Notes: generated from the sequence alone by a model not told the origin. A stretch of DNA of 47,057 nt from an uncultured Caulobacterales bacterium (GCA_937965735.1 CALCKU010000124.1:1-47057); one strand, 5' to 3'. Counted from the stretch's first letter, positions 1 through 47,057 are shown. Translations and numbers: made by a program.

Positions 1-83
1 CCATATCAAAAAAAGAATTTGTATTTAAAAATTGTAAAATATGATAACTCTACTTTAAGAGGTTTTAGTATGGAGATTATACA

Positions 84-1529
84 ATGAAACGTATTATATT
101 TTGCTTTGACGGTACATGGAATAAGATTAACGCTGACAGACAAACCAATGTATTATTACTAGCGAGCTCAATTGCACCGACTACAGATGATGATATACGC
201 CAAATTGTTCATTATGATAGTGGTGTCGGCACTGGTTTTTTGGATAATCTTGTTGGTGGTATTGCTGGCTGGGGGCTATTTACCAAGATCAAGGACGCTT
301 ATGAATTCTTGGTTTTTAACTATGAACCTGGTGATGAAGTTTTTGCTTTTGGTTTTTCACGCGGCGCATTTACTGCACGTTCTTTTATTGGCTTTATTCG
401 CACCGTTGGTATTATACAAAGGCATCATGTTGGTCACATACAAGAAGCCCATAAACTTTATAAAAAATTAGCCAAAAAATCCATTGATATTGACCTAAAG
501 CTCTTAGATTTTAGACAAAAATACTCTTCACATATCAGCGTGTGTAAAGAAGATGAGGCATATAGGTGCAAGGTAGACAAAGAATATGTACCTGGGCAGT
601 CCTATCCCTTTAGGTTTCGATATGTTGGTTTGTGGGATACAGTTGAAACTTTAGGGTTTGATAAAGTAATCAGGCAGCATATTCCATATTTTGGGCGATT
701 AAAATATACTGGAATTAGGCACCGTTATCATCAACATGTATTAGCAGGGATGGTTGCCAGTGGTCGTCATGCCGTTGCATTAGATGAAAAACGCCGTAAT
801 TTTGATGTGGAACCTTGGGGTGATTTAAACCACTATAATTCAAAACTAGGTTTTGAACCTGACAATGATAAGAAGCCTTTTCAAGAAATGTTCTTTCCTG
901 GCGGCCACGGTTCTGTTGGCGGCGGCGGTCTTTATCGAGGACTATCTGATGCCGCACTTGTTTGGATACAAGATGGCGCCAGCCAAGCTGGGCTAATCTT
1001 TGATCTATCAGCGACTTCTGTATTATACTCAATTCGCCCTATATTTACAGATCCGCTGAATAATAATCACGGTGTAAAAGATGCATCTTTCTTAAGTAAC
1101 GTTAAAAAGAATGTCATAAATTCTTTAATGAGTTTTCGTTCACGGTACCGCAAACATCGCCCTACTAAAATAGAAGATGTATTTGCGTCGGCACAATATA
1201 GATGGGCCTACACTGGAAAATTAGTTGATGGAAAATACAATCCTGAAACTCTTACAGATGTCAAACAGGAACTTAATACCCTATCACCAATAAAACCAAT
1301 TGATGTTATAGACAGGAAATTTATGAGCGGTATTCTACAAGCGCCGCCGCCCACTATTAAAGCCATTTATTATACAGTGGTTAAAGGTGATACATTAGGT
1401 ACAATTTCAGAGGCTCATTTAGGCGACAGCGCTCTTTATCCTAAAATATTTGAAGCAAATACAGGGATATTAAATGATCCAAATAAAATTTATGTTGGTC
1501 AGGTTCTTAGAATTCCTTTGAAAGAATAG
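84..1529 (+). CDS. DUF2235 alpha/beta-hydrolase with C-terminal LysM domain
   Basis: The N-terminus (CFDGTWN, residues 7-13) and the nucleophile elbow GFSRG (90-94, Ser92) are hallmarks of the DUF2235 family, which includes the Tle1-type phospholipase effectors of type VI secretion. WDTV near residue 187 and a GGHGSVGG segment fit the expected Asp and His regions of the triad. Residues about 430-481 form a LysM domain (YTVVKGDTLGTI, ending VGQVLRIP), which would bind peptidoglycan. No signal peptide is visible. A GGAG sequence lies about 12 nt before the ATG. The gene is AT-rich: two sampled 60-base lines have 20 and 15 G/C, against 30 in the following alkB, so it may be acquired. No Vgr, Hcp or immunity-like gene is present in the window. 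Lipase activity is inferred from the family; substrate unknown. Confidence 0.85.
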   Translation: MKRIIFCFDGTWNKINADRQTNVLLLASSIAPTTDDDIRQIVHYDSGVGTGFLDNLVGGIAGWGLFTKIKDAYEFLVFNYEPGDEVFAFGFSRGAFTARSFIGFIRTVGIIQRHHVGHIQEAHKLYKKLAKKSIDIDLKLLDFRQKYSSHISVCKEDEAYRCKVDKEYVPGQSYPFRFRYVGLWDTVETLGFDKVIRQHIPYFGRLKYTGIRHRYHQHVLAGMVASGRHAVALDEKRRNFDVEPWGDLNHYNSKLGFEPDNDKKPFQEMFFPGGHGSVGGGGLYRGLSDAALVWIQDGASQAGLIFDLSATSVLYSIRPIFTDPLNNNHGVKDASFLSNVKKNVINSLMSFRSRYRKHRPTKIEDVFASAQYRWAYTGKLVDGKYNPETLTDVKQELNTLSPIKPIDVIDRKFMSGILQAPPPTIKAIYYTVVKGDTLGTISEAHLGDSALYPKIFEANTGILNDPNKIYVGQVLRIPLKE

Positions 1530-1553
1530 GGGGCTATACTTTATGCTCAAGGG

Positions 1554-2180
1554 ATGTCCTTTACTTTACCTACTTACCCCCAAGGCTTTGCTCATCACAC
1601 GCTTCACTTCACGCCTGCGGAGCAAGCGTCTTTAATTGAGGCGGTTCGTCTCGGCGCTAATCAAGCGCCGTTTTTTCAGCCGACCATGCCGCGCACTGGG
1701 GCGCCCCTATCCGTTGTTATGTCAAATTTTGGCCCGCTTGGATGGGTCACGGATAAAGAGGGCGGCTACCGCTATCAATCGACGCATCCTATAACGGGCG
1801 CTGATTGGCCCGCATTACCAAAAATGCTGTTAGACCTTTGGCACGCCGTCACGGATTATCCCGCACCGCCCGAAGCGTGTTTGATTAATTGGTACCGCGA
1901 AGGGTCAAAAATGGGTTTGCATGTTGATAATGACGAGAATGACCTAGGTGCGCCTGTTGTTTCTGTTTCACTTGGCGACCCGGCTATGTTTCGCCTTGGT
2001 GGCCCCAAAAGGGGTGGGGTAACGCATGGCATTAAACTGTTCTCGGGAGATGTGGTGGTCTTAGCGGGCGATGCGCGTCTTTGTTATCATGGCGTGTCCA
2101 AAATTTTTTACGGACAAAGCGCTTTGATCACTAAGGGTGGTCGGATCAATCTGACAATGCGGCGGGTTAATACCCCGTGA
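1554..2180 (+). CDS. alkB: AlkB, 2-oxoglutarate/Fe(II) DNA repair dioxygenase
   Basis: Its 208 residues compare with 216 in the E. coli enzyme. The iron ligands are visible as H123-x-D125 (GLHVDND) and H179 (CYHGVSK). The 2-oxoglutarate-binding arginines lie in RINLTMR (R197, R203). The NWYREGSKMG stretch just before the HxD is the typical AlkB substrate-lid sequence. The family removes 1-methyladenine and 3-methylcytosine lesions from DNA and RNA by oxidative demethylation. No Ada-type regulator or ada operon neighbour is present, so alkylation-induced control is not evident. The gene overlaps the next small gene by 4 nt (GTGA), which suggests translational coupling. The Shine-Dalgarno in front of the ATG is poor. 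Confidence 0.95.
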   Translation: MSFTLPTYPQGFAHHTLHFTPAEQASLIEAVRLGANQAPFFQPTMPRTGAPLSVVMSNFGPLGWVTDKEGGYRYQSTHPITGADWPALPKMLLDLWHAVTDYPAPPEACLINWYREGSKMGLHVDNDENDLGAPVVSVSLGDPAMFRLGGPKRGGVTHGIKLFSGDVVVLAGDARLCYHGVSKIFYGQSALITKGGRINLTMRRVNTP

Positions 2181-2428
2181 CACTTCCTTTTTCTTATTTT
2201 GACGCGATTGGCATTATTGGCGTCTGCTTTATTTTATTGGCATATCTGGCTTTGCAGACGGAGCGGATAGACCCGCTGTCTAAGGCCTATTCAACAATTA
2301 ACGCACTGGGCGCACTCCTAATTATTATTTCGCTTCTTTATGACTTTAACCTCTCAGCCTTTCTGATGGAGTTATCTTGGTTATTGATAAGCGTGTTTGG
2401 GCTTCTCAAAGCATTTAAATCCCGATAA
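2177..2428 (+). CDS. Small CBU_0592-like membrane protein
   Basis: This 83-residue protein has a GTG start inside the alkB stop (GTGA overlap). It has three hydrophobic segments, at roughly residues 8-25, 40-57 and 61-78. The arrangement IGIIGVCFILLAYLALQT, then NALGALLIIISLLYDFNL, then ELSWLLISVFGL resembles the small CBU_0592-type membrane family. The function of that family is unknown to me. Coupling to alkB is seen in the sequence, but a role in alkylation repair is not implied. It is followed 33 nt later by the oxidoreductase gene, which has its own Shine-Dalgarno. Confidence 0.8.
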   Translation: MTLPFSYFDAIGIIGVCFILLAYLALQTERIDPLSKAYSTINALGALLIIISLLYDFNLSAFLMELSWLLISVFGLLKAFKSR

Positions 2429-2461
2429 GGCTCACGCATCATATTTTTCGAAGGATTTTAC

Positions 2462-3727
2462 ATGTCTAAAATTTTCACGCCCTTCACACTGCCCAACGGC
2501 CAAATCCTTCCCAATCGTTTATGTAAGGCGGCTATGGAGGAAAACATGGCGGAAGCGGGGCAATTACCCGGAGACGCATTATTTTCCCTTTATAAAGCAT
2601 GGGCCGAAGGCGGTGCAGGCTTGATTTTAACGGGTAATGTCATGATTGATCCAACCGCGTTAACGGGGCCGGGCGGGGTCGTATTAGAATTGGGCATGTT
2701 TAAAGACAAAGCCGTGGAAACACGATTCACCCAATGGGCCAGCGCAGCAAAATCAGGCGGCGGCAAAGTCTATATGCAAATCAGCCATCCGGGGCGTCAA
2801 GTTTTTGCCAGTCAAGGGACGGAACCTGTTTCGGCCTCTGCGACGAAAGTCACCTTAGAGGGGCCAGCAGAAAATATGTTTGTGCCGTCTCGTGCCTTAT
2901 CAAGCGACGAAATTTTAGGCTTGATAAAACGGTTTTCAGACACAGCAGCTTTGGCTGAACGCGCAGGGTTTGACGGCGTCGAGATTCACGCTGCCCACGG
3001 ATATTTGATCGCGCAATTCCTCTCGCCTCTCACGAATTTGCGGGAAGATCAATGGGGTGGCCCGCTTGAAAACCGTGCGCGTTTTCTACTCGAAATTGTC
3101 CGGGCCATTCGAGAGCGTGTCGAACCAAAGTTTGGGGTTTCTGTGAAATTGAACTCTGCCGATTTTCAAAAAGGTGGGTTTGAAATTGATGACGCCAAAC
3201 AAGTGATTGAATGGCTTAATATGCTGGATGTTGATTTTGTTGAACTCTCGGGCGGCAGTTATGAATCTGCTGCTATGATGGGCATGTCTGAGGATATACG
3301 CGCCCAATCAACACAAGACCGTGAAATGTATTTTATTGATTTCGCCAAAGAGATTTTGGAGACTGCCAATATGCCTATAATGGTGACGGGCGGGGTCACC
3401 CAAATGATAACGGCGGAGAATGCCCTGACCAGCGGCGTTGATCTGATTGGCATAGCCCGTGGATTTGGCTTTAATCCGAATCTCGCTAAAGATTGGCACG
3501 CTGGCCAGAATACCCAAGTCAAAATCGCATCGGCTCATTGGAAAAATAAAGCTTTAGCCGGGCTGGCCAATATGGCTCTGACTAAGGAACAATTATACCG
3601 TTTGGGGGCAGGGCTTGAGGTTAAAACGAAGCAAAGCCCGCTCATGGCCACGCTTAAGCAACAATTTAAAACCAAATTACAAACGAAACGCTATCAAAAA
3701 TGGCTGAAATCGCGCGGACTTTTTTAG
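2462..3727 (+). CDS. NADH:flavin oxidoreductase of the old yellow enzyme family
   Basis: A single FMN-binding TIM barrel of about 360 residues is followed by a basic tail. Family motifs include QISHPGRQ near residue 106, HAAHGYLIAQFLSPLTNLR around 176-194 (the His pair contacts substrate), WGG-LENR after it, and VTGGVT followed by GIARGF for phosphate binding. These enzymes reduce activated alkenes, or act on dienoyl-CoA-like substrates. There is no C-terminal 4Fe-4S plus FAD module as in FadH, so this is the short, single-domain type. AAGGAT lies 7 nt before the ATG. The natural substrate cannot be read from the sequence. The last 60 residues are rich in Lys and Gln, longer than the core barrel needs. 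Confidence 0.9.
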   Translation: MSKIFTPFTLPNGQILPNRLCKAAMEENMAEAGQLPGDALFSLYKAWAEGGAGLILTGNVMIDPTALTGPGGVVLELGMFKDKAVETRFTQWASAAKSGGGKVYMQISHPGRQVFASQGTEPVSASATKVTLEGPAENMFVPSRALSSDEILGLIKRFSDTAALAERAGFDGVEIHAAHGYLIAQFLSPLTNLREDQWGGPLENRARFLLEIVRAIRERVEPKFGVSVKLNSADFQKGGFEIDDAKQVIEWLNMLDVDFVELSGGSYESAAMMGMSEDIRAQSTQDREMYFIDFAKEILETANMPIMVTGGVTQMITAENALTSGVDLIGIARGFGFNPNLAKDWHAGQNTQVKIASAHWKNKALAGLANMALTKEQLYRLGAGLEVKTKQSPLMATLKQQFKTKLQTKRYQKWLKSRGLF

Positions 3728-3751
3728 GCCTTTGATGTTAGGCCTTTGATA
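3724..3751. repeat. 14-bp tandem repeat starting at a stop codon
   Basis: TTAGGCCTTTGATG at 3724-3737 is followed directly by TTAGGCCTTTGATA at 3738-3751, and then by a decayed third unit beginning TTAGACCTG. The first copy contains the TAG stop codon of the oxidoreductase. It looks like a slipped-strand duplication. Confidence 0.75.
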
Positions 3752-3770
3752 TTAGACCTGCCTTGATTTT

Positions 3771-3796
3771 AGGCGGACTTGTTCTTGCGTCCGCTT
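3771..3796 (+). terminator. GC hairpin downstream of the oxidoreductase gene
   Basis: AGGCGGAC at 3771-3778 pairs with GTCCGCTT at 3789-3796 (six Watson-Crick pairs plus GU and AU), with a 10-nt loop. It lies 44 nt after the oxidoreductase stop. There is no T-run, so it is a weak terminator candidate or an mRNA 3'-end structure. Confidence 0.4.
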
Positions 3797-3856
3797 ATGT
3801 ACCGCGTCATACTCGTTTAAAAAAATTATATTTAAAACATATAATATAGGGGACGT

Positions 3857-4981
3857 ATGAAACGAAAGCGTTTGAAAATAGGGGCCAGCTTAACTGCCCT
3901 GCTTTGTATATTGGCGGCTTATTTGTTGTTTTGGCCTGTGCCAATTGACCCCGTTATCTGGCAAGCCCCCAAAGACTCAGGGTATACAGGCGATTTTGCG
4001 CCAAATACGGACTTAGTGAATCTGGAACGTCTCTCTATTGGGGAGACTTATGGCCCTGAAGATATGGAAGCGTATTGGGGAGAGGACGGTCTTCTGATCT
4101 ATGCCTCTGGCCATAAAGGCGAGATCATTGAGATCAATCCCCGTGAGAACACGCACAAGGTAATTGCTAATACGGGCGGGGTTCCTCTGGGTGTTGAATT
4201 TGGCAATGACGGTATTTTATATGTAGCAGACGCGTATAAAGGTCTGCTCTCTGTAACGCGCGACGGAACGGTCACAGTTTTGACGGACCGTGTGAACGGC
4301 ACGCCGATTCTGTATGCAGACGATTTAGATATTGGCCCTGACGGTGTGATTTATTTCTCTGACGCCTCGACCAAATTTGGGGCTAAAGCCAATAAGAGTA
4401 CGCTAGCGGCGAGCCTGCTTGAGATTATGGAACATCGCGGTACAGGGCGTGTTCTCGCTTATAACCCAGCCACCCAAACAACCTCTATCATTCGAGACGG
4501 CATGGTGTTTCCAAACGGTGTTGTGATCGGGCCCAATGACGATAAAGGCCATCAAACCATTTTGGTTAATGAGACAGGTAAATATCGTGTCCACAGAATT
4601 TGGGTCACAGGCCCCAAACTTGGTCATAGCCAGATTATCATTGGCAATCTTCCGGGTTTTCCGGACAATATCAATTCTGGCCCTGATGGGACTTACCTGT
4701 TGGGCCTAATCAGCCAACGCTCCAAATGGCTCGATGATAATTCAATGCAGCCTAAAATGCGTGCGCTTGCTATGCGTTTGCCCGCCTCTATGCGCCCTAA
4801 GGCGGTGAGTTACGGTCTGATTGTCCAAATTGACGGGGAAGGGAAAGTTCTTACAACATGGCAAGACCCGACTGGGGATTACCCGAATGCCACAGGGGCG
4901 ATCATAGCCGATGATGGTTACATGTATGTCAGCAGTCTATCCGCGCCAAACTTGGCCCGTATGAAACTCAATAACAATTAA
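3857..4981 (+). CDS. Strictosidine synthase/SMP-30-like six-bladed propeller protein, membrane-anchored
   Basis: An N-terminal hydrophobic helix (residues about 8-26, ending LLFWPVP) would anchor the protein, with the propeller exported. The body has the repeated blades of the SMP-30/strictosidine-synthase-like superfamily: PLGVEFGNDGILYVADAYKG near residue 112, DDLDIGPDGVIYFSDAS near 155, FPNGVVIGPND and FPDNINSGPDGTYLLG further on. Animal and bacterial relatives include arylesterase- or lactonase-like proteins of uncertain substrate. AGGGGACGT precedes the ATG. The next gene begins 11 nt after the stop and probably shares the transcript. Fold assignment is firm; enzymatic activity is not shown. 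Confidence 0.85.
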   Translation: MKRKRLKIGASLTALLCILAAYLLFWPVPIDPVIWQAPKDSGYTGDFAPNTDLVNLERLSIGETYGPEDMEAYWGEDGLLIYASGHKGEIIEINPRENTHKVIANTGGVPLGVEFGNDGILYVADAYKGLLSVTRDGTVTVLTDRVNGTPILYADDLDIGPDGVIYFSDASTKFGAKANKSTLAASLLEIMEHRGTGRVLAYNPATQTTSIIRDGMVFPNGVVIGPNDDKGHQTILVNETGKYRVHRIWVTGPKLGHSQIIIGNLPGFPDNINSGPDGTYLLGLISQRSKWLDDNSMQPKMRALAMRLPASMRPKAVSYGLIVQIDGEGKVLTTWQDPTGDYPNATGAIIADDGYMYVSSLSAPNLARMKLNNN

Positions 4982-4992
4982 AGGATACGCAG

Positions 4993-5367
4993 ATGAAACG
5001 CGCACTCACAATTATACTGGCGGTACTCAGCTTAATCCCACTCTATTTTGCCGTCCTCGGCATTTGGGGCGGCGCAAGCCTTGCCAATTCTGGTGGGCCT
5101 GTGACAAATGGATTAGACAACCAATACCGCTATCTCTCGGCTTATTACCTGTCTCTATTTTTCCTGATTTGGTGGATTTTAAAAGACCTTGAAAATCGCG
5201 GCGCAGTTCTGCGTATTTTGATTTTGGCTATATTTCTAGGCGGTCTTGCACGGCTCTATTCTTATATCACCATGGGTCCCGCGACAATACTAGAGACGGG
5301 CGGCATGCTCTTGGAACTCGGCGCGCCCGTTCTTGCGTGGATGCAATCCCGTCTTAAATCGGCTTAA
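4993..5367 (+). CDS. DUF4345 membrane protein
   Basis: This 124-residue protein has four predicted membrane helices, at about residues 5-25, 49-65, 73-92 and 100-118. The pattern GxxxGG, then DNQYRYLSAYYLSLFFLIWW, then GGLARLYSY matches the small DUF4345 family. The function of that family is unknown to me. It follows the strictosidine-synthase-like gene by 11 nt with an AAGGAT Shine-Dalgarno. Its TAA stop overlaps the stop codon of the convergent DUF5710 gene in a shared TTAA. Confidence 0.85.
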   Translation: MKRALTIILAVLSLIPLYFAVLGIWGGASLANSGGPVTNGLDNQYRYLSAYYLSLFFLIWWILKDLENRGAVLRILILAIFLGGLARLYSYITMGPATILETGGMLLELGAPVLAWMQSRLKSA

Positions 5368-5693
5368 CAGGCAAGCTGTAGCTGTACGGGCTCATTTTTA
5401 AAGGGCTGAGCCTGATAAGGTTGGACTGAATAAGGTTTTGATCGGGTGTGGGATTGACCCTGAAACGTTCTTTGTGTCGTTCCCTGACCCGTTCTTTTGG
5501 ATACACTGTGTGCGTTTTTCGGACACGGCGCTTTCGCAACGACCCGCGCGGCAGGCTTACGCCACCGAAAAATAAGCTCTAATGTACTGCCTTCCGGGCA
5601 GTACCATTGCTTAACAGATGGATCCCAACGGCCACCCAGGCGCTTGACAAGATCGCGGTCTTTATAGCCGACATTTAAATATTTTTTGGTCAT
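5364..5693 (-). CDS. Stand-alone DUF5710 protein
   Basis: This 109-residue protein starts with the DUF5710 signature: YLNVGYKDRDLVKRLGGRWD, then KQWYCPEG. Elsewhere this short domain is found attached to primase, Toprim or conjugation-associated proteins, and is thought to bind nucleic acid. Here it is followed only by a basic, Gln/Ser-rich, probably disordered tail. A strong GGAGGTGA Shine-Dalgarno lies 3 nt before the ATG, which supports real translation. It runs tail-to-tail with DUF4345, sharing TTAA at the stops. Function unknown. A role in DNA or RNA handling is only a guess from domain partners. Confidence 0.8.
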   Translation of the reverse strand: MTKKYLNVGYKDRDLVKRLGGRWDPSVKQWYCPEGSTLELIFRWRKPAARVVAKAPCPKNAHSVSKRTGQGTTQRTFQGQSHTRSKPYSVQPYQAQPFKNEPVQLQLAC

Positions 5694-5966
5694 ATCTCAC
5701 CTCCAACTCTATTTGGAACATAAGAAGAACAAGAGAACATTGCAAGAACAAAATATCTCGATATGCGGACTTTTTCGTTAATTTTGTGGTTTCTTTTTAA
5801 CTCATAACCGTTTTATCAACCGTGTTATACACTCCATTAAATATGGCGGACAGGTCCACGGGCGACACATATACCCCTTCAGTCTGGCCATTACTGTGAA
5901 GAAAACAGTCTCGGTTTCAGCCCTCCGCGCCTGCCTCAAAGAACAGATCACAGAAACTAAATTCGA

Positions 5967-7460
5967 TTATCGGCGTGTCATACTGCCAAGGAGACCGCGT
6001 AGCAATTTGCGACCCTGCTGACGAGCAATCAGGCGCGCTTCGCGTTTAATCTCACGCGCAAAGGCCGATTGTTTTTTACGGCGGGCGGGTTTGCGACTTG
6101 TTTTCTTGTTTTCTTTCGCCGCCTCTTTCTCTTTGGCCGCCTCTTCTTTAGCTTGCGCTTTTAACAAAGCTTCACGTTTGACGTTCAGCATTTCATAAGC
6201 GGATTCGCCGTCTACCCGTTCATCATAAACGCCCAAAAGCGGGCTGTCTTGTATCACGGCTTTACGTTCCTTTTCAGTGGCAGGGCCAAGACGCGATACG
6301 GGGGGGCGAATAAGCGTTTGGCCGACAATTTGCGGGCGTCCTTTCGCGTCCAACATGGAAACAAGCGCTTCGCCCACGCTGAGTTCTGAAATCGCATCCG
6401 TAGTTTTAAAATTTGGATTCGGTCGAAACGCATCGGCAGAAGCGCGAATAGCCTTTTGTTCTTTAGGCGTATAACCGCGCAAAGCATGTTGAATTCTGTT
6501 ACCCACTTGGCCCAAAACATCATCGGGAATATCGGCTGGGTTTTGCGTCACGAACCAGAGCGAAACCCCTTTAGAGCGGATCAAGCGCGCAACCTGTGTG
6601 ATTTTTTCGACCAAAGCTTTCGGCGCTTCATCAAACAATAAATGGGCTTCGTCGAAAAAGAACGCCATGACAGGCTTATCAGGATCGCCCACTTCTGGAA
6701 GTTCTTCAAACAGTTCACTCATCAACCAGAGCAGGAACGTAGAATACAGGCGCGGCGTGTTGATAAGGTCATCCGCCGCGAGAATATTGACAAACCCCAT
6801 TCCGTTTTCATCAACCCGCATCAGGTCTTCAAGCTTTAGCGCGGGTTCGCCAAAAAAGTCTTCGGCACCTTCGCGTTCTAGCACAAGCAGATTTCGGATA
6901 ATCGCACCCACAGACGCGCTGGCAATATTACCGTAATCCATTGCGAGGTCTTTACGGTGTTCGCTGACATAATTGAGCGTTGATTTTAAATCCTTCATAT
7001 CGACAAGGGGCCAATCATTATTTTCAGCCACGTCAAAGGCGATATTCATCACGCCCTCTTGTGCATCTGTGAGCCCCATAAGACGAGACAGGAGCATAGG
7101 CCCCATTTCTTCGATCGTCGCGCGAATCGGGTGTCCTTTTTCGCCGAGTAAATCCCAAAATATTGTTGGCAAAGCAGAGTATTCGTAAGTGTCTAGCCCG
7201 ATTTTTTCAGCGCGCGCCAAAAGCTTGGTATGGAGCTTATGGTCTTTCGTGCCCGATTGCGAAATTCCTGAAAGGTCCCCTTTCACATCCGCGGCAAAAA
7301 CAGGTACGCCTGCTTTTGAAAAGCCTTCAGACAAGATTTGCAACGTCACAGTTTTCCCCGTACCCGTCGCCCCTGCCACAAGGCCGTGACGGTTTGCGCG
7401 GTTTAGTAAAAGTTCTTGTGTGACGCCGTCCGTATCTTTTCCGATAAATATCGTACGCAT
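5967..7460 (-). CDS. DUF853 HerA-like helicase/ATPase (YjgR type)
   Basis: This 497-residue P-loop protein has Walker A GATGTGKT at residues 30-37, an ADVKGDLSGI segment typical of the DUF853 group, and Walker B-like AFFFDEAHLLFDEAP. GNRIQHALRGYTPKEQKA in the second half is also characteristic. The C-terminal 70 residues are Lys/Glu/Ala-rich, probably a coiled coil with a basic end. E. coli YjgR belongs to this family. Its role is not settled, and the HerA fold suggests a hexameric DNA-translocating ATPase. No NurA nuclease is adjacent. The gene stands alone on the minus strand, divergent from the AI-2E-type permease. Confidence 0.92.
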   Translation of the reverse strand: MRTIFIGKDTDGVTQELLLNRANRHGLVAGATGTGKTVTLQILSEGFSKAGVPVFAADVKGDLSGISQSGTKDHKLHTKLLARAEKIGLDTYEYSALPTIFWDLLGEKGHPIRATIEEMGPMLLSRLMGLTDAQEGVMNIAFDVAENNDWPLVDMKDLKSTLNYVSEHRKDLAMDYGNIASASVGAIIRNLLVLEREGAEDFFGEPALKLEDLMRVDENGMGFVNILAADDLINTPRLYSTFLLWLMSELFEELPEVGDPDKPVMAFFFDEAHLLFDEAPKALVEKITQVARLIRSKGVSLWFVTQNPADIPDDVLGQVGNRIQHALRGYTPKEQKAIRASADAFRPNPNFKTTDAISELSVGEALVSMLDAKGRPQIVGQTLIRPPVSRLGPATEKERKAVIQDSPLLGVYDERVDGESAYEMLNVKREALLKAQAKEEAAKEKEAAKENKKTSRKPARRKKQSAFAREIKREARLIARQQGRKLLRGLLGSMTRR

Positions 7461-7767
7461 AATCTTTTCCTCAATCTGTTCCCGTACCTATGGCCAAATA
7501 CATGCGCCCGTTGAGCGCCAAACCCATTACAGGGGTGATCTATCAATACGGCCTCTTCTTACGCCTGTGTTAAACACCCTTATCTGAATTGGCAATGAAA
7601 GGCTAAAATGGCAAAGGCTAAAGTGGGAAGACTAAGTTTGGATAAGCGGGAAGAGGAAAAGCGAGAATAAAAACTATTTGCAAGAATAAAACTATTTGAA
7701 TGTGAGATTCACTTGTTGGCTATTTTCAAGGCTTGGCAAGCCCTGCCCTTGGCCCTAAATAGGGCGG
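7461..7767. other. Divergent intergenic region with two short tandem duplications
   Basis: This gap between two divergently transcribed genes should hold both promoters, but I cannot place clear -35/-10 boxes. It contains AAAGGCTAAAATGGC (7598-7612) followed directly by AAAGGCTAAAGTGGG (7613-7627), which agree at 13 of 15 positions. A second tandem pair of about 18-19 bp, built on AGAATAAAA and CTATTTG, lies at 7664-7682 and 7683-7700. No open frame of note. Confidence 0.6.
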
Positions 7768-8841
7768 ATGGATAATACAATACGCACAAGCCTTCTATTT
7801 CTTGCCTTTGTGGCCCTAACTTGGAGCCTGCATCAAACGGCGGATATTCTTGCCCCTTTTGCTTTAGCGATTTTCATCTGGTTGATCATTGACGCCTTTG
7901 CAGGATGGCTGGATCGCCTGTCGCCCAAATTACCCTATTGGCTTGCCTTGTCGATAGCGCTTTTGACAGTTGTCGCGGGACTTATCGGCATTATCTTAAT
8001 CATTGCCGATACCGCGCAAGATATTGCTCGCGAAGCGCCAAAATACCAAGAGCGCCTCAATCAAATTTTTGTTTGGATTAAAACGATTTTACGGCAACCC
8101 GATTTACAGCTTAGCAAACTCACGCAAGGTGTCGATGTTCGCGGCTTTCTATCGGGATTTGCCGCTTCAATCCAAGGCGTTTTATCTGAATTTAGCTTGA
8201 TCGCGCTCTATGTTGTCTTTCTGTTTGTGGCCCAATCTGGGTTCTCTAAGAAAATGGATGACTTGTTTCCAGACCCAGTAAAACGCGCTCAAGCCGCCAA
8301 AGTCGGTGTACGGATTCGGACCTCTGTTGAAAAATATATTGGCGTCCAGACGGTTATCTCGCTGATGCAAACCATAATAAGCTATATCGCTATGACCGCG
8401 CTCGGCCTTGATAATGCCCTGTTCTGGGCTTTAGTGATTTTTATCTTGAATTATATTCCCATTGTCGGCGGCCTTGCGGCTGTGGCTTTGCCCGTCCTGT
8501 TTGCCATGGTTCAATTCACGAGCCCCACACCCATTATCATTTTAGCGGCCGCTCTGTTTGGCGCACAATTTATTATTGGCAACACAATTCAACCCAAAAT
8601 GATGGGCGATAGCATGAATTTATCCGCGCTTGTCGTTGTTTTATCGCTTACCCTTTGGAGTGCCTTATGGGGCGGGGTCGGCGCGTTTCTATCAGCGCCA
8701 CTCACAGTCATTATTATGATTATTATGGCGCAGTTTGATACCACGCGCTGGTTGGCCGTTTTACTCTCTGCGGATGGTCATCCCGATATGGACGGTGATG
8801 GGATTCCTGATAATGTACAAAATGAGAGCCGCCCTCTTTAG
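7768..8841 (+). CDS. AI-2E family (PerM/YhhT-like) permease with C-terminal calcium-loop motif
   Basis: The 357-residue protein has the helix layout of the AI-2E/PerM family: hydrophobic pairs at the N-terminus, a soluble middle part (about residues 85-140), and a C-terminal bundle containing the conserved NYIPIVGG and GNTIQPKMMG motifs. Despite the name, few members are shown to export autoinducer-2, and some act as ion antiporters. The tail carries DMDGDGIPDNVQ (about residues 340-351), a DxDxDGxxD calcium-binding loop of the thrombospondin-3 or dockerin kind, which is unusual for the family. AGGGCGG abuts the ATG, closer than an ideal Shine-Dalgarno. Substrate unknown. Confidence 0.9.
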   Translation: MDNTIRTSLLFLAFVALTWSLHQTADILAPFALAIFIWLIIDAFAGWLDRLSPKLPYWLALSIALLTVVAGLIGIILIIADTAQDIAREAPKYQERLNQIFVWIKTILRQPDLQLSKLTQGVDVRGFLSGFAASIQGVLSEFSLIALYVVFLFVAQSGFSKKMDDLFPDPVKRAQAAKVGVRIRTSVEKYIGVQTVISLMQTIISYIAMTALGLDNALFWALVIFILNYIPIVGGLAAVALPVLFAMVQFTSPTPIIILAAALFGAQFIIGNTIQPKMMGDSMNLSALVVVLSLTLWSALWGGVGAFLSAPLTVIIMIIMAQFDTTRWLAVLLSADGHPDMDGDGIPDNVQNESRPL

Positions 8842-8985
8842 TCATTCTATTTAGACCCCTTAGTCGTTACCCTTTAGTGCCGTTTCTTTCCAAGACCGTG
8901 TACTTTAAGGACGCTATGTCTTGATGTCGTCAGCTTCAGCAAAACAAAAAACGCCGGCATCAAGGCCGCATGCCTCATGTCTTCC

Positions 8986-9003
8986 CATCACAGCCATGTG
9001 ATG
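8986..9003. repeat. Short perfect inverted repeat upstream of the DUF1223 gene
   Basis: CATCACA and TGTGATG (7-bp perfect arms, 4-nt spacer) lie 46 nt before the DUF1223 ATG. It could be an operator or a small mRNA hairpin. No regulator can be named. Confidence 0.35.
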
Positions 9004-9048
9004 AAGTTGTTTATAGATTAGAAACACCGTCACCCTTATAAGACGCAT

Positions 9049-9855
9049 ATGTTCAAAACCGTCTTTATATATATCTTCACGCTCTGTAGCTTTACGCTTT
9101 CGCCGTCTCTAGCATTGGCACAATCCAATGATGCGCAGAATCAATGGCAGAATGGTACCCAGAATAGAACCCAGAATGGAGCCCCGAATAGAACAAAGAG
9201 CGACACACCCTCCCCCCATCCCGATATTATCGTTGAGCTATTCACATCCCAAGGCTGTTCATCTTGTCCATCGGCCAATAAATTCACAGCCAAGCTTGCC
9301 CGTGACCCCGAAAAACTAATTCTAACTTACGGCGTCACCTATTGGGATTATTTGGGCTGGAAAGATACATTTGGGCAGGCAAAATTTACAGAACGCCAGC
9401 GCGCATATGGACGCGCTTTGCATATTGGGAATGTCTACACACCGCAAATCGTTTTGAACGGCGCAGCCCATAGTCCGCGTTATTCACGCAATGACGTCGA
9501 GACGATGCCGCTGGATATGAAACGCCCCAAGATAGACCTTGTGAACACACAGAACGGTTTAAGAGTTCAGGTGCCCGATGGCATGACCGCCGATCCAATC
9601 GAAATTGCGCTTGTCGCCTATGTTCCGGGTGAGCATTCTGTTGATGTCAGCAAAGGCGAAAATCGTGGACGGACTCTGCGTCTTGCCAATGTCGTTAAGG
9701 ATGTGACGATCTTTCAACCAAGCAAAGGGTTGGACGTTGAAACCAATATTCGACCTCAAAACGGTCTGGCCTATGCGAGTTTAGTCCATGACGTTAAATC
9801 CGGGAAAATTATTACGGCGGCGCGGTATTCAAACAGAAAGGGGTTAAAACCCTAA
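9049..9855 (+). CDS. Secreted DUF1223 thioredoxin-like protein
   Basis: A signal peptide (residues about 1-24, ending SLALA) is followed by a low-complexity Asn/Gln/Thr spacer with repeats of the type NGTQNRTQNGAPNRT, then the DUF1223 domain. The core motif ELFTSQGCSSCPSA near residue 65 has a CxxC in the thioredoxin-like fold, followed by YWDYLGWKDTFG and TPQIVLNG. The protein is probably periplasmic. Redox activity is plausible from the CxxC but not demonstrated for the family as far as I know. It appears to be monocistronic, with a weak Shine-Dalgarno. The repeat spacer is encoded by near-identical CAGAATNGNACC-type units and looks slippage-derived. Confidence 0.9.
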   Translation: MFKTVFIYIFTLCSFTLSPSLALAQSNDAQNQWQNGTQNRTQNGAPNRTKSDTPSPHPDIIVELFTSQGCSSCPSANKFTAKLARDPEKLILTYGVTYWDYLGWKDTFGQAKFTERQRAYGRALHIGNVYTPQIVLNGAAHSPRYSRNDVETMPLDMKRPKIDLVNTQNGLRVQVPDGMTADPIEIALVAYVPGEHSVDVSKGENRGRTLRLANVVKDVTIFQPSKGLDVETNIRPQNGLAYASLVHDVKSGKIITAARYSNRKGLKP

Positions 9856-10073
9856 ACCATATATTGGCCTTATACTCTTGAGTTTTGCTATTATGAAGTT
9901 CTGGATCAAGCTGGGTTGAAGGTTTGATTTGAATAAGCGAACTAATAGGCATAATTTTGGCCATTGGTTGTGTTTGTATCCTTACAGTCTCATGGATGCC
10001 TCCATTTCAGGCGCATGAAGGGGTCACGATTTTATCATCTTGTTATCTGTGTGTGTCGCGCTAAGATTACATT

Positions 10074-10508
10074 ATGAATTCTAAAATTATTCCCCTTCAT
10101 CCTAAATTAGAGACGCCTCACTCTAATGATCCCCACACTCGTTTTTCAAAACCTGTTTCTTCAAAGCCTCAGTCGTCAAAACCTCAGTCTGGGCCCTCAA
10201 ATACCCCGTCTCAAGTTGCCTTTGAGCGCAAGGAACTCAATAAAATCCTATCCGTTTACGGACAAATGGTTAGCCAAGGCGAATGGAAGGATTACGCAAT
10301 GGACTTCCTCTCGGATAAAGCCGTCTTTTCAATTTATCGCCGCGCAACAGAACACCCGCTCTACCGCATTGAGAAAATCCCAGCCCTTCGTAATAAACAA
10401 GGCCAGTTCTGCGTGATTGCGCCTGGTGGTTTGATTTTAAAACGCGGTCACGACTTAGAGGCCGTTTTGCGAATTTTTGACAAGTTACGGTTTAAAGTCA
10501 CGAAATAA
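10074..10508 (+). CDS. DUF2794 protein
   Basis: The N-terminal 45 residues are polar and repetitive (SKPQSSKPQS), probably disordered. Residues about 48-140 match the DUF2794 family: FERKELNKILSVYGQMVSQG, then EWKDYAMDFL, IYRRATEHPLYRIEK and GLILKRGHDLEAVL. I know this family from Alphaproteobacteria, and its function is unknown. The gene is single and is followed by a strong bidirectional terminator shared with the convergent Bax-inhibitor gene. Confidence 0.88.
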   Translation: MNSKIIPLHPKLETPHSNDPHTRFSKPVSSKPQSSKPQSGPSNTPSQVAFERKELNKILSVYGQMVSQGEWKDYAMDFLSDKAVFSIYRRATEHPLYRIEKIPALRNKQGQFCVIAPGGLILKRGHDLEAVLRIFDKLRFKVTK

Positions 10509-10534
10509 ATAGATTGATTAATTTCAGCCAATAA

Positions 10535-10561
10535 AAAACCCCGCCACAAAGACGGGGTTTT
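10535..10561. terminator. Bidirectional intrinsic terminator
   Basis: AAAACCCCG (10535-10543) and CGGGGTTTT (10553-10561) form a perfect 9-bp stem with a 9-nt loop. There are T-rich tails on both strands, CTTTT on the plus side and A6 before the stem. It sits between the convergent DUF2794 and Bax-inhibitor genes and can serve both. Confidence 0.92.
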
Positions 10562-10583
10562 CTTTTAATACAATGTTCTAAAT

Positions 10584-11294
10584 TTATTCGCGACCAAAAA
10601 GGCTCAAAAGAATTTGGAACATATTGATGAAGGCTAGCAGTAAGCTCGCGGCACCGTAAGGTGCAAGCTTATCAAGCATGGCTGGATTACCTGCCGCACC
10701 ATAATAGACACGCTTTAGCATTTGGGTTTCCCATGCTGTAATCATCGCAATCGCACCCAGTGCAACTACATTGACGATTGTATCCATCATGCCCGTTGGA
10801 CGCAGTGAAGGGAAGAAAGCACCCGCCAAACTAATCAATACATAAGCCCCGAATGCGATAAATGCATATTTCACAAATGTGCTGAGATTACGTTCTGTTG
10901 AATATCCAAAAATGCTGAGACCTGCAAACATTGCAACCGTCATAAAGAAAATTTTCATAATGACGACAGGGCTGTAAAACGCTGCAATTGCAGACATGAA
11001 TACACCCATAAAGGCGGCAAAGCCGATCAAAAAGGCAACAACGCCGCCTTTTGACATCGTTGGAAGTTTACGACCCACAGCGCCGAAAAGAAGAGGAATC
11101 GCAATTACGAAACCCAAAAGCGCGAAGGGACTGCGCAGCAATCCAGATTGCGCAAAATAGGGCGCGCCAAAATAGGCTACAGCCGCTGTAACGGCCATTG
11201 CCATTGCCATATACCGATAGGTTCCAAGCATAAAATTGCGTAAACCAATATCTGTATTGGCGTTCATGCCGACTGAATTATTGAACTCGTTCAT
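10584..11294 (-). CDS. Bax inhibitor-1 / YccA family membrane protein
   Basis: Seven hydrophobic helices fill the 236-residue protein after a short polar N-terminus (MNEFNNSVG). The last helices and ending (AASLLLAFINMFQILLSLFG) are typical of the TMBIM/BI-1 family. This family includes E. coli YbhL and YccA; members act as calcium leak channels or modulate FtsH. I chose the start at 11294, not the longer open frame to 11372, because AAAGGAG lies 7-8 nt before this ATG and the upstream extension has no family resemblance. The gene is convergent with DUF2794 and divergent from the aldo/keto reductase. Confidence 0.92.
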   Translation of the reverse strand: MNEFNNSVGMNANTDIGLRNFMLGTYRYMAMAMAVTAAVAYFGAPYFAQSGLLRSPFALLGFVIAIPLLFGAVGRKLPTMSKGGVVAFLIGFAAFMGVFMSAIAAFYSPVVIMKIFFMTVAMFAGLSIFGYSTERNLSTFVKYAFIAFGAYVLISLAGAFFPSLRPTGMMDTIVNVVALGAIAMITAWETQMLKRVYYGAAGNPAMLDKLAPYGAASLLLAFINMFQILLSLFGRE

Positions 11295-11416
11295 TAAAAC
11301 GCTCCTTTGATAAGTTATTTCCGTTGTATACGGTACTGGGTCTAATATAATGCATGTACGAACAAATACCAAGAGTTTCCGAATGAAACTCGGACCAAAA
11401 ATTCAGGAATCTTTCA

Positions 11417-12457
11417 ATGGATATGCGTCAACTCGGTCATACCGACATAAAAGTCACCTCTGTCTGCCTTGGGACAATGACATGGGGCGAGCAAAATACC
11501 GAAGCAGAAGCGCATGAACAGCTTGATTATGCATTAGGGCGCGGCATCAATTTTATCGATACGGCGGAAATGTACCCCGTTCCAGGTCGCGCGGAAACCC
11601 AAGGCCGCACCGAAGCATATATTGGTCGTTGGATAAAAGCGCGGGGCAAACGCGATGATTTTATTTTAGCGTCAAAAATTACGGGCCGCTCGGGCATGGC
11701 CTGGTGCCGCGACACAGCGGATATGACCCGCCACACACCCGCGCAAATAGACGAAGCAGTTGAAAAATCCTTGAAACGCCTACAAACCGATTACATTGAC
11801 CTTTATCAACTCCACTGGCCAGATCGTAATATTCCAGGTTTTGGTTTTCACTCATATCAAGATTATAATGCGGAAGAAATGACACCGTTAGAGGACACAC
11901 TCGGCGCGCTGCACCGCCATGTTGAAAAAGGCAATATTCGTCATATTGGCGTTTCAAATGAGTTTTCGTGGGCGACGATGAAATTCCTTGAACTGGCAAA
12001 AGACAATCATTGGCCCCGCATGGTATCAAACCAATCGGTTTACAGCCTGATCGCGCGGCGCTTTGACTATAATCTGGCAGAGATTGCCATGCGTGAAGGC
12101 GTGGGACTGCTCGCCTATTCTCCGCTCTGCATGGGTTATTTGACGGGTAAATATGACAATGGGGCAACCCCAAAAAACTCGCGTAAAGCCTTATTCCCGG
12201 AGTTCTTAGGGCGCTATGTCGACGCAGCAGATGCCATCGCCGATTGCAATGATACAGCCCGCAAACTGGGGCTAACTCCCACACAATTTGCACTGAAATT
12301 TGTCGAAAGCCGCGCGTTTGTTACATCCAATATTATTGGCGCGACAAGCCTGAAACAATTAAAAGACAATATTGACGCGCATGATATTATTTGGACCAAC
12401 GCCATGGAAAAAGAAGCCCGCCGTATTCATAAGACATACCGCTCGCCCGTTTGTTAA
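11417..12457 (+). CDS. tas: Tas-like NADP(H)-dependent aldo/keto reductase
   Basis: The 346-residue sequence follows E. coli Tas closely: GTMTWGEQNTEAEAHEQLDY, INFIDTAEMYPVP, ETQGRTE and ASKITG. The catalytic tetrad of the superfamily is visible as D48, Y53, K87 and H133 (QLHWPDR). GATSLKQLKDNI near the end binds the NADP phosphate. These enzymes reduce aldehydes or ketones, and Tas was found as a suppressor of tyrosine auxotrophy in E. coli. Substrate here is unknown. AGGA lies about 10 nt before the first ATG. A second ATG two codons later is also possible. Confidence 0.92.
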   Translation: MDMRQLGHTDIKVTSVCLGTMTWGEQNTEAEAHEQLDYALGRGINFIDTAEMYPVPGRAETQGRTEAYIGRWIKARGKRDDFILASKITGRSGMAWCRDTADMTRHTPAQIDEAVEKSLKRLQTDYIDLYQLHWPDRNIPGFGFHSYQDYNAEEMTPLEDTLGALHRHVEKGNIRHIGVSNEFSWATMKFLELAKDNHWPRMVSNQSVYSLIARRFDYNLAEIAMREGVGLLAYSPLCMGYLTGKYDNGATPKNSRKALFPEFLGRYVDAADAIADCNDTARKLGLTPTQFALKFVESRAFVTSNIIGATSLKQLKDNIDAHDIIWTNAMEKEARRIHKTYRSPVC

Positions 12458-12591
12458 CATCCGTGTCTTTTAGTTATGCGGTATAGTCTGTCTCTTGATA
12501 GTCTCTCTTGATAATCTGTAACTTAATAGCCTATCACGGGCCATTCTATTCACCCCGAAATTCCGTTCTAAAGGTAAATCCCCTTTTTTAA

Positions 12592-13206
12592 ATGAAACTC
12601 TTTGCGGCAATTCCTATATCTGATCGTGTTAGCGGCGATGTTACCCGCCTACAAAAAGGCGTTTCTGGGGCACGCTGGGTTGCCCGTGAAAAATTTCATA
12701 TCACGCTTGGTTTTTTTGGTGAAGTCTCAGACGATATGGCTGAAGTGCTGGATATGGAACTCGGGCGTGCATATTTCCCCGCCTTCGAGCTACAGCTATC
12801 AGGCGTAGGACATTTTCGTTCCAACCCGCCTGTATCGCTTTGGGCGGGTGTAAAGCCTGTCGAACACATAGCGTACCGCGCCCCGAATGTTCAGTCACGC
12901 CCACTCAGCACACAAGCGAAGCCACTGATTGATTTGCATAAATTTATAAAAAAGGCCGCACGAAAAGCTTCTATAGAAATGGAAAGACGGGATTTTCGTC
13001 CCCATTTAACCCTAGCGTATTTATCCCGCGACACGCCATTAGACCGTATTATTGCCTTTAAAACGGCGCATGCGCGCTATACATCCGCACGGTTTTTAGT
13101 CGATCGGTTTTATCTTTATTCAAGCACGCCTCACCATAACCGCCCGAACACTTATCGGATTGAAGCCCGCTATCCACTTTTGGCACCGCAAAAACGAACC
13201 CAATAA
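12592..13206 (+). CDS. thpR: ThpR, RNA 2',3'-cyclic phosphodiesterase (LigT family)
   Basis: Both signature HxTx motifs of the 2H phosphoesterase superfamily are present: H36-I-T-L (EKFHITLGFFG) and H138-L-T-L (FRPHLTLAYLS). The length, 204 residues, is slightly above the usual 175-190 because of an insertion around residues 92-108. The enzyme opens 2',3'-cyclic phosphates at RNA ends; the E. coli homologue was first described as a 2'-5' RNA ligase. The start is the ATG giving MKLFAAIP, the conserved first beta strand. An AAAGG lies about 20 nt upstream, so initiation signals are weak. No partner gene is evident. Confidence 0.93.
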   Translation: MKLFAAIPISDRVSGDVTRLQKGVSGARWVAREKFHITLGFFGEVSDDMAEVLDMELGRAYFPAFELQLSGVGHFRSNPPVSLWAGVKPVEHIAYRAPNVQSRPLSTQAKPLIDLHKFIKKAARKASIEMERRDFRPHLTLAYLSRDTPLDRIIAFKTAHARYTSARFLVDRFYLYSSTPHHNRPNTYRIEARYPLLAPQKRTQ

Positions 13207-13254
13207 AACAACTCAGATAAGAGACCCTTAATCAGTTTATCTTAGAGGGTAGCG

Positions 13255-13476
13255 ATGATCTTGTATTCAAATCTTGGCTCAAAAAGCCTCAAATTCGTGG
13301 CTATTTTTATAAGCGCAGTCATTTTAACGACCTCTGGGCCGCTTATATTCACGGACAGCTTTTCATTAGACCCTTTTTTGGAAAATAACGCTTTCGGACA
13401 CGCTCAAACACACCCAAAAACGGGCATCAGACCCAATTCTTCCTTAAATTATTTATATAATGCGCACGTGATATAA
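13255..13476 (+). CDS. Possible small exported protein
   Basis: A 73-residue frame with a hydrophobic segment (about residues 14-32, FVAIFISAVILTTSG) resembling a signal peptide or single membrane helix, then a polar tail. GAGGGT lies 4 nt before the ATG, inside the right arm of a weak hairpin (ACCCT 13224-13228 with AGGGT 13246-13250). If real, that could mask the ribosome site. I recognise no family. It may be a chance frame in the gap between thpR and the ParB-like gene. Confidence 0.35.
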   Translation: MILYSNLGSKSLKFVAIFISAVILTTSGPLIFTDSFSLDPFLENNAFGHAQTHPKTGIRPNSSLNYLYNAHVI

Positions 13477-13495
13477 CAGACATTCAAAACATATA

Positions 13496-13522
13496 GGCCG
13501 GAATCTGGGAAGGATTCCGGCC
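13496..13522. terminator. 10-bp perfect hairpin, first of two related copies
   Basis: GGCCGGAATC (13496-13505) and GATTCCGGCC (13513-13522) form a perfect stem around a 7-nt loop. The core AATCTGGGAAGGATT recurs at about 13541-13555, where the flanks pair only imperfectly. The pair lies downstream of the ParB-like gene, which ends at 13610, and of the small plus-strand frame. A terminator is likely, though no long T-run follows. Confidence 0.55.
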
Positions 13523-13609
13523 TTAGGTATGATGAGACCCAATCTGGGAAGGATTTGAGCCTCATTTATTTGACAGAGGGAAAGCGCTGATACCGTTAAG
13601 GGATTGGGA

Positions 13610-14329
13610 TCAGGCTGCGACCGTTTTCGTTGAAAACCGGACTTGGGTAGAACTGTCAAATTCAGAGTGGCTGGGCGCGCGCGACGGCAAGATAACAATT
13701 TCACCGTCGGGTAAATCAATAACCGTTTCACCAGCGCGTATTGCCTGAAGGACTTTCGTGTCTGATACAAATGGGCCTAATTGCAGAAGAAGATTCCACT
13801 GCGCTTTAGGGTTTGAGAGTGTGGCTAAGGCGGCAGCTTGCTCTAGACTGATCGTACCATCATAAAAGGCTTTCAAGACTTTGGCATGCAGTCTAGGCAA
13901 TTTTATACAGCTCTCTACAACGGATATATCACAATCAAAAGTCTGCGCGATATAAGGCAAAGGCATGCTTTTTCGGACATGGGATAGGATTAAATGCGCA
14001 AGCTCGGCATCTTTCAAAAGAGCAGGGCGATCCGCTTCAACGACTTCGGATACCGCTTTTGGAAATAAATTATCAATAACACACGGGATTTTTGTCAGTA
14101 TCTGGCCCGTATAGCCAGATTTTGCCAAGGTTTTTAGCACTTGAAGGCGCTTCTTACCATCGAGTATCGAAAAACCTTTTTTATGCGGCGTCACCCGTAA
14201 AGGATTCAGAAGCCCGTTCGAAACAATACTCTGTCTAAGATTATCATGCTTGTGACGCATGCGTGATTTGAATTGCAACACGCTTGTATCAAAAGATAGC
14301 TTATTTAGGGGAATGTAGACTATGTGCAT
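13610..14329 (-). CDS. Lone ParB-domain DNA-binding protein
   Basis: The 239-residue protein begins with a ParB/Srx-like N-terminal domain: RQSIVSNGLLNPLRVTP near residue 32 and LDGKKRLQVLK near 57, corresponding to the DGERR-type motif of ParB. A helix-turn-helix region follows around residues 115-160 (LPYIAQTFDCDISVVESCIK). The C-terminus lacks an evident ParB dimerisation domain. No parA is adjacent, so this is not a standard partition pair. Relatives act in plasmid partition, as RepB-like proteins or as transcription factors. A perfect 9-bp inverted repeat lies 27 nt before the start and may be its own operator. Not the chromosomal ParB, in my view. Confidence 0.8.
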   Translation of the reverse strand: MHIVYIPLNKLSFDTSVLQFKSRMRHKHDNLRQSIVSNGLLNPLRVTPHKKGFSILDGKKRLQVLKTLAKSGYTGQILTKIPCVIDNLFPKAVSEVVEADRPALLKDAELAHLILSHVRKSMPLPYIAQTFDCDISVVESCIKLPRLHAKVLKAFYDGTISLEQAAALATLSNPKAQWNLLLQLGPFVSDTKVLQAIRAGETVIDLPDGEIVILPSRAPSHSEFDSSTQVRFSTKTVAA

Positions 14330-14355
14330 AATGCCTCAAAACGTTAAAGGCGTTC

Positions 14356-14395
14356 CTGACTATGTATATGAACAATTCAAAAGTTGCATAGTCAG
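14356..14395. promoter_or_regulatory. 9-bp inverted repeat in front of the ParB-like gene
   Basis: CTGACTATG (14356-14364) and CATAGTCAG (14387-14395) are perfect inverted arms separated by 22 nt, 27 nt upstream of the minus-strand ATG. It could be an operator for autoregulation, a ParB-type binding site or a 5'-leader hairpin. It does not resemble the conserved chromosomal parS sequence. Confidence 0.5.
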
Positions 14396-14463
14396 TTCAA
14401 CCGTCTACAGTGTGATTGACACAGCAAAGATGAACAAAGTCAGAGTAAAAATTCAAACAAATA

Positions 14464-14479
14464 GTTAATTTTGGTTAAC
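14464..14479. promoter_or_regulatory. Dyad GTTAA-N6-TTAAC, copy 1
   Basis: The sequence is GTTAATTTTGGTTAAC. The five-base arms are perfectly inverted with a six-base spacer. Very similar sequences occur at 14560, 18714 (as its complement) and 17976 (one arm mismatch), all within this island. Confidence 0.6.
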
Positions 14480-14510
14480 GAAATCATCAAATTTATGGGA
14501 TTACAGCGAT

Positions 14511-14519
14511 TTATCCACA
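14511..14519 (+). promoter_or_regulatory. DnaA-box match
   Basis: TTATCCACA is an exact match to the consensus DnaA box. ATTTCCACA at 14532-14540 is a near match in the same orientation, 12 nt further on. Both lie between the two 16-bp dyads. A single exact match in AT-rich DNA can be chance. Confidence 0.45.
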
Positions 14520-14559
14520 TTTTACGGGATAATTTCCACAGACGAAAACGCATGAAATC

Positions 14560-14575
14560 GTTAATTTCTGTTAAC
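14560..14575. promoter_or_regulatory. Dyad GTTAA-N6-TTAAC, copy 2
   Basis: The sequence is GTTAATTTCTGTTAAC, identical to copy 1 at 14 of 16 positions, 96 bp away in the same orientation and 166 bp before the ATG of the first paralog. Confidence 0.6.
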
Positions 14576-14740
14576 CATTTTATAGTAAATACACTGTTAA
14601 TTGTTCATGCAAAGCCCTATTTTTTGTTTTATAAAGCCCCTGAACACTGAATTAATATTAATAAGTGGTTTTATTAAGATTGTAATTTTTTTAATACATT
14701 CAAATTATACTCTCCTTAAATAACGTTTGAAAGATGTATA

Positions 14741-15253
14741 ATGGTTATTGCAAAAGAACAGTCTAAAAATACGGTTAGGCAGGGAGTGAAACATTTTTCT
14801 GAAGTGAAACATTTTCCTGCGCACAAATGGCATAATATTTTTCAACTCTTGGGTTTAATGGTTGTAGCCAATGGTCGTGTCTTCCCTGAAGATATAAAAG
14901 CCTATCTCAATAGCGTTATGGAGCTCTCTGTTGTCGTTGACCCATCTGTTGTGATTACTAAGCAAATGGCAAAAGACTGGTTTTTAATCAATAAAGCCGA
15001 TTTAATCGATATTGTGAATGGTTTAGCTTACGACACCGCTATTCTTAGCATTTTAAGTGAGATCAAATCATTCCCGCACAAGCTTGATGTAATTACCTGC
15101 ATGGTTAATATTGCGATTGCGGATGAGGATTACGGCGATATGGAAAAAATGTTTATCAAAAAAACGATCTTATACTGGAATATCCGCTCCAGTATGAATA
15201 ACGATTCCGCTATCCAGTCCACAATAGCCAATAATGATGTTGAGTATTCTTAA
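14741..15253 (+). CDS. Unknown protein, paralog 1 of the signalling island (TerB-like?)
   Basis: The 170-residue protein has no signal peptide or membrane segment and looks all-helical. Residues about 30-131 align without any gap to the protein at 18057-18467: W, then LLGL, then a Pro 29 residues later, T, ADWF-like A-x-DWF, N, L, Y, SxxL, PxK and a final D are shared, about 23 identities in 102. The second half (FPHKLDVITCMVNIAIADED) recalls TerB/DjlA-type helical domains, where a similar run ends in an acidic metal-binding segment, but this is weak. The gene is divergent from the ParB-like gene and convergent with the histidine kinase. Sampled GC is 37%. Function unknown; a partner of the adjacent phosphorelay is inferred from position. 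Confidence 0.8.
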   Translation: MVIAKEQSKNTVRQGVKHFSEVKHFPAHKWHNIFQLLGLMVVANGRVFPEDIKAYLNSVMELSVVVDPSVVITKQMAKDWFLINKADLIDIVNGLAYDTAILSILSEIKSFPHKLDVITCMVNIAIADEDYGDMEKMFIKKTILYWNIRSSMNNDSAIQSTIANNDVEYS

Positions 15254-15328
15254 GACCTGACGAAACACCTTACTGCCGGTCCAATGTAAGTTAGCGAAGG
15301 CAGCGCTAGCGAAATAATCTTAATCCGT

Positions 15329-16576
15329 TTAAGCCTGAACATCCTGTAGCGGCAAGCTTATACACATATGTGTACCTGTCTTTCGCCCTCTGTCATAGTC
15401 CAACGTCCACCCATGCTTTTCACAAATCCGTCTCGCTTTTGTCAGACCCAGACCAATGCCCGGATAAAGCCTTTTGTCATTCAGGCGCGTAAACGCTTTA
15501 AATACATCAGAACTCGAATGCCCATCAATGCCAATACCAGCATCTATAATATCAATATGTGCGTGATGATCGGTATAGCGCGTTATAATATGAATCGATG
15601 ATAGGCTGTCTTTATCTGAGAATTTAAAACTATTGTCTAAAAGTGCGTAAAGTAATGCTTTTAAACTGTCTGTGTCGGCCTGAACATTTTTGAACGCAAA
15701 AACATCCATACGTTCTTTTTGAATGTGGGTTTCGCTCGGAGAATATTTCACAAAGAGCGCATTCAATATCGGCGTCACGACATCAGCAAGGGCCGTATTT
15801 TCACGCTGAACCGGCTTTGCCACCTCAGTCGAAAATTGAATGAGACTGGCGATCAAATAACCCAGACTATCGGCGGAATCGTTTAACGCTCCAAGAAAAA
15901 AGTGGGTATCCTCCGATAAATCTTCCGCAGGCTCCATATTTATAAATTCGGCACTTTGTTTAATCTTTCGAATGGGCGCTTGAATGTCATGCTCTGCCAA
16001 TAAGGCGAACGTCTCAAAACCTTGTCGCATATATTCAAGTTCAATTTCCTGGCGCGCGCGGGCACGCGATAAATGGTCTATGTATAAAGCTGTCTCTATA
16101 TTAACCATAATATTTCGAAGTAAATGGGACGGCGTTTTCTTACCTGTCTTAACGGTCTTATCTGTTTTGGTGGTCTTGGCATTAACCAGTAGCAAGAAAC
16201 CTAAAGACTGATTATCCCGCGATAATCCCAAAGCATAATAGCTATGACCGCTGGTAAGCGCTTCAAACCCGCTTTCCTGCACAATTGGAAAATACGGCAA
16301 GCCGTTTGAAACATCCGTTGCACACTTAAAAGCCTCTTTATCAAAACTCTCTTGAATACAATCATCAGGCGCGGTTAGAGGCGTATGTCCCACAGAGTCC
16401 GCGACCCTAAAAACCTTTTCGTTTCGGACTTCAAAAAGATAAGCGGATTGAAAATTATCTGACGCACAAAGCCGCTTTAAATAAGCCGTAAAGCGTTCGG
16501 CGTTTTTCACGGATAAATCCGCTTGAAGCTCTAAATAGGCTTCAACACTTTCAAGACTTAAAGGCGAGGATTTCAT
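15329..16576 (-). CDS. Soluble GAF-like sensor histidine kinase
   Basis: The 415-residue protein has no membrane helix. Residues about 8-135 look like a GAF domain. They are followed by a Lys/Thr-repeat linker (135-148), a coiled region, and the phosphoacceptor helix with EHDIQAP (H196, D197, P201). The ATPase domain shows the N box LLDNSFKF, the G1 box DAGIGIDG and the G2 box GIGLGLTKARRIC. The signal is unknown; the GAF-like fold suggests a small molecule, cofactor or light. There is no fused receiver, so phosphate presumably goes to the two single-domain regulators encoded just upstream on the same strand. 127 bp separate it from the first of these, so they may be co-transcribed. Confidence 0.92.
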   Translation of the reverse strand: MKSSPLSLESVEAYLELQADLSVKNAERFTAYLKRLCASDNFQSAYLFEVRNEKVFRVADSVGHTPLTAPDDCIQESFDKEAFKCATDVSNGLPYFPIVQESGFEALTSGHSYYALGLSRDNQSLGFLLLVNAKTTKTDKTVKTGKKTPSHLLRNIMVNIETALYIDHLSRARARQEIELEYMRQGFETFALLAEHDIQAPIRKIKQSAEFINMEPAEDLSEDTHFFLGALNDSADSLGYLIASLIQFSTEVAKPVQRENTALADVVTPILNALFVKYSPSETHIQKERMDVFAFKNVQADTDSLKALLYALLDNSFKFSDKDSLSSIHIITRYTDHHAHIDIIDAGIGIDGHSSSDVFKAFTRLNDKRLYPGIGLGLTKARRICEKHGWTLDYDRGRKTGTHMCISLPLQDVQA

Positions 16577-16703
16577 GCGTAAACGGTAAGGCCTATGAGA
16601 AAAAGTACAATCGTATTCAGTGTCAAAACATTAAAAAGACTTTGTATGCCTCTATCAAACACTTTGCGCGCCTATCAGATAGCAAGATCAAAACTGGGAG
16701 CGA

Positions 16704-17081
16704 TCAAACGCCAATATCTGGTACATTAAACAAGCCGTCTTGGATTTTTTGGCGCAAGTGATATTTATCAACAACGTCATAAACATCCAGAATTGTTTTA
16801 TCACGCAAATAAGCAGCATCTATAACACTTGAAATCACGACAAAAGGCACATGCTTCGTAACTTCGCGCAGTTCAGGGACGGATTGCTTGGCCGTACGCC
16901 CATTGCTTAATTTATCATCCAGAAGGATCACATCAATGGCAGCCGTCTTCAGAATTCGGATCGCTTTGTCTAAAGTCTCTGCATAATAGAGCAAATAAGG
17001 CTCCTGATAACAATCTTTCAGCATACGCTGTATAAGTCGGTGCTCAACCAGATCATCATCAATAAGTAAAATATTTAACAC
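16704..17081 (-). CDS. Single-domain response regulator A
   Basis: The 125 residues form one receiver domain: acidic cluster D8-D9-D10, phosphoacceptor D55 (VILLDD), Ser84/Ser85 (VVISS) and Lys106 (VVDKYH). The usual MP after the phosphoacceptor is replaced by KLSNG, so the switch loop is atypical. There is no output domain, so it would act by protein contact or as a phosphotransfer intermediate, in the manner of CheY or DivK. The partner kinase is probably the one ending at 15329. It starts with MLNILLIDDD. I see no strong Shine-Dalgarno. Confidence 0.9.
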   Translation of the reverse strand: MLNILLIDDDLVEHRLIQRMLKDCYQEPYLLYYAETLDKAIRILKTAAIDVILLDDKLSNGRTAKQSVPELREVTKHVPFVVISSVIDAAYLRDKTILDVYDVVDKYHLRQKIQDGLFNVPDIGV

Positions 17082-17293
17082 AAATTATCTTAACGCAGTT
17101 TGGGGAGTACGTCTGCAATAAATTCGCCTTAAACGGGAATTTTGTGAAAGAATCCTAAAATAAACTGTGTACAGTTAATTCAAAGTTTTTCGGAGAATTA
17201 AGTTTTGAAATTTGACGACAAGTGCCAACGTTTCTATTCTCTTATAAATGACAATCGCATTATAAATGATGCACGAATAAAATTGTAACTGTG

Positions 17294-17683
17294 CTAACTC
17301 GCAAGCTCTAAATAAGATTCTTTGATACGAGACGCAACATCGCGATATGCCGCAACAGAGTTTGGCTTTGTAAAATAATCCGTGGCCCCTTTTTCTGTAG
17401 CTAAGGCCTTATCAATATCCGCATTTGAACCCGACATGATAATGACTTTTAAATCTTTCAATGATTTCTCGGCTCGGATTTCATCGAGTAAATCAAACCC
17501 ACTCTTACCCGGCATACGGATATCTAACACCGTCAAATCGGGTTGAGTTTCTTTAATGGTCTCAAGCGCAACTTTACCGTGACTGAGCTCTATAAATTCA
17601 AAAGGGGTTCCTACTGTTTTCATAGCGCTAGAAATCATTCTTCGGTCAAAAGCGGAATCATCAATAATTAAAATACGTTTCAT
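17294..17683 (-). CDS. Single-domain response regulator B
   Basis: A 129-residue CheY-like receiver: D8-D9, phosphoacceptor D54 (VLDIRMPGKSG), Ser84 (IIMSGSN) and Lys106 (FTKPNS). I start it at MKRILIID (17683), not at the longer frame to 17749, because the receiver fold begins there and GGAA lies 7 nt upstream. The longer N-terminus adds 22 residues with no family match. There is no output domain. A TTAA-N7-TTAA element lies about 70 bp upstream. It could share a phosphate source with regulator A, giving a branched or sink-type relay. Confidence 0.92.
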   Translation of the reverse strand: MKRILIIDDSAFDRRMISSAMKTVGTPFEFIELSHGKVALETIKETQPDLTVLDIRMPGKSGFDLLDEIRAEKSLKDLKVIIMSGSNADIDKALATEKGATDYFTKPNSVAAYRDVASRIKESYLELAS

Positions 17684-17750
17684 TTTAAGTTCCATAGGGA
17701 GCCCATCAGAACAATTTGCGCCCTTAAATAACCCAACTGGGAAATACACC

Positions 17751-17765
17751 TTAACATAAACTTAA
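17751..17765. promoter_or_regulatory. CtrA-like box TTAA-N7-TTAA
   Basis: TTAACATAAACTTAA matches the TTAA-N7-TTAA consensus of the alphaproteobacterial cell-cycle regulator CtrA. It lies about 70 bp upstream of response regulator B. The region is AT-rich, so a chance match is quite possible. Confidence 0.35.
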
Positions 17766-17975
17766 TATTTAAGATAGTTAAATATTAAATATTAAAGATT
17801 AAAAGTACAACCAATATTCATACCCTATACCCACGTTGACAGGCACATATCTACGCTTGCCTTGTCTCTTCTTCTTTGCTTTTCAAGCGAGAAACAAAGC
17901 GCCTCTTTGAAACGCAAATGGGAGCACAAACTGAAAACAAAAACCGAAAACAAAGTTAAAATATGAAAAAAAGTT

Positions 17976-17991
17976 TTTAACTAAAGTTAAC
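17976..17991. promoter_or_regulatory. Near copy of the island dyad
   Basis: TTTAACTAAAGTTAAC has nine of ten arm positions of GTTAA-N6-TTAAC and ends 65 bp before the ATG of paralog 2. Its position matches a promoter-proximal operator better than the other copies do. Confidence 0.45.
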
Positions 17992-18056
17992 ACTCCGTAT
18001 ACACATAAACGTTAAAGTTGGGATGCGACGTCATTAAATTTCCGATTGGAATACTT

Positions 18057-18467
18057 ATGAATGCACAAAACTGGAATGATTCTTTAACCCTTCTGGGCCT
18101 GATTATAATGGACGAGCCTCTGTCTCGGCATGAGAAAATTGAGCGTTTTAAAAACGCGGCCGTTAATTTTAAACAACGCGTCAGTCCAAATTTCACACTG
18201 ACGGAAGACAATGCCGAAGACTGGTTTATTCAAAATGAACCGCATCTTCGTAAGAATATGAGCTCTATATATTATGAGAGCCATTTAAAATCGGTTTTAA
18301 ACAATCTCAATGCACTGCCTGATAAATCGGCTTTTTTATTTTCTTTATTGAAAGTCTCGCTTTCCGATCAGCACAATGCCGATGTCACGAACCCAAATGT
18401 GTATCGCTTTATTGAGAAAGCAGAAGACTGTTGGGGCCTTCCAACAACGCAATCCTCAAAACGATAA
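18057..18467 (+). CDS. Unknown protein, paralog 2 of the signalling island
   Basis: This is a 136-residue helical protein with no signal or membrane segment. It aligns colinearly, without gaps, to residues about 30-131 of the protein at 14741-15253. Shared landmarks are NW near the start, LLGL, VSP, LT-x4-A-x-DWF, N, L, Y, PDK and SD. I place the start at the ATG at 18057 (GGA 7-10 nt upstream), not at the TTG 39 nt earlier. The N-terminal 27 residues of paralog 1 are missing here. It is divergent from response regulator B. A role in the kinase/regulator pathway is inferred only from position and from the shared dyad in its upstream region. Confidence 0.78.
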   Translation: MNAQNWNDSLTLLGLIIMDEPLSRHEKIERFKNAAVNFKQRVSPNFTLTEDNAEDWFIQNEPHLRKNMSSIYYESHLKSVLNNLNALPDKSAFLFSLLKVSLSDQHNADVTNPNVYRFIEKAEDCWGLPTTQSSKR

Positions 18468-18515
18468 TCTCTGTAAGACAATCAAAACGTCTGCTTAAAT
18501 CAAGCGAGATATAAA

Positions 18516-18556
18516 CCTTGCACAATTAACCGATGACAGGGTTATATCGTGCAAGG
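18516..18556. repeat. Inverted repeat behind paralog 2
   Basis: CCTTGCAC at 18516-18523 is the exact complement of GTGCAAGG at 18549-18556. AACC (18528-18531 region) and GGTT (18540-18543) extend the stem after a mismatch. It begins 48 nt after the paralog 2 stop. The lack of a T-run argues against a simple terminator. Confidence 0.5.
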
Positions 18557-18713
18557 CAAAAGATTCTGATTCCCGTCTTCTTGTTATAAGAGCGTTCAGG
18601 AACCCCCACTTTTTATGAGATTTGCAAATCTACGCCGCATAATCTCGTCACCACTAATTTATAGTAGTGGGCTATTAAGACTGAATAGAATATGAGCGTT
18701 TTACGGTAAAAGC

Positions 18714-18729
18714 GTTAAACCAAATTAAC
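18714..18729. promoter_or_regulatory. Dyad GTTAA-N6-TTAAC, copy 3
   Basis: GTTAAACCAAATTAAC has perfect arms. Its reverse complement, GTTAATTTGGTTTAAC, shares the GTTAATTT start with copies 1 and 2. It lies 247 bp behind paralog 2 and 366 bp before the YceI gene. Confidence 0.5.
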
Positions 18730-19095
18730 CCAAATAAGATAATCTGAATCAGGTTACCCATATAAGGCTATCTAAGCTCAAGATAAATTTGCTCAAGCTG
18801 AATCTTAAACGATTTCACAGGCGCATTGAGCCTAGGCTAAACAGATAAAATTCTAATTCAGATTGATTTCAAAAAAGTCTGAAATGGGTCTGGAAAGCGG
18901 AGCTAGACAAACTTGAAAAACCCGCACTCTCAACGCATAACGACATAATCACCCGCATCTAATCTCTTCAATATTTTTTTCGAAACGATTTCGGGAATAT
19001 TTAATGCGAGACGGGTGTTCATGGTATACACAATCATTCTGTTGCAAAAACGATGAGAGTCACGAATAAATTTATCTTCACTTCAAGGATTTCCT

Positions 19096-19845
19096 ATGAC
19101 CCGATGCCTACAATCCGAATACATAAAATTTCAACCGTTTTATAAAACGCTTTCTCGTTTTGCTTGTCGCTTCAGTTTGTCCTGTTTTGCTGGTATTGCC
19201 TGTCTTGCAACCGTATCACTCGCGGCTTGCGGTCCAATAGAGGCGGCGAATACCGCCGCGACCGACACCGCAACGGTTCAGCCTTCCTCAAGTCAAGCGG
19301 ATATTCGTGAAGCCGTTAGCGGTACTTATATCGGCGATCCAAGTCATACCTATGTCGGACTGACCTATATGCACCAAGGCTATGCGCGCGCGACTCTGCG
19401 TGTGGATAATGTTGCCATTAATTTAGCATTTGAGCGTGAAAAACCCGAAGACGCTAAGCTCACGGTTATGATGAAAGCCACAAATATCAATACGGGCACA
19501 AAGAAATTTGATATACACTTAATGAGTGCCGATTTCTTTGATGCAGAGAATTATCCAGATATAAGCTTTACCAGCACATCCATGACGATGAAGACCCCTT
19601 CAACAGGTACGATCACGGGTGAGTTAACGATTAAGGATATTACAAAACCCCTTACGCTTGATGTGACGTTAAATAAAGTTGGTCAGCATTTCCGAAGCAA
19701 AGCCGATATGATTGGCATTTCGGCCTCTGGAGAATTAAGCCGTACAGAATGGGGGCTAGGGAAATACGCACCAACCGTTAGCGATAAGGTCACGCTGACA
19801 ATCGAAGCCGAGCTTGCCATTCCCGTTGAATCTAAAACGGAATAG
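19096..19845 (+). CDS. YceI-family lipoprotein
   Basis: The N-terminus ends in a lipobox (SLAAC, Cys45) after a hydrophobic stretch, so the protein should be lipid-anchored in the envelope. The signal region is long; a later start is possible but none has a better ribosome site, and AAGGA lies 8-9 nt before this ATG. Residues about 72-245 form the YceI lipocalin-like barrel: DPSHTYVGLTYMHQGYAR, DFFDAENYPDISFTST, GELTIKDITKPLTLDV and the ending KVTLTIEAEL. YceI proteins bind isoprenoid-type lipids. Specific ligand unknown. It is a single gene, followed by a 13-bp hairpin. Confidence 0.92.
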   Translation: MTRCLQSEYIKFQPFYKTLSRFACRFSLSCFAGIACLATVSLAACGPIEAANTAATDTATVQPSSSQADIREAVSGTYIGDPSHTYVGLTYMHQGYARATLRVDNVAINLAFEREKPEDAKLTVMMKATNINTGTKKFDIHLMSADFFDAENYPDISFTSTSMTMKTPSTGTITGELTIKDITKPLTLDVTLNKVGQHFRSKADMIGISASGELSRTEWGLGKYAPTVSDKVTLTIEAELAIPVESKTE

Positions 19846-19864
19846 ATCAATAGACCTTACGGAG

Positions 19865-19895
19865 AACGTTTGATGAAGATATTTCATCAAACGTT
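19865..19895. terminator. 13-bp perfect hairpin after the YceI gene
   Basis: AACGTTTGATGAA (19865-19877) and TTCATCAAACGTT (19883-19895) are perfect inverted arms with a 5-nt loop, starting 20 nt after the YceI stop. The following bases are only moderately T-rich. A terminator or RNA-stabilising 3' hairpin is the simplest reading. Confidence 0.65.
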
Positions 19896-20146
19896 TAGCT
19901 CATTAGATCTCTGAGTATCCAACCGCTCCATAAGGCCCTGCTAGGGTCTTCAGCTAGGTTTTGGCAAAACATGGCCTTTGAATAAGTCACAAAGCGTAAA
20001 TCATTCAGAAGCCGACAATTTGCAAAACATTATTTTGGGTAAGATGTGGCTTTGCGCAGACTCTTGAGCCAAACACTTCCAGACTATAAGTAGAGTTAAA
20101 CAGTAAGTCGAATTAGACAGTCAATAGAGTGAGACAGGCGGTTAAG

Positions 20147-21598
20147 ATGGAAGACTCAAATTCAGACCCGACTTCAAAACCCAAAAAACAGGCTTCCACG
20201 GATACGCGCAACGCAGCGACTGAGACCGTGTCTCCCCCCCTGCGCGCCTCCCATCGCCCTGAATATGATCTCCATGATACGCGCAACGCGATTTCGGAGG
20301 CATTGGACAATGATTTAGACGCCCTTGAAACAGATCTTTCAAACCTCCATCCAGCAGACTTCTCAGATCAATTTGAACAATTAACATCCGAGCAACGCGA
20401 AACTGTCATTGAATCCGCCAGCCAGCTGATAACACCGGACGTTCTCACCGAGCTTGAAGACGAAATAGTCGAAGACATTCTCCCGCTCCTTAGCGCGTCT
20501 CAAATCGCCAATGCCATTTCCGAAATGGATAATGATGACGCCACCCAGATCTTTGAAGAGATGGAAAGTGAACAACAGGTTGAAGTCCTCGACGCACTGA
20601 GCGACTCCGATCGTGCGGTTCTGCAAGCCAGTTTGAGCTTTGACGATGAAACCATTGGGCGGCTCATGCAAAGGGAGTTTGTTGCCGCACCTGCTTTTTG
20701 GACTATTGGCGATACGGTTGACCATATGCGCGCAATCGGCGAAGCGCTTCCCCAGATATTTTTTAATATCTATGTGATTGATACGGCTTTTCACCCCATC
20801 GGATATGTGCCTGTATCGCGCCTTATGCGCTATGATCGAGCGCAGACCTTAAACACAGTCATGGACAGGCAGATCATCACAATCCGCCAAGATCAAGATC
20901 AAGAAGAAGCCGCTTATTTGTTTGAAAAGTACCACTTAATTTCTGCACCCGTGATTGATGACAGTGGGCGCCTCGTCGGAATGATGACGGTCGATGATAT
21001 TATCAATATTATCCAAGACGAAAATAAAGAAGACATTCTTGCCCTCGCAGGCGTGAGTGATGCGGGCTTAACCGATACAGCGCTTTCCACCGTTCGGGCG
21101 CGTGGCCCCTGGCTCTTTGTCAACTTATTGACCGCAATTTTAGCATCACTGGTTATCGCGCAATTTGATTATGCAATTCGTGAAATCGTCGCCCTCGCAA
21201 TCCTCATGCCGATTGTCGCCTCTATGGGCGGAAATGCGGGGACGCAAGCCTTGGCGGTAGCTGTGCGCGCCTTGGCCGAACGGGATTTAACCCCGCAAAC
21301 TGCATGGCGTGCCGTAAAACGTGAAGCCGTGGCGGCCATGATTATAGGCCTGATATTTGCGGTCGTTATGGCGGGCATTGCCTATATCTGGTTCAAAGAC
21401 CCACAACTGGCAATCGTAACCTTTATTGCGATGATTATTAACCATTTCTTCGCAGGGCTGGCTGGCATTCTGGTTCCGCTTGGTCTTAAAAAATCAGGGG
21501 CCGACCCCGCAGTTGCTTCATCCGTATTTGTTACAACCGTGACAGATATTATTGGCTTTTTTGCCTTTCTAGGCATAGCCGTCTTATTATTACTCTAG
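20147..21598 (+). CDS. mgtE: MgtE magnesium transporter
   Basis: Domain order is that of MgtE: a cytoplasmic N-domain of alpha-solenoid type (about residues 45-160, LHPADFSDQFEQL), two CBS domains (about 165-290, ending GMMTVDDIINII), a plug helix and five membrane helices. The pore region has the conserved MPIVASMGGNAGTQ and the ending ADPAVASSVFVTTVTD. The CBS and N domains sense cytosolic magnesium and gate the channel. I choose the ATG at 20147 (483 residues) with AGGCGG 5 nt upstream, not the GTG 18 nt earlier. The first 40 residues are polar and repetitive. I see no magnesium riboswitch in the 301-bp upstream gap, but could not fold it. Apart from the YceI hairpin that gap is featureless. 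Confidence 0.95.
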   Translation: MEDSNSDPTSKPKKQASTDTRNAATETVSPPLRASHRPEYDLHDTRNAISEALDNDLDALETDLSNLHPADFSDQFEQLTSEQRETVIESASQLITPDVLTELEDEIVEDILPLLSASQIANAISEMDNDDATQIFEEMESEQQVEVLDALSDSDRAVLQASLSFDDETIGRLMQREFVAAPAFWTIGDTVDHMRAIGEALPQIFFNIYVIDTAFHPIGYVPVSRLMRYDRAQTLNTVMDRQIITIRQDQDQEEAAYLFEKYHLISAPVIDDSGRLVGMMTVDDIINIIQDENKEDILALAGVSDAGLTDTALSTVRARGPWLFVNLLTAILASLVIAQFDYAIREIVALAILMPIVASMGGNAGTQALAVAVRALAERDLTPQTAWRAVKREAVAAMIIGLIFAVVMAGIAYIWFKDPQLAIVTFIAMIINHFFAGLAGILVPLGLKKSGADPAVASSVFVTTVTDIIGFFAFLGIAVLLLL

Positions 21599-21740
21599 CC
21601 CTTCTATTGTGTTGACCCTTAGAATAAAGCCTAGTTTCCAATAAAGCACTTTGCGGACGACATCCCGCATGCCTCAAAACGGCGCAATTCTTGCAACCCC
21701 CCCTTATTATTAGGTTAGTTTTGTAAGGAAATGTAACGCA

Positions 21741-23363
21741 ATGGGGCAATGGCTCAAAATATCAACATTCGGACTGACTTTGATCAAAACCTATGAAGGG
21801 TTTCGTCCCAAAAGTCGCCAGCTCGTCTCGGGGCAACGCGTGGTTGGTTATGGCCACCGTGTAAACGGGCATGAAGATATAAGTCTAACGAAAACAGCGG
21901 CGGAGACACGCCTAAAAGACGACCTCAAACCGATTGAGGACATGATTAATGAGAACGTGCATGCCCCGCTGACACAAGGTCAGTTTGATGCGTTATGCTC
22001 TCTGGCTTTTAATATCGGCCCAAAAGCTTTTCTATCGTCAAATGTCTTACACGCTTTAAATAATGGGCGACCTTTGGACGCCGCCAATGGATTTGACCTT
22101 TGGCGCAAAAGTCACATTGATGGCCGTATTTATGTCGTTGACGCGCTTGTCCGCCGCAGAGCGGCTGAAAAAGCCCTATTTTTAAAACCTGAAAATCGTA
22201 AGCTTGAGGCTTCCCGTATTGCATTGCCAGCCTTAGTCGATGCCGCACCAAACCACGAAACTGAACCGAGTCGGCGTCAAGACGACATGCCTCTTTTTAC
22301 CCATGAAGACGCACAAAGTTTTTTCGCCGAAGCGCCCTATGACGCCCCAATTATACCAAGACGCCGCCGTGAAGATCATATCAGTTCGCCAATTGGCTTA
22401 AGTGAAATCCAAACCGATATGGAGCCGACTGAGGCGAATGTGCTGAATGACAGCCATAATGCGATAACCGAAGGTACGATTCTAGAGTTAGACGCTGAAG
22501 AGATATTAACCGATAGCAAAGTTTCTGAAAACAGCACAATCACACCTGTGGTTGAGGTTGAGGCTGAGGCTGAGGCTGAGGCTGAGATACAGCTCGAAGA
22601 AGATGGCAAGGAAGACGATAGCCAGAATGAAGTGTTAAAGTCCCCGATTGCCGAAGCGGCTGCCGATGTCATTGACCAACTTGATGCTTTATTTGAAGGC
22701 CCGATTTCAAAGACGGATTTAAGTCAAAATTCGGAACATTCGAACAATAAAGACAATCACAAATCTGTATCAAAAATAGAGGAAAATACACTGAGACCCG
22801 AAGTCCCTGAAAAAAATGACGGTAAAAAACTTAAATCAAACCGAAGCGAGGTAATCCGTTTAAGAGATAAACTGAAAAAACGCCGCAATCCGTTGGAAAC
22901 GGTCGATCCAAAGACAGCTGAAGTCAATTCCGGTGAACCTCAGGCGAGCGCAAAGAATAAAGCGGAAACCAATCCGCGCACAAAAGAGGCCCGCCCCCTA
23001 ATAATCAATCAAAAGGTTCGAAAAGCGCCAGAAAAATACGCGCAAGACGATACAAAAAAAGACGATTTGGATGCGGAGCGCTTTACACAAGATAGTTCAC
23101 AAAAATATATACACCGCGATCTCAATACACACGAATCTATGTCGCGGCCCGATCAAGGCCCTTACGCCGTTATGATGGTCTTAGGTTTGACCCTTATGGG
23201 TGGCTTTTTGGCAACCATTTTCCAAGGGTCAGAAATACTCCTTGGCGCAAACGGGCCTTTAATCGCTTCAATTGGCTTTATGATTGGTTTGTTAATCTTT
23301 ACTGGAGCGCTCTATTACTTTCTCCGCGCTATCTTTGTCGGACGGAAAAACATAAACGAATAA
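21741..23363 (+). CDS. spmX: SpmX-like polar developmental factor with degenerate lysozyme domain
   Basis: The architecture matches Caulobacter SpmX: a GH24 muramidase-like domain (about residues 5-150, ending DALVRRRAAEKALF), a long acidic and charged linker (about 165-465), and two membrane helices near the C-terminus (about 474-497 and 502-527). SpmX localises to the old pole and recruits and activates the kinase DivJ. Aligning to T4-type lysozyme, the catalytic Glu is kept (E19), but the Asp at +9 is Leu28 and the Thr at +15 is Val34. Hydrolysis is therefore unlikely, and an assembly role fits. A hexanucleotide run encodes VEVEAEAEAEAE in the linker. AAGGA lies about 11 nt before the ATG. 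divJ is not in the window. Confidence 0.88.
   Translation: MGQWLKISTFGLTLIKTYEGFRPKSRQLVSGQRVVGYGHRVNGHEDISLTKTAAETRLKDDLKPIEDMINENVHAPLTQGQFDALCSLAFNIGPKAFLSSNVLHALNNGRPLDAANGFDLWRKSHIDGRIYVVDALVRRRAAEKALFLKPENRKLEASRIALPALVDAAPNHETEPSRRQDDMPLFTHEDAQSFFAEAPYDAPIIPRRRREDHISSPIGLSEIQTDMEPTEANVLNDSHNAITEGTILELDAEEILTDSKVSENSTITPVVEVEAEAEAEAEIQLEEDGKEDDSQNEVLKSPIAEAAADVIDQLDALFEGPISKTDLSQNSEHSNNKDNHKSVSKIEENTLRPEVPEKNDGKKLKSNRSEVIRLRDKLKKRRNPLETVDPKTAEVNSGEPQASAKNKAETNPRTKEARPLIINQKVRKAPEKYAQDDTKKDDLDAERFTQDSSQKYIHRDLNTHESMSRPDQGPYAVMMVLGLTLMGGFLATIFQGSEILLGANGPLIASIGFMIGLLIFTGALYYFLRAIFVGRKNINE
22551..22586 (+). repeat. Hexanucleotide repeat in the spmX linker
   Basis: There are six in-frame units: two GTTGAG followed by four GCTGAG, encoding (Val-Glu)2(Ala-Glu)4. 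Exact adjacent copies make length variation by slippage likely, in steps of two residues and without frameshift. Confidence 0.85.
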
Positions 23364-23447
23364 GACTATATTCACTATATAATTGCACGGCCTATAAACC
23401 CAATTTTGTTATATTGGGCACACTAGACTGTAGGATAGAGGAATATA

Positions 23448-24386
23448 ATGAATATACTTAAAGACTGGTCATCTGAACACACACAGAAGTTTCAAAAAGA
23501 AACATTCACATTTAGACATCGCATAAATGAAACGAACTTGTTTACAGATGAAGCCCTTTTAACCTTATTGGGTACACATCCATCCCATCTTATGGATGTG
23601 TGTTCTATGTCAGAAGAGAATGACCCCACAAATCCAAACCGGTTCCTAACAGGTGATTTTCGTGATGCCAGCCCAGAGACCATTCTGGCCGCAGCCAAAG
23701 CGGGGCGTATATGGATTAATCTTCGTAAAGCGATGAATATTCATCCAAAGTATAAAGTTTTGCTTTCTAAGATGTATGGCGAGATCGCCCACAATACAAA
23801 GAAAAAAGCGTATAAAGCGAATGGGGGCATTTTGATCTCATCACCTATTTCGCAAACCCCTTATCATTTTGATAAAACAGAAACCATACTTTGGCATGTG
23901 CGTGGCAAAAAACGGGTTTATGTTTATCCTCTAACGCAGAAATTTATTAGTGATAAAGCGTTTGAAGACACGATCATAAAGTCTATAACCGATGACATAC
24001 CCTATTCCACAGAGTTTGAGAAAGACGCGATAATTATTGATCTTGAAGATGATCAAGCCGCAACATGGCCTCTAAATTCACCACACCGTGTTGATAATTC
24101 TGAATTTTGTGTGTCGATTACAACAGAATATACTACCCATGCCAGCAGCCTTAAAAATGCCGGCATGATTGCGAATGCCACTTTAAGAGATAAATTTGGT
24201 ATAAGCTCAAATTGGTCAGAAGAAAAACCGCCCACAAAAGTTGCTAAATTTGTTTTGGGTAAAGTTATAAAGGCGACAACGACACTGCAGGATAAGAATG
24301 TCGAGACCGATATGGTGTCTTTCAAATTAGACCCATCCGTTCCAGGTTTTATTGTTGAGACAGAACCTTATCCAAGGCAGTTTTAG
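23448..24386 (+). CDS. JmjC-like cupin-fold protein, probable Fe(II)/2-oxoglutarate enzyme
   Basis: The 312-residue protein has a candidate facial triad H140-x-D142 (TPYHFDKTE) and H213 (NSPHRVDN). The spacing and flanking strands (ILWHVRGKKRVYVYP) resemble JmjC/cupin_8 oxygenases and related cupin-like proteins. The N-terminal 100 residues and C-terminal 90 have no family I can name. Cupin_8/JmjC members hydroxylate proteins, RNA or small molecules; some bacterial relatives sit in biosynthetic clusters, but here the neighbours are spmX and DUF1489. GAGGA lies 7 nt before the ATG. A sampled line has 40% GC, slightly low. Substrate unknown. Confidence 0.7.
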   Translation: MNILKDWSSEHTQKFQKETFTFRHRINETNLFTDEALLTLLGTHPSHLMDVCSMSEENDPTNPNRFLTGDFRDASPETILAAAKAGRIWINLRKAMNIHPKYKVLLSKMYGEIAHNTKKKAYKANGGILISSPISQTPYHFDKTETILWHVRGKKRVYVYPLTQKFISDKAFEDTIIKSITDDIPYSTEFEKDAIIIDLEDDQAATWPLNSPHRVDNSEFCVSITTEYTTHASSLKNAGMIANATLRDKFGISSNWSEEKPPTKVAKFVLGKVIKATTTLQDKNVETDMVSFKLDPSVPGFIVETEPYPRQF

Positions 24387-24455
24387 ATTTATTTTCTAAA
24401 ATTCAGGATATTTCAGCGCAATTTCGTCTAAAGAACGGTTTAATTGTCAAAATTT

Positions 24456-24488
24456 GAAAGCCTTTGCATTGTGACTGCCAAGGCTTTC
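24456..24488 (+). terminator. Hairpin between the cupin and DUF1489 genes
   Basis: GAAAGCCTT (24456-24464) and AAGGCTTTC (24480-24488) are perfect 9-bp arms with a 15-nt loop, followed by TTTA. It is a likely terminator for the cupin gene. It ends only 14 nt before the DUF1489 ATG, so DUF1489 may depend on read-through or start leaderless. Confidence 0.6.
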
Positions 24489-24502
24489 TTTATATTGCCG
24501 AC

Positions 24503-24937
24503 ATGGTCTTGCATTTACAAAAACTTTCCGTTGGGTCAGAAAACATTGACACGCTACGGGATTGGCAAAAAGTCATGGTCCGCAGACGGATTAAAAAAGG
24601 CCTTAGCCCCCATCATCAACATGTCACACGCATGACACCAAAACGCGCAGAAGCCTTATTGGACGGCGGATCGATTTACTGGGTCATTAAAGGGTTAATA
24701 CTGTGCCGCAATCCGCTTGTCGCACTTGAAGAGACCCGCACAGCAGACGGACGAAAAGCCTGTGCGATTATCATGGATGCAAAGATTATTCCTGTCGTTC
24801 CAACCCCCAAACGCCCGTTTCAGGGCTGGCGTTATTTGAAAGCTGAAGATGCCCCCGAAGATTTAAAGTCAATCGGCGATACGCTGAATTTACCGCCGCA
24901 CTTACGGGCAAAACTTGTCGACTTAGGCGCTTGGTAA
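24503..24937 (+). CDS. DUF1489 protein
   Basis: The 144-residue protein matches the DUF1489 family: VLHLQKLSVGSENIDTL at the start, then THMT-like HVTRMTPKRAEALL, GSIYWVIKGLILCRNP and RPFQGWRYLKAEDAPEDL. I know the family from Alphaproteobacteria, with no assigned function. The start at 24503 fits the family; an upstream TTG at 24464 would add 13 residues lying inside a hairpin. It is convergent with panC, with a 10-bp gap between the stops. Confidence 0.88.
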   Translation: MVLHLQKLSVGSENIDTLRDWQKVMVRRRIKKGLSPHHQHVTRMTPKRAEALLDGGSIYWVIKGLILCRNPLVALEETRTADGRKACAIIMDAKIIPVVPTPKRPFQGWRYLKAEDAPEDLKSIGDTLNLPPHLRAKLVDLGAW

Positions 24938-24947
24938 AACGGAAAAT

Positions 24948-25847
24948 CTAAATCGCGCAATTATCAATCAACCTGACACCTGCGCAATGGGCGGCAATCA
25001 GAAGGCGGGCCTTACCTTGAACGCTATTGTCTTTTGAGACACGGACCTGAGAAATACGGCCCTGAGAAATACGACCCTGTAAAATCTCAAGGCTATTTGT
25101 ATCCGCGACCGAGACATAATCGACCTCAGAGAAGCCCGCGTCTAATAAATCCCTTGCACATATTTTCGTCGTACGGTTTATATCCGCGCCGCCCTTTAAC
25201 GCGTTCGCGCAATCCCGCATAATCACATTTAACTGCCGCGCAATGTCCAGCCCTTCTGAATCAAAATATTTATTCCGAGACGACAAAGCCAAGCCATATT
25301 TATCGCGCGCGATTTTCGCACCCAGAATTTTAATCGGCATATCCAAATCCTCAACAAGCCGACGAATGGTGGCAAGTTGCTGGTAATCCTTCTCACCAAA
25401 AATCGCAATGTCAGGGGCGACACGGTTTAAAAGCTTTGTCACGACCAAGGCCACGCCTTCAAAAAAACTCGGCCTGTGATCTGTCTCAAGACCTTCTGCA
25501 ACCCCGCCCACTTTTATATGTGTCGCATGATGGGCATTATACATACTGCCTTTGCGCGGTATATAAACGAGGTCACATCCCTCGGCTTGTAATTGATCAA
25601 CATCATTTTTTTCCGTTCTTGGATAAGCATCAAAATCCTCATCGGGCGCGAATTGTGTTGGGTTGACAAAAATACTCGCAACGGTTCGGTCCGCCTTTTT
25701 ATTAGCCAAATTCACGAGGGACATATGGCCGCTATGCAAAGCCCCCATTGTCGGGACAAAAGCAATTGTCTCTCCGTTTAAACGCCATGCCGTAATTTGC
25801 GCCCTGAGACTTTTCTGAGTTCTGACAATTTTAATTTTTTCACGCAT
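24948..25847 (-). CDS. panC: PanC, pantothenate synthetase
   Basis: The enzyme joins pantoate and beta-alanine with ATP to make pantothenate. Visible motifs are VPTMGALHSGH (31-41, the HxGH nucleotide signature), FVNPTQF, the RPSFFEGVALVV substrate flap, IFGEKDYQQL and the LALSSRN loop. The length, 299 residues, exceeds the usual 280 or so because of a short insertion near residue 257 built from QGRIS-QGRIS-QVRVS repeats. panB is not next to it. It lies 69 bp downstream of purH on the same strand and may be read from that transcript. Confidence 0.95.
   Translation of the reverse strand: MREKIKIVRTQKSLRAQITAWRLNGETIAFVPTMGALHSGHMSLVNLANKKADRTVASIFVNPTQFAPDEDFDAYPRTEKNDVDQLQAEGCDLVYIPRKGSMYNAHHATHIKVGGVAEGLETDHRPSFFEGVALVVTKLLNRVAPDIAIFGEKDYQQLATIRRLVEDLDMPIKILGAKIARDKYGLALSSRNKYFDSEGLDIARQLNVIMRDCANALKGGADINRTTKICARDLLDAGFSEVDYVSVADTNSLEILQGRISQGRISQVRVSKDNSVQGKARLLIAAHCAGVRLIDNCAI
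25046..25075 (-). repeat. 15-bp tandem repeat inside panC
   Basis: CCTGAGAAATACGGC (25046-25060) and CCTGAGAAATACGAC (25061-25075), given on the plus strand, are adjacent and differ by one base, with a decayed third unit after them. They encode QGRIS-type pentapeptides in a surface region near the PanC C-terminus. Confidence 0.8.
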
Positions 25848-25916
25848 ACTCTACACCTTATGCAATTCTCTGAACGCTTTCTGAAGTTTCCAAACTCTGA
25901 AAAACCCAGTAGAATT

Positions 25917-27551
25917 TTAATGACGGAAATGCCGCATGCCTGTAAAAATCATAGCAATATTATGAGCGTCAGCCGCCTGAATTACCGCATCATCCCGAAT
26001 AGAGCCGCCGGGTTGTATAATTGCACTCGCCCCCGCCTTGGCCGCCGCCAACATACCATCTGCAAAAGGAAAAAACGCATCCGATGCACAGGCACAGCCT
26101 TGGGTTCTAAGCTCTGGCCAACCCGCCGCTTCTTTAGCATCTTCGGCTTTGCGCGCCGCGATCCGCGCACTGTCAATCCGACTCATTTGACCCGCACCAA
26201 TCCCCACTGTCGTTTGATCTTTGACATAAATAATGGCGTTGGATTTAACATGTTTCGCCACTTTCCAGGCCATAAGCATGTCAGCTATTTCCGTTTCTGA
26301 TGGCTTGCGTTTCGTAACAATTTTTAAATCCGTCGCCTCAACAAATCCGTTATCACGGTCTTGTACCAATATACCGCCTGCAACATTACGCTGCGTCAGT
26401 GATGCCGCCCGTATATCAGGCAAGCCCCCCGCAATGAGGAGCCTTAGATTTTTCTTTTTTGCAAATACAGCCATCGCATCTGTATCTGCGCTCGGGGCAA
26501 TAACGACTTCTGTAAAAACTTTTACAATCTCTTTTGCCGTTTCGGCGTCTAGGTTTCCGTTTAGTGCGACAATCCCGCCAAAAGCCGAGACAGGATCACA
26601 GGCTAATGCGTTCTTATAGGCGCTGATAAAATCATCTGCCACAGCCACACCGCACGGATTGGCATGTTTGATAATCGCAACCGCAGGCTTGGCCCCGTTA
26701 TTCGTGTCGCCAAATTCGGCCACAAGCTCATAAGCCGCGTCCGTATCATTGATATTATTGTAAGACAAAGCTTTACCTTGAATTTGACTGGCGGTTGCAA
26801 CACCGTAGCGATCCGAACCATCTGCGTAAAAGGCCGCCTTTTGATGCGGGTTTTCACCATATCGCAAGGCTTGCTTTAACGTACCGGCCTGTGTTCTGAA
26901 TACAGGGGCCTCTTCATTGATTTGATCCGCAAACCAATTGGCTATAGCGGAGTCATAGGCACTAGAGCGCGCATAACACTTTGCAGCCAGTTTTTGCCGT
27001 AAAGTCCCCGTAGTGTGACCGTCATGGGCGTCCATATCAGCAAGGACAGCATCGACATCTTCAGCATCCACACAGACCGCAACATGCGCATGGTTTTTGG
27101 CAGCCGCACGGATCATTGCTGGGCCCCCAATATCAATATTTTCGACACACATTTCATAGCGTCCACCCGATGCAACCGCTTTTTCAAACGGGTAAAGATT
27201 AACCACTAAAAGGTCGATCGAGAGGATACCATGCATGTGCATAGCATCTTTATGCGCACTTAAATCACGGTCGCCCAATAACCCGCCATGCACCATAGGG
27301 TGCAAGGTTTTGACACGACCGTCCATCATCTCAGGAAATTTCGTAAGCTCGGATACGTCTTTGACGGGAATGCCTGCTTTTTCAATCTGGGCGCGCGTAC
27401 CGCCTGTTGAAACCAGTTTCACGCCACGGGCATGTAAAGCCTGCGCCTGCTCCAATAAGCGCGATTTATCCGACACAGAAATCAAAGCCCGCTTAACAGG
27501 GGCTAAACGAGAGGGGTCAAATGGCGGGAGGTTGGGATTGGGCGTAGGCAT
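25917..27551 (-). CDS. purH: PurH, bifunctional AICAR transformylase/IMP cyclohydrolase
   Basis: It catalyses the last two steps of IMP synthesis. The N-terminal MGS-like cyclohydrolase domain starts at [17 protein letters not shown] (about residue 19) with [14 protein letters not shown] and [18 protein letters not shown]. The transformylase part has [19 protein letters not shown] and the ending [17 protein letters not shown], then QPGGSIRD and FTGMRHFRH. 544 residues is slightly longer than the usual 520-530, with an extra Pro-rich N-terminus. It follows the heparinase-like gene by 130 bp on the same strand. Confidence 0.97.
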
Positions 27552-27681
27552 ATTATATATCCAAACTAAATGTAATCAAAAGCGCGCAAAGCCGCCGTTA
27601 AAAAAGAGAGTTTCAAGCGTAAGGGAGGCATTACCGAGACGTCCCCCAAGATAAGGTATTCAGGTCAAATAGAATGTCCAT

Positions 27682-29424
27682 CTAGACCTTCTTACTTTTG
27701 GGAGTCAGTTGACGAATAGACCAACGCACGCGGTTAGAGCGCGTCTCACCATCACTATCGGATAAAGCCCGACCCGAAATCACGATTTGCTCGCTTTTAA
27801 TCGGTTTATGCCCTTTCCCCATATACACAGAGGGTTGAATAGAAATCGGCCCAGCATCCGTTCTAAATCTCCAGCCAATATTCCCAGGCTGTATGAGCAA
27901 AGCACTTTGTAAGTTTTGCGCCAAAGTGACCCGCACATCAGGGTGCAAATGAAAGCGAATATCAAACGGAATTTCATCCCGTGATTTAGGCGAATGTCCG
28001 ATTTGTACAAACAAGCTGTCTTCGCCGCGAATGTCTTGACCATTATTGGCCATAAAGATGCGCCGCCTATGCGACAAGCCTGTTTCGTCTTGATAACCGT
28101 CATGGTGGGCTTCGAGCCAAATACCCGAAACCTGTTCTTTGCGAGAAGCTTTCACAGGCCCCGTATCCTTGACCACGCATGCCCCCAGCAAACGTGATTT
28201 GAATCCCGACGGAATAATCTTACCAACAGAGGTGTTTTCTAAGACTAAAGTCGAATGCGCAGCAGTTGAGCGCATCGCTCTACGCCAATGCGAAGGTTGC
28301 TCGGAATTCCAACCACAATTGACAATCAAACGTCCAGCGCGCGTGGCCAGCTCAATCGCAAGCGGGGCCAAATGCGCCTCTGTATCAAATGGCGAAGGCG
28401 GAACCGCCCCCGTATCCATGTGAAGGGTAGATCCCCCTTGCTCAATCCGTTGATAATTTGTGTGAGGTGAATAGCCAAAAGGGCGGCTCGTTAATTTCGC
28501 CTTTTTTAGAATTGATTTTATGTGTGAGCGCGGGCCTTCCCCGCCGCCATTAAAACAGGCAAATCCACCGTCTGTCGTCATATAGAATGGGAGAATTGGA
28601 ATCAGACGATCAATGCCACGCTCTAACGTACGCGAAGCTTCAAAACCCCGGGATTGCAACATTTGGTCAACCGTTTGCAATATTTTCAACGCTTCAATGG
28701 CCCGTTCGGGATTTCGGGAGATATGGCCACCGTCCCCTAAAATTTGCAAATCAATTTCATCGTCCAGCCAATCAAACCCACGCGCGTAAAAATTATCAGG
28801 GCGGTCTTGTAAGCGTGCGCCGCCCAGTACCATTGCGCTTGCAGCTTTGAGGCGCGGTATGCCTTCTGGAACGCGCTTATACACTGTACGCAAATGCTTG
28901 AGTTGGCGCATAACAGAGTTTCGGCGAAGCTCTGCCGACTCGCTTAAATTATCGGTTTGCAAAGAGGGGGACCAATTCACAAGCCAGCTATAGAGCCTAT
29001 GCGGCAAAACTTCAGGCGACCATGCAAACCGGTTCCATTTCCCGTAAACAGAAATCCAGCGATCAACTAAATACCGTCCGCGCACACGGGCAAGCTTATT
29101 ATTTTGCACGAGCAAATCTTCAAGCCAAACAAAACTATGTAGCCAATGCGCAAAGCGTTCAGACGGGGACGGTACAGTCCACGGATCCCCTTGCTGACCA
29201 ATATCTAAATGTTGACCCGCAAAATCAAAATGCCCTTTCAAAAGTGATTTTCCCGCCTCGCTATCAGCATAAATCGCTTCAGGCCGAATATCGTGAAACA
29301 AAGCCGGTTTACCGCCGCGTAAGTAAAAAAACCGAATGGGCGCGCCAAGATCATCCGCCACATTATTGAAAGCATGTGATGTTGCACGCTTTATCAGTTG
29401 TAAATTAGGGTTTCGGCGCGTCAT
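27682..29424 (-). CDS. Heparinase II/III-like protein
   Basis: This 580-residue protein has an N-terminal alpha-toroid part (about residues 60-290, with DNFYARGFDWLDDEIDLQI-like segments) and a C-terminal beta-sandwich of the heparinase II/III type (about 320-570). It includes GYSPHTNYQRIEQG, then TGAVPPSPFD and NCGWN. No signal peptide is evident, which is unusual for a polysaccharide lyase. Alphaproteobacterial relatives sit beside purH and rsmB. Their substrate is not established; an envelope glycan is a guess. It starts 10 bp after rpe with no Shine-Dalgarno, implying coupling. Confidence 0.88.
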   Translation of the reverse strand: MTRRNPNLQLIKRATSHAFNNVADDLGAPIRFFYLRGGKPALFHDIRPEAIYADSEAGKSLLKGHFDFAGQHLDIGQQGDPWTVPSPSERFAHWLHSFVWLEDLLVQNNKLARVRGRYLVDRWISVYGKWNRFAWSPEVLPHRLYSWLVNWSPSLQTDNLSESAELRRNSVMRQLKHLRTVYKRVPEGIPRLKAASAMVLGGARLQDRPDNFYARGFDWLDDEIDLQILGDGGHISRNPERAIEALKILQTVDQMLQSRGFEASRTLERGIDRLIPILPFYMTTDGGFACFNGGGEGPRSHIKSILKKAKLTSRPFGYSPHTNYQRIEQGGSTLHMDTGAVPPSPFDTEAHLAPLAIELATRAGRLIVNCGWNSEQPSHWRRAMRSTAAHSTLVLENTSVGKIIPSGFKSRLLGACVVKDTGPVKASRKEQVSGIWLEAHHDGYQDETGLSHRRRIFMANNGQDIRGEDSLFVQIGHSPKSRDEIPFDIRFHLHPDVRVTLAQNLQSALLIQPGNIGWRFRTDAGPISIQPSVYMGKGHKPIKSEQIVISGRALSDSDGETRSNRVRWSIRQLTPKSKKV

Positions 29425-29433
29425 ATTGAGGGC

Positions 29434-30144
29434 TTAGGCCGTTTGCTTAACAGGCGAAATATTTTCCGCGCTGTGTTTGTTATTATGTCTGCCGCGTAGA
29501 GCCGCAATATTTTCAGCATAAGTCTGACCCGACCCCTTAAACACGGCACTACCAGCAACAAGAGCCGTTGCACCGGCTTCTCGGCACTGTACCGCGGTTA
29601 CGGGATTAACCCCCCCGTCTATTTCTAGGATGATATCCCGGCCAGACGCGTCAATACGCTTGCGAATTTCTGCAATCTTGCCGAGCTGACTTGGAATAAA
29701 GCTTTGCCCGCCAAATCCAGGATTAACACTCATCACTAAAATAATATCGAGCGAGTCGATGATGTAATCCAAAACATCAAGCGATGTCGCCGGGTTAAGC
29801 GCAATACCCGCCTTGACGCCCCGGGCGCGAATGGCTTGTAAACTTCGGTGGACATGAGGCCCAGCATCTGGGTGAATGGTCAATAGATCAGCACCCGCAT
29901 CAATAAAAGCATCAATCATGGGGTCGACGGGTGCGATCATTAAATGCACATCAAAGGGCTTTTGCGTATGGGGTTTTAGAGCTTTGATAACCCCGGGCCC
30001 AATTGTGATATTCGGGACATAATGCCCGTCCATGACATCAATATGTATCATGTCGGCACCCGCCTTATCAATGGCGCGAACCTCTGCGCCAAGATCCGCA
30101 AAATCAGCTGAAAGTATAGAGGGAGAGATGAGTGTATTTAGCAT
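29434..30144 (-). CDS. rpe: Rpe, ribulose-phosphate 3-epimerase
   Basis: The TIM-barrel enzyme interconverts ribulose 5-phosphate and xylulose 5-phosphate. Motifs include ISPSILSADFADLG (catalytic/metal strand), DVMDGHYVPNITIGP, FDVHLMI, VMSVNPGFGGQSF and EIDGGVNP, then AGSAVFKG for phosphate binding. The metal ligands His and Asp are in VHLM and DVMDGH. 236 residues is normal plus a short polar tail. It is first in the minus-strand group rpe-heparinase-purH-panC. The 235-bp gap to the divergent MarR gene should hold its promoter. Confidence 0.97.
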   Translation of the reverse strand: MLNTLISPSILSADFADLGAEVRAIDKAGADMIHIDVMDGHYVPNITIGPGVIKALKPHTQKPFDVHLMIAPVDPMIDAFIDAGADLLTIHPDAGPHVHRSLQAIRARGVKAGIALNPATSLDVLDYIIDSLDIILVMSVNPGFGGQSFIPSQLGKIAEIRKRIDASGRDIILEIDGGVNPVTAVQCREAGATALVAGSAVFKGSGQTYAENIAALRGRHNNKHSAENISPVKQTA

Positions 30145-30379
30145 AAGTTTTAATAACAGTGCAAAGAGGTCCGCGCAAGCACAGGAACCCTGACAAAGTG
30201 CACTCTATGGATAGGTAAATTAGCGCGCAAAAGACGCCGCCTCTTTCATACGAACTCTTTAAAAATAAATACAGATTTCGTTTCGCAAATATATTGTGAA
30301 ACTTTCATTCGCCATTAACCCTGACTCTGTAGCTTAGAAGTGTGTGAAAGGCTGGGTTTATACACCTATAGGATGTTTT

Positions 30380-30895
30380 ATGTTAAGCAGAGCGTATAAA
30401 GATTATGGTTATTTGTCCCACACAGAGTGGGTATCGAATGATTATTCAGAATTCATCAAAAATGCGATCCTGCCAAGTTTCCATAAGCGTTATCCCTTGA
30501 AATTACGTGAATTGCGGATGTTATTGACTATTTTTGAGTTTAACGCCTCTAAAACACCGGGCGAAGTGGCCCAATATCTGCGCCAAGATCCCGCGACGAT
30601 CACGCGTTGCATGGTATCCTTAATTGGCAATGGCTATATGGTGTCCAAAGAAAACTTTAATGACGGGCGCAGTCGTTTACTGGCCGTGACCGAAAAAGGT
30701 GACGAAGCTGGCCAGTATTTTTTTGAATTATTTGAAATCGCAATGTCAACACTCCCTGAAGCCCCCGAAAGAACAGAATCTGATACAGATATTATGCAAG
30801 CTTTAGAAACGCTCACCCACCGAACTGAAATTTTGCATAAGCGCAAAAAACAAATATCTTCGCATTTACAAACCCATAGCGCGCGTACACAGTGA
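30380..30895 (+). CDS. MarR-type winged-helix regulator
   Basis: The 171-residue protein has the MarR-type winged helix at about residues 35-115: LKLRELRMLLTIFEF, TPGEVAQYLRQDPATITRCM (recognition helix) and the wing NFNDGRSRLLAVTEKG. I take the ATG at 30380, with AGGA 6 nt upstream, not the GTG 36 nt earlier. It lies 22 bp before the response regulator gene, so it is probably the first gene of a three-gene sensory operon. It may regulate that operon or the divergent rpe. Ligand unknown. Confidence 0.88.
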   Translation: MLSRAYKDYGYLSHTEWVSNDYSEFIKNAILPSFHKRYPLKLRELRMLLTIFEFNASKTPGEVAQYLRQDPATITRCMVSLIGNGYMVSKENFNDGRSRLLAVTEKGDEAGQYFFELFEIAMSTLPEAPERTESDTDIMQALETLTHRTEILHKRKKQISSHLQTHSARTQ

Positions 30896-30917
30896 GCGCG
30901 CTAAAAGAGATCTTATA

Positions 30918-31343
30918 ATGTCCGAAGTCAAACACCCCATCAAATTCCTGATCGTCGAAGATGACGATGTCGATATGATGAGTATTAAACGCGCCTTTAA
31001 ACATATACGCCTTAACAACCCTGTAGTGCGAGCCAAAGATGGCCGCGAGGCCATAGACTTACTGCACAATACAGACAATGAAAGCCGACTTTCATCGCCC
31101 TATATAATTTTTCTAGATTTGAATATGCCGCGTATGAACGGTTTAGAATTCTTAAAGGTTTTACGCGGCGATCCTCGTACGGAACACGCTCGGGTTTTTG
31201 TTTTAACAACTTCGGAAACAGACGAAGATATTATCAATGCTCATGCTTTTGATATTTTGGGATATATTTTTAAATCCGATCTAATGGGCAGTTTAAGTGA
31301 AGCGATCACTGCGCTTGAAGAGGATTGGGTACTCCTCGCATGA
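30918..31343 (+). CDS. Rcp1-like single-domain response regulator
   Basis: A 141-residue receiver domain of the Rcp1 type: E14-D15-D16-D17 cluster, phosphoacceptor D67 (IFLDLNMPRMNG), Thr97 (FVLTTSE) and Lys119 (YIFKSD). The long alpha2-beta3 insert NTDNESRLSSPYI is typical of regulators paired with phytochrome-like or PilJ-type kinases. There is no output domain. It lies 22 bp after the MarR gene and 44 bp before the kinase gene, so it is the likely cognate regulator of that kinase. Confidence 0.93.
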   Translation: MSEVKHPIKFLIVEDDDVDMMSIKRAFKHIRLNNPVVRAKDGREAIDLLHNTDNESRLSSPYIIFLDLNMPRMNGLEFLKVLRGDPRTEHARVFVLTTSETDEDIINAHAFDILGYIFKSDLMGSLSEAITALEEDWVLLA

Positions 31344-31386
31344 TAAACACACCCACGCCGCTTATACAGTATTTTTAGGCTGAGCT

Positions 31387-32838
31387 GTGCCACCATCCAA
31401 TATTGACGCACTGAAAACAAATATGTCCCATATAGCGCGCCAAAAAAGCTATTGGGCCTTCCTATTATCACCCGATAATCCGCGCGGAATCTGGGTGCGC
31501 TACCTCATTGCGGTTTTACTGATTATCTCAGCCGTTTCTGTAACCCATTTCGCACCCAAAGCCGCGATTCAAGAAATACAAGACAAAGCCGAAGCCATTC
31601 ACCTCAGTGGCCAGCAAGCCATGCTCAGTCAGCGCATATTATTCCTAGGCAGCCATATCGCTCAAAATCCAAACTCTCGCCCAATTTATGCCTCGAAACT
31701 GAAAACGGCGATACGTGATTTTAAGCGTGGCCACACCGCATTGCTTCAGGGGGGAGACTTAGACATCAATAAGCCTTTGCCCGAGAATTTGCGTCGCTAT
31801 TATTTCACACCCCGAAACGGTATGACTCTGGATGAGCGCATTCAAAAATTTGCGCAAGATGCTGACACGATCACTAAAAGCCAAGATGATCTTGTGATTT
31901 CTGAAGCGCTAAAAAGCCTGATTGCTTCGGGGCTGTATTTGCAACTCCAACAATTAGAATCCGCCATGACGGGTTATCAAAATTACACTTTGACTAAAGT
32001 TGATTATATTCAATCTATCGCTCTCCTAAGCTTTTTACTCGCGCTTATTATCTTAATTTTTGAAGCTTGGTTCATCTTCTTGCCAGCCCATCGGTCGATC
32101 ATAAAGGCGCTAGATTCAGCAGAGGCTTATGCGTTTCGATTGGAACAAAACAATGCGGATTTAAATCATTTTGCATATGTCGCTTCGCACGATTTAATGG
32201 CGCCTTTACGGGGTATGTCAAACCTCATCACTTGGGTTAAAGAAGACATGCCTAAGACCGCTTCAAAAGAAGTCGACTCATATTTAGATCTGCTCACAAA
32301 GCGCGTTGATCGTATGGAAGCGCTTCTGAAAGACATTTTAAATTTCTCGCGCGCGGGTAAAGCGCCTGAAGACAGTGTTGATGTCGATGTCATTGCCTTG
32401 ATTGAAGAGCTTAAATCTTGGATTAAAATTCCTGATGGATTTGAGGTAAAAGTGGCAACAGATATACCAATTATCCGCGCCCCACAAACCACATTGCAAC
32501 AATGTTTTTTAAACCTAATTTCCAATGGGATTAAGCACCATGACCGTGATTATGGTCTTGTTGAAGTTCGGTACAAGTCTGAAGCGAATATGCATGTCTT
32601 TCACATTGAGGATGACGGACCGGGCATTCCACCCGATTATCACACATATGTTTTTGAAATGTTCAACCGTTTAAAAAGCCGCGACGAAGTCGAAGGCAGC
32701 GGGATCGGCCTTGCCATTATCAAGCGCATGACAGAAACAATTGGTGGGACAATCCAGCTTGAACCCAAACCCGTTCAGGATGAACGCGGCACCTGTTTTA
32801 TTTTGAAGCTACCCAAAACATTATCAAGCCCGTCATAA
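31387..32838 (+). CDS. Membrane histidine kinase with PilJ-type sensor domain
   Basis: Membrane helices at about residues 36-52 and 208-232 flank an extracytoplasmic all-helical domain. It contains SGQQAMLSQRI (74-84), the signature of the PilJ-type/methyl-accepting N-terminal sensor. The kinase core has ASHDLMAPLRG (H268, D269, P273), N box LISNGIKHHD, G1 EDDGPGIP and G2 GSGIGLAIIKR, and FEMFNRL between them as the F box. The GTG start at 31387 is taken by default; an ATG 36 nt later is possible and neither has a strong Shine-Dalgarno. Related PilJ-like sensors respond to nitrate or nitrite in NarX-like proteins; the signal here is unknown. Confidence 0.92.
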   Translation: MPPSNIDALKTNMSHIARQKSYWAFLLSPDNPRGIWVRYLIAVLLIISAVSVTHFAPKAAIQEIQDKAEAIHLSGQQAMLSQRILFLGSHIAQNPNSRPIYASKLKTAIRDFKRGHTALLQGGDLDINKPLPENLRRYYFTPRNGMTLDERIQKFAQDADTITKSQDDLVISEALKSLIASGLYLQLQQLESAMTGYQNYTLTKVDYIQSIALLSFLLALIILIFEAWFIFLPAHRSIIKALDSAEAYAFRLEQNNADLNHFAYVASHDLMAPLRGMSNLITWVKEDMPKTASKEVDSYLDLLTKRVDRMEALLKDILNFSRAGKAPEDSVDVDVIALIEELKSWIKIPDGFEVKVATDIPIIRAPQTTLQQCFLNLISNGIKHHDRDYGLVEVRYKSEANMHVFHIEDDGPGIPPDYHTYVFEMFNRLKSRDEVEGSGIGLAIIKRMTETIGGTIQLEPKPVQDERGTCFILKLPKTLSSPS

Positions 32839-33228
32839 AGCGACACACACGCACGAAAAGCGACTAAACGCGGTACGCTTCCCTATAGTTTATGAATTTC
32901 GGGGACTATAAATTTTCTATGGCCGAATAACGTTTTGCCTTATAAATTTTCTACGAGATGACACAGCGCGGTCGCATCTAACACCCCTCCTCCGCATTAA
33001 GGCCATTTGCGACGGGAATGCCGATAAAGCCTAATGAAGATAAGCGGCGAAAGGGTTTTGCTTTGGCCCGCTTGGAATTTAACCGCACTCTATTGGTTGG
33101 GTCTGAAGAGCTAGCAAAGCAATTTACATCCTTTTATATGCAAAAGCCCCCGCGCAGTAAGGGCTGCACGAGGGCTCATTCACATTATAATATTTTAAGC
33201 GCGTAGGCCGCGCTTAAGTCAAGACCGT
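32839..33228. other. Gap between the convergent kinase and lipoprotein genes
   Basis: Apart from the terminator near its end, this region holds a dispersed direct repeat, TATAAATTTTCTA at 32907-32919 and 32941-32953. The only open frame (33018-33206) runs through the terminator and is not supported. Confidence 0.6.
33145..33176 (-). terminator. Intrinsic terminator of the cysteine-repeat lipoprotein gene
   Basis: AGCCCCCGCGCAG (33145-33157) pairs with CTGCACGAGGGCT (33164-33176) over 13 positions, with two of them GU or mismatch depending on strand. The loop is 6 nt, and TTTTGC follows on the minus strand. It lies 53 nt behind the minus-strand lipoprotein gene. Confidence 0.85.
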
Positions 33229-34068
33229 TTATTTCCGAATAGGAAGATAGTCAGACGCTGAAAAGCTTGAGCCCGAATATCCTGTGCTTGAGCCTGAATG
33301 CAGAGTTACTGAGCTGCCTGTATAGCTAGAGCTAGACTGCATACACGTACCATCGCTTTGCAAGCTTGAGCCTGATGGACAATTTGCAGTGCTGCTTGTT
33401 CCTGTAGAGCTGTGGCTTACACCCGAGCTATAGCCGCTATAACTTGAGCCTGAACTTTGCATACATGTCCCATCTGATTGCATTGAAGATCCAGAGGGGC
33501 AATTTGCCGTTTCACCATAGGATGAAGTGGATGTTCCGTAAGACGGTGTTGGCGCTGTGTAGCTGCTTGTTGAAGAATAGCTCGTAGACGATGATGACTG
33601 CATACAAGTACCGTCGCTTTGCGGTGTCGTTCCCGCTGGGCACTCTGCTGGCGTTGAAGATCCCGTGCTATAGCCAGTCGATGCATAGCTTGATGTATCG
33701 GTGTACCCTTGTGTTGGAGCGGCATATGTCGGCGCTGGTTCGTAAGACGGCGCTCCCAAATAACCTTGTGCGTTCGAATAGCCCGTCGCGGATGTACAGT
33801 TCTGTCCCATCATAGAACAATCCGCATAGACAACACCTGGGGAGACTTGCATTGGATTACCCATATAAGCACCGCCCTGATAGCCTGTCTGCACATGTCC
33901 TGCTGAACACGCATCGGCTGTTGAACATCCATGACCACTTTCATAGTCATACACATTTCCGCTTCCGTAGCGTGAACTTGATTGGCCGCTTGCGCAAGCC
34001 GTTAATGTTATACCCACTAAGCCAATTGCAGCGATAGCCGTATTACGAAGAAGAATATTTGTGCTCAT
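33229..34068 (-). CDS. Ser/Tyr-rich lipoprotein with cysteine repeats
   Basis: The start at 34068 has a strong GGGAGG Shine-Dalgarno and gives a lipoprotein signal (AIGLVGITLTAC, Cys25). Of the remaining 254 residues most are Ser, Tyr, Gly and Thr. Three near-identical units, C-P-[AS]-G-x3-QSDGTCMQSS, occur at Cys143-155, Cys190-202 and Cys230-242, each pair of Cys separated by 11 residues. Low-complexity linkers separate them. Five further cysteines lie at 48-91. It is probably exposed on the envelope and disulfide-bonded; a surface or adhesive role is speculation. I recognise no named family. The longer frame to 34200 overlaps rsmB and is rejected. Confidence 0.82.
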   Translation of the reverse strand: MSTNILLRNTAIAAIGLVGITLTACASGQSSSRYGSGNVYDYESGHGCSTADACSAGHVQTGYQGGAYMGNPMQVSPGVVYADCSMMGQNCTSATGYSNAQGYLGAPSYEPAPTYAAPTQGYTDTSSYASTGYSTGSSTPAECPAGTTPQSDGTCMQSSSSTSYSSTSSYTAPTPSYGTSTSSYGETANCPSGSSMQSDGTCMQSSGSSYSGYSSGVSHSSTGTSSTANCPSGSSLQSDGTCMQSSSSYTGSSVTLHSGSSTGYSGSSFSASDYLPIRK

Positions 34069-34138
34069 GCTGAGCCTCCCATTTTGAAACAATCTGAACG
34101 TGTCTGTGCAACATATAGACCAAAAAAAGATGAAATTT

Positions 34139-35626
34139 CTATTTACAGCGCGAATCAGTCCGTCTGAATCGTGCAATAAAAAATCCATCCATCCCGCCAA
34201 GTGTACTCAGATCATGGGGTTTGCTTCTAAAAACACCCGCCCCTTGAACACAATTTTCGAGCTCGGGGAGGTCTGTTTTTAAAATAGGATTAAGGCGAAA
34301 TTCGGGCGTTTTCGATAAAAAATCTGCCACCCGCGCTTCACCTTCTTCGACTTGCAATGAACATGTGCAATAGATGAGCTGCCCACCAGGACGCACCCAA
34401 AGAGCGGCTTGTTGCAAGAGTGCATTTTGAATTTTAACCAAAGATTGTATATCATTATGACTTTTATTATAAATTACATCTGGGTGACGCCGATATGTCC
34501 CTGTGGCACTACAAGGGGAGTCGAGCAGGACTAAATCAAAGCCCTTCTTTGGACTGGCCTCGGAACGATCACGATCCTCTAAATGAGCATGAACATGGAG
34601 GCTTTCTGGCGCTTTACCTTCAAATTTCGGGCTATATTCCAACGCATCTGAGACGACGATTTTCGCTGATAATTTCGTGCGCTCCAAATTTTCTGCAACG
34701 CGCTTTAAACGCAGCTCTGAACGGTCAAGCGCTGTAACATTCGCGCCCAAATTGGCCAATTGAAGCGTTTTCCCCCCTGGAGCTGCGCACATATCCAAGA
34801 CCGATTGCCCTAAAAGATCCCCCGCGAGTTTAACAGGCAAGCTAGACGCTATATCTTGAACCCACCAATCACCAGCGTCGTAACCCTCTAACGTGCGAAC
34901 ATCACCAATATTCTCCAGCCTGACTGTACCCGTTGGCAAAAGCGTGCCGCCAAGGCGCTCTACCCATATATCAGGGTCTGATTTTACGGTAATATCCAAA
35001 GGCGGATCTTGAAGCAATTGCGTTGCCATACGCCGCATATCCGCGCGACCGTAAGCCCGCTCCCAGCTTTTACGAAGCCATGAAGGAATATTTTCTTGCG
35101 GGGCAATTGAGGCGCTGAGGGTCGCCCCTTGTTCACTAACACGGCGCAAAATTGCATTGGCCATGCCAGAAAAGCCTTTCGTATTCGCCCGTAATTTCAA
35201 AACTGCCACGGTTTCCCCGACAGCCGCATGTGGTGGTGTGCCTAGGAACAACATTTGGGCGACCGCCGTCCGCAGAATATTATGCACAAGCGCGGGAGGT
35301 AATTGCTTTAAAAATGGTTTTAAAACCCCGTCAATCTGCCCTAATCGTCGTAAGGTAGTCGCCGCGATCAAACGCGCAAACGCGCGGTCTCTGGCCGATA
35401 ATTGACTATGCGCCTCTTGTTTCGCTAAAGCATTTTCTAACGGAAGCTGCTTATTCAATACACCGACCAAGCCGTGCGCCGCCACAAGGCGTGCAGACGC
35501 GCCTGCATTTTTTGAGACACGATCAAAATGCGAATCTGACGGCGGGGCAGAAATATCGCGCTCTGCACGCGCTGAAACATCAGACGAAGGCATGGGGGGT
35601 CGCATTGGTTTTTTGGGGTCAGACAT
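34139..35626 (-). CDS. rsmB: RsmB, 16S rRNA m5C967 methyltransferase
   Basis: A NusB-like N-terminal RNA-binding domain (about residues 45-175, with ARLVAAHGLVGVL and NTKGFSGMANAILRRV) is followed by the SAM-dependent methyltransferase domain: CAAPGGKTLQLA near residue 283, motif IV DSPCSATGTYRRHPD near 370 and motif VI CTCSLQVEEGE near 420. The two cysteines are the catalytic pair of m5C methyltransferases. The N-terminal 40 residues are an extra polar extension. It lies 97 bp behind pcuC on the same strand. No heparinase gene is directly adjacent; it lies 4.7 kb away, beyond the lipoprotein and sensory cassette. Confidence 0.95.
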   Translation of the reverse strand: MSDPKKPMRPPMPSSDVSARAERDISAPPSDSHFDRVSKNAGASARLVAAHGLVGVLNKQLPLENALAKQEAHSQLSARDRAFARLIAATTLRRLGQIDGVLKPFLKQLPPALVHNILRTAVAQMLFLGTPPHAAVGETVAVLKLRANTKGFSGMANAILRRVSEQGATLSASIAPQENIPSWLRKSWERAYGRADMRRMATQLLQDPPLDITVKSDPDIWVERLGGTLLPTGTVRLENIGDVRTLEGYDAGDWWVQDIASSLPVKLAGDLLGQSVLDMCAAPGGKTLQLANLGANVTALDRSELRLKRVAENLERTKLSAKIVVSDALEYSPKFEGKAPESLHVHAHLEDRDRSEASPKKGFDLVLLDSPCSATGTYRRHPDVIYNKSHNDIQSLVKIQNALLQQAALWVRPGGQLIYCTCSLQVEEGEARVADFLSKTPEFRLNPILKTDLPELENCVQGAGVFRSKPHDLSTLGGMDGFFIARFRRTDSRCK

Positions 35627-35723
35627 TTGAGCCTCTTATCGCCTTTGCAGACACACGATCTGAAATAGGCTCAATCATCCAGCATAGAGACCCGTAGCGA
35701 AACATTAAAGCCATAACTTAGCT

Positions 35724-36350
35724 CTATTCGTCGGCCTCACGATTACCATCAGAATATATTTTCATCGGGCGGCCTTGAATGGGGACTCTCACAAGCGTTT
35801 CGCCCGCATTTTCAAAAATCAAGGTCATTTCTATATCGGTCGCAACGGGTGAAAGCTCTGTTTTAAAGACCATAATATGATAGCCACCAGGCTCAAATGA
35901 AACCGTCGTGTCTGCCGCAAGATCAACGCCGTCAATCTTTCGCATCTTCATAACATTCCCGTCTTTAATATGCGTATGAATCTCAGCAATGCGGCTTAAA
36001 GAGGTTTCGACACCGATCAGGCGATCCGCCGCGCCCGTATTAATGAGGTCAAAAAATATCCCAGAGACATCACGCCCTGGAAAAGGCTCTTTGACATAGG
36101 CTTTATCCAATGCCAGACCTGCTTGCGCATTTAGGACAATCTTTTGGCTCTGGCTATTCACGCTTTCTGAAATGTGAGTTTCAGTTTCGTGTCCTGCATG
36201 CGGAGAGGCTCCGTCGCCTCCGTCATGGACGCCGACATTTGAAATCTCTGAATGCATGTGATGCGCGTCAGAGCTGGGCTTACAGGCCGTAAATCCCGCC
36301 AAAGCGGTTCCGAATATCACGAATGTCATTATAAAAGAGTTTATTCGCAT
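35724..36350 (-). CDS. pcuC: PCu(A)C copper chaperone, lipoprotein with His-rich spacer
   Basis: The lipobox-like AGFTAC gives Cys23 as anchor. Residues about 68-195 are the PCu(A)C domain, which carries Cu(I) in the periplasm to the CuA site of cytochrome oxidase. The copper motif H-X10-M-X21-H-X-M fits exactly: H125, M136, H158, M160. Between anchor and domain (28-60) there is a His-rich stretch with HHMH at 30-33 and five more His, which could be an additional copper or metal site. The ATG follows the trpS stop directly (TAAATG), so it is probably translated by coupling. No sco or cox gene is nearby. Confidence 0.93.
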   Translation of the reverse strand: MRINSFIMTFVIFGTALAGFTACKPSSDAHHMHSEISNVGVHDGGDGASPHAGHETETHISESVNSQSQKIVLNAQAGLALDKAYVKEPFPGRDVSGIFFDLINTGAADRLIGVETSLSRIAEIHTHIKDGNVMKMRKIDGVDLAADTTVSFEPGGYHIMVFKTELSPVATDIEMTLIFENAGETLVRVPIQGRPMKIYSDGNREADE

Positions 36351-37412
36351 TTAAGCCCCACTAAATCCTATAGTTTTTCGCACATCCGCCAAAATAGGCT
36401 CTGCTATCTCTGTTGCCCGATCTGCCGCCGCGGCAAGAATACGGTCCAACTCATCTGGATCGGCCAGGTAACGCCGCATTAAATTGGTAATCGGTTCCAG
36501 CTTTTCAACCGCTACATCCGCAAGCGCAGGTTTAAACACCCCAAACCCTTGGCCCGCATATTCTGTTAAAATATCTTGGTCTGTGCGCTCTGTCAGTGCG
36601 GCAAATATGCCGACAAGGTTTTTGACCTCAAGACGACCTTCCATCTCTTTAACGGTTTCAGGAATAACCCCAGCATCCGTCTTGGCCTTTTTAAACTTTT
36701 TAGCAATATCATCCGCGCTATCGGTCAAATTAATACGAGAATTGTCCGAAGGGTCTGATTTTGACATCTTCTTGCTCCCGTCACGGAGTGACAGGATTTT
36801 AGCCCCAGGCCCTTGGACTAATGCCTCAGGCAAAGGAAAGAAATCAGGGGCATCAAAATCATGGTTAAACTTGGCCGCAATATCACGCGAAAGCTCTAAA
36901 TGTTGTCTTTGATCCTCACCGACAGGCACGTGGGTCGCCTTAAACGCCAGAATATCTGCGGCTTGCAATACAGGATAATCATAAAGGCCTACAGACATAC
37001 GTTCGGAATTTTTACCCGCTTTGTCTTTGAATTGGGTCATTCGGTTTAACCAACCCAAACGCGCCACACAGTTAAAATACCAAGCCAATTCAGTGTGCGC
37101 ACGCACGCGGGATTGATTATAAACAATCGCTTTTTTAGGATCGACCCCGCTCGCTAGATAGGCGGCTGTGATTTCATGGGTTTGTTGTCTTAAAAGTTTT
37201 GGGTCTTGCCAAACGGTAATCGCGTGCAAATCAACAATGCAGAATAAGCATTCCATTTGATCTTGCATTTTAACGAATTTTTTCAACGCGCCGAGATAAT
37301 TGCCTAAGTGCAAAGTTCCAGAAGGTTGCACACCTGAAAAGACACGGTCTTGGCCTTTATAGCTGCGTTCAGGAGTATTCAGCACGGACGTATCTGTTTT
37401 TATATCATTCAT
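36351..37412 (-). CDS. trpS: TrpS, tryptophanyl-tRNA synthetase
   Basis: A class I synthetase: the HIGH-like motif is [14 protein letters not shown] (about residues 31-44) and the KMSKS loop is [14 protein letters not shown] (about 213). [11 protein letters not shown], the SMLV-like [15 protein letters not shown], and [17 protein letters not shown] are further family landmarks. I start at the ATG at 37412 with AAAGGTGA 4 nt upstream; the open frame to 37463 adds 17 residues without a ribosome site. 353 residues is normal. It follows murJ by 243 bp and is directly coupled to pcuC. Confidence 0.97.
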
Positions 37413-37611
37413 AAACTCACCTTTAATTCTCAAGGCTTTTACCAAGTTACACTCTAATAACAAGCGTTGAACAGAGACCGCTCACCGCCTGTTTTATTTT
37501 ATCAATATAACAGGCCAAACAAAGGGGCTAAATCCATTGAAAATATTTAGACGTGGTGACAATGAATAGATGAGATAATGACTTAGGTCATAGATTGGGC
37601 AAGAATTTCGG

Positions 37612-37648
37612 CGATAGGTCAGACCACGGTAAAACACCAGACCTATCG
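37612..37648 (-). terminator. 9-bp inverted repeat behind murJ
   Basis: CGATAGGTC (37612-37620) and GACCTATCG (37640-37648) are perfect arms around 19 nt, starting 7 nt after the murJ stop on the minus strand. There is no T-run. It is either a weak terminator before trpS or an RNA-processing structure. Confidence 0.45.
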
Positions 37649-37655
37649 AACTGAC

Positions 37656-39251
37656 TTATCGATCGGAATTGGGTAAATGCTCAGGCGACTTTTTAAAGGC
37701 GTCTTTAATATCAGACACTTTAAACGTTCCTATAAGTAAAGCGACTCCAACATACACACAGGCGCCAGCGCCGCAAACCAGACCCATAACCATGTAATCC
37801 ACAGTCAATTGCCCCGTCATAATCGTCTGCACAAACGGCAAGATCAGCATTAATACGCCGCTCATCATCAGGCTCGCAACCCCCATTTTCGGTACACTCA
37901 GTAAGAGCTGGGCGTCCGCTTTGAAATAACCTCGCCGTCTTTGCGTAACCGCCAAACACACGACATTACTCCAAGCGGCAATCGTCGTGGCAAGAGCCAG
38001 CCCGTAAAATCCAATTGAAAAGAATAGAATAAATCCTAAAGTCACATTCACGACAGCGGATATACAGGCATAAATCATGGGCGTCCGCGTATCTTCTCGC
38101 GCAAAGAATGTTGGCGTGAGAACCTTAATCAGAACAAAGGCAGGCAGGCCCAAAGCAAACATTTTGAGTGCTTTTGCGGTTTGCAGACTATCTTCTGCCG
38201 TAAACGCGCCGCGCTCAAATAAGGTAGAAATTAAAAATTCGGGCATAACAAAGAGCGCACATGCGGCGGGTAGCGTTAAAAAAGCCGCAATCTCTCCCGC
38301 GCGGTTTAGAGTTTCTGTCGCTTCTGCCGCATTATCAGATCGTAAGCTTCGCGCGAGGCTTGGCAAAAGCGCAATCCCCAATGCGATTCCGATCATACCA
38401 AGTGGTAATTGATAAAGGCGGTCCGAGTAATAAAGCCAGCTGGGCGCACCCGCTTGCAAAGTCGCAATATTATGTGACACGAGTAAATTGAGCTGTGTAA
38501 TTCCAGCGGCGATTAACCCGGGCACACCCAAGACAAATAAGCGTTTCACCCCCGGTGTCAGGCGTGGCCGCCTAAGCGGAAGTGCGATTGAAGCCCGCTT
38601 TAAAGCGTAGACTAAGAATACCACCTGCAATAGGCCCGACACTGTCATGCCTAAGGCCAAATATTGCGCTAAGACATGGGCAGGGTGTTGCAAAACAGAT
38701 TGTGAACCCAATAGACTAATCCAAACGAGGTTCAACATAACGGGTACAAAGGCGGCCATAGCAAAATAAGACCGTGTATTTAGCATGCCTGAAAACAAAG
38801 CCCCGAGTGACATGAGCAAGAGATAAGGCATGGTCAATCGCGCATATAAGACGGCTAAATCATAAGGGATAAGACCGTTTTCAGTGCTGGCCACACGGTC
38901 GAGACCGCCGCCAATCAGGTTCAGACTCCACGGCATGGTCAATTGAAATAAAACCACAATCAATGCGACCACTAAGCAGAGCGCTGAAAAGGCCTCGCCT
39001 GCAAACTCCGCCGCACTCTCTTCACCTTCGCCCTCTAATTTCTTGGCATAAAGCGGAATAAATGCAGCGTTAAAAGCGCCTTCGGCAAACATTCTTCTAA
39101 AAAGATTAGGTAATTTGGTCGCTGTAATCAGCGCGTCATTCACAAGTCCCGCCCCTAAAAAACGGGCCATTAAAATGTCACGTACAAGGCCCAATACACG
39201 ACTGAGTAAGGTCAGCGCTCCAATTATGGCTGTCGACTTAAGCAAGCGCAT
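37656..39251 (-). CDS. murJ: MurJ, lipid II flippase
   Basis: The 531-residue MOP-superfamily membrane protein has the typical MurJ N-terminus (STAIIGALTLLSRVLGLVRD) and MFAEGAFNAAFIPLYA near residue 55. Later come GVPGLIAAGITQLNLLVS and LPLGMIGIALGIALLPSLAR. Fourteen or so hydrophobic helices can be traced. It moves the peptidoglycan precursor lipid II across the inner membrane and is normally essential. The gene starts 4 bp after the glnD stop, so the two are in one operon. The C-terminal 20 residues are polar. Confidence 0.96.
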   Translation of the reverse strand: MRLLKSTAIIGALTLLSRVLGLVRDILMARFLGAGLVNDALITATKLPNLFRRMFAEGAFNAAFIPLYAKKLEGEGEESAAEFAGEAFSALCLVVALIVVLFQLTMPWSLNLIGGGLDRVASTENGLIPYDLAVLYARLTMPYLLLMSLGALFSGMLNTRSYFAMAAFVPVMLNLVWISLLGSQSVLQHPAHVLAQYLALGMTVSGLLQVVFLVYALKRASIALPLRRPRLTPGVKRLFVLGVPGLIAAGITQLNLLVSHNIATLQAGAPSWLYYSDRLYQLPLGMIGIALGIALLPSLARSLRSDNAAEATETLNRAGEIAAFLTLPAACALFVMPEFLISTLFERGAFTAEDSLQTAKALKMFALGLPAFVLIKVLTPTFFAREDTRTPMIYACISAVVNVTLGFILFFSIGFYGLALATTIAAWSNVVCLAVTQRRRGYFKADAQLLLSVPKMGVASLMMSGVLMLILPFVQTIMTGQLTVDYMVMGLVCGAGACVYVGVALLIGTFKVSDIKDAFKKSPEHLPNSDR

Positions 39252-39255
39252 AAAT

Positions 39256-42126
39256 TTAGGCCGTTATTTTATTGAGGGCTGGAGGCTTAAGCGTCGCCAT
39301 TAGTTTGAGTTTAGCGGTTTTCCTTTGGGCTTCATTTAACGGAAGGCCTTCAGGGTTTAAAACATAAAACGCATCAATTGCACGCTCACCAACATTTTCA
39401 ATATGCGCAGATAAAATATAAATATCAGACTCAAAAAGCGCCGACGCCAAACCGTATAAAAGGCCCGCCCGGTCACGGGCCTCGATTTCTATTAGACTGC
39501 AATGGCGCGAAGCATTCTCAATGAACTTGACTTTAGGACGAACAGGAATAGCCACAGAACGGCGCGAACCGAGCATTGTGGGAATTCTAAGATCGTCCAC
39601 ATCGCCATTGGCGGCTTTCTTGGCCCGTACTTTTAAAGCTTCAAGCGCTTGATCATTACTGCGTCCAAAAGCAAAGCCTTCTGGGTTTTGCAAATAATAA
39701 ACATTCATCACCCGCCCATTTCGGCCCGTATGTAAACGCGCGCCTGTAATTGAAGCCCCGCTTGCAGAAATCGCCAAAGTCAAATCTGCAAAGAGGCGTT
39801 CGCGGTCAAGCGTTGTCACCCAAAGCTCAGTAATATCATGTGTACGGTCTTTTCGGGTTTGAACATGCGTCCCGATTGTCTTTGTATCCTGCGCTATCGC
39901 ACTATCAAAAAAACGCATATGCCGCACAAGGTCGGTCATGCTAAAAGATGTCCAATAATCATCGCCTAGCGCTTCGAAAATAGGCGTTATCCGCGTACCT
40001 AAATCTTTGGGAAGGCGCTCTTTTAACTGCGCTTTAATGGCTTTGCTTTTTGCCGCAGGCTCTAATTCTTGATGCCCTTTTAGGAAATCTTTTGTGCTAT
40101 GATATAAATTTTTAAGCAGTATCCCTTTCCAATCATTCCAAATTCCAGGGCCAACACTTCGAATGTCAACAACGGTTAAAACATAAAGCAACTTCAAACG
40201 TTCAACAGACCCTATACCTTTTGCAAATTGAGTAATGGTTTCTGGATCTGAAATATCCCGTCTTTGGGCTGTTTCTGATAAATCAAGATGGCTATGAACG
40301 AGCCATGCAATGGTTTCAATTCCGTCTTGACTAACCCCTAATCTTCGACACGCGCGACGCGCCAAACGCGCGCCTTCTACGCATTGGTCGCCCACGCCTT
40401 TGCCCGTATCATGCAAAAGACAGGTGAGATAAAGCCAATAGATTTGGTCTTCATTCAAACTTTGTACAATTTCTGTCGCGACCGGATTTTCTTTTTCAAG
40501 CATGCCGACCTTTAAGTCATGTAAATAATTGACCAGTCGCAAAGTATGCTCATCGACCGTATAGGCATGATGCATATTGAATTGTGTCCGCGCGACAATG
40601 CCGCCAAATTCTAATAGGTAACGCCCGAGAACATCCGACTCGTTCATCAGCTTTAGCGTGGCATAAGGCGCTTTGGATTGCGTCAAAATATCTCTAAAGA
40701 TAACCGCCATTTTGGGATTTCTTCGAAAATCATTGTCGATAATATTACGGCGCATATCAATATCAAAAAATGCATCGGGATGAATATCAATATTATACCG
40801 TCCTGCAATTTCAAATAATTGCAAGATCATGGAAGGATGATTGCGAATGTCCAACGGATTTTGAAAACGCAACCGTCCCGTATCAATCACAAATCCATCT
40901 TCGCGAATACGGCCACGAATGCGCGGCATAAGACGCTCTAACCCTTTGGGGAGTATAATGGCTTGATCGGCCTCAAGTTTGGCGCAAGCGATACGAGTCA
41001 GCGCGCCAACTTCTCTAGCATTGGTGAAATATTCACGCATGAATTTTTCAACCGCCTCTTCAATCGGGCCAGACGCATAGCCCATTTTCCGCGCCAATAT
41101 TGTCTGGCGATCAAAACTAAGGGTCTCAACGGGGCGTTTATCGGATAAATGCAAATGAATTCGCGCCCGCCATAAAAAATCTGCGGCGCGGACAAAGCGG
41201 TCTGCCGCTTGATTATCAAACAATCCCATGTCGACATAATCTTGGGCGCGTTGCGGGTCGATAATGCGGCCATCCTTATCAAGAAATCTGGCGATCCAAT
41301 ATAGCACGTGCAAGTCTCGTAAGCCGCCTTTGCCTTCTTTAATATTCGGCTCGATCACATAACGCGAACCGCCTTCGCGCTCATGGCGCGTATCACGCTC
41401 TTCAAGTTTTGTAGCAATATATTTACGCCCCTTCCCGCGCGTGACCTCTTTGCGAAATTTAGTAAATAAGTTTTGAGACAAATCCTGATCACCCGAAATA
41501 TAGCGTAAATCGAGGAGCGCGGTGAGTATCGTCTGGTCTTCTTTCGCAAGCTGCACACATTGCTCGGCGGTACGCACAGAATGACCAATCTTAAGGCCCA
41601 AATCCCATAACATATAGAGCATATATTCTGTGACGTTTTCGGTAAAGGCTGAGCCTTTTTTGGTATTTATCAAAAATAAAAGATCAAGATCAGATCCCGG
41701 CGCCATTTCTCCGCGTCCGTAACCGCCCACTGCACACAGTGATAATTTCTCAGCATTCGTCGGATTTGATACACGCGCAACATGGGTTGTTGTAAAATCA
41801 AACAAGGCTGTGACAATATCATCATGGATTGAGGCGAGGAGGCGTGCCGTCTCTAGCCCGTCCAGACGGCCTTCCTCAAAATGTAGAAATGCAGATGTCT
41901 TCGCCGCCTCAAGTGTTTTCAAAAGCAATGTCTTAACCGGCTCGCGCACCGCATTATCTGTGCCAGACCGGTCTTTTGCGAGACTTGATAATTCAATCCG
42001 CAATGCGGTTCCGTCAATACCGCTATCGGGCACTTTACGACGCGGCGGGATCGGACGAGTCTGTGCACGTCCAAGTTTTGATAGTGTCGATTTTGGAAGG
42101 GCCGGTAATTTTGTAAAGCTTGGCAT
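39256..42126 (-). CDS. glnD: GlnD, bifunctional PII uridylyltransferase/uridylyl-removing enzyme
   Basis: The main nitrogen sensor: it modifies PII protein when glutamine is low and reverses this when glutamine is high. Domains: nucleotidyltransferase (GGYGRGEMAPGSDLDLLF, with D146 and D148 as metal ligands), PII-modifying linker, HD hydrolase domain (CLLHDTGKG, about residue 570), and two ACT domains for glutamine (about 775-850 and 880-950, EIEARDRAGLLYGLASALFE). 956 residues is somewhat longer than the E. coli enzyme (890), mostly through a 60-residue polar N-terminal extension. Its ATG overlaps the mutS stop by one base (TAATG). Confidence 0.97.
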   Translation of the reverse strand: MPSFTKLPALPKSTLSKLGRAQTRPIPPRRKVPDSGIDGTALRIELSSLAKDRSGTDNAVREPVKTLLLKTLEAAKTSAFLHFEEGRLDGLETARLLASIHDDIVTALFDFTTTHVARVSNPTNAEKLSLCAVGGYGRGEMAPGSDLDLLFLINTKKGSAFTENVTEYMLYMLWDLGLKIGHSVRTAEQCVQLAKEDQTILTALLDLRYISGDQDLSQNLFTKFRKEVTRGKGRKYIATKLEERDTRHEREGGSRYVIEPNIKEGKGGLRDLHVLYWIARFLDKDGRIIDPQRAQDYVDMGLFDNQAADRFVRAADFLWRARIHLHLSDKRPVETLSFDRQTILARKMGYASGPIEEAVEKFMREYFTNAREVGALTRIACAKLEADQAIILPKGLERLMPRIRGRIREDGFVIDTGRLRFQNPLDIRNHPSMILQLFEIAGRYNIDIHPDAFFDIDMRRNIIDNDFRRNPKMAVIFRDILTQSKAPYATLKLMNESDVLGRYLLEFGGIVARTQFNMHHAYTVDEHTLRLVNYLHDLKVGMLEKENPVATEIVQSLNEDQIYWLYLTCLLHDTGKGVGDQCVEGARLARRACRRLGVSQDGIETIAWLVHSHLDLSETAQRRDISDPETITQFAKGIGSVERLKLLYVLTVVDIRSVGPGIWNDWKGILLKNLYHSTKDFLKGHQELEPAAKSKAIKAQLKERLPKDLGTRITPIFEALGDDYWTSFSMTDLVRHMRFFDSAIAQDTKTIGTHVQTRKDRTHDITELWVTTLDRERLFADLTLAISASGASITGARLHTGRNGRVMNVYYLQNPEGFAFGRSNDQALEALKVRAKKAANGDVDDLRIPTMLGSRRSVAIPVRPKVKFIENASRHCSLIEIEARDRAGLLYGLASALFESDIYILSAHIENVGERAIDAFYVLNPEGLPLNEAQRKTAKLKLMATLKPPALNKITA

Positions 42127-44828
42127 TAAAGTTTCGCTTTCAAATCGTACAACAGCTCAAGCGCTTGTCGCGGTGTGAGCGCATCTATGTCGAGGCTCTC
42201 TAAGATGGGATCAATGACCGCTTTTGCGGGTTGCGATATAAGCTCGGCTTGCACGCTAAAGAGTGGCAAAGCCCCGAGACTATCCTTTGTTCCGTCATGG
42301 CTCTCTTCTAACTGGGTTAAAACCTCGCGCGCACGTTTAACCGCCCGAAGCGGTAGTCCCGCCAATTTAGCGACTTGAATGCCATAAGATTTATCCGCTG
42401 CACCCGCTTGAATATCATGCAAGAAAACCAAATCCCCGTCCCATTCTTTAGCCCGTAATGAGGCATTAGACGCGCCGTCAAGCGTTTCAACCAGATCTGT
42501 TAATTCATGGTAATGGGTCGCAAATAAGGCGCGCGCACCATTAATGCTGTGCAAATGTTCGACGGCGGCCCACGCAATCGATAAGCCGTCAAATGTCGCT
42601 GTTCCGCGTCCGATTTCATCGAGTATGACAAAACTTTTCCTATCGGCTTGATTTAAAATCGCCGCCGTTTCGATCATCTCTACCATAAAGGTTGAACGTC
42701 CAGACGAGAGATCATCCGAGGCCCCGACTCTGGAAAATATACGATCTGTTACACCGATATGCGCCTGTTGCGCCGGCACAAAACTGCCCGCCTGCGCCAA
42801 AACAAACATGAGTGCATTTTGGCGAAGATAGGTCGATTTACCCGCCATATTTGGCCCTGTGATAAGCGTTAAGCGCGGCGCAGTCTTAGCACTGGCTTCA
42901 AGATGACAATCATTTTGCGTAAAGCCCAGCTTGCCGTCTTTTTTCAATAAGGCTTCGACTACGGGATGGCGTCCACCCTTTACATTAAAGACCTGACTCG
43001 CATCGACCACGGGCCTCACGGCTCCCATATCCTGCGCCCATTCGGCCAGTCCTGCAAACATATCCAATTGCGCCAGCCCCTTCGCCGCAGCGCGAATATA
43101 TTCAGAAAAATTTGAAATCTGGTCAATAAATTCTTGGTAGATTTCAAGTTCTATCCCCTTGACCTTATCGGCGGCACTGGTGATTTTAGCATCTAAATCT
43201 GAAAGGTCCGTGGTTGTAAACCGAACCGCCGAGACTAGGGTTTGACGATGAATAAACGGGCTTTCAGGGCCTATATTCAGCATGAGGTCAGCATATTTTG
43301 GGGTAACTTCTATAAAATACCCCAAAACATTATTATGTTTTATCTTGAGTGTTGGGACGGCGGCTATGGCCGCATAATCCGCTTGTTTTTTTGCAATGAT
43401 TTTACGCGCATCATCGCGCAATTGTTTCAAACCATCTAAAGTCTGAGAGTAACCCGTTTGGATAAATCCGCCGTCACGGGCATTTAACGGCACTGATTCA
43501 ACAAAGGCCTTATCAATCTTGGTGGCTATTTCGGCCAGTCCTATATTTTCTGACAGGCTAAGTGCGTTTAAGGCGATCTCGATTTGCGCAGGAATTGCGC
43601 CTCTGGAATGTTTTTGGAAACTGGCATTAAGCGCCTGACCCGACTTTAATCCGCCTCGTATTGCGAGTATATCACGCGGCCCTCCACGCCCAAGCATTAA
43701 GCGGCTCACAGCCCTTGCCATATCGCCAGAACTTTTTAAAATTCCACGCGCGGCTGAGCGTAATTCCCCGTGATTTTTAAAAAAATCGACACTATCTAAG
43801 CGCTGATTGATTTGGTCAATATTGACCAATGGGCGCGATAGGCAATTGGCCAAAAGACGGGCGCCTGGACCGCTGACCGTACGGTCAATGACAGAAATTA
43901 AAGAGCCGTTCCTTTTCCCTTGTAATGTACGGTCAATCTCAAGGCTGGCGCGCGTTGCGGGATCAATCGAAACAAAACCGTGCTCCGCTTGACGCACAGG
44001 CGGGGAGAGCTGAACAGGAGCGCCGGCTTGGGTCAGTAATAAATAGTCTAGCAGCGCGCCTGCCGTTGCAATTTCAGCTTTTGAAAACGCGCCAAAACCA
44101 TCCAGACTGGCCACTTCAAAACGGTCTTTTAAATGCCGCTCTGCGCTCCTTAAGTCAAATTTTGTACTTGGAAGCGGTGTCAAAGCAGAGAGAGGCACGC
44201 CTAAGGCCTGGATAAATTCACGGTCTGAAAATAAGGCCTCTGGTAAGATTATTTCTCGGGGGGACAGGGCGGTGATTTCTGAACTGACCCGGTCAACGTG
44301 AACGTCCGAAACACAAAACAAACCTTCGGACACATCCGCCCATGACAAGGCATAGTCACCCGATAAGGTCTTATTCACCGCCAAAATATAATGACTGCCG
44401 CGCGAGTCCAGTAACGTATCTTCGGTAATCGTTCCGGGCGTAACCAAACGGACAACTTCGCGGCGGACGACAGATTTTGAACCGCGCTTTTTTGCATCTT
44501 TTGGGTCTTCGGTCTGTTCGCATACCGCAACTCGAAAGCCTTGTTTAATCAGTTTTTGCAGGTACGATTCCGCCGCATGGACAGGAACGCCGCACATAGC
44601 AATATCTTGACCTTCATGCTTACCTCTTCGCGTGAGCACAATATCAAGTGCGTCTGCCGCGCGCACAGCATCGTCAAAAAACAGTTCGTAAAAATCGCCC
44701 ATGCGGTAGAACAAAAGCGCTTCAGGCCCGACCTCGGCTTTAATCCGTAAAAACTGCGCCATCATAGGCGTCACTTTTTGCGGTTTTTCCTTAGGTTTAA
44801 GCGCGGATATGGCAGTCTGTGTTGGCAT
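42126..44828 (-). CDS. mutS: MutS, DNA mismatch recognition ATPase
   Basis: The N-terminal mismatch-binding domain shows [11 protein letters not shown] (the Phe-x-Glu that stacks on the mismatch), followed by connector, lever and clamp domains, then the ATPase: Walker [14 protein letters not shown] (about residue 660), [18 protein letters not shown] and [18 protein letters not shown]. The C-terminus ends with a short dimerisation-type helix. The start at 44828 (900 residues) is an ATG; a TTG 15 nt further upstream is possible. Neither has a clear Shine-Dalgarno. mutL is not in the window. Confidence 0.97.
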
Positions 44829-45056
44829 ATACCATTGTCGCAATCTTAGGCCTCAAGCGCAAGCCCGGATTATATAAGGCTCTGTCAGCACAAAGCCTTA
44901 CGGCCAGAATTGCAGGGCGAATTTTTCGCTATATTGGATGGGTACGGTGTTCATTTATATAGTTCTCTAATATAGTCTTGGTCTCAAAATTTATCTTTCC
45001 TCCTCCGTTGCAATTCTGCACGCGTACCGTCACAATCAGACAAAATGTGAGGCTAT

Positions 45057-46820
45057 ATGGCAAAATCCGAAACTCTGTCAAAACAATCAAAAGATCCGAA
45101 GTTTGATGCAAAATCTGCATCTAAGACTAAATCAGGGAAAACATCGCGTGCATTAAAGGCCGCTTTAACAGATCGCCAAGTACTCGCTATGTTGATTTTA
45201 GGTATGGCCTCAGGCTTGCCTTATGTGGCTGTGGGCGGCACGTTGAACGCTTGGTTGACGACTGCGGATGTGAAGCCTAGTCAAATCGGTCTTTTATCTT
45301 GGGCCATGTTAGCCTACGCCTTTAAGTTCATGTGGGCCGCCGCGTTTCAATCGCGCCGCGCGCCGTTTAATCTCTCTATTGGGCCGCGCCGGTTTTGGAT
45401 GGCGGTCTTTCTGATTTTAATCACGCTAGGATTGCTTGCACTCTCTCTATCTAATCCACCGCAATGTCTCGGACGTATAGGCTTGATTGCTGTGATCATA
45501 GCGGTCTTATCTGCTAGTTTTGATATTGTTTTAGCCGCGTGGCGTATTGAGAGCGCGCGCGATGCAACGCATCTGGACGTTTTGTCAACGGTCGAACAAT
45601 TTGGCTACCGTATGGCGTCAATTCTGGGGGGCTTTGTCGCCTTGATTTTGGCCGACCATATAGGGTGGCAACTGACTTTTTTATCCGGTACAGCTTTAAT
45701 GGGCTTGCTTGGCATTGGTATTGTTCTTGCGGCGCCTTCGCCTTATCAATCCCGCGCGCCTTTGGATAAGCCTGCTTTACAGGCTGATCCACTCGCCAAT
45801 ACCGCCTTAGTCAGAGACGCCAAAGCAGAAACTGAGGCCCTTTTAGGCTTGCCTTTACGGCAAAGACGGCTTGGCACGCTTTTAACCTTGGCGGGTTGGG
45901 CGATCGCCTTTTTTATCATTGCTAAATTTATGGTCGGTGCGCTTACTGACCCAGAAACCCACAGCGCACGGAGCTTTATCCGCTATCAAGGGCCGTGGGT
46001 TGTAGGCCTAACCGTCATTTGGCTCGGACTTGTGTCCACTGGACTGCTCTATTTTCGGGCGAAATCTAATAATGCTTTACCGATAGCACCTGCAAAAGGC
46101 CTATTGGACGGTTTATATGAAGCGATTTTGGTCCCGATGATGGAATTGATCGGGCGTTTAAAATGGGCCAGTCTTTTGATTTTATGTCTGGTTCTCTCTT
46201 ACAGGTTCACGGATTTAATTTGGGGCGGGTTTGCATATCCTTTTTATCTGGGCGAAAATTACGGAGCACTGGGGCATACACTCACAGAAGTTGGTTTTGC
46301 CTCTAAACTTGTTGGGGTGATTGCAACAATTTTAGGCATTGCGCTTGGCGGTCTGGCCATGTTGAAATTTGGTCGTATGCCCGTGTTTTTTATGGGCGCG
46401 TTACTGGCGGCTTTAACGAATTTACTCTTTGCCGATCTGGCACTTAATGCCCGTTTTACAGATGGTTTTTTGAATCTCTCTCAACTCAATCATCTTTATG
46501 ACCTGTTTGGAATTGACCTTCGCCTTGCCCGTCTCACAACTGTGATTGCGGCTGAAAACCTTGTGATTGGGGTCGCGAGTGCCGCTTCAATCGCCTATTT
46601 ATCGTCCATCGTAAATCCGAAATTTGCTGCACTTCAATACGCACTTTTAGTGTCCCTTGTTTTCCTCTTAGGGGTTTTAGGACGACCGACAATCGGAGAA
46701 ATTATTGAAACAAAAGGGTTTGCAACCGCCTTCATCATATGCGCGTGGTTAGGGGGTGTGGCCGTTGTGTTATCACTAATTGAATGGATAAGATTATCAA
46801 GACACTCAAAAACTGTGTAA
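45057..46820 (+). CDS. ampG: AmpG-like muropeptide permease (MFS)
   Basis: The family opening is present: ILGMASGLPYVAVGGTLNAWLT (in two parts, residues about 50-71), then SQIGLLSWAMLAYAFKFMWA. About 14 hydrophobic helices are seen in 587 residues, longer than E. coli AmpG (491), mainly from a 35-residue polar N-terminus and a central loop plus extra helices near residues 225-345. AmpG imports anhydromuropeptides released in wall turnover for recycling, and in some bacteria this controls beta-lactamase induction. No ampR or beta-lactamase is nearby. TGAGG lies 5 nt before the ATG. It is divergent from mutS across 228 bp. Confidence 0.85.
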   Translation: MAKSETLSKQSKDPKFDAKSASKTKSGKTSRALKAALTDRQVLAMLILGMASGLPYVAVGGTLNAWLTTADVKPSQIGLLSWAMLAYAFKFMWAAAFQSRRAPFNLSIGPRRFWMAVFLILITLGLLALSLSNPPQCLGRIGLIAVIIAVLSASFDIVLAAWRIESARDATHLDVLSTVEQFGYRMASILGGFVALILADHIGWQLTFLSGTALMGLLGIGIVLAAPSPYQSRAPLDKPALQADPLANTALVRDAKAETEALLGLPLRQRRLGTLLTLAGWAIAFFIIAKFMVGALTDPETHSARSFIRYQGPWVVGLTVIWLGLVSTGLLYFRAKSNNALPIAPAKGLLDGLYEAILVPMMELIGRLKWASLLILCLVLSYRFTDLIWGGFAYPFYLGENYGALGHTLTEVGFASKLVGVIATILGIALGGLAMLKFGRMPVFFMGALLAALTNLLFADLALNARFTDGFLNLSQLNHLYDLFGIDLRLARLTTVIAAENLVIGVASAASIAYLSSIVNPKFAALQYALLVSLVFLLGVLGRPTIGEIIETKGFATAFIICAWLGGVAVVLSLIEWIRLSRHSKTV

Positions 46821-46869
46821 CTATAATTGCGCATGGTCGGCTTACGCACGCCACGGGTGATAGACCTTG

Positions 46870-46922
46870 CAGGCTTGATCTACAGGCTTGGGCTGCAGGT
46901 TTGGGGCTGCAAATTTGGATGT
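46870..46922. repeat. Degenerate 13-14-bp tandem repeat behind ampG
   Basis: About four units of the type CAGGCTTGGGCTG (beginning at 46870, 46883, 46896 and 46910) follow one another with increasing divergence. No gene is supported between 46821 and the window end. Confidence 0.5.
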
Positions 46923-47057
46923 CGGTTTAGGCGGCCATTTAATTACGCGACACAGATATAGATGCCGCGTTTAGGCTATGCCTATAACTGCGGCACGAAA
47001 CTTGGTAATTTATATTACTTTGAAATTTAAGCCGCTGCTTTTAGTTTGGTAATCCAT

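Follow-up and report, generated by a model that had tools for sequence, protein, structure and literature searches.

Site-specific control of DNA by ParB-family proteins has been described for KorB (PMC11790492) and VirB (PMC10770331), which, like Noc, combine the ParB nucleotide fold with an HTH, act as regulators and need no role for ParA. Control of a DNA-binding protein by a single-domain receiver is exemplified by the CckA-ChpT-CpdR/CtrA pathway, where CpdR governs protein stability through ClpXP; in Caulobacter, the proteolysis of CtrA requires its C-terminal alanines, and both CpdR and RcdA take part in it (PMC4433202, PMC8138137). DjlA, a modulator of the E. coli Rcs phosphorelay (PMC11709261), carries a TerB-like domain.

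Here, we describe a locus (positions 13610-18729) within a 47,057-nt stretch of DNA, hereafter the window, from an uncultured Caulobacterales bacterium (GCA_937965735.1, CALCKU010000124.1:1-47057), in which a ParB-like gene, two TerB-like genes, a histidine kinase gene and two single-domain receiver genes stand together. Its ParB-like protein shares the ParB nucleotide fold and HTH with KorB, VirB and Noc, but these are not tied to two-component genes, whereas the family described here is shorter, ends in -AA and is associated with a different palindrome. The CtrA pathway differs in that CtrA is itself a response regulator, while the DNA-binding protein here is of the ParB type and the cassette contains no HPt protein that we could find. 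The TerB-like proteins resemble the TerB family (PF05099; COG3793; the TerB domain of DjlA) in fold and sequence, yet no ter operon was seen among their scanned neighbours, and they have undergone a lineage-specific expansion to 12 copies and occur in HU-TerB fusions. Most cassettes carry a kinase of the known CheB-CheR-PAS type, here joined to ParB-like and TerB-like genes, although the window kinase is short and lacks CheB/CheR, and two cassettes have a phytochrome block beside them that recalls known bacteriophytochrome/heme-oxygenase pairs. Literature searches turned up no description of the kinase-receiver-TerB-ParB combination (a 2012 Ter survey fell outside their scope), and a large survey published in 2025 on the ParB-CTPase fold (PMC12704722) mentions neither TerB nor a response regulator in its text.

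Gene content of the locus

The host is a relative of the Robiginitomaculaceae (Hellea group, Caulobacterales/Maricaulales). The island is AT-rich, with a GC content of 36-42% compared to 45-49% in the surrounding DNA, and Rfam returned no RNA elements across 13000-19500. An earlier note, made from the sequence alone, had named six genes here; all six were confirmed and their positions stood, while the starts of two were revised. The ParB-like gene (13610-14329, minus strand, 239 aa) is separated by a divergent promoter region (14330-14740) from the gene for TerB-like protein 1 (14741-15253, plus strand, 170 aa). There follow, all on the minus strand, the genes for the kinase (15329-16576, 415 aa), REC-B (16704-17081, 125 aa, GTG start) and REC-A (17294-17683, 129 aa), the last with a better start at 17683, the first-listed GTG at 17749 being too far upstream. 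TerB-like protein 2 (136 aa, plus strand) occupies 18057-18467, with ATG 18057 as its best start. Elsewhere in the window, positions 30344-32838 hold a second two-component locus encoding a winged-helix protein, a receiver and a PilJ-type kinase. In another genome, G008, the cassette is adjoined by homologues of the winged-helix and receiver genes (L032:7234-8568).

For the ParB-like protein of the window, Pfam matches to ParB_N and HTH_ParB remained below threshold, but the domains were recognized in 11/11 and 10/11 members of its family, respectively. The motifs GKKR (GxxR P motif) and GLL.PL (Box I-like) are invariant among the 11 sequences, except for a single GLF in G008. The predicted structure is of moderate confidence (pLDDT 73), with ParB, Noc and KorB as the best structural matches (Foldseek E 8e-11; by sequence, E 6e-8). 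Sequence and model together thus point to membership of the ParB family by fold. Motifs linked to the ParB-type CTP switch are retained, and, according to the fold survey (PMC12704722), nucleotide preference is not predictable from sequence. The nucleotide-fold domain and HTH are followed only by a short variable tail, which ends in -VAA in the window protein. The -AA ending is present in 28 of 30 family members, against 6% of the ORFs at the same loci, a frequency at which it is a fairly common protein ending in general. We do not assign the protein to a ParABS partition system: ParA was absent from the Pfam-scanned neighbours of the ParB-like gene, and the ParA-binding motif LG-R/K-GL was not seen in the alignment. 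Elsewhere in the order, no short ParB-like proteins were found, the matches there being to ParB proteins whose open frames span 268-863 aa, most of them >600 aa. A mobile or phage origin was considered and rejected, as plasmids yielded generic ParB matches only (<29% identity among the matches listed), viral contigs contained no TerB-like relative and no tRNA lies within the window.

The two proteins flanking the kinase and receivers had been described as paired members of one unknown family. They do belong to one family (22% identity; E 3e-15 when the two are compared directly, 7.5e-11 when the whole genome is searched), of which contig C4 of the same genome encodes a third, distant copy, but the family has the TerB fold. 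Pfam TerB was matched by 15 of the 19 aligned relatives (best E 3e-7), and one relative (L038) passes Pfam's own cut-off; the match of TerB-like 1 by itself is sub-threshold (E 0.0015). The AlphaFold model has a confident, all-helical core (mean pLDDT 86), and its best PDB match is 2h5n (Foldseek probability 1.00, E 0.08), which we take to be a TerB-like structure; a COG3793 tellurite-resistance structure was matched weakly by sequence. These matches and the model argue for placing the proteins in PF05099. As for a tellurite/Ter stress system, the proteins show no sign of belonging to one: terC, terD and terE were all missing from the Pfam-scanned neighbours, a scan that covered part of the flanking genes. 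The subfamily occurs in 56 of 137 genomes of the bacterial family, with up to 12 copies (10-12 in G093, G072 and G080), whereas no relative was found at E 1e-6 in 288 other alphaproteobacterial genomes. TerB-like 1 is 39-48% identical to most of its cassette counterparts, and the closest counterpart of TerB-like 2 is in G072, adjoining a bacteriophytochrome-linked receiver gene. One copy, at L038, adjoins an aconitase gene, with similar large neighbours at L039-L041.

The window kinase contains HATPase_c (E 3e-16), a weak HisKA match and the expected H196, N315 and D345 G-boxes, and is predicted to be soluble; a GAF-like domain proposed for it earlier was rejected, as Pfam gave no support. REC-A, a canonical receiver, and REC-B, a divergent one, both match Response_reg in Pfam and have no output domain, in agreement with their classification as single-domain response regulators. 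REC-B is the most conserved two-component part, with 57-70% identity across genera and invariant D8, D9, D55, S84 and K106. In contrast, the window kinase is poorly conserved, at only about 25% identity: in most other cassettes the kinase has 1376-1409 aa, one such protein (L034) being scanned as CheB-CheR-PAS-HisKA-HATPase, and short forms are found in H. balneolensis (422 aa) and the window (415 aa). A PADLOC search gave nothing beyond weak matches of a generic kinase or receiver type, and an anti-phage defence system was accordingly rejected.

A cassette shared by five genera

Close orthologues of REC-B, defined by E below 1e-50, are present in 9 of the 137 family genomes, representing five genera, and in all nine, ParB-like and TerB-like genes lie within a few kb. 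In the usual order, REC-A, REC-B, the kinase and, in some cases, REC-C are followed by a TerB-like gene divergent from the ParB-like gene. The window cassette lacks REC-C; in G008, the kinase slot is empty and REC-A is different, and in G093 the contig stops at REC-B. Carriers include Hellea balneolensis DSM 19091, a cultured type strain (NZ_AUAC01000003.1), other Hellea and uncultured relatives, the carriers being Hellea-related stalked marine bacteria. Genes flanking the cassette matched only among members of one genus and never between genera, which implies that the cassette itself is conserved. The arrangement is not due to chance; parts scattered among relatives without a kept neighbourhood, the outcome that would have spoken against the earlier note, were not what we found.

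Across the family, TerB-like genes are present in 33 of 34 genomes with ParB-like genes compared to 56 of 137 overall (Fisher p 1.5e-15, a value inflated by shared ancestry; p 1.6e-4 when counted by genus). Many TerB-like genes nevertheless stand alone, and a ParB-like/TerB-like pair without kinase or receivers exists at L036:8758-10188 (G030); a link to phosphorylation is therefore not obligatory. Other ParB-like paralogues abut kinases or receivers (L105, L119, L117, L121). On one strand of L135:7899-12625 (G091), a kinase, a REC-B-like receiver, a TerB-like protein, two receivers and another kinase are encoded in succession, with no ParB-like gene. A second ParB-like paralogue (L117, L121, L118, L122-L125 and related loci) usually lies between ubiG-like methyltransferase and DUF1178 genes, often with a palindrome, described below, 41-90 bp upstream.

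Three cassettes are adjoined by genes for HU/IHF-TerB fusion proteins (L033:420-1196, L110:3512-4393 and L111:3223-4113), so that in relatives the TerB domain, joined to a DNA-binding one, appears to be tied to DNA. The fusions at L033 and L110 are also beside genes of the heme oxygenase and bacteriophytochrome types, identified by Pfam scan at L033 and, as apparent counterparts, from size and N-terminus at L110. Light is therefore a plausible signal for these two cassettes, a suggestion that does not extend to the window.

A palindrome at the ParB-like and TerB-like promoters

A dyad reported earlier from the intergenic gaps proved to be real and corresponds to GTTAA-N6-TTAAC, extended to GTTAAY-N4-RTTAAC. 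Two exact copies lie in the divergent promoter region, GTTAATTTTGGTTAAC at 14464-14479, a putative operator, and GTTAATTTCTGTTAAC at 14560-14575; the counterpart of the latter in G005 reads GTTAATTCCTGTTAACCATTTTATAGT, against GTTAATTTCTGTTAACCATTTTATAGT in the window. A copy with one mismatch (TTTAACTAAAGTTAAC, 17976-17991) lies between REC-A and TerB-like 2. A further exact GTTAA-N6-TTAAC (GTTAAACCAAATTAAC, 18714-18729) lacks the Y/R positions of the conserved sites and may be background. In the window, four of six matches with at most one mismatch, and all three exact ones, fall in the island.

The palindrome is found within the ParB-like/TerB-like gap of most cassettes, upstream of the cassette TerB-like genes as well. 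Allowing one mismatch and up to 400 bp upstream, it precedes 27 of 39 ParB-like genes but only 37 of 916 other ORFs (p 1e-25), some of the 37 probably being neighbours of ParB-like genes. It also precedes ParB-like paralogues at G000 C79, G012 C6, G066 C48, G072 C42 and G008 C2, where it typically lies 41-90 bp ahead of the start codon, and two close TerB-like paralogues in G093. The G000 paralogue (L120:8549-9241), encoded by the same genome as the window, has an exact copy 84 bp upstream; the genome-search match to it contains an in-frame TAA. The search set no constraint on positions 6 and 11, yet 59 of 60 half-sites (30 sites) have Y/R there, which independently supports the extended motif. 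Where a genome lacks ParB-like genes, the TerB-like genes examined had no palindrome. Upstream of REC-A it is kept only in the window, where it is common to TerB-like 2, and, at one mismatch, in G005; elsewhere it is weak. In the ParB tree, carriers fall in both main clades, with rather different HTH sequences, and a clade of five lacks the palindrome. Within the gaps, the N6 spacing occurs in most (9 observed, 0.55 expected) and N7 in some (5 observed, 0.5 expected). Across nine genomes, exact N6 copies number 1-7 per genome and in total no more than a control pattern; given so few sites and no genome-wide excess, the palindrome is not the site of a global regulator, and a global CtrA-type site was rejected as the main reading.

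Discussion

Of the two outputs proposed earlier, contacts with the flanking proteins or DNA control by the ParB-like factor, the latter is favoured, because the dyad is conserved in, and specific to, ParB-like/TerB-like promoters; the accompanying label of a phosphorelay is unproven, since no HPt protein was found. Our main reading is a context-independent two-component cassette whose receivers act on a self-regulated, probably protease-limited, lone ParB-family output, with the TerB-like proteins as adaptors, and we rate its chances as about even. A histidine kinase, soluble or fused to CheB/CheR, would phosphorylate REC-A, REC-B and, where present, REC-C, and the receivers would then act on the ParB-like protein by protein contacts, with the TerB-like proteins as the most likely intermediaries. 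The ParB-like protein, for its part, would bind GTTAAY-N4-RTTAAC in the divergent promoter shared with the TerB-like gene and so set its own expression and that of its neighbour. Such autoregulation is the simplest reading, as this protein is the obvious DNA-binding candidate in the cassette. By analogy with the C-terminal alanines of CtrA, a Clp-type protease that recognizes the conserved -AA probably keeps the level of the ParB-like protein in check. Against this reading, we count the ParB/TerB pairs without a kinase, the clade without a palindrome, the poorly kept kinase and the empty slot in G008.

The main rival, to our mind somewhat unlikely, is that two adjacent modules work separately, one being an autoregulated ParB-like/TerB-like pair, the other a chemotaxis-like operon of kinase and receivers that is independent of the pair and acts elsewhere by protein contacts, their proximity stemming from shared transfer or co-expression. 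Such a division would account for the pair at L036, for the convergent orientation of the cassette halves, which do not form a single operon, and for a palindrome kept in the ParB/TerB gap but, in most cassettes, missing in front of REC-A. However, order and orientation are retained in five genera despite unrelated flanks, ParB-like paralogues adjoin other kinases and receivers (the four loci named above), and at L135 a TerB-like gene sits inside a run of kinase and receiver genes.

The palindrome could also belong to another regulator. An unlinked transcription factor controlling both genes, with the ParB-like protein serving a different role such as nucleoid organisation, strikes us as distinctly improbable: the scarcity of exact sites in each genome, the N6 spacing with its Y/R flanks and the palindrome-free TerB-like genes inspected in genomes that lack ParB-like genes all speak against it, even though the TTAA-rich sites resemble CtrA boxes (TTAA-N7-TTAA), such boxes are over-represented in some gaps, the palindrome is common to ParB-like proteins with diverse HTHs and one clade lacks it. 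Hardly credible, finally, is that the ParB-like gene is a remnant or part of the partition system of a plasmid or other element, with the rest as passenger. The ParB fold, the AT-rich island and the varying contexts would fit, but neither ParA nor replication genes were found beside the ParB-like gene, plasmid matches stay below 29% identity among those listed, viral contigs yielded no TerB-like relative and one paralogue group keeps, across many genomes, its place between a ubiG-like and a DUF1178 gene.

Returning to the signalling cassette as our preferred reading, a bolder version would have bare receivers control ParB-type loading, clamp state or turnover via TerB-fold adaptors, sometimes HU-fused. 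Light or chemical signals would thereby be recorded in nucleoid or local DNA structure instead of passing through a conventional response-regulator output domain; we consider this version unlikely. The parts are of known kinds and the combination appears to be new; we read it as two-component signalling in which a ParB-type protein takes the place of a conventional output, and it suggests an undescribed route from a bacterial signal to DNA. Because Hellea balneolensis DSM 19091 is in culture, the cassette is open to direct testing. If the main reading holds, it would join single-domain receivers, ParB-type proteins and TerB domains, three parts that no known system is known to combine. It would also offer a role that can be tested for the TerB domain, described so far as being of unknown function, and the few known ParB-family regulators would gain one that is under the control of a signal.
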